This document shows positions 1-64,000 of a DNA stretch of 64,000 nt, one piece after another. The notes below the pieces were generated by a model, which did no database searches, had not been told where the DNA came from, and worked only from the letters and a program-made list of their open reading frames with translations. Both the position numbers and the translations under genes were made by a program. Source of the DNA: Ascidia mentula (taxonomy: Eukaryota > Chordata > Ascidiacea > Phlebobranchia > Ascidiidae); the NCBI GenBank assembly GCA_947561715.1, contig OX387200.1, positions 2,501 through 66,500 on the forward strand, read 5' to 3'. Every line of letters begins with the position of its first letter. Position 1 is the first letter of the stretch.

Positions 1-280
1 TAACCCTAACCCTAACCCTAACCCTAACCCTAACCCTAACCCTAACCCTAACCCTAACCCTAACCCTAACCCTAACCCTAACCCTAACCCTAACCCTAAC
101 CCTAACCCTAACCCTAACCCTAACCCTAACCCTAACCCTAACCCTAACCCTAACCCTAACCCTAACCCTAACCCTAACCCTAACCCTAACCCTAACCCTA
201 ACCCTAACCCTAACCCTAACCCTAACCCTAACCCTAACCCTAACCCTAACCCTAACCCTAACCCTAACCCTAACCCTAAC
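1..280. repeat. Terminal telomere repeat (CCCTAA)n
   Basis: About 46 uninterrupted copies of TAACCC run from the first base to about 280. This is the vertebrate-type TTAGGG telomere, here with the C-rich strand reading 5'->3', as expected at the left end of a chromosome. After 280 the array decays into CTAACAACTAACAACC-like variants. The purity of the array and its position at the sequence end make this a true chromosome end and not an interstitial tract. Confidence 0.98.
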
Positions 281-440
281 AACTAACAACCCTAACAACC
301 AAATTTTATTTATGCTAACACGGCATTTCAAAAATTTCCTAACCCTACCCGGCGTACCAAAATTTTATTTATGCTAACACAGCGTTTCAAAATTTCTTTT
401 CTCTCACACATCGTTTCAAAAATTTAATTACCCGCCGGAA
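281..440. repeat. Subtelomeric degenerate repeat units
   Basis: Directly inside the telomere lies a short run of related units. Each starts with a telomere-like CTAACMC or CTCACAC, followed by a GGCGTTTCAAAAATTT-type core. Cores are visible near 324, 352, 386 and 411, and a longer AAATTTTATTTATGCTAACAC segment is repeated 59-60 bases apart (from about 300 and 360). The units look like diverged telomere-associated repeats. Two further units of the same kind recur at 6060-6116. Confidence 0.75.
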
Positions 441-1733
441 CAAAGTTGTCTTCTCAAATCTGTTTCAACTCGCTTTTATCCAGGACACTCTAGAGATCAC
501 AACGTTTTTCCCAAACCATACAGATATGAATTGTGTATAAGCTGCAGACAGATGACCAGCTGGTGTGACTATCAGCCGACTTTGCTGACCAAACGGCCAA
601 GCAAAGACTTCCTATAGATATAATTTAAATTTAGCAAGGACAAGCAGAGCACGGGGATAAGCAATTTTAACAAATGATATTTGGGACACACCTCCAGATT
701 CAAAATCTGGTAAGACACGCCAGCATCTGTGGATGACCATGTGTTGGATGTTCTCAAGAAAAAGTTTGAATGGAAACTAACTCCTCTTACCAATGCCTTT
801 GTTCTTTAGCAACTGATTGATCCACATTGGTAGTTGATGCCAGTTTTGAGCAAATACTATCACAGTACCATGAGTTGATGCTTCGATTCGGATCGGACTA
901 AACTCCTTGCTTTTCTGACAGAACGGCATGGAGGAAAATTTTGTGACAAAAAACCCTAATGACCAACTACATGACTAGCATTTACCATCCTGACAAAATA
1001 TTTCAAAAATACGAATTGTGAACTAAATACAACAAAAAGCGGTTAAGCAAATATAACAACTGTTGCCTACTGGAGAGATTTTTGTAACAAAATTTACCTC
1101 TACACCATTTTATCATAAAAGTTAAGAGAATTTTTTTTTAGATAGATATTAAGGTTTATGTGTGGCCTGGAAACCCTTCAAGTTTGTTGATAGCAAAAAA
1201 AGTTAACTCCCAAATAAGCACTGTACTGCACATAACAATTTAGTCACTTATTACTTATGGTACTATGAAGAAAGTTTTTATAATTGGCAAATACTTGAAG
1301 AATGGAGGCCTAATGGTTTTTATTTTACCGGTGGTATACAAAAGGCACCAAGGTAGTACGCAAGAACATTTGCCTACAATGTTTTGCGCAGAAAAACTTA
1401 CCTATAACCTACATTAAAATTTGAAATTATTTAGAATCATACATGTCATGGTTTAAAGGTGGTTTTTCACTTATTGTGCCATAATTGTTTGTTGATGAAA
1501 TGCAGGTGGTTCGTCATAACTGTGCAGGACTTTTTAGTGGCATGTGATATAAATGGTTTGGAACAACTGATCTATAGCAACTAAACCATAAGGAACCTAA
1601 GAATAAAAAGGCTGGCCCAATACTGTAAAAAGCTTTGACACATTTTATTTATTGCAATCATTTTATGATTAATAGTTGTAAACATTATTAAAACTGATGA
1701 CAGCCAAAACATTTGAAATTGAATCTGAAAAGG
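441..1733. other. Subtelomeric stretch with no gene seen
   Basis: AT-rich sequence with only short open frames. None has a recognisable domain, a convincing splice pattern or coding character. I see no tandem or inverted repeat here. Confidence 0.6.
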
Positions 1734-1899
1734 TTTATTGCTGAATACTGCTCTTCTGGCAAACTTTATTTTTATCGATGTTTCGGCTGTTAAGCAGCAG
1801 TCTTTATCAGGAGGTATAAAATGTAAATTAATCAATGCGGACAATGTGGTGGCACATAAACAAATAAAGTTTGCCAGAAGAGCAGTATTCAGCAATAAA
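1734..1899 (-). mobile_element. 38-bp inverted repeat around a hammerhead-like Penelope-type tail
   Basis: Bases 1734-1771 and 1862-1899 are perfect reverse complements (38 bp) separated by a 90-base loop. On the minus strand the segment at about 1775-1811 reads CCTGATAAAG, then a short stem-loop with arms ACTG and CAGC(C), then CGAAACATCGATAAAAA. This resembles the CUGAUGA - stem II - GAAA - cleavage-site layout of the small hammerhead ribozymes found in Penelope-like retroelements. TTTAT upstream could pair with ATAAA downstream as stem I. The core is off consensus (CTGATAA for CTGATGA, and an extra base before stem II), so it is probably an inactive relic. The 90-base loop could equally be a fold-back MITE with a chance match. 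The inverted repeat is certain; the family assignment is inference. Confidence 0.5.
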
Positions 1900-1989
1900 A
1901 TATGCCTGGCAGTGTCAGTAACAATTTACTGGAATTGTTTTCTGCAATATGAGTCAGCATTTTTGTTTTTAGAATTATGAGTAAATCCA

Positions 1990-2813
1990 TTAAGGCCGCA
2001 TCTCTGTATTTCTATGGAAAAGACTTTCCCGGTTGGGAATTGCCCTTCTCGAACTCCTGCGTAACAGAGTAAAATTATGTGTAACAATGCAATGGGCGCC
2101 AGTGTTTTGGTTGAATGAGCGCAGATGAACAGGCTGTTGCCAGGGCGATTTTCAGCGTGTTTGGGGCAGTTTTTGTTTGTTTTTCAGGGTTATTAGTCAG
2201 GCAGTAAATTGGTAGAGGGTGCTGTTGTACATGTAGCTGAAAAACTACCCAAATATTGAGGTTGATTTTGTGAAAAAATGAATCACAGAAAGTATGTTCA
2301 ATTTGTGATTTTCTGTCAGTGCGGACCCTTGGCAAGGAATTGTGGCCAAATTTATAATCGAAATAACTACTTAAACTGCTCCCCCGGGGGCATTTTGACC
2401 CTCTGTTGGCCATTATTTTGGTCAAAAAAGCAGAAAAAAGTGTAGGTTTGTTTTGTGAAAAAATGAATCACAGAAAGTTACCTCCATTTGCGATTAAGTG
2501 AAGCCACCAACCCTCCTCTACACAATTCATGAAGAATTAGATGTCTTGTAATTGTCTTGGGGCCCCACCGGGGCTGTTTGTACACCCCCTAGGACTGACA
2601 ATTTAGCAGTTAGCCTTTGCAAAACCCCCCAATGTGCTGTCTTAATGCAGCTGCAGTCAATTTTTTTTCTGTTCAGCAATAGTAGTCCCCCTTCATGAGT
2701 CATCAGACCCGGCAATTGTTTTTGGCAAACAAGAGAAACTGTAACCAGGTGCACAATAACAAATGACTTCTAAAACTCAATTTTTGGGATTTAATTGAGA
2801 GATGCGGCCTTAA
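1990..2813. mobile_element. TTAA-flanked non-autonomous DNA transposon (piggyBac or Kolobok type)
   Basis: The element is bounded by TTAA target-site duplications (1990-1993 and 2810-2813). Inside them are 12-bp terminal inverted repeats GGCCGCATCTCT (1994-2005) and AGAGATGCGGCC (2798-2809). The 824-bp interior has no transposase-like frame, so it would have to be mobilised in trans. It carries an internal 28-bp direct repeat, TTTTGTGAAAAAATGAATCA plus eight more bases, at 2266-2293 and 2451-2478. A TTAA duplication is typical of piggyBac and Kolobok superfamilies. The GGC terminus is unlike the usual piggyBac CCC, so the superfamily is left open. Confidence 0.72.
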
Positions 2814-2916
2814 GAGTTTTCCTAAGAACAACTTCATAATTCAAAAAACAAATATTATGACTTGACTATTGCTGAAGATTTGTTCCTGAAAAAAAATCAG
2901 GTAAATACAAGGGGTT

Positions 2917-2995
2917 TATGTGCAAAAAAGCCACAATATTGGAAAGCTGCCAACACGGCATGTAGCTTTCCAATATTATGGGTTTTTCCACATAC
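2917..2995. repeat. Imperfect hairpin (about 32-bp arms)
   Basis: The left arm TATGTGCAAAAAAGCCACAA and onward to AGCT (from 2917) is nearly mirrored by the right arm ending in CCACATA (to about 2993). The shared core CAATATTGGAAAGCT / AGCTTTCCAATATTA flanks a short loop, GCCAACACGGCATGT, that can itself pair GCC with GGC. It could be a tiny MITE or a transcribed hairpin. I see no target-site duplication and no gene context that would decide. Confidence 0.5.
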
Positions 2996-5900
2996 ATTGC
3001 ATTGGTGTTTTTGCCTTTAGCACTATCGGTTACCAAGCAGATCCGTTTGGCCATGCGCTCCACAGTGGTTCGTCGTCTCTGTTGTTCGGTATAGAGTACC
3101 CAACAGATCGACGTTGACCGAAAGGTACCACAAAGTGGAAATTAGTGTACCCGCTAGTGTAAAAGCTAGCACAGTGCCACTGTCAACAGCTGCACTAATG
3201 AGACCTTACAGGTCGAAACAGTGTGTGTATAAGAGGTTTGTTGTTAGCTTTCTGAGAATGTATTACATTTTTAAGTATTTATACCACACAAACTATTTTT
3301 ATGCAAAAGAGCTGAACTGATGTGACTTATATGTCGAAACAATGTGAACATCTACAGCTTTTGGGTAATACCCAAGCCAGTAACACTATCAGATGCCAAG
3401 TAGTCAGTTGGTCAACCAATGGAAAGAAAGGTACCACATAGTGTAATCTCCATGCTTGCTTGTTTTAAAAATACCACCTTGTAGGCATTCCACATTTATT
3501 TGTTTAAATATGTTCTAAGAATGTTTATTTACTGTTGTTAATATCCCAAATCTTACAAACCACACAATTATGTCACATTTTATATTCATAGTTTGCATAA
3601 TAACTGTCTGATGTATATTGTTATTGCTATACATGTAGTAGCCCATTAATGCAGAGAACAGTTTAAACACGAAATTTTCCCACATTATTTACATGCTTAA
3701 TATTTACTATGCTGACCTCACACAAAAACATTCCTTTTTAAGAATTACAGGTGACGATACACTGTTTTAACCTTTACGAACGGAACAACCAACAACAGAA
3801 AACAGCGGTGATATAATTTTGTGAAAAACACTTTTTGAAATTATTGATTGTTTTAGGAAACTGAATAAACCTCCACAGCGATTTATTTAAAAACATTTTT
3901 TTCCAAACTGGCAATAAACAAAAAAATAATAGTATTGATGTTATTTATTCTGTACATCCTTTTCTGCAGAATGCAAATAAGAAGGGGGAATCTCATCTTA
4001 GTCTATTAAGGTAAAACGGACCTTTTTACCAAGTTTGAAAATGAGGTAATATTTTCCAAACTAATGTACGTAATTGATTGAAGATTTGCCACAAAAAGCA
4101 ATGGCTTTTTTCAAAACCTAATAGTTTTAGGTTAAAGCGTGCAGGTAAAACCTAAAAAATATATGTTTTTTCCATCTTACCTGAAACTACCAAAAAATGT
4201 AAAATACCAGGAAAGCTTTAACTCACAATGAATGTACTTGAAAATAAAGGTTTGTTAACTTTGTTCACGTTAGCCTGCCTACAGTTAACAACTTAACATA
4301 AACTTCCACTTGCACTGGGAAAACGTTTCTCTCGGCGCCAAATTATCGAATGATAATTGGTTGTGACGTCACGATTTAATCAAGCGTGTCCACCTGCATG
4401 TTAACTGTTGTTTCAAATTGGGTTTAGATTTATTGTGGATAAAGCAATGACTAATGTTTACCAAACTTTTTGACTACTCTTTTCTGCGGTGTTTGTAAGT
4501 GGCGAATAGTGTATGGGCACTGTGGAACTTTACATAGTGTCAAGTCTACCAAGCCAGTTTATCTTTAATTCTCTCCATATAACTTGCACAGTGTAATCAT
4601 TGGGATTAATCATCTCCCAACTTGAAAAGAAACTACAATGATCTGTGGATGAAACTGCACGAAAACTCCATCCACAGATTCTCGGATTTCCAGTTGGATT
4701 TCCCTTGAAGGAGGGATGTTTATGTTTTATACCCAGAGTATAAATCTTAAGCCCATGAGTCCAACAAGTGACAGTCACTGCTGCATTTTTATTGTTTGGC
4801 AAAGTTTTTGATAATTCCCCCGAATGCACGTAAATGTATAATTATATGTACACGGTCACTCGCACAAGGCAATATCATGTTTCAAAACAAAGGCTGGAAA
4901 CTTACTATAGCAGCATCCTCACTTGTTCTAGCTACGAGCCGCCACTGGTGTTGGCAATAATTTAGAAAGACTGCTTTACCAAATATTTGCAACACACGCT
5001 TTCCCTCCGAGCTCAACCCGGTGAAACTAATGGCGTAACACACTGAAATGCGCGCAAGGTGGGAAAAGAAGAACTGATAAGCCGTCGGTCAAACCCTTGT
5101 TTCTGTGAAGAACGTCGTTAGTAGGATTAACCAGGTTATTGTGTTGTCCAGTAGTTTCTATAGCAAGTCTTGATGTCCCCTCTCTTACAACATCACCATG
5201 ACCGTAAAACATGTTTTTATGCAGAGGAAGAACGCCATTGCAGTTTCCTCATCACTATTACAATGGCACGCAAACAATCATTGATAAATTAGTGCAGATT
5301 TGTATGCAAGGATTGCTGGCACTTTGAACGTAACGTGCCTTCCGTGTAATTACACCCTTGATGTTCTTGCCTGCGCCTTGTTGTATTTCAGCTGTTCAAT
5401 GTGCGAGCTTTAGTTCTGTGTTCCTCAACAGGTATTAACTTACATTAAGCTCCCTTGAACCCGGATTCCGTTTCAATAAAATCCATCCGAAGGTTTCGAC
5501 TATTCAAGAGAGATAAAATCCAAGCATGGAACAATATTTACCTCGGACGAAGGATGTAACAGCTGTTCCAAATGCAGCCAAAGTGTTCAAATTGTCACGG
5601 ACTACCTTGCTTTATTGGAAGACTTCAAAACCGGATTAACAAACTACGTGTTATACAGAGCTTAATGGCTTGTATGTGGTGGAAAATAATGGTCATGACT
5701 TCATCGTAACCGCGTCAAATGAACTCTATGAAAAGACGCCAGGTATCTGCTGGTCAGAAGACAGCAGACAAACGGCGCAAGTGTGCATGAATATTTCCGT
5801 GCATCAAAGCTTGTGAACCCGAACCTCAAAGTTTGAATAATACAAATTCTTGCTTTGACTCAGTTTGTAGAGTTTCTCAAACTGTGCGCTGTGAAGCGGG

Positions 5901-6059
5901 CTGCAGTGTTCCACGAAAAATTTTATTTCCTTATAGGCCACCATTGTCGTCTATTACAGCACTAGTTACGAACGAACAACATTCAGAACCAAAGCATCCC
6001 TGAATCAAATCCATACGTTCACCAAACCAGGGCCACCTGTTGTTTCCTTTCACCTTAGT
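2996..6059. other. Subtelomeric stretch with no supported gene
   Basis: Only short unrelated frames are present. Two weak items are noted: a consensus CRE palindrome at 4364-4371, and a 37-codon frame at 5526-5639 resembling a helix-turn-helix. Neither is enough to call a gene. Confidence 0.55.
4364..4371. promoter_or_regulatory. Consensus CRE palindrome TGACGTCA
   Basis: An exact TGACGTCA (CREB/ATF-type) site lies 30 bases downstream of an E2F-like GGCGCCAAAT (about 4334). The pair resembles a small promoter, but no convincing transcript unit starts nearby on either strand. Function is conjectural. Confidence 0.25.
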
Positions 6060-6116
6060 ACCCTCACACGGCGTTTCAAAAATTTGCTTTCGCTTACCCG
6101 TCGTAACAAATTTCCA
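6060..6116. repeat. Outlying copy of the subtelomeric repeat unit
   Basis: CCCTCACACGGCGTTTCAAA and the following AATTTG match the units at 340-440. The next segment, CTTACCCGTCGTAACAAATT, is a second diverged unit. The order of units matches 396-440 (CTCACACATCGTTTC..., then CCCGCCGGAACAAAG). Its presence 6 kb inward suggests that the subtelomeric repeat domain extends at least to here. Confidence 0.65.
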
Positions 6117-7182
6117 TTTCCACCGTTCAAAGCTGCCTTCATCACGTTTCATCTTTCTTATCAATCATGTTGTGATCATTGCAGGATTTCTGGAAGACCC
6201 GTATCTTCAGAAGCTTTTTCCTGTATGTTATTAAACCCCAGACAATATTTTGAAATGTTATAATTTTGGAACAAGTCTTCCTTTAAAAGTTTTTTTTGAA
6301 ATGTGACGTATTTGTCACACTGGTCCAGTTCTGAAACAGTAAAATCACCTTTACAATTGGAAAAATGTTATTGACAGGCAATTTTTACAAGCTTTACTTT
6401 TTAACCTTTGTACTACACTTATTGATATAGACCTTTGAGTTACGTAACTATAACATTTTTATTTCTGTTCCACACCCATGAAAGTTACGGAAACTGATAA
6501 TGCAAAATATAATTTCTGTGTGTAAACATCAACTGAGCTATCTGCATCATCGTTGTTTCGACCTGCTGGCATAGAAATATAACTTGCGATACCGATCGAC
6601 AGCCTGTCAGGGTATCTTGGTACCAACAGATCCAAATGTGTTTCACCAGTCTGCAATAGTGATCAAATGTCGCGAGCATATCAAATCCGGATTAACCGAA
6701 GTTTACAGTTCAGTAAACAGAAGACTCAGCAGATGTAAAAACTCAACAAAATCTTTAACACTGACGATTAGGAAATTATTTGGAATTGTTGCAGTGGTTT
6801 CTTCCGCTTCAAGACCATCCATGGCGAAACGGAATTGGTTTCACAAACTGTGGAGGAGGTAATGGCTTTCTTGTCACTGAAGGTGAAGTTTGTTCGATCT
6901 AATAAAAACAAACGTTTTATAAGGGCTGAGTGATCGTCAACTTCACACATTGTCTTCTTTATCAACCTAAAAGTTTTAAATCGTAATCATTACAAATTTT
7001 ACTTGTTCCATATGTGGCGTGGATAGAATGGTTTGTATGGTTGCGCTTCTGTTGTTTGTATCCTTGTTTGTTTTGTTATTTTCCTAAAATAAATCTTGTT
7101 TTGGGGTTGGTCGTAAAAGCAGCGGTAAAAATTTAGAGGCCAACATTGTTTCTTTAAAAACAAAACAAAAACACAAATGAAT
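6117..7182. other. 3' flank of the adhesion GPCR gene
   Basis: This 1.07-kb stretch lies downstream of the stop codon of the minus-strand GPCR gene and should contain its 3' UTR. A minus-strand AATAAA (TTTATT at 6458-6463) is one possible polyadenylation signal. No other coding sequence is convincing. Confidence 0.4.
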
Positions 7183-10100
7183 TTAGAAATCAAAAAAACT
7201 TATTTGAATAATTTCTGAATCTTGACGTACAAGGTTCGGATCGGGAGAATCGAACTTCCTAGCAAGCTTAAAAGTATTTCTGTATCGACGGCCAAGGGGC
7301 TTTCCCCATGCGTTCCTCACCGATTCTTGCCGAACACAGAACAACACGAATAAAAATAACCCCTGCAATGCATAGTACGTCACAGTGGTTAAATCATTCC
7401 ATTTTCACTTAAACAAATAACAATAACGACACTATAGAAACTTGCATGTTACCTGGAGGGAATTGAATACAGTAAAGAGCAGGGAAAAAACAAAATTGCT
7501 TTCATCATCTTTGGTCAAAAGCATGGCAAAACCAAAGACCCAAGGCAGGCCTAACACAAAAATCATACACATGGCTCGACGACCCGCCATAGAAATCCGG
7601 TGAAGGTTGACATGTTGACGAAATACCTGCAAAGGTCAAAGGTTAAATTCAGTTAGAGAAAATAACGTATGTTTGATAACTTTGTGGTAATTCACCTTGG
7701 AGCGAAAAGTTATATTGTACATGATGGTGAAAAATATTACAAAATTAATGAGCAGAATTAAGGCCACCGGAATGACGACAGAATAAAGAAGGGAGTCCAT
7801 TGCGATCCAGCAATATCTCTCGCTTTGGTAGAGGTTGCGATCTGTCACGTTTGCTAATGTAGCTACAAAAGCAGCAGGAAGCACTGAGAAATGAAAGTTG
7901 CCACTATGAAGAAATATATCACGGTTATATCACTGGCGAGCAAGACAATAGAAAAATCCCCGTTAGCGTGATTTCCGCTTCAGTTCAATCGGGGTCACGT
8001 GACAAACCGTCTCCTGGCTGAATCACCGCTGACGTTTATCGGTTAGACTTACACGAACCTTATAACAAACATTACTTCCCCAGTAGGCTGGTGGTTACAT
8101 ACTATATAGAAAACAGTATATACTATATTACATAATTAACAACATTCATGTAACAGCAGGTAAGGCGTTGCGGCTATCTTCCAAACCTCACCATAACACA
8201 ACACACAGGCTACGTAGATGAACGTTTTCTCGTCTCCACTTCCAGTCTTGGCGAGTACCAACGTCCGGAAGAGGAGAACAGATTCTGCCAACATCCAAGC
8301 CCACGAGAGGAGGACTGCGTAATGAAGGATTGTTGTAATAACAAAGCAAAATACTGGAAGATGTGTTCGTTCGATTCCGATGAGAAACGATGAGTTTAGC
8401 AGCACAAGAGAGAAGCAGAGATGGATAAGAATTTGTTGTGGGAGTTTGCTTCTGAGATGTCTGCGTCACAACAATTTAAAGTGACGCGTGACAAATAATT
8501 AACATTTTGAGAACATACTTGAAGTAAAGGTAGGTTACGATTGTGGCTAGCAGGCATGCGATTGAAACTGCGCAGCCCGTAATGGTCAAATATGTCAGGT
8601 AGGGTGGGTGGTAGTACTCGTCTAGACTCTGCAAAAACCAAACTTGATGAAGTTTTCGCCTTGAGTACAAATCGAACAGATCAATATATTTAGAGGGACT
8701 TTGATTGATTTTTTTTATTCAAAACTCTAACTTGTTTCCAAAATACCAAAACTTACCAAAATAACTGCGAAATGAGTCATGTGATTGCACGAACATGTGA
8801 TCAGTGATTGCTCATGCGTAACCTCTTCTTTTCCCTCTACTGTACAGCCTTCATCGGACCAAACAATGTTGCTCGGATCCCAAAACACACATTTTATTGT
8901 TGGTTTTAAAACCTTTCTCTCACCCGAAAGTGCATAACGACCATAAGTAGAGTTGCTACCGCTGGAAAGCGACACCTTGTGGTTCGTAACAACTTTATTT
9001 CGTAGATTTTTCAATTTGGCTCCTTTTACTTCCAACGAAATCACATGACTGATGACGTCGTTTGCCATGTGACGTGAAGGGCCTTCCCCGAATTTGCTTA
9101 TTTTTGATGGATCTGAATGTTCCACAAACAAGGTTGATGTTTTGTATAAAACTATGTTGGCTTGGACGTTGCGCAGATTGTAATCCGTCATTGCTTCCAA
9201 AAGTAATCGCGACGATAGAACGGCACCGCTCGCTTTCTTCGATTCCTTAACGTTCTCTCCCACCACAACAACACTGTCGTCTTTTCTGGCATCACATGTC
9301 AAGTTTTTTATCTCGATTCCGATATTCTTCTGATCTATTTTGAGGTTTCCCTGAAAATTATAAACATTTACGTTTTCCGCACACGAAAGTTACAGAGTTA
9401 ATTGCTAGCGTCGAAACATTATTTTATAGGAAATCTTTTATGGTTCCGAACCTGTGACACGTTGTATTGATTAATAACCGTTTCCACGGCGACGATGACG
9501 TCGTGTGATGACGTTGCATCAAGTATATCAGCGGAAACTTCGAGAAGATCGTTAAGTTTGCTGGATATCTGGTTAACGGCTTTAGAATCAACACAGCAGC
9601 CTTGGTATTGAAGGGTGACAATCCGATGCACCAGTTGTTTGGCTTCTTTGGTCGTGTAAGTTCTTGGGTCTGCATACAGTTTGAACAATGTGAAGTTTGC
9701 AGCAATTCCACGAGTAATTTGCATGTTTGTTTACATTAAGTTGGCATGTTTCTAGAAATATTTTTTAACCTGTAAATCCAAATACAAGTAAATAACCGCG
9801 ATCGACCGAAACAACATGCATAGTTTGAAACATCCTAGAATGCAGCACAGGAATAACCTTTGTCTTGGCATATAAAGTGCTTGTTCAAATCACAGTAAGT
9901 ATCGTCCCACTGCCACTTGTATGCCCGCCAAAGCTGGATACAAAATGCGTCAGGTGTATTCGGTTCGTTCGTAACCCAGTTCGTGTAACTACATGAAAAG
10001 GAGTTTGGTTAGATTCGAACGAAACCATCCAAAAATGTAAGCTGTTGTAACTTTAAACCGCACCACAATTTCGTTCTTATGGCGGGTTATTATAGTAATA

Positions 10101-10631
10101 TTTACTTCGTTGCATTAAGCTGTGCTGAATTGCTGATCCAATATACCGGTCTTGGGTGCGAAGTATTTTTCAATTTCAAACCAATCCATACTCCCTCGTT
10201 TACTTTCGATCTGTCCCAGGGCATCGAGCTGTTTTGCAAGATTTTGTACAAAAACAAACTTGTTTTCTGATTTCGAGGCTCTGTGAGAATGGAACCAGTT
10301 TGCGCGCAGATACTCGCACTTTCCGTAAAAGATTTTGGGTCCTTGGACAACCTGTATCTCATTCCTTGGTTTGTAGCAAGTAATTGAAAGGTCTCATCTG
10401 GTCCCAAATCGATGCAATTTGCTGCAAATGAAAGTGGATTTGGCAACTGGTGACATATCGTCTGCTATGACACTTTATTCAAAACACAGCTTCAGAACGA
10501 TCGAATATAAGAGAAACATTGGCTGTCGGACGAGTTCTACACTTACATCAAAACACTCAAAACACAAAAAATTTCTTACCGGAAATTCCAAATATTATTA
10601 TGGAAACAACCACACTCCTTGTATGCTGCAT
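7183..10631 (-). CDS. Adhesion GPCR with N-terminal C-type lectin domain
   Basis: Ten exons on the minus strand join in frame to 740 residues: 10580-10631, 10106-10421, 9858-9988, 9452-9669, 8757-9350, 8519-8628, 8192-8451, 7696-7883, 7453-7626 and 7183-7362. Each intron has GT/AG ends and matching phase. The chosen ATG is followed by a hydrophobic signal peptide (residues 1-17). Residues 18-166 form a C-type lectin fold: WIGL at 96-99, EPN at 131-133 (the mannose-type sugar/calcium triplet), WDD at 150-152, and cysteines at 56, 139, 155 and 163. Residues 167-437 look like a GAIN domain ending in a classical GPS: C393, W396, W403, C408, C425 and C427, with HMT at 429-431, so self-cleavage is expected between M430 and T431. 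This would leave a tethered agonist starting THFAVIL. Seven membrane spans follow (about 446-695), with the adhesion/secretin-type FNSLQG at TM7 and a short cytoplasmic tail. The family couples adhesion to G-protein signalling at the plasma membrane; ligand and G protein are unknown. The start of the fourth exon (9669) is the least certain boundary. Confidence 0.92.
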
Positions 10632-11183
10632 GTTTTAATTGAGTCACTCCCGTGTAAATGCCAGACTTGAGATTACGAAAATCTATCGCCTACTACAGCG
10701 AAGCCATGATACAATCAGTAAACCTGCCACGATCAAATATAACAGCGTGCGCGACAGTGACGAAAACCCAGTGCACATTCATGAAATCACGTTCTTAATA
10801 TATTTATCACCTGTCTTATGACGTCAACATCCGGGTTACCTTCCCAGTGGTTTAAATGTGAGTTGCATGCAATGACTCAGCACCTAAACTAAAAACTCGC
10901 GCGACCCTAACAGGTAGTTTTCCTTTTATATAAGTCTGGGCTTTTCATAATCATGTGGTACATTTCTTATATTGCTTAGTATTTTAAATCCCGAAAAAAA
11001 GACCCAAATTAAATATTCACTTTACTTAAAATAATAAAAGGAATAAGTTTAAAGCCCATGTTATAACTTTAACATGCAAAAAAAACAGGCAACAAAAATT
11101 AACATGGATATTTTGCATTGCTTTGTTTTAAAATGAAATAATAAACGTATTCTTCTATCACGGCCTGCAGTTGATTCGTCTAT
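10632..11183. other. Upstream flank of the GPCR gene
   Basis: The gene's promoter should lie here, on the minus strand. No TATA box stands out. The sequence becomes very AT-rich toward 11000-11150. No gene is seen. Confidence 0.4.
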
Positions 11184-11872
11184 CAGCGGTGCACAACCTG
11201 CGGCCGCAGACGCTATTTTTTGCGGCCGTGCTCATTTATATAAAAAAATATGCATTGGCGGCCGTCGTTGCTTCTGAAACTTGTTTTTCCAGCGGTGTCA
11301 AGAGTTAAGCTTTTAATTAGGCCCATTTCCATACACATTCGTTCGCTGTAGCGAGTAGTAACTGGTGCAGCCACCGTAACTTTTAAAAAACAGGCGAGAC
11401 AAAGCGCAACAATACGGATGGTGACGTCATAAAACATTAATAGCATATCGCTAAATTGTCATGTACGGCTACGCATGTTCAGTTGCCAAAAAGCTAAACA
11501 GTGGAATCACTCAGTCATGTCGCTAAAACGCAAAAGGCTGTTAAAACAAGAGAAAAGGGCGTTTAATCCCAAATGGGAAGTGGATTATTTTATGATGGAG
11601 ACGTGAACCTAGCGTGCAAGAACAAGGCAACCATTAAATACTTTTCGACTCTTCATTACATTGTAATACACGTAATTTGGCAAATGTAAATAATAAATAG
11701 TGCACATTTTTCATGTATTGAATCATTTTCATTGTTTTCTAATATTGCTCACGTCAACTTGTCGTAATTATCAGGAGTATATCGTTGGTAAAGCAGTATA
11801 TTAAGGAGCGGCCGTTAGCACACAGTGGTGTGTGTGATGCGGCCGGCAACAGTAAAAAGGTTGTGCACCCAG
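11184..11872. mobile_element. hAT-like non-autonomous element
   Basis: The left end begins CAGCGGTGCACAACCTGCGG (11184). The right end is the reverse complement of CTGGGTGCACAACC (11859-11872). CAGNGGTGCACAACC is the terminal style of hAT (Charlie-like) transposons. Subterminal GCGGCCG motifs recur at both ends (near 11202, 11221, 11260 and 11808, 11839), as in hAT elements with transposase-binding repeats. No transposase frame is present in 689 bp. An 8-bp target-site duplication is not convincing, so the copy is old or its ends are slightly misplaced. Confidence 0.5.
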
Positions 11873-13440
11873 CGCTAAATTCTCAGTAAGAACCAACACG
11901 CCCTTCTATCGCGGCCAATCACGTACTTCTGACAAGGCAACGCCCACATTTGCGAAGATACAGTGTAACACACTTGTTGGTATTATTTGCAACGAGAAAT
12001 AACCCACTTTACGTTGATGAGTCTGATATGTATTACAACAGTTTTCAGCAGCTCGTCTACGTAATAATCCTTCCCAAATGGATGAAAATGTATTGACACA
12101 AATGTCACGTGTTAACGACAAGCAAAGAACGATCCAGAAACGTAAACAAAATCTGGTTTTTGCAACTCAACATTTTGGACCAAATACAGGTAAACACAGC
12201 TGGGAGTTATGTAGCTTCGTCATGGAACGTTTAAATACAACCGGACAGTATCGGCCGAAAGCGACAACAAAAATATTTTTCACTGGCCTGATGTCAAGTT
12301 TACTTTAGTCGCGGATCATTGTACCGTGACGTGTTCATCGTACCGTGACGTGTTCACCATACCGTGACGTGTTTATCGTACCGTGACGTGTTTGTCGTTT
12401 TGATAGGAAGATAATTAACCTTTCGTTTTATGTAATACCATAACCATGTTCTGGTGCTGGCGGCGAACTCGTGGCACTTTAAAGTTTTGTCGAATATTTA
12501 AAACCAATCTAATGCAGTGGAATGCGAGTATCCACATCTTCAAACAAATCTATAATTACACAAAAATACTTCCCCACAGAAACGTAATGAAGATTACAAC
12601 TTAAGCGGGTGAAATCAACGCTGGAGGCTTGAAAGGAAATGCCGAGTAACGTTACGTAAGAGCGGTAACGCCATGTAACGATGACACAGCAAATACGCTT
12701 CTCGATTGAACCGTTCAATGGTAAAACCAAAATGCTCATTCCTTCCGAACCACGCGCCCGACTTCGGTGTAAAAGGCGCTTGAATCGTTTTGTATAAAAG
12801 CAGTCGCGTTCATCGCCAGACCGTGCCGGAATTCAGGTCGGTGTGAAGGACAATGCATTAGTTCTCGAACCGTGTTTTCTTGTTTCAACTCAATTGTGGA
12901 TTCGCTTGAGTAGCTACATTTATTAGTGCAGTGACTTAAAGTTGACCCACGTACCAGAAAAGAACTAAAGTTTGTCAAAATAACGTTGTCCTAATGTTTG
13001 CTATATGGCAGCTGCTCCCCATAATTAGATGCGTTGATGTATGTAGTTTTATGATGCAATGTAGTGCGAGTTAGATGTGCTGTTGTTTGCTGTGTGCGCA
13101 CTGTTATGGTTCGCATTTACCCAATAACCAATTACACTTATTTTATAAGTCAGATGAGTGAGCTGAAGAACAAGATCAGATTGAACAGACGCATATTCGC
13201 CATAGAACGTAAAACTTGCCACTGTACGTAGGTAGACCGGATAGAGGTAGAACATTGTAAAGCCAACAAGGCTCATACGCGTTGAAATCACACCATGCCC
13301 AGAGGGCTGAGCGAGCGAGACGGATGATGCAACACTACGTTGCCTATATCACATCATACACTGTTATTGCTTCCGATGCGTTGCAGGGATCTAGGGCTTG
13401 TTTGTTTAACTTAAATCAGGTTGGCAAAACTTCTAAAAGT
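11873..13440. other. Intergenic stretch upstream of the SLC7 gene
   Basis: No supported gene. Three minus-strand frames of 76-80 codons (12509-13291) lack recognisable domains and splice signals. The stretch contains the TGACGTG tandem array described separately and should include the transporter's promoter. Confidence 0.45.
12321..12396. repeat. Four-copy 19-bp tandem of TGACGTG boxes
   Basis: GTACCGTGACGTGTTCATC is repeated four times end to end with one to three changes per copy, and every copy keeps CCGTGACGTGTT. TGACGTG is a CRE/bZIP (ATF, XBP1-like) core. The array sits 1.0 kb upstream of the transporter start codon, with the same spacing in each unit (19 bp, not a whole number of helical turns). 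It may be a homotypic regulatory cluster or simply a young microduplication. Confidence 0.8.
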
Positions 13441-16400
13441 ATGGGAAGCATTGAAGCAGAACGACCTATTGTGAAGTAAGTCGAAGTAGTGTTTGGTCAG
13501 ACTGCCTTCAAAGCTATTCGAAGGCGGAATGGAGTCGTGAGCTTTTACTATACTGTTTGGAGTTACTTTTTATGTTCTTTGAAAGTTGAATGCCGAAGCA
13601 ACGTAACGTGTAACAACTCAGAAACCGTTATCTTGTTCAGTTGTACTTTGGCACAATCTACAGTCGCCTGTGAACAACATTTAGTCTTTTTAAAAAACGG
13701 CATACGTATTCCGAACGTGTTTGCCTGTAGGTTGCATATGTATTCCGAACGTGTTTGCCTGTAGGTTGCACACGTATACCGAACGTGTTTGTTGGCCTGT
13801 AAAATTGTGTAAATGCTTTTATATAATGTTTAAAAATTAAAACTTGTTTAATTTACAGAAAAGGTTTGAGCGACGTGGACGATATGACGGCAGACTCAAG
13901 TAAGCTCCATTATATTTAACACTTAGTTCAAAGGGTTTTGTTAAATTTAAACCATGTGATTGGTCGTGTTTAAACCGTTATAATACGTGCAAAAATATTG
14001 TTTGAAATCAGTGATTACCAAAGTCCTACTCTTATCCACGTGTCAGACATGTGACCAATCAAGCGTGACATCCAGCGTTTTAACATTGTTCTGTTCTATT
14101 GTTTGGTCATAAATTGCTATTGTTTGTATCCGATTGATACAGATACAAATGAAGTTCCAGGTGGACCGCAAAATGCAAAAAAAAGTGTTTCAGATTCAAT
14201 TGCATTGTATGCCTGTAATTATCTTCCTGCCTGCCTTCGCCAATTCCATCAATTCGTGACAATATCTCAGTTATTTTAACAAAACGGAGGAATTATAGAA
14301 GAGTTTTAAAATGCAACGTCCGAAAAAAAAATGCAACGTCCGAAAATTTATTACTGGACCATTTATTATATCATCAGCACAACGCATATGCATGAGTGTT
14401 GTAATTTAAAGGTAAGAGCCTGAAATTACGGCGTGAAGTTAGTTTGGTTGGAGGAATTAGTTTGATCGTTGGAACAATGATTGGGTCGGGAATTTTCGTT
14501 TCTCCCAAAGGAGTGATGAGGAATGCTGGTGACGTAGGGACCGGCTTATTGGTAAGAATTTAAAATATTTGCTGGTTTGGGACAATTTACAAACTCCTCT
14601 AATATCTTCAATTAATCAACGTCCGGGGAATTTAATGTGGTTGAAAGTGAAACTAGGGGTTTCCCCAACACACACATTAATTATCTATGGGTTTCACTGT
14701 GTTTGGAAAGTCTCAGTTTGGGTTAAAACTGTTCTGTGATATTCCCAAACCACAAGCTTAACGCCCGGTTGGGGATATTTGCTAACTACCAACATTTATT
14801 TTGTTAAACTGTGGTTTAAATATAGACCTGTGACCAGTCACAAGAATTAACAGGTAAATATTCACCACAATCGTTAATTTAGATTTGGTTTGGTTGCGGA
14901 ATCCTCGCAACGTTTGGCGCACTTTCATATGCTGAGGTTGGGACGATGATCCCTAAGTCTGGAGGGGAATTCCCAATTTTGCTTGAAGCTTTCGGTCCAA
15001 TCCCGGCCTACATGTTCGCATGGACTTCAGTTGTTGTTCTTAAACCATCCTCTTTAGCCCTTCTATCTCTTACGTTTGCTAAATACGCACTCGCTCCTGT
15101 ACAAATGGGTGAGTTCAGAATTGCGTACGATCGTTGTGAGTGGACAAAATAAAGAAAAGCTACGGGTTGATTACAATATGTGGCAGAGCTACCACTAACG
15201 TGTGCAGTAAAAATAAAATTGTGTTCCTATGTTCTTAGCAGATTGTGATGAAACTCCAACACTGGCGGTAAAACTCACAGCTTTGTCTGTAATTCTGATC
15301 GTCGTTTTTGTGAACTGTGCAAGTGTCAAACTTTCAACACAATTCCTTACCTTGTTCAGTTTCGGAAAAGTCCTGAGTCTTTGTATTATAATTATTGCTG
15401 GGATTGTGATGCTTGCTCAAGGTAGGATTAGGATTATGGTAGTATTCTACCAGCTAACAGGTGCAATACCAACGAAACGATCGCTCTGGCATTATAACTC
15501 CTTTTCCACTTTCCGTGGATTTGTTAACGTTCCAAATAATAATTGACCACATTACCCGCGGGAAGCATATTAAAAAGCGTGTGACAATATCCTTACAGAT
15601 CAACTAATAACAATATCTGGAATAATTTTGTCCCAGAAATTAATTTGCTTTAAACAATTTATGTTCCAGGGCACACAGAACACTTCGAAGCATCTTTTAC
15701 TGGGGATCCACCCGGCATTCGGGAGGTGGCTCTGGCTTTTTACCAGGGTCTTTGGGCGTTTGATGGATGGAACCAACTTAATTACGTCATTGAGGAACTT
15801 AAGGTCGTCTAAAAGTCCCTTATCGTTAAACTAAACATTCACTAATGATATGATAGTGGGGTCAAATTACGTTATCGGAACATGTTCATTACATTAACTA
15901 TAGTTTTCACCAAACATTTCTTTCAGAACCCATACGTCAATCTCCCAAAAGCGATTATCTTTGCCATGCTGCTGGTTACCGGTCTTTACATGCTAACCAA
16001 TGTGGCTTATCTCAGTGCGATGTCTTTAACTGAACTTCTTGCTTCTCCCGCTGTTGGGGCGGTAAGTTTTTCGCGTTGTATAGGTTTACTAACCGTTACC
16101 TCAGCATTGCTATAATTTCAACTCACCATCTATGTTACCTTACATTTATATTACAACAACTTCATGCAAAGTCAACTCTTAATTTTCCCAATGTGTTGAA
16201 GTTTTTTAAACTTTTCCAGACTTTCGGTGAGAGAGTTCTGGGTGTAATGGTCTGGATCATTCCTCTCTCAGTGACGTGGTCAGTATTCGGTACCTGCCTC
16301 GGTTCGTGCTTCACAGCTGGCCGTATTTCGTATGTAGCCGCAAGGGAAGGACATTTTACGCATGTTCTTGCAATGCTTCATGTAAAACGTTCAACCCCAG

Positions 16401-17236
16401 CCCCAGCAGTGATTCTTAATGTAAGTTGACCACATTCAAGATGTTTAAGTTGTGGAACCTGCTGGCGGTTGTAGTTTTTCACTCATCCGTTTGTTTTCAG
16501 GGCGTTTTCGCTTCTTTGATGGTAATTCCAAACGACTTCGATACTTTACTTGATTACTTCAGCTTTTCTATGTGGACATTTCATGGAATGACGTGTGCTG
16601 CTTTGTTATATTTCCGATACAAAAGACCAAACCAACCTCGTCCAGTGAAGGTTTCTTGCTGTTTTTATTGGGCTATTGGTTCAGCAACATTTTATGTAAC
16701 TTGTAGATTCCATTCCTTAAAGAACCAAGCCTGTTTCGAATAACTTATGTGTAACTGATTGTCGGTGGCAATCCCACTTATGTTGGTCGCTTCCGTTTAC
16801 ACCACTTAAAAACACATTTCCACGCACGCTGGAAAAAGAATCCGCACCATTTTGTGGAATCAATAAAGTATCCACGAATTAATCACAATTTTAAACAATT
16901 GATTGAGTCCATGTTAAAGCATTGTTTTGATTCCAGATACCGATTGTGATCCCGATATTTGTGTGCATTGCGTCTGTATGTCTGGTGGTTGCTCCCATCA
17001 TTGACCAACCAGAGATCCAATATCTCTTTGCCGTTCTATTTATATTGGCTGGATTTACCTTTTATATCCCCTTCGTGTGCTACAAAGTAAAAAGTCCGGC
17101 AATAGGTAATGTAATTTACATGAGAACTTTGATATGTCAGTCATAGAACGATAATAAAGTTTTTATTTGAACAGCGCGATTCAATCGGTTCCTTCAAAAA
17201 CTTCTCTTCGTTGCTCTCCCAGATGAAGAAAGTTAA
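13441..17236 (+). CDS. SLC7A9-like: SLC7 light-chain amino-acid transporter, b(0,+)AT-like
   Basis: Twelve coding exons join in frame to 496 residues: 13441-13475, 13859-13899, 14143-14160, 14412-14551, 14883-15108, 15242-15421, 15670-15803, 15927-16061, 16220-16420, 16501-16650, 16937-17105 and 17175-17236. This is a multi-pass exchanger of the APC superfamily that works as a disulfide-linked dimer with an SLC3 heavy chain. Visible hallmarks are LRREV before TM1, the substrate-binding IGSGIF at residues 55-60, Cys155 in the TM3-TM4 loop (the conserved heavy-chain bridge), and the TM6 stretch GLWAFDGWNQLNYV (240-253). CFTAGR and YVAAREGH lie in TM8 and the loop after it, and the C-terminal LFVALPDEES matches the family's amphipathic tail. 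TM6, TM8 and TM11-12 resemble SLC7A9 more than LAT or xCT, so exchange of cystine and cationic for neutral amino acids is inferred, not shown. The third exon is only 18 nt, and the N-terminal 31 residues are the weakest part of the model. Confidence 0.94.
13700..13801. repeat. 34-bp tandem triplication in the SLC7 first intron
   Basis: Three consecutive 34-bp units start GCATACGTATTCCGAACGTG (13700, 13734, 13768). The first two are almost identical, and the third has diverged and contains a TTG shift. Each unit keeps CCGAACGTGTTTG. The array lies in intron 1 of the transporter gene, 58 bp before the second coding exon. Confidence 0.85.
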
Positions 17237-17842
17237 GGTTGAAGTCATAGTTTGATTTTCTACAACAATCCTCTGTATATACAAAGTTCAAAGGATTTTG
17301 ATTTGAAAATTTCTGAGTTAATTTAAATGCTTACCTAACCTTATTATTAGCACACAGCGGCAGCTGCTAGCTTCACTGTTATTTTGATAAACCGAAATAC
17401 ACAACCTGTACACTGTGTGTTTTACTTTTCACATGTTAATGTAACGGAATTTCATTTGATAGCTTTTATTGAAAACAAAATCTGGTCGTTGTTGGTTTGC
17501 TTTGGTCGGAATTTGAGCGAATGCCAAGTTCTCGTCACATTTATGAACGAAAACCTTAACGTACTGAGGTTATTCCGGGTCAGTTCTGAGGTTATCTCGG
17601 GTCAGTTCTACTCCCGTCTGTTGTGTGGTCAGACTATATTAACAACAATACATTGGTGTTTAAATGCTGTTGCAACCTGGTGTTATGCAATTGTTCTTTT
17701 TCAACTCCACAACAATATATTGAGCTTCTTCCATTTACTATCTTTGTGCATGTTTTGTTCAAGGTTTTTGCAAAATATATTGTTGTTCGATATCATGTGC
17801 ACATGCATAACATGAAAATCGTTATTCACTGCATTAATGTGG

Positions 17843-17848
17843 AATAAA
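17843..17848 (+). terminator. Possible polyadenylation signal of the SLC7 gene
   Basis: AATAAA in GTGGAATAAAATATC, 607 bases after the stop codon. It is the first canonical signal I see downstream of the stop in this orientation. Whether it is used cannot be told from sequence. Confidence 0.35.
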
Positions 17849-17880
17849 ATATCTAAACATACCATTTAAAAACTATTTTT

Positions 17881-18158
17881 TTACCACACGGGGATTTGAA
17901 CCCTGGATATCCTGGCCACGAATCTTGATCAGGTTTACATCATGGCATTTGAAAACAGGATATTTCGATCATCGCCTCTTGTGCGCCCTCAGTGGCAAAA
18001 TATGTATTTAAGACATCCGTTGGAGGGCGGAAGTACAACACTTTTGATGAATTTCCTCGGCGGGCGATTGGTAGCATTGGTCAAACGCCCGACCCATATA
18101 CAAAAACCTGATCGGAATTCGTGGCCAGGATATCCTGGCTTCAATCCACAGTGTGGTC
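17881..18158. mobile_element. Fold-back of tRNA-derived SINE tails
   Basis: The left arm (17881-17936) and right arm (18103-18158) are imperfect inverted repeats of about 55 bp. Both contain CCAGGATATCC and a CCTGATC segment. On the minus strand the left arm reads AGGGTTCAAATCCC, an RNA polymerase III B box inside a tRNA-like T arm, followed by CGTGTGGTAA. The right arm holds a decayed copy (GGCTTCAATCCACAGTGTGG) with an A-box-like GGTAGCATTGGTC upstream at about 18070. The same tail appears at 52021-52080. Two SINE copies inserted head to head would explain the structure. A MITE that captured a tRNA-like end is the alternative. Confidence 0.55.
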
Positions 18159-21100
18159 CAGATTTGAAGAATTTCTTGGAAAACTATCTCCAGTCAAAAT
18201 CAACATTTATTATTGTTGATATATATTTTTTACCAGTTAACATGTTGAAAAAGTACCACGGTAAAATAACTGTGCCTTGATCAAGTGACGCTCTGTGTAT
18301 AAGTATCGACGGTACGGATACATATTGAAACATCCCTAGAACAGCCATAAACTGATTTGTGTAAATCAGTTCAACCGGAGGTTAAACTTGTTGGACCATC
18401 GCAGATCTTATTGTTGAACACCGAACATAAACGCAATCAAAACTTGCCACGTTCTTCGGCGCAAGATCAGATCATTTACTTCCGTCTTATGCGAGTTTCT
18501 TGGTTGGTTCTCTCAATGTTTATTAAACAATATCGGCGAAAACAGATTTACACTGTGCAGTACCTTCAAAAATCAGATATAAATTTTAATTTTACGAAAT
18601 ACATAAAAGTAGTAGAAGGCATTTGGATGCGGATTAGGGTTGGAGGTGATTAACAGATTTGAGGCTGAGCATTATTGACGAAATTAAGATAAACGAGGAT
18701 TAATTAAGCTTCATTAGGGTCGCTGTGTTGTTTTGAAAGTCAAATATTTCTTCATATGTTGCCTTATCCGCTACATCAACACCAGCTCAGTAAAATCTCA
18801 CGTTTTGCTTACAACAATATTATCTTATTTTTGTGTTATTTAAATTACGTTTCTTTACAAAGAGCAACATGACCTTCATCAGAAAGACACACCTTGTAAT
18901 TCAGCCAAAGCACCACCTTCACTAATTCACACCAAGCGCCAAATCACGTGACACTGGATTACAAGCCAAGCTGTTCAGGCATCAGTCGCGCTTTCGTTCC
19001 AAACCGATTGGGAATTTTGTGACGCGCGGCGTGAAATCGTGCTCCTGACAGTTCGGCTCCGGAACACGTTTTAACTCGCCCGCGCCGCCCAGAAGATCGT
19101 CAAGTCTGCTGGCAGCTCAAAGCGTCGTTAGACCCGCTTAATTAAACCTGTCGTTGAAAATGTGTTCGCTCTAAGATTTTGACAAACTTCGTGACAGGGA
19201 AAATCAACGTCGGTCCTTTCACAACGATTCGTTTGCCTTGCGTTCATTGGAGGCTTGGATTAAAGTGATTCAAAATCCAAACGCGCCCTTTTGGTCACGT
19301 GTCAAATGCGACACAGCGTTCTGCATCAGAAAATCAATGACGACTTGAGTTGGCGGAGCCGGCGCCGTGGCGTCCATGAGGGTTTAACGCCTCCGTCCCT
19401 AACCCATCCTGCTGCATCAATAATTAAAGAACGTTTGTCTTTCAACGTGCTCCTCCCCACAATCTGACAGCGGGATGCGAGGGGGACGCGTATTCCCGCC
19501 ATCGCAAAATTGGCTTCATTTGTGATGTCATAGACGTTTGCGCTGCTAATGCGTTTGGCTTGTGGCATCTACACGATATTAATGCGCATTGATGTGAGTG
19601 GAACCGACTGCAATGCGGCAGTCGCCCCTTCAGTTGATGCTGTATGTTGTGCCTGAGTGGATGCTGGTGATCCGCAGTTGCCATGGCAGCAGTCTGTGAC
19701 GCGTTTCGGAAATTTGTTTCCAGAAACCAAAAAAAACGAGAAAAATCAAAACCCTGTAAGGTGCAGTCAAGATACAACATATTTACCTACTTTTCCAAAA
19801 ATAATCAAAAATCGTGACAGGCAACAAAAGTTGCAGAAAAACGAAAAACAAACTAACGGATTGAGAATACAATTAAACTTCGCGGTAATCGCGTAACCAG
19901 CATTAAAAGAAATTCGTTAACACGAAAGAAAGTGAAACCCATTTTCTTTACATCGCCACATGCAAACTGCTGGGTAAGTGGGACAGCTTGTTTACTGGGC
20001 GTCGGCATTCGCCATAAACCCCTTTTGTAAAATCAACAATCGTAAATCGGGCGTGGAACGGTTGACGCGCGAGTGTCCCTTCCATTAAATTTATGTTCCA
20101 AAAGCTTTTACAGCCCTGCACACAATAACGGTTGGAATTCTGATAGAGGCCGGTGGCGCGTTGCCAGTTCGGGCCCGGTTGTAAATATGGCGCTAAAATG
20201 TCCGTTTAACGCACCCGCGAGTGCATAAAAGCTCGTAAACCGGGCTTGCGGCGTCACTGGCCCTCCACATGCAGCAGAATTTACGAGTGGTGGTCGATGC
20301 TTCAATACGAATTGAAGGCCTTACGACTGGTCCCGGTCATTTAATGGGGCAATGCCCATTCACCCACAGATGTTCGGTAAACATTTACTTTGTAAAGGTT
20401 TGGGATGAGTCAAAAAGTTCAAACAGTTAAATTGGCATGTCCGAATTAGCCACAATGGCAAAATAACCTGGACGACCTTTTCGGAAATGGGTTTTCCGCA
20501 ACTCAACCAAGTACCCCTTCCCAAAAAGATCTTCTTAAGAGTTTCCGGCCACGAAATACCACAGACAGGAATGATTCAAAATTACCTCCCCTCAAATCCC
20601 TTAGCGATAATAAAGGTAGGGATGCTGCTATCAAGAATGCTGTGTTACGATGGTCGGTCGAGGACCAAAAGAACTTGGAAAGAAAACTTCAGCGTATACT
20701 TGCAACAAAAAATACACAAACCAATGTTCAACAGTGCAAAGAATCCTAAGTAGAGAGTTGCATTTTGTTCCTCAGCTCTCGAAAATGAAGTCAACTGACA
20801 AAAAAACAGGATAATTTTCAACACACACACATCACTAAGTATAGAGATGCAACCGAGACCAATTAGAATTCCGCATTTCTTTGCGTGAAACTGTGCTCGT
20901 CTGGGCTTGAAAGGTTTCTCACATGAATCAGAAACCGAATGAAAGTTATCTTATGTTAGCTTTACAGGCGACAAAGCTATAGTAACAAGTTGTATTGAAT
21001 GTAGGGATTATGCATACAAGTAGGCGACGTAAATATCAAACGACTTGTTCAAACAAACCCCTTGTTTAACAATCGACTTACGATTTTCAAAAAAGTTGTT

Positions 21101-21771
21101 TAAACAAGTGATAAATTTAAATGTTTAAAATTTTTAAAAAAAATGCATTTTCTGTGGCTACAAAGCAATGCAGTCGCCAAGAAACTCCTGTATCTTTTTT
21201 TTTTATACCAAAAGGCCGCGCGTTCAAATTATTTAATATGACGACAGGAATCCCACAAATTCACAATGTTGGTGTCTATTTGGTCCAACTTGCAGAAATG
21301 TTGCAAAAGATTTCTATCTTTACAACATTCCTAATAACAGGATTATAAAGAAAATCATCGCTTTCTGAAAACATGTTCTGTAATGCAAGCAATTTCGACA
21401 CACAAAACCATAGGGCTACATAAACTGTTTATTATCTAGACGCACGGTTAGCCCAAATCTATAACGTATAGTTTATGGATTTGTTTTTAAAACAAGTATC
21501 ATCACATTTTTCTTCAGAGTTTATTGGTGAAACTTAACTGAAAAATTTAAACGTTACCTTTTGACCTGAAATTTCCGAACTTTACACGGGATGACGTCAC
21601 GCGTACTATGCTCACAGCCGATGGGTGGCGAGTTAAAATGAAGGTTTGAGGAAAATTAAGATCCCTCCACTTTACAAACGGCGCCAAATACGATTAGCTC
21701 TATCGTCACACGTGACTGCTTTCTGGAGTATCTGAGAAAATGTAAACCATCTGATTACTGATGGTTGCAGG

Positions 21772-21785
21772 GTTTAGGGTTAGGG
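21772..21785 (+). repeat. Short interstitial TTAGGG tract
   Basis: GTTTAGGGTTAGGG is about two telomere units in the G-rich orientation, opposite to the terminal array. It is short enough to be chance. Confidence 0.5.
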
Positions 21786-24700
21786 TACAGTGTTGTCACA
21801 TACAACGTCTGACAAGGTTGTGTTAGATATAACATTTGATATTATCATCGAAAAGCAGTTAAAATGGGTAAAATCTAAAGAACCGCCTCAACATTTGACC
21901 ATGCTGTGTGATTTTGCACACAGCAACCGAAACATTGACACTTAGAAATATGTTTACCAGAAAAGCCGGTTGTAGTAAAAAAAATACCTGACTGCATCTG
22001 CATTCAATTGTCCTTTGGTACTTCTCAATCAAAAACAAAGCCTTTCCGGTACGAAGCGTTGTGAAAAGTGTTGCGTGTATCTTGTTACTCTGCAGGGTTA
22101 AAGGTTACGATTACATTTACCTAAGGCATTGTCCTACCGCTGTTGTCGACAGACACCTGTTTGTGACGTCACAATAGAGCGGTTCACACGATTTGGCTTT
22201 GGTCTACAACAATTGAACTGGGAAACGATTTTCGAAACTCCAGAGTTCATAACTGTGATGAACGTTACAAGTTCTTGTAATATTTAGGTTTACTACAGGT
22301 ATTGTTTTCTAAGCTAATGTTTACAGCATTGTAACATAGCGACGTCTGACTAACTTAAATATTTTGACATAATATCAATAAAAATTAGTTGGTTTGCTCT
22401 AGAAGATCCCCCGTGCATGCAATGTCACAAAATTGCATGTTAATTAAGAACAAAATGGCCCCGAAAAGTAAGAAAAGGTAAATCTCCAGTTTCACACCTC
22501 TATTCAATAGGAAGGGCGCCTTAAACAAACTTACCGGCGTCGGACAATAGCGCGTTCGCACCGACCATCGGCGTCGAGTGTTCCCTGTTACAACGAGCGA
22601 TAAGAATTCGACATTTGACGCCTACGACTCGTCGGGTGCCCCACAAGAGACAGATAAGTATGTTGGGTTGGGAGATCACATTTCTTCTTTCTCGACTCGA
22701 CACTGAGTCCGGTTTTAACGCCCAATCCAACCTCTGTTTACTTTGCCTGTTGAAGGCGACAACCCTTCACAATTGCCGCCACTTGACCCCAAGTAACCTT
22801 GGCCGTTACGTCACAATTTTAATGTAAAAGAAACGTAAGCTTGTATTGCTTGGTTTATGTTTTGTTATAGGCAAGACTGACTAGAATGGTTTACAGTAGA
22901 ACAGAATTTAATGGAAAATTGTTGCGCTTTCAAAAATAGAGGTTTCACAAAGTAACAACTTCGACTGAAATCGGATTTTTATAAATAAACACAAGTAAGC
23001 TTAAAATCTTATTTTCTAAATAATTCTTTGTTTGTAGATCACGAGAGTCGCGTGGCAGCGCAATGGTATTGTGACGTGCGCGAAACTCGCACATACGTCA
23101 TAATGCGCGACGAAAATTCGCTTCTTTGTGGGGACGCGCGAGTTGGTTGTTAGAAAATGCCGCACCATGGTGGCGCCAAGAGCACTTACTTGTCTGCGAC
23201 GCGACCAGTGCCGCCTCACCTTTCACAGCGGATCTCTACTACCTTGTTTGTTGTTGTTTGCTTTACGTCCACTGTTTATCTTCTTAAGCCGAATCTAATA
23301 CGTGTCGACCATACAAGGAAGTACCCCTAACTCCACAGACTCCGTAGGTAGGGAATTTATGCACAGTTCGTGTAGGGGGGGAAGGGGGGCATAGTCAATC
23401 ATCCCGAAAAGATCGTGCAGGTAAATTGTGATATTATTTTGGCAACACGAAATGATTTACTCTCGTTAACAGAAACACTTGAACGTGAAAAAATGCCACA
23501 AACACGTGGAAATGGACACCTGACGTAATCAATACGTATGACGTCGTACAGTGCGTTGTTATTCAAGCAAACTCTATTCTTCGCATTCGTAATATTTAGT
23601 CTCCCGCTACATTTGTTGATGATTTTGTTAGATATTCGTTAACGCTAAACCTTGCATTCCAAAATAGTTCATAAAATAGACTTATACAACCTAGCACTAT
23701 GTAATGAATAAATTGCGTCGATGTTGGTCAGGAAATATTTTGTGGTAAAGTTTGTGAGGATTTAAACTTGACAAAAACCTACATCCTTCAGTTAAAACCG
23801 TGTAAAAAAATATTACGTTCTAAATCCAGGTAGTTGTAACAAAGCAACAGCACATATAGGCAGCAAGTGTGGGAAGGGATTCAAACCCATCGGCTTCCAG
23901 GTCGAATTTCTTCGTTTAAGTGTTCGTTGGCGCCAGAAAAACTCGTGACGCCAATTAACAAACAAAGGTGTAAGGTATGGGTTGCCTAAGATAACTCTAT
24001 TATGCAATTGGTGATACATTCCGTGTCTGCCTTCTACTAATAAAGTTATTTCAATATATCTTTAACCACTCCGGATCAATTCACTGTGCTGATATTTAAT
24101 AAAATAAGTTCTTTTGATAGGTTCTTATAATACTTTGTGTGAAATGTCTTCAATCAGTTTTAATCATAAATTTGAACATTTACCCACTGGAGGCGCCATC
24201 TTCATCATTTACAGTTTGTGGTGGTGGGATTCCATCCTAGTTTTGACAGCTCGATGTTGTGAACGAATAATGTGCGGTATTCCGAAAACGACTGAGCAAA
24301 TGTCTTCCAACACACAAGACAACAGTTAATCGTAACCCCCCTTGTTTAACCGTAAGCAACCAAGCACTGCCGAGAAGCGCGCTGCTTTCCACTCGAACGA
24401 ACATGGGTGCAGGGTCCATCATTCATTGCTCAGCAAGCTGGCGAATTATAACGGCTCAGCAAATCGCTTGATTTGATTAAAGCACGAGAGTCAGGCTTCG
24501 GCGCGGGAGCCGCTTAACTCGGTCCAAGGTTTTCGCGTGTTTAGAAGTTGCCAAAAACCGTTTGTTCCTTAATTCGACTCGCCTCCAGATGATCTATGTA
24601 CATAACGCGGGCGCAACAAGGCCCACAGTGACCTCGCGAACTCCTAACCTTATTAGAGGAGGGCTATGGTTGTTGTGGACGAATGCTCGTGCCTGTCCGG

Positions 24701-27700
24701 ATACGATAACAATCGGGGGTTCGCGCGAACTCCTTCTGCGCCGTTAATTTGTTAGAAGCGAAGCATGATCGACCGACGGCGACTTAAAAGTTGTAGCGTT
24801 AATTGTATGTGTCGGCAAAAGGTTAATAGACTTTCCCTTGATTTGGTTTGGAAGTTAATTGGCATCAACTCCTGGTTGTAATCCCTCACGCTTACGTAAA
24901 AAGTAGTTATGCTGGACGGGTGCTTTCCCTAAAGGACAAAATACGTTGTGTTGGATTAATGGAGGTGAATTTGGAAAGTTTTAAAGGTGGTTGGAAAAGC
25001 CTACGTGACCTGCTCTGAGCATTGAAGTTCAGGACTCGTTTTTGGCCAGAAATGTTCTAAAGCTATCACGAGCAGACCGGCAATATGCCATTCGGCGGTT
25101 TCTCGGGTACCCTGGGACACATTATTGCGTCACAATTGAAATGCATGCCAACGGTAGCTCCGGTGATTGTTGTGGTCGATGTGGGTAGGAGATGACGCCG
25201 AAACGAACCTGCTACGTGCGTGGTGAAAGTACGTTATGGAGACACATTAATGTTTAAAGGTCGAAACTCGTTCGTGCATTTTCTACTGATTTGATTCTTT
25301 TATTTATTTCGTCCAATGGCATCCTCAGTTCACTTAAACAGGACAGTAATCACGATGTCCATAGGCGAATTCCATATTTCCTTCTTTCCTAAAGGATCAT
25401 ACTGACGATATTCGTGTGTTACTCTTTTTAGAGTTCCCGGAATATTTCTGGCATAATTTGCGAAGTTTTTTTTCACAAGTTAGTACCACAGACGCTGAAA
25501 GTTTCCCAAATTTCCTCACTATGTGTTAACAGTAGAAACTTTGTCCTCAAACCTGCCACAGCATATCGAGACACATTAGCTCCTTTCTACAAACCGTCAG
25601 AAATTTTTACGTCATCAGTACGTAAGTGAACTCGTGACCCTGGCAACGACACAATATTTTGAGGTGTAAAGTTCGCACCTTTTGAAATTTGCCGATGCGG
25701 TCAGCCCCCCTAATATTGGCGGCATTCAGGAAGCAATATGCGCGATTTCCTCGTGACCCCTGTGTCTTGTTCGACGTTTATGGTCGATCGTGCAACTAAT
25801 CGTAAGTTCGTTTATGGAATATCGTGGAAAAATCAAGCAGGAAAAACTTGAACTTCCGAACTTTGTGTCTTTGACAACTTGAATTTGACGCCGGAATATA
25901 AGGGAAAATTTCACATTGGAAAGTTACAAAGAATCTGTTGAACCTGAGTCTGTATATTCGACATTCCGGAGGTTGACCCACGCAGTTCAGCAACCTTAGG
26001 AGCAAGAAGTCTTATCACGCCAAACTTAACGCTATCTCACCGCCTACCAGAGTCCATTACACGCATTAGGTGTTGTACATGCACAAGTCCTGTACTACGC
26101 CCGATAGGAGAAGGTTCGACAATCTTGCCATCAAAATTGCGAGTTCAACCTATGGACACGCGACCTACATAACACGTGTTGGAATCACTGATCGGTTTTA
26201 TTGGAAGTTCGCGTCACCATTGCCCTTGATGTTATGTACACAAGTTAAGGTTGCTGACATGTATGTGTCAAGCAACACAACGACGCTGCAAGCCTAAATA
26301 AATTTTGCGCAGTAATGGCAATATTGGTTGAAGCAATCCTACTATGTTACAAATAATGAACTTCATTTCTTTCCGGTTGAATTGTTCAACAAAGCAATTT
26401 AAACAAAATGAAATTCCAGGTCTTAATATTGCTAAAAAATCTTGGAGCTACTTATAAATTTAAAATAAATTTGAAGAATGGAAATAATTATTCCGCTCAT
26501 AAGCGCCAGCAAGCCGTTGCAATAAACTGTTCACTTTAAACCTTCCCGGGTACAAAGAGAACAATGAATAAAAGGTCAACGAACGAAAGACTGTTTATGA
26601 CGTAATAAATCAGTTCGAGCGAAAATTAAACTGAGCTGGTGAATATGGACAGAGGTCAGTCGCCAAACACGTTTGATCTGCCGTAAAAATTGAACCAATC
26701 ACGTTGTATTTGTTCAAAGCACGTGATATGGTTGACTGCTGATATGAGCCAAAACAAGCACAACGAAGACAAGTTGGCAGTAAATCTAATGCTGAACACA
26801 GGTATACACAGTCGCACTCTTACATTACTTTACGGGTCTTTGCATAATATTACGTCATTTCTCAACTTGATTGACGTTTGCTTCGCCTTTTGTTGTTTCA
26901 ACATTTTTGTTGTAAAAAATCCCAAACTGCTGGACGGTGAATAAGCACAAATATTATGAGCAAATATAATTGTTGCCTGCTGGGCCACGAACGACAAAAA
27001 AACATCCAAAGCTTAGCCATGTAACAAAATGTTCGAAGAAAGTTTTTAGTTGCCCACAAGTTACTGTGACTTAACCGTGCAAGCGGAAACAGAGATCTCT
27101 GATAAATATTGGAAACGATTTTATTAAAACCATGGATGATAAGCCTTGACCTTTTGCAAAACCTTTGGCAATTCACTTGCTTACCAGAAAGGAGGGGCTG
27201 TAAAATAAGGTCGTTCGAACTTTACAACTTTCTCCGCTTCACTTGTTTCCAAGTGTAATGCTGGAAGACAATTTGCAGTCAAGTAAACAAAAGTTGTTAA
27301 ATATGCATCCAAGCTTTTAGAAGTTTGAACTGCTTCTTCAAATGTAAGAAGACAATTGATTAAATTATTATGGATGGAAATCCAACAATAAATATCCCAA
27401 GAAACGAATTTGCAGATCAATACAATTTTTGTATTTTGTGCGGACAATTTTCACGTAGTTGAGCTTGGAATAGCAGAACATGCAAACTCGACACTGACCA
27501 GAATGACTTTGCTTGGTGACGGAATAATTGAGGCCACATCTTCAAACAGGGCCGAATGATATTTTTAGCTGAACCAATATCTCGGGTGTGGTGGCAACGG
27601 GTGGTTGTGTAAATCAAACGAGCCAATGGTGCAAATGGCTTGTCCACATATGGGATGGTAATTACAAATCAACCTGCGTTCGGGATAGCTATTGGATACC

Positions 27701-30700
27701 AACACCACACTGGGTTGCCTGGTCACCTAACTGTTTACATATGAGTGGTTACCTTGTTCGCTGCGGCTTCGGCCACTTTACCCGCTGACACCTAACTCAA
27801 CAGCGAACGGCCGCTTTATGACATCACAAACAACGCGCGCCTTTATGTCGCGGCCGAAATCGAACGTCGGAACCTTCGGAGGGAGGTTTACTGCCCTCGC
27901 TTAACGCATTCGCAATCTTTTGTTCGAAATTTACGACATCAAAATAAATGCTAACTTTAACGATATTTGCCGCAGAGAAAGAGGCCGTGGCAGTCGTGGG
28001 GATTTCGGGTAGTTTCAATTTCACAATATTCAGCATTTATGTAAACCTTGTTTTGATCGGGAACGAGTTCAACATAGTTGATAAAACATTGTACATTATT
28101 CTGCATTCCACCTATAGAACATATATTCTTGAACGTTGTTTTATTCCTGTTATGCATTAATACAAAAAATTATAATATTCCTGGCATCAAGTAAAAGCTT
28201 GGATTAGTGCGGCAAGTTGATTATAGACGTTATTTCTGCACGCCTAACGACATTCAAGGATAAGGCACAGATTCCAGGGTTTATCAAATGAGACAAACGA
28301 ACAAGTGTTAATTGACCGCTCTATTATGTTTGGATTGAAAAGCTCATTTCAACCGAGGTGCCCGTTCCATAATGTTTACTGATTAAATGAAAAGAGGTTT
28401 TGAAATGACGAAAAAAAATTTTTAACCAGTCTACAGCAATCCACCTAATTACCACTAAAACAAGAAAAGCATCTTCACCCATAGCGTGATGTTCAGGGAT
28501 TTTCAAAAGTAAAAAGACCGACTTTCGCCGATGAACAAAAAAACACAAATTTAACCACAAGCCAACATTTTGTGTGGTAAGGATATTTTTCTGATTTTAA
28601 TCAACCCGTCGTGTCGTTATAAACTAAACGTAGTGCTATTGTGCAATGTTGTTCTCGCTATCAAAGTGAATTAACAAATAAAAAAGTTGTAAAACTGCTG
28701 TACAATGCAAGATTGTCTTTCCACAAAAACAACCACCTTGAGACCACAAAGCACTCGATAGCATTTGCCTGAATGTGAAACCAGCGATTTTATCACCGAC
28801 CAGAGGGCAGTTAAGAGCCTAACAAGACGCCTGAGTGAATTCACGAATGCAACGACCTTAATTGAATCTTACTTGATTTACGTACGCCAAACTACAGTAA
28901 CACTCGTTGGTCAAAGGCCGGAAAGGTTTGTTTGAAGTGAGCGCTCCGAACAGTAACAGGTTATATAAGTTGTCAGTTTGGTCAATGGGCGTTATTGGGA
29001 ATTTATTGCTTTGGGGAAGATTTATCTTCGGAAATAACTTGTAGATTAATTGTGTGTCGACCAAAAGTTATTTTTCCTGATATTGTGATAGTGTAGCATG
29101 CAATTGTTGACCTTGGTATGGTTCAAAACTCGCAACAAATCATTCCAGGCGATAACATAAGCGTGAGGAATATTTTAAAAAGGGGAAACCACTGACATTG
29201 TTGAAAGGGCGTCAACGATGCATGAAGGCGATTGGCATATGGTGCATGATCCATTTCCACCGGGAGAATAAAGCGGCCACAATAGCGGATAGATTGAGGC
29301 GATTACGCAAGGAGCCAATGTCTTTGGCAAGCTTGAGACTCGCCTTTGCTCTTCAATGGATTAACCGATGGTTTTACTCCCCTTAATCGCTCCGTGCTAA
29401 TTATTAACGACGGTTGGTGGCATTGTACGCATTGTAATTACCTCCGTAAGCACTAGGATTAAATCCCGATCTTTGGGGACGAGTCAACATGGGTTTAATT
29501 ACCGCGCCAAGAAGATTCTTCCGCATCGGATTAAGCCGGTACATTTGCCAAGGATGATGACGTAGTTGAAACCTCTTCACAATATTGCAATCAGTTTCAA
29601 TAAAGAGCTTTCAGAAAGGCGCAAGATATAATTGCACTTGTCTTTACAATCAATAAAAATATTTGAAGTCAGTGGAAACAGAATTGTGGAGAGTTTCTGA
29701 TTCTGACGCTTCGAACTTAAAATGCGATTGAAGCAGTTCGGGTATAGCGGCATATTATATAATAGTGGTCGTCATTTCCACGTGCATTGCGAACCCGGGC
29801 ATTAAGAGGAAGTACGGGTGAATATTGGGATGCGTTCTTGACTAATCCACGTATTGGCCACGTTGGAAGCTACAATGCGTCGGGCAGTGGAGGATGGACC
29901 GCACGGTCTTAATAACAGGGGCTGTAGAGGAAAGTAGTGCTTGTGGCTGCAACGCAAATGCTTGCTGTCCAGTTGGATTGTGGTGCAAGTCTTTGGATTT
30001 AGAAAGCCTACCTACACTTAATGCGGATGTGGCAATAGTCAATACCACCCTACACTTCCGGTGGGACTGCAGATTATATGCAAGGTTCATGGCACCGGTC
30101 TACACGCAAATAAAAACCGGTCTAAAATTGGCTTCTGCAATTAATTGTGTATCAATCTACGATAACGATGGTCTGTTGTAAAGGATTTCGACTGCGGGGA
30201 AACATTGTTGAACAATTTCAATCTCACGTCGTCGATATTTTGCATTTTATTTGGAACTCTGACGTCATTTTCCAAGTTCACAGAATTTATCCACTAGGTG
30301 ACGCTAAAGCAACGTGCACAATGAGATGGTTTTAAATAGAAATCATATTTCATTAACCTAAGTCAAATATTGTAATCTGAATTATTATAACAAGCTGTTG
30401 ATTCGTATTGTCATGTGTTCAATGTTAACATGACAAAAGTATTCACTATTGAACAAATCTCAAGTTGCTCAAGGCTGTCTAGAGCCGCCTTATCACCGGT
30501 ATACAGCCGTCGCGTAATTGGGCGCAAAAGTGCAACCTAAACTCTTGTCGCCACAAACGGCCGAAGGTGACAAAATATCTCCGTCTGATCGCTTTGGCGC
30601 CGATCTGTCGACTTCAAACACGCGTACACGGGAAGCCTGTGATCGAAAAAGTCAACATAAATCCACACACGTCGGCACCCGTCCAACATCGTCCAGCTGA

Positions 30701-31571
30701 CGATCGTTCACGAACAACTTTGCAGCAGAGTTCACAGAATTTTGTATGATTGCTCACAAGTAAACTCATAAAGCTTAAACATGTCTAAATATATAATTGC
30801 GTATTTAGAAAGCACGTTTGAGCTTTGAAATGTCCCCTTCTCAAATGAAATATTATGTACACTTGAAGAAGGGCAAGAGGTACAGTTTATTTCCCATCAA
30901 TTATTTCATGTTGACTTTGTGTATCACAAAATTAGCAACGACTTTGAGTCACCGCAGAACAAGTGAACTCAAAAACAAAAGAAGGGATAAAATGGCGAGC
31001 GAAGAACGTCGGCGATCGGCGTCGCGAGGGCGCTGGAAAAAAAGGCGAAAGTGTTCTGAGCGCAAAGGCAAAGTCTGTGTGGATGGCCGACATATCGACA
31101 ATTCCACACCAGTGGTCAGGACTACAGATCACAAAACAGTTGCAACCAGGGAAATGTCTCTAGTATCTTTCAGCAGGTTATAATTTATGTGCAGAATATG
31201 GTTTGTTTGCTTCCGCATGCAAAAGTTAATTATGTGGGAGTTGGAATATTTTTCGATGGACGTAAAGTCAGTGGGCACTGGTTTCAATGGTTTAAACCGA
31301 ACTACACAGGGTAGGTTTTTAGGTGGCGCGTCACTCGCAAGCTTTGTCAGTATCGCCTTGGCGGCGGGGATGGCGACGGCTCCGGTGGTAGACAGAGTGA
31401 GAAACTGTTTGAGGAAATAAACGATGAGTTTACTTTGCAGGTTGTTTCTACATAGTTGGCTTTCACTGTGCAAAATTTGTTGTAAATTTCAATTGTGATT
31501 GAAAATGCAAACAAGCTAAAAATACTTGATTAATAAAAAACAACTTCAAAGTGAATATCTGACACGTAGTT

Positions 31572-46282
<14,711 letters not shown>

Positions 46283-46720
46283 CAAGGTTTTTCCAACGTG
46301 TGCTCTTTAATGCGACATTTGGACTAAGATCTCTACATTGATACCTCATAAGCGATTGTTTGTGACGTACTTGCAGAGCGCGAATCTTCCTTCATCTTCT
46401 TCACACGACTTTCGCGGGCGTCATTGTCGGAAAATTACGTCATCCGATGACGTCTACATTGGGCGACGTCATATTTATGTTCCTGTACCTTTCGTTTGAA
46501 TGCGATTTTATAATAAGGTTCTTGTAAGAATGCTTCTCGGTCAAGTATTACTGTCGTATTTACATTCTATCCCTCGTCACTGGTTCGTGTATGTGTAAAC
46601 TTTGCACGCAAATACCCTTCAACGACACCGATTAAATCGCCCAATCTTTTCTTTGCGTTATAATTTTTATGTGCAGTACATCGTGACCGTATTCACTTTA
46701 TTTCTTTTCTTACTCCGGGC

Positions 46721-46726
46721 AATAAA
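46721..46726 (+). terminator. Likely polyadenylation signal of Tbx2/3
   Basis: AATAAA in GGGCAATAAACATC, 439 bases after the Tbx2/3 stop codon, on the coding strand. It is a plausible end of the 3' UTR. Confidence 0.45.
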
Positions 46727-48470
46727 CATCTACAACCACACGAGTATGAAATGCACAAACCCCCAAAGAAACGGTTAAATGGAAACCTAGTGTTTGGAAT
46801 AGAGATGATGAAAATGAACCAAGACAATAAAAAAAATCAGCTACAGAAATTCTGGACCTAAAAAATGCTGCACAATAAAAAAAGAGAATTTTACAGAATT
46901 TGTATTTGCAATAAACTACAGATCCCGTAGAACAGAAACTAGTGATGTTCTGAAGCAGATGCGACGAAACCCAAAATAACAAAGCAGAGAAATTCAAACT
47001 AGAAGGAAGTTTAAGACAGATTGCAATGTGGCCAATTCTTTCAAAGATTTATTAAAATTACTTGAAAAACTTTCCCGTCTCTTTTTATTTAAAGTTAAGA
47101 ACCGATTGATTTGTGTTAAAAATGTGTTTCACAATAGGTCGTTGCTTTTTTTTGTTGCAGAACATGACAGTAAAATATATAGAGAGCCCCTGTCCCCCCC
47201 AGCATCCAACACAAAGCAGCAACCTTACAGCATACTTGAATGTGCCATACGCTAAATAGATTACGCACCAAATCGTTTGAGTGTCTTTATCACAAATCTT
47301 GTTGTCAGCGAATGCTCGTTCATCCAATATGATTTGCGTTAAAATAACAAGAAACAGATTTTTCTGACGTATGGCAGCTATTAGGCGAGGCTGTGATATT
47401 GGCCCCAATCTGTCCCTGGCAGTTACGATTATCGCCCAAATGGGACTAGATTGGAAATATATTGATCGTTAAACGATGCCACATTGTTAAATAGAGCCAC
47501 AAGGACGGGTGGGAGGCGCCTAGTTTTGATCCCACATACGGGGAATGGGAAGTTTATCAATCCCCTCAATATGTCGCCTCCTGTATTCCTCTTGCTCGCC
47601 ACAAAGCAACATATTTACCAGTGGATTTAAGCAATGGTGCAAAGGTATATGAAGCAGGCGCCTTAATGTCGCGGCAATTTTGATTTGGATATTTCACCGG
47701 GAGCGGGCAACCCTCCCTGGGAAACACGTGCCAATTTATTTAGGCGCCTGTGAGGAGAAAAGGAATCCGTCTCCCTTCGCACGGTTTAGGTCTCCATCAT
47801 TCTGGAACGTTTAAATGCTCACCTTTGCAGAAGTGTCAGGCCCAGAAACTTCGTTTTCACTGCGATGGAAAATTCGTAATATATCACAAGTGCAGGAAAT
47901 TGAAAGAAGGTTCCAAGTTCACCGCAGTCCACCAACAAAAGGTTTATATGGCCGACGTTGACAGACGAAATAGTAACTATATGTGAACCCAATACAGGTG
48001 AAATGTACACGTTGATAACAAGAACATGTTTCAAAATGTTGCTACTTTATTTGAAAGCGTATTTGCATTAGACATTATTTCGCGTGCTGTGAAAACCACC
48101 CAGTACATCCAGAAGTAACGCAAATATTTCCCGCATACTTTACAACACAATAAGTCGTCGTTCATGCAAACAAGGTGATAATGACTGGTCATGTTTGGAG
48201 TTAGGAAGTCAGGCTTGTTAACATTTTTATATGTAGACGCCTGAGTGTGACATCAAGCACTTAATTACACAGAGCCACACCTCCCGTTAACTGTTTTGCC
48301 GCCGAAAGGTAAGGACCGTAGTAGTTGGTTGTAAAGTTAAGTTGGCTCAGTAAAATATATCAAGTTCTGAGTCAACTTCACATCAAACAAGTGATTATCA
48401 CAGCTTTAGTGGCAGGTTACCCTAACCCCCGGCAGTAGCACAATAAATAATTATCATTTCATGTCGGTTG

Positions 48471-48826
48471 GTCCACACTTTGCCACAAATATCCACACTT
48501 TGCTACAAATATCAACACTTTGCCATAAATATCCACACTTTGCTACAAATATCCACACTTTGCCACAAATATCCACAGTTTGCCACAAATATCCACACTT
48601 TGCTACAAAAATCCACAGTTTGCTACAAATATCCACAGTTTGCTACAAATATCCACACTTTGCTACAAATACCCACACTTTGCCACAAATATCCACATTT
48701 TGCTACAAATATCCACACTTTGCTACAAATATCCACACTTTGCTACAAATATCCACACTTTGCCACAAATATCCACAGTTTGCTACAAATATCCACACTT
48801 TGCTACAAATATCCACTCTTTGCTAC
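48471..48826. repeat. 20-bp minisatellite, about 18 copies
   Basis: TTTGCCACAAATATCCACAC repeats with a strict 20-bp period. Most variation is at two sites: GCCACA/GCTACA and CACACTT/CACAGTT. The unit has no stop in any of the three plus-strand frames, so three long overlapping open frames run through it. They share one rotating 20-residue repeat (containing HFATNIHTLLQIS). No promoter or splice context supports translation. Confidence 0.97.
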
Positions 48827-51800
48827 GTATCAAGTTTGCAAACAGGAAGCAAAAATGCAAGAAAAAAACTGCGGACTAATCCAACAAAATACAGAAAGTT
48901 TGTGTCACAAGATGTGCGTTTATTGCATTGACAATATGCCTGAAAGACTCGCAGTAGCAAGTCCCCAAATAGTCTGATATGATTTGTTTTATTTTGGAAA
49001 TCCGACGAGTGAATAAAATACAATTCTTGTTACAATTTCATTGACCCACTTTACCAAGCATCCGTTCATTCCACGGAGACTGAAAATCATAAAATAAAAT
49101 ATGCTATGCGTTCAATGATATTAACTAATTAGAGAAGTAACCGTATGCATTTGCTCTACACCAGGTTTACGGAGAAGACTTAAAGTGTGATTGGAACCAC
49201 CATCGCTGGGGTGGAAGAGCCGACATCAGTAAACAATCGACGGCGTCAATAGACAAGTAGGACACGTGCGGTGGATTGGAGTGGACTCTCATCTCTCCTT
49301 CTGTCGGACGATTAGGGGTTGCATACGACGCTCAAAGTGTCGGTGAGAGGCGGCGAGAGGCCACTCAGGCAGTTTAGCGCCCTAACACGCAGACTTCTGG
49401 CGCCAGGGTGTCACAGGCAAGTCCGCTCAACAGTACGCCATGCATAACCTTTATCATTCCCGGCCAATTCCATTTCAGGTGTGAGGCAACAGCACAACTG
49501 GACAACGAATGTTCAAGCGAGAATGTTTGAAGTTGATTAGATTCGTGGTTTCATATCACACTGCAATAACATTTACTTAAACCACGTTCTACTTGTTGAG
49601 GAAAAGCTCACAGCAACAAAATAAATCTCCGCTGTGAATCATTCAGTTGATTTATTCACCTTTAACTCAACAAAGACGCCGCCGTACACGAAGATTTACG
49701 CCGGCCTCCGTAAGGTTACGATTATTTGCTTGTTCTGTTCGACGTTCCCTTGACACGACCGCAAACCGATATTAATTACAGCTGCAAACATGTGGGCGGG
49801 GGTCGACGTTTAAAACCCGAGATCCAACAAACGAAATGTAGGCTTCATAACACGGCGCACGGAAGAAGCGGCCGATGTAATTCTAAATATTTGTCCTGAG
49901 CCACGCCGCGGTGTTATGACGTAACAGGCAGTTCGCGGCTTGGGCAATCGAATTGTCTGTGGCGTTCGACAGTTCGGCGCCGTTCTGCGTTGACGAGAGG
50001 CAGCAGAGAGAGTAACATTGACGAGGAACGCTTCTGGGTATATTTGCACACATTCTGTAAGATTCTATCTGTTTTGCGTTGCAGTCCCTTGTGAACCAGG
50101 ATTTGTGTTAAGTTTCCAAATTGGTGACAAAATACATTTGGTCAGAACTCAAGGACCTGCAAACAAAGTCCAAGGAATCCTTTTTGTAGACATTCTAACT
50201 CTAAACATTCATTTTTCTGCAAAACCCAATTGCATTTAGTTGCTTTCTTGAACAAATGCCTCAAGGAGTCCAGCAACCAGTTTTGACCAGAATGGAACCA
50301 CAAATAATTATGGGTTCCTAAACGATTTATGTTTCTTTAAATACTGCCTGAAATTTTTGCTGCCTTTTCGACTTAATTTTCAACAAGACCTACAACCAAG
50401 TAATTAAGCTGACTAAATACGCAAAAAAAAAACTAATTCGCCTCAGTAACCGCCCCATACATTCCTGCTCATTCAACAGAAGGTTTGACCTTCATGCATT
50501 CCTGGAATTTTAAGTCACATGTTTATTGCGAACAATGCATATTTTTCCTTTAAATCTATCAATTCCTACACAGGTTAAACTCACCGATACAAAGATGATT
50601 GTGCTGGTGTGGCGTAATTCCACATCACAGATTCAATAAGCATGAATAAATTAAGTGAAATTAAAGTTGGAATTGGCGGTTGAGGGTGTGTTTGATCACC
50701 GCGCGTTTATTGAGCCTACTTGGCGTCGTTGAGGCAGACGTGGCGTCCGGTGGGATTCGAACCCTAAACCTAATGATCCGCCAAAAGTCGATGTTTGTAT
50801 GGGGAGTGCTTGGCACGTGGGAAATGTGAACGACCCTTCACTTGATTAAAACCGACGATGGCTGTGGTTGCGGCGCCAAACCGACGCCGATGCGAACACT
50901 CGACGGACGAGGTGTAAAGGAGGACCCTTGAAGCGAACGCGCAAGCGACGATCAGTGCAGATTATCGCCTCTGGATCTAATATTCGCGTTCCGATATAAC
51001 GAGGTGATGACGGGAGAGAAGCACGCTTGTTGGTCTACCAAGCTTGTTTACACTCGTTCGAGGGATCCAAACGCTCTAGTACTGCTCAATGGCACTTATT
51101 TACGACAGCCTATGAATATCTGTGAACATTTCCTAACTGAAGGGTTATTAATGGGATAATACGACGATGAAATTGGGATCCAGGTCATTTAATTTATTTA
51201 ACCTTCCCAGAAATATAAAGTGTTCGGTTAAAAATGTTCTTTGCGCACGAAAATTTTTAAATTTATCTTTAGGTGATGTCAATTAGGGACAACCGGTGAA
51301 GTTCTTCTTATGTAAGACTGCAGCCACCACAAAAGGAAAACTCTTTGGAAACGATAACGAATGAAACTCTCATACGATTAGAGATAGGAAAGAATATAAT
51401 GATTATTCATACGTTTTTATGCCCGTGTATAAAGTTACATCAAAAGAAAGTCCGTCATTGACGTTTGTTCATGGAAACAGTGGACAAAATTTCACCCAAC
51501 ATGAATTTTTTATGCAAAGATCATCTTTGTCTGATCACCACTGGGGAAATGTTTCAACTCAAAAGGTTGGAAAAACTTTTATCAAAACCAGAAATTGTTC
51601 TCAAGTCCAGCGCCCACACAATAGAATTCCTTCAAATCATTCTTAAGTTAGCTAGAAAAATATTTGAACAAAATTACCCCTTAACCCTACCTGAACGCCG
51701 GTAAGCCACAATTACAATTCCATCATGATTTATTCCCGAAGCGAAACAAGTCAATGGAAAATTCACATCTGCAAATAATTTTGTTGAAAAATTACAATTA

Positions 51801-52014
51801 ATAATTCCACAAAGTCTGTTGGTTATCAAAACAAGCAACCATGCAACCATTTTATAAACGTGGTAACGAAGCTATATTTCTAACCCCCCAGCAAATAGAA
51901 TACGGTAGCGATGAGCCCACAACTATGACGCTAAAATGACGTAATAATGAGTTGGAATGTTGAAACCAATACCAGGCGCAACCCGCGAGCAACAGACCGT
52001 GACGAACAACATTT

Positions 52015-52110
52015 TAAATATTACCATACCGGGATTCGAACCCTTGTTACCAAGGTTACCAACCACGGTCAAGCTATGTGTTATAGACGGGTCGATCGTC
52101 TTCACCTGTG
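52015..52110 (-). mobile_element. tRNA-derived SINE
   Basis: On the minus strand TAGCTTGACCGTGG (plus 52063-52076) matches the polymerase III A box. GGGTTCGAATCCC (plus 52031-52043) is a perfect B box, 20 bases further on. The 3' end, CCGGTATGGTAA, matches the tail seen in the fold-back at 17881-18158. Spacing and sequence are tRNA-like, but no cloverleaf with a paired acceptor stem can be drawn, so this is a SINE head and not a tRNA gene. The full extent on the 5' side is uncertain. Confidence 0.6.
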
Positions 52111-54407
52111 TCGGAGTCTCAACACTTCTGCTCTATACCGCTCTCTATTGAAAGGTGGCCATTACATAAGTAGGTGGTAAGCTCGAAAAACACAATTACA
52201 AACAGAGTACGGTGGTTTTTTCTTAAATAAAAAAGCAAGTTCGCAACCCCTGCTATATAGACAGCATTGTTTGAACACAAACATCTACATGTAAATAATG
52301 GCGCGTTAGGAGCTAGGATAGGAATTTTCTGCTTTAGGAATTGGAATTAAATGTTCCTGTGTTGTTTAGCCATGCATGACTGCATGCAATATTATATTTC
52401 AGTAGCATATACTGGTCAGGCAAGTGTTTAAACAACCTCAGTTAAACCTCAGAAAATAAAATGTAGCATTTCGTATAATTTGTTAAGTGATTTATGTAAA
52501 GCTATTTTTGTCAAAAAGCAGCCACAAACCATTATTATCATGGAAAGAGTAATTAGGATTTAAAAACTTATGGGTCTACACGATACGCGAGGCATTTCAA
52601 ACAACTGCTTGTGCTAAAATGTTTCTTCGTATTTGTTTAGTTAACATAAATAATGAGAATTCAAAGCATGAAATAGTTAAGCGTGCGATTTGCATATATG
52701 GGGCAGATCTATTAAAGCTCCGGGATCTACAACCACCACACACCCCTGATATATTGTTTGTTTGTTAACCAATATCCTAACCGTCCAAAAATAGCATAGA
52801 TGTCAAAATACAGCACACGGTTTTGAGAAAAGATTGATCTTGACAAGAAAAACTAAACTAACAAGGAAACCTGATTAGGGATCATTTACACAGAAGTTCA
52901 TGGAACGAACTTTGTGACGCCTTAACATGAAGAATGGTTAAAACAAATAAATTAAACGGGTTTCAAAATCAACAGGAAAAGGTTTGTTGAAATCTCTAGC
53001 CAGACTTCACAAGAAAACAAACGTGTGGTGGAAGAACATCCACTAGAAAAACACGCACTAAACGACTCGGCGATTTTACAAGGAGGTCACGACCGTTAGG
53101 ATAGAAGCTTGGCGCCACCAGTAAGAACATAATCGTCGGCTGGCTTGATACGGGTGCCGCAAATTACGTTTAATCGCGTGCCACAATTGTCGCAACCACC
53201 ACCGGAGATCTACCACGTCTTACGCGCATCTGTTGCTAGGATACATTTATCATTTATCCAAATTCACGCATTTATTGATAATCTGTTATATCGCAATGGA
53301 CGGGTACACGACAAGCTGCTCCACAGTAAGTTTTTTCAGAGACCCATGCTTTGCGTTAAATACGTCACTAAGTGAAACTAATTTAATCAAAGAGACGTTT
53401 TGAAGTGGAATCTCAAAAAACATCAAATGGGATTCCCATACCACCAATACATATCAGTATTTTCAAAATACAATAAATATCAGGTAAGCAAAGCGTAAGT
53501 AGACTCGAAAATATCGAGTTCGCATAAACCAATAACAAAATTAAATCACATTTTAAGTGACGCAGCATCAATTGCGTCAAGTGTAGTTTTGTCTCTCATC
53601 AATTATGCAAAATTAGCAAGATGGTGATGTTTAATAACCCGCAATTGGTGGCGCAAATGCAAAGAGGGGAACTGCATATGTCCAGTGCCACATCCTGTCC
53701 TTGTCCTTGTAATTATGGGGTTTTGTCACAATGGCGGCGACCTTTTAAATGCAATCAGCAACCGAGTGACGTCATGTGAAATCCGTTACGTCAGAAATTT
53801 CATTTGCATGAATTATTGAAGTTGTGAGCAGAAAGTACAACAGGTAGCTGGTAATTTGCAAATCTTTTTAACGCCGACTCGGATCTATCAAGTCCTGAAC
53901 CGTTTTAATACATCCACAATTTCAAACGTTGCTTTTATTCGATATCGACCTTAAAAGTTCATAGAAATGAACGGGATAATGTTTCCACATAAATAAGTTA
54001 ACCTCAATAACTCTGTTTTTAAAGAATAAAATATATGGTGTTGCATACAGAGGCCATAACCCAAACACGAACCCAAGCATTAAACGTCAAAATATTCGCT
54101 TCAAATAACGATCTTGATGTTTGTTAAACATTAAGAAGTAAATTGGTTTCGCGGATCCATAAACCTTATATCATGCCAAGTCCTATGAAAAGGATCAAGC
54201 AATTCACACTATTTCTGGTAACTTTCACGTTGAGATAAAGTTTGACCTTCAAATCCAACATTCGCCATTTTGTTTTTGCAAACGAATAGTAATTGCTTCA
54301 AAATTAGTGTTACCTGCAATATATTTGGACGAATCATTTGTGCATTTAAATATGTACTTGCGATTTCACTACACTTTAATAAAGGTTTTAGTCATTAACA
54401 TGGACTT

Positions 54408-54463
54408 ACAACCATAGTAGTATAACCATAGTAGTACAACCATAGTAGTACAACCATATAGTA
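54408..54463. repeat. 14-bp tandem repeat
   Basis: ACAACCATAGTAGT in three full near-identical copies (54408, 54422, 54436) plus a decaying fourth ending ATAGTATAG. Confidence 0.9.
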
Positions 54464-57400
54464 TAGTATTACGTCGTAATTTTAACCAGCACACACCAAA
54501 TCGAAAAAGGAAGAAATCAATTGTAAGGAACTCTCTTTCATACAATAAAAAAAAAACTTTACAAAACCGATGATTAATTTGAATGTTTTTAATAGGAACT
54601 ATACCTTAATAAAAAAATACAGTGAATATTAAATCAATATATCAGATTAAGTAAGAAAACATGAAATGATGAAAACTACATGCACCAAGTCTGTTTCCCT
54701 GTAGCAACGGAACAACAACGGTAATTCAAGAATAAGTAAATGGTTCAATAAAAATTAAGTATGTGACCGCATTTGAAAGAATTTTCAATAAACGTTGGGG
54801 AAAAAATCCAAATCCATGTACACTAACTTTTCTTTCATTAAATTAATTTTCGATGCCCTGCGTGGAAACAGCGCCACCGCCCGGTAAACACAACATATTG
54901 TTTTGCATTTTCAATCAAATGAAAAACCACCAAACATTAATATTTCAGCCCCCCAAGTATCGTCATTATGTGCGTAAGACTTCATCAAATTACTGTAGCC
55001 AGCCATACAACTACGTTATCCCCTCCTCAATATAACAAATATTACATTGTGTCAAGGTTGGCAGCCGTGTGGTTTCAGTTTGACAAATTTTCCAACTCAA
55101 GACATCTCATTAATAATAAAAGTAACTTTTACAATAAAGTGAAATTTAAATGCTTCAACTCTTGTGATGCTTGCGTGAGTTGATGAAAGCGAAGTTGACA
55201 AAACAGTTGGAAAATATGTTGATCAAGGGTTGGGGTCAAATTTGCATCAAAAGCACAACTCGGATACAATCGGTTTCAATAATCCCAGTGTATATTCCAA
55301 CACACATGAATAGATTTTCAAGGTCACCAACACTCTGAAGGATACAAATCAACTCACATTGAGATGAACAACTTTCCGTACCCTCTTTCAGCTACACGTG
55401 TAAATTCCTCTACATCACAACAGATAAAAACACACCACAAGCTTTTCTCTTACTCTCACTTTGTACGAAAATCTCGACCGATTGAATAAGTTAATGTAAA
55501 ACCTTCTCAACAAAAGTTGTCAGAATTGCGGAAGCATCAGCATCAGCCTGTTGAACATGTGCTTCTAAGAATCAACAGCTTGCGTCAGAAGAACTCCTGG
55601 AAGCGTTCGGTTGCCTGACAGAATCCAACCAGGCCAAGGCTTGTTTCGTTTCACAACAAAACGCAAATCCACAAATTTATACCGGGTTACCGACACGAGA
55701 CAGTGAAAGGTTTTCACGCCTCCAGTCCTGTCTGTCAGGGCATTGACAGCTCGTATCGGGGAAAGGATAGATTACGAAACACCAACAATAAACATTTGAC
55801 GCATGGAGACTGCTGTATGAATGCTGGGCATTGAGATGGTAGGAAGACTCTTAAAGTGATCGACGAGATGTTGCCGAAAAATCCAAGCCAGGATTTTTGA
55901 CGGCTGTAGAAAATCAACTTTTCAAAGTTGTCCTATAGTTTCCAGTTCCACAATTAATTAGACCGAATAAATTATTGTTAATTTCTCAAAATTAAACGAA
56001 AAAGTGACAATAAGGTTCCAAACAGCAAGACAACAACGTGATAGAAACCAACATAATCATCAACTTTTCTACAAAACATACCCAAATAGAAAAGGTGGTA
56101 ATTCACAAAGTTAATTATTAATAATTTACCGTCCCCCCGTTGCATATACCAGGGCGTTTTTAAGATTAAGATCTGGATTTCGGCGTAGCTGAAACGTCAG
56201 TGGCAGTTAGTCCGCCAAACCATCATCTCTCGGCAACCGTTCATTGTTTACATGTTTGTGCAAAGCGTGCAAATGTCGTACAGCCAAGTGACGCGATCTT
56301 CTTGGTCGATTAACTTTTGAATCGATGCCGTCCCGTCGGCGCCTTCTGGCCGTCGTTTTTCGGTTATTTAATATTGAGATTAGGAATATCGTGAGCGTCA
56401 TCTTGCCCGTGCTTACCGTGGATAAAGTAGTATGTCGTCGTAACACAAACACTAATCACAATATACAGGCGACATCGCCACTATTTATGCAGACATTACG
56501 ACACTATCGGTGTCATCGAAGCTAGCCCTGATTCCGGGGATTTGTCGCTGCATCAATAACGCCAGGTAGAGTTTCTTCACATAACAAGAACAATATCATG
56601 GAGGCGTCGCTCAAAGTGAAAGCGATGGTGACAAAATTGCTTCGTATTTTCTCCGGCGTTTCGCCTTTGGGCGCCGAAATCCGTATGACTGTAATAACAG
56701 CCAATATACGACTTACTTGGAAATATACGACCCGCTTACAAGTTTATGATATAAATCTACAGCAAGAAAAACAAACCCCCTGGTAGATAGTTGGTGAACA
56801 ACAAAGACCACACTTTCAGAGGAATCCCAACCAAACTTTCCAATATCTTGCACTTTGTATGATAAAGTTTACATGTTTAAGTTTTAATCTCACGTGATTT
56901 TCAAACAAAACGTTTTTGCACTATCCGACAAGTGGGGTCAATCAAGGGTCACTCAAATTTACATGAACACAAACCAGCCACTAAAAATAGCCACAAACAA
57001 CCGAATAATCCTTCTCACACAAACATTCCTTGAAGTTTGATACGATTTCGATTGAGAGTGCTGACAGCCGAGGAGATAGTTATGACCAAATGTCGTCTGT
57101 TAAGTAATCGGCTTTTGTGGGCAACTAATCGTAGAAGTTAAAAGTGCACGGAGCCTTGACTTTTGCCCGAGGTGTAAATACGTTCGTTGCAGTTCTCTAC
57201 TGGTGGCAACCATGCTAATGTGGCACCAAGACGGTCGGTTAATGAATATTACATTGACATCCAGTAGAGATGGAGGGCACATAGTCGCTCCTTGGCTTGA
57301 AAACGTGATCTTTTTTACCATTTAATTCTACCAACCCAACTTTTACTGACTGATAAGCATGTCATGTTAACGAACTTCTATCTGGCCTCAAAACCTGATA

Positions 57401-57549
57401 GCAGCTTGGCAAGCTCGTATCCTTGCTCTTTGCAAACAAGCCGAAACCATATATTTATGATAATACTCTTCCACAGCTGAAAAATACAAACTAATTTTTA
57501 TCCACGAAACAAAATAAACTCGAAGTGAAACAGATGAGTCAGGAGGAAG

Positions 57550-57605
57550 CTTGCACACAATGCAGTGTGAGGGGAATCTTGCACACAATGAAGTGTGAGG
57601 GGAAT
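57550..57605. repeat. 28-bp tandem duplication
   Basis: CTTGCACACAATGCAGTGTG followed by AGGGGAAT (57550-57577) is repeated at 57578-57605 with one base change (GCAG to GAAG). Confidence 0.9.
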
Positions 57606-58521
57606 GCTACAACAAAGGTCACGGCCAACAAAAAATATTTTTCGTTTTTTTCGTTATCCATAAATCAGTTGTGTTTAAGTCATGCTGTATCAATCGCTAA
57701 AATTTACGCAGTCTTTCTACCAGAAAGATCCGAATTTACTACACGCAAAATAACAAGCAGACATCAGACGAAACTTCGTAAAAATGTAACGGGAAAAGTT
57801 TGGGGGGGAACAAAACATACGTGACGTCATCTCTAGTTAACAGGAATCAAAAAAAAAAATCAACGCATCCAACGGGTTGAGACTCTTCCTACACACAAAG
57901 TATCCATGTATAAGCACACGTAATAATCACCAGCTGACCATGACATTTCAGCATTTACATGTTTTTTCCCAAACACGCTCCAGGGCGCCCCCACCTGAGT
58001 GAAGTGATTTCAATGAGCAGCAAAAACATCAACGGAACCGAAAAGGGGATGCACCATTTTCAAATTGGTAAAAAGTTTTTGTACAGGAAAGCCTTAATTT
58101 CTTCAAGGTTAAATTAGACGAGATAAATTATTTTAGCTGCAAGCCAAAGTTTTGAAACAAGATTTTGAAAGGGCGTCACAGAAAACAGGTTGCTGGATAT
58201 TGCACTGAAATGTTTGGAAAATGCGTTTCGCTTGTTGGAATGCAGAGTACCACTGCGCCCTCGTGCGTCCAAATTTTCTGGCGTTACATTGTTTTTCTTT
58301 TTCTTCCTCAAATTTGGGTGATACATCCACCAGCACAACAGCACAAAGAAAGAAACCACCGACACCATTAAAATATACTCAAGGTTTTGTCGCCTTCAAA
58401 ACGCTAAAATTACAAAATATTTCTACTTGACAATATTTATGATGACAAACAATAAATAAACAACAACATTCCAATATTTGTCAAGACATGTAAAGTTGAA
58501 ATTTCGGCGAACAATCGTCGA

Positions 58522-62487
<3,966 letters not shown>

Positions 62488-64000
62488 CTGAGACAAACCA
62501 GTAAGGTTGTGGGAATTTGGTTACTGTAGATTGAGTTTACAAACCGATGGGCCGCTGTTAAGTAATCCGGAGTTACCATGCATAGCTAACATCCCAAATT
62601 GTCCTCCTCAACAACACAGGAAAACGTTGTTAAACATTATCATAATTTACGCACACAAAAAATAAGCCGGTCGGTTCTTGTTAGCTAATGCTATTAGTAC
62701 CGTAGAACGCCATGTGCAAAAAAAAATTATTAGGTGTTTTTTGGCACAGAGCGTTTGTATTCATCCTACACCAAAAAACAATATATTCCTTGAATTGAAA
62801 AAACACTAAATATACAAAAAACGTTTAGTTAACTGGCAACTGTTCGCCGGGAACCATCACCGACCAGATCCACGCCTAATTGTTGCGTCACAATGTGGCG
62901 CCATTCAAACCGAGCGAGATGAATCGAGTCAAATGTCAACGCGACCTTTTCCCAATCACCATTGTGACGTAACAACGTGCATAGGCGTGGGAAAGAATCA
63001 GGATGTTCGAAAGTGGAAAAAAACAAGGGTTTTGTTGCACAATAATCACATGGGAATCAAATTTCATTTGTATTAACCAAAATGATCGAAATTATTCGTT
63101 AAATTAAAACAAGGAAAAATAAGCCTTAACTGTAGATTTGATGTGAAACTAATCTGTGTTCTAAGCCTGGTAACTTAATATTATTCCGTTTCCTTCAAAA
63201 TTCTTGAAGCAATCAAAGCGTAAACAACACGACGTTTAGAGACCACAAAGCATTGACAGCAGATTCGTCATGACAACAGTGGCAGGGGGTAGGGATTGCG
63301 ATGATTGACAACAGTCTGAAATATGCGCTTGCTCGACTGTGTTTTCGCACTGCACAATTCGCATGTAAATTACACACTGCAGTTTAAATCGTTGGAATCG
63401 ATCCAAGTCTCTATGATCAAAAGTCGAAAGCCGAAATTTCAATGTAAGCCGGTTAAGGCGTCCACAACTTCGGAAAGTAGCTTGGATTAAGAGGGAAGTC
63501 AACGCACCGTTAATAAATGACGCACGCCATGTACAGCAGCCTCTTACCGTCAAAGCAAGTATGGGAGATATCTCGCGTACTTAAACCCACACAGTTCTAG
63601 TTTCAATATAAGAAACATACTTTGAACGGAATGCACACAAACATATACAGTGAAACCCGCAACATTAAAAATATAACCATAGCTAATTAGCCTGTAGTCC
63701 AACCAACAGGTTTTCTTCTTGTCTGCGCTGCGTTCATCTCCCATACCAAGACTTCATGACATTTTATTGCTTTTTAAAAGATATCGACAAAAGTTCGAAA
63801 TTTTACATAAAGCGATCAGCAACGAGTGGGGATAAATCGGAGACAACAGTTGGGTTGAAATGTAACTGTCATGTGACCAACTTACGAATAAAAACACATT
63901 AATTACTTTTCGGTAATTTCAAGAATTTGAAACGAATTCCCTTTAAATTTTTACTACTGATGGGGAATGAAAGATAACAATAATAGAAATAGTAGCGACA
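62488..64000. other. Upstream BCAS3 intron(s) to the window edge
   Basis: BCAS3 must continue upstream on the minus strand, but no segment here encodes the expected preceding region (a GEF-CVAAIFG-SRSW-like block before the CYGTLVEH-type strand). Minus-strand frames at 62829-63026 and 63236-63744 do not match it. The stretch is therefore most simply intron. Confidence 0.4.

Follow-up and report, generated by a model that had tools for sequence, protein, structure and literature searches.

A predicted adhesion GPCR with a C-type lectin head in the ascidian Ascidia mentula

A gene of the solitary ascidian Ascidia mentula encodes a predicted protein in which a single C-type lectin domain precedes a GPS and a seven-helix core of the secretin/adhesion class. 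Our preferred reading, to which we give a probability of about 0.7, is that this is one gene for one adhesion GPCR, which acquired its lectin head by module insertion, cleaves itself and is activated through its stalk when a ligand pulls on the head. This places a lectin-headed adhesion GPCR among the tunicates, sister group of the vertebrates, and a single genome has two cases that look independent of each other. Receptors of this kind would link the recognition of surface glycans or matrix straight to G-protein signalling, which is relevant to how filter feeders sense microbes, self tissue and tunic.

Gene model and domain architecture

The window, that is, the whole stretch of 64,000 nucleotides that was analysed, corresponds to C67:2501-66500 on a chromosome 4 contig. 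The gene lies on the minus strand and has ten exons, with its ATG at 10631, a stop codon ending at 7183, 2232 coding bases and 743 amino acids. All nine introns are GT-AG and in phase (phases 1, 2, 1, 0, 0, 2, 1, 0, 0), and no internal stop or frameshift is present. The first-pass annotation had given exactly the same coordinates, 7183-10631, and ten exons in consistent phase; only its length of 740 residues needs correction. The features are as follows, in coding order.

10580-10631, minus strand: exon 1, start codon and probable signal peptide, residues 1-18, from hydropathy
10106-10421, minus strand: exon 2, opening part of the C-type lectin domain, residues 18-123, with a phase-1 intron before it and a phase-2 intron after it
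9858-9988, minus strand: exon 3, remainder of the C-type lectin domain, residues 123-167, carrying EPN at 131-133 and WDD at 150-152, followed by a phase-1 intron
9670-9857, minus strand: intron 3, 188 bases, the junction that carries the one-gene reading
9452-9669, minus strand: exon 4, probable helical part of a GAIN domain, residues 167-239, from position and profile
8757-9350, minus strand: exon 5, probable GAIN subdomain B and the GPS, residues 240-437, with predicted cleavage at H429-M430/T431 and stalk THFAVIL
8519-8628, minus strand: exon 6, linker and TM1, residues 438-474
8192-8460, minus strand: exon 7, TM2 to the start of TM4, residues 474-564
7696-7883, minus strand: exon 8, end of TM4, extracellular loop 2 with Cys-Trp, and TM5, residues 564-626
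7453-7626, minus strand: exon 9, TM6 and the start of TM7, residues 627-684
7183-7362, minus strand: exon 10, remainder of TM7, cytoplasmic tail and stop codon, from residue 685 onward

A Pfam scan of the 743-residue protein (E up to 1) returned three families only, each exceeding its curated cut-offs. These are Lectin_C (PF00059, residues 46-164, E 1.4e-12), GPS (PF01825, residues 392-436, E 2.2e-11) and 7tm_2 (PF00002, the secretin/adhesion 7TM family, residues 448-687, E 3.1e-40). They stand in the order expected of an adhesion GPCR that carries a C-type lectin fold, which is what had been proposed, along with an intact GPS followed by seven membrane spans. The GAIN domain proposed between lectin and GPS is the part of that architecture for which the Pfam model stayed silent. 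The NCBIfam scan matched no family, with little expected from this bacterial and archaeal library.

Exon 1 has a hydrophobic core, VVVSIIIFGISA, with a mean hydropathy of 2.77 over 12 residues, and probably encodes a signal peptide, judged by this hydropathy. The Lectin_C match spans the junction of exons 2 and 3 and the 7tm_2 match spans four junctions, so homology backs those joins. The junction of exons 3 and 4, from the lectin to the GAIN part, is the one join without homology support. An extra exon between TM4 and TM5, suggested by a short open stretch in the 308-base intron at 7884-8191, was rejected because the direct join already yields a loop typical of adhesion GPCRs.

Chromosome ends can be unstable, and the gene falls inside the first 13.2 kb of contig C67, a position that would suit a decaying copy or an assembly artefact. 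We consider either very improbable, given 2232 coding bases free of stops and frameshifts and the intact state of the GPS, the lectin cysteines and the 7TM match. The assembly quality argues in the same direction, the published assembly being reported at 197.0 Mb in 95 scaffolds with QV 64.9 (PMC11109543). The genome searched here comprised 195.8 Mb in 79 contigs.

One gene or two

As an alternative, exons 1-3 may encode a small lectin for secretion and exons 4-10 an adhesion GPCR of their own, whether as two neighbouring genes or as alternative transcripts. Reading through intron 3 gives a lectin-only product that stops after GYSCAAF, and exon 4 is preceded at short distance by an in-frame ATG (MQITRGIAANF...), both of which favour this possibility. 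However, the hydrophobic stretch at this alternative start is weak, with a mean of 1.14 against 2.77 for exon 1, and the phases of exons 3 and 4 agree. A second gene model with the same domain order is also present in the genome.

None of six polyadenylation-type hexamers sought in the 188 bases of intron 3 was found there. This counts against two genes as weak evidence, because introns 1 and 5 contain AATAAA and the 183 bases past the gene's own stop, inspected by eye, do not. The donor of intron 3 (AAAG/GTTATT) is weak, as is that of intron 4 (CAG/GTTCGG). Overall, a split into two genes or transcripts appears unlikely, and the single-gene reading, in which the ten exons would be spliced into one messenger, is retained below.

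GPS, stalk and seven-helix core

Among solved structures, the GPS-7TM part matches ADGRL3 first (E 1.3e-40), then ADGRG2 and ADGRG6. Further matches are to other adhesion GPCRs and, more weakly, to peptide-hormone receptors. With several adhesion GPCRs as best matches, the protein belongs to this class but to no clear human subfamily. For a tree of the TM2-TM4 exon, 31 loci were searched and 30 matched, 8 of these 30 being dropped for a match under 60 residues, and the tree had 24 rows. Only 1 of its 19 inner branches was starred and it gave no placement of the window receptor, for which no tree position is claimed because the tree is poorly supported and the receptor's row is very long.

The GPS contains the cleavage motif H-x-T/S as H429-M430-T431. 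In the alignment with ADGRL3 the GPS and stalk, CSCNHMTHFAVIL, stand against CSCNHLTNFAVLM, and ADGRF1 can be aligned there as well. The alignment with ADGRL3 fits cleavage at M430/T431 and a tethered agonist. Self-cleavage at this bond is thus likely, with THFAVIL as the predicted agonist, and the sequence supports the tethered agonist that the first-pass annotation had put forward.

Under the preferred reading, the GAIN region would most likely cleave itself between M430 and T431, leaving two joined fragments at the cell surface. The lectin head would be held by a ligand, either a glycan or a protein, belonging to a neighbouring cell, the tunic or a microbe. A pull on the held head would then expose the THFAVIL stalk, and the stalk would activate the seven-helix core and a G protein. 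The compact head, composed of a single lectin domain and a GAIN-like region, makes this receptor tractable for tethered-agonist tests with a defined ligand.

The region before the GPS

The Pfam GAIN model (PF16489) matches neither the window protein nor the protein of the second gene, on chromosome 3. It is silent across the whole genome and in 14 control genomes as well, so its silence on the window protein is uninformative and does not show absence. A profile built from the GAIN-like regions of four receptors of the same genome matched residues 505-775 of ADGRG6 (6v55_A) with E 7e-4, and this match covers positions 27-271 of the profile's 271. Of its 23 adhesion-GPCR matches the other 22 reach the GPS end only, and 2 of the 25 matches in all are to unrelated proteins. 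An AlphaFold model of exon 5 alone had a mean pLDDT of 35, too low for use. A GAIN domain ahead of the GPS is likely on this profile match, though not established.

Lectin head and its possible ligands

The lectin domain has four cysteines (C56, C139, C155 and C163) in what we take to be the canonical C-type lectin pattern. EPN is found at residues 131-133, and the position of WND reads WDD (residues 150-152). In mannose-binding protein, calcium is bound by the EPN and WND residues together with a glutamate between them. In an alignment with the mosquito lectin mosGCTL-3, Ala137 stands opposite the glutamate. Sugar binding with calcium is therefore possible but not assured, because EPN is present but WND is replaced by WDD and the glutamate position by Ala137, and the alanine would weaken it. 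The earlier suggestion that the EPN/WDD pair points to calcium-dependent glycan sensing thus keeps its EPN and its acidic WDD, and loses force at the altered WND and at Ala137.

The same residues bear on a second alternative, in which the receptor is real and its lectin binds a protein or lipid without calcium, as an adhesion head rather than a glycan sensor. Both Ala137 and WDD favour this, and so does the chromosome-3 gene, which has RPT for EPN and WSD for WND, so that the sugar motifs are not conserved between the two receptors. On the other side, EPN and an acidic WDD are retained here, and all three of the other ascidian lectin loci inspected (L044, L045 and L046) have EPN with either WDD or WND. 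We hold a calcium-independent adhesion head to be a serious possibility, at a little under even odds. The preferred reading of a stalk-activated receptor accommodates a glycan or a protein as ligand.

Origin of the lectin head

Exons 2 and 3, which encode the lectin domain, are flanked on both sides by phase-1 introns. A module with such borders can be inserted with the frame intact, as exon shuffling predicts. Elsewhere in the genome, the best four matches of the lectin exons cover the domain's second half at 39-41% identity. Of these four loci, three were inspected. L046, on chromosome 9, is like the window gene when read by eye: a phase-2 intron falls a few residues ahead of its W..xEPN segment, and the domain is followed by a phase-1 donor. 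L045 lacks that internal intron, and the acceptor of L044 is uncertain. By the intron pattern of L046, the lectin module is similar to at least one lectin gene resident in this ascidian. A phase 1-1 module of this kind was probably inserted behind the signal-peptide exon of an adhesion GPCR.

A second lectin-headed receptor on chromosome 3

A gene model on chromosome 3 (C52:14928224-14923467, minus strand) has 14 exons and encodes 814 amino acids, with all 13 introns GT-AG and in phase. Its protein matches Lectin_C (E 1.5e-13), GPS (8.7e-10) and 7tm_2 (5.9e-34) in Pfam. It shares with the window gene a signal-peptide-like start, a lectin domain between phase-1 introns, a GPS and a 7TM core. 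In contrast to the window gene, its lectin occupies one exon and carries RPT and WSD at the two motif positions, a Thr-rich linker follows, and the stretch before the GPS is longer. The two proteins are 29% identical over window residues 330-709 and 23% over 33-175.

The TM2-TM4 exon of the chromosome-3 gene shares 54-55% identity with its counterparts in two neighbouring receptor genes. A small lectin profile run over about 8.3 and 5.3 kb upstream of these neighbours gave nothing convincing as a lectin exon (best E 1.6). As a control, a profile built without the chromosome-3 domain recovered that domain at 2e-9. A profile built without the window domain recovered exon 3 (3e-9) and missed exon 2 (E 1.7), so the lectin profile can miss the first half of a domain. 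A search with the chromosome-3 lectin domain gave 14 matches at E up to 0.1, and the window gene was absent from them.

These comparisons suggest that the two lectin heads were captured separately, because the chromosome-3 lectin is a single exon without EPN, the neighbouring receptors show no convincing lectin exon and the search with the chromosome-3 domain did not return the window gene. They do not prove separate capture, as the neighbours may have lost a lectin and the TM2-TM4 tree is poorly supported.

Comparison with known receptors

Adhesion GPCRs with C-type lectin domains have been published for amphioxus and placozoans. Nordstrom et al. 2008 (PMC2246102) count Lectin C-type as one of the novel domains at the N termini of amphioxus adhesion GPCRs. 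In Trichoplax sp. H2, Kamm et al. 2019 (PMC6321704) assign 28 of the 36 receptors with C-type lectin-like domains (CTLDs) to the secretin/adhesion GPCRs, and one amphioxus receptor was the only other case known to those authors. The first-pass annotation had named a wide prior description of this architecture in other animals as a point against it; these two reports (PMC2246102, PMC6321704) go part of that way, though not to a wide description, and leave less novelty than had been implied. The design is known but rare, and its ascidian members appear new.

Like the window protein, the Branchiostoma floridae receptor comes from a chordate and has a C-type lectin domain at the N terminus of an adhesion GPCR (PMC2246102). 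Its lectin is described as accompanied by other extracellular domains (Kamm et al., PMC6321704), whereas here the lectin is the sole Pfam domain before the GPS. In Trichoplax sp. H2 one or more lectin domains likewise form the extracellular part of a secretin/adhesion 7TM protein, but the 28 receptors reported there compare with at least two here (PMC6321704).

The latrophilins and polycystin-1 share parts of this design. The latrophilins (ADGRL) are close in the core, ADGRL3 being the best solved-structure match of the window 7TM, GPS and stalk, but the window protein has no galactose-binding lectin, olfactomedin or hormone-receptor domain in Pfam. Identity with a latrophilin was rejected on the absence of an RBL/SUEL or olfactomedin domain in that scan. 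Polycystin-1 combines a C-type lectin and GAIN/GPS in one membrane protein, with 11 spans (PMC9672506), whereas the window protein matches 7tm_2 and no PLAT, PKD or LRR domain in Pfam. With PLAT absent and 7tm_2 present, identity with polycystin-1 was rejected.

As for tunicates, the Ciona repertoire published in 2008 counts 30 adhesion GPCRs, and 21 of the 24 unclassified ones have a GPS domain only. Its main text uses "lectin" once, in a sentence on vertebrates. The word is absent from three further GPCR papers (PMC12716839, PMC4302439 and PMC8584163), and among the open-licence papers listed by our literature searches none reported a tunicate lectin-headed adhesion GPCR.

A wider reading would be repeated evolution. 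Two unrelated lectin modules would have entered this genome, each between phase-1 introns behind the signal peptides of different adhesion GPCRs, in parallel to placozoans and amphioxus, and would have given glycan-triggered G-protein receptors unused by the vertebrate line. We offer this tentatively, as an idea with roughly one chance in three of being right.

Frequency in the genome and further observations

Lectin-headed receptors were counted as GPS sites with a lectin match upstream on the same strand within 100 kb. At least two were found among the 150 GPS sites listed (150 of 218 candidates scored), and the downstream control gave 0. The lectin set had 167 entries: 150 listed matches (150 of 770 candidates scored), 15 with E <0.1 from the lectin-exon search and 2 from the chromosome-3 domain search. 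One place occurs twice among these entries, and two are the window gene's own exons, which are absent from the 150-entry list and entered through the lectin-exon search. Two is thus a lower bound for lectin-headed receptors here and not a total.

At least 150 GPS sites exceed the Pfam cut-off among the candidates scored (150 of 218), and 98 of the 150 lie in clusters of at least three sites, each less than 25 kb from the next. The clusters include 29 sites on C2:1.51-1.80 Mb and 15 on C69:3.19-3.32 Mb. A large expansion of adhesion GPCRs in Ascidia mentula is likely, compared with the 30 reported for Ciona in 2008. Two adhesion GPCRs on C67, L042 (C67:5518000-5527000) and L043 (C67:19683000-19692000), have a GAIN-like region, GPS and 7TM in a single open frame of 546 and 677 amino acids, respectively, against ten exons in the window gene.

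Most of the 150 listed C-type lectin matches lie densely on C1:22.4-27.6 Mb, which suggests a large lectin expansion on chromosome 1. At C52:10.73-10.85 Mb and C1:26.60-26.63 Mb, open frames with similar scores, mostly spaced at about 1887 and 663 bases, form regular arrays whose lectin scores are at chance level (E ~2). These are tandem arrays of something other than lectin.

Lastly, 10 of the 21 window frames of at least 115 amino acids were scanned with Pfam. On the plus strand, at 31563-31997, an open frame matches a T-box domain at its beginning (PF00907, profile positions 1-27, E 1.5e-6) and is presumably one exon of a T-box gene. The plus-strand region at 48410-48977 has long open frames overlapping in more than one reading frame, with weak, sub-cut-off matches to a protelomerase domain, and is probably repetitive sequence.
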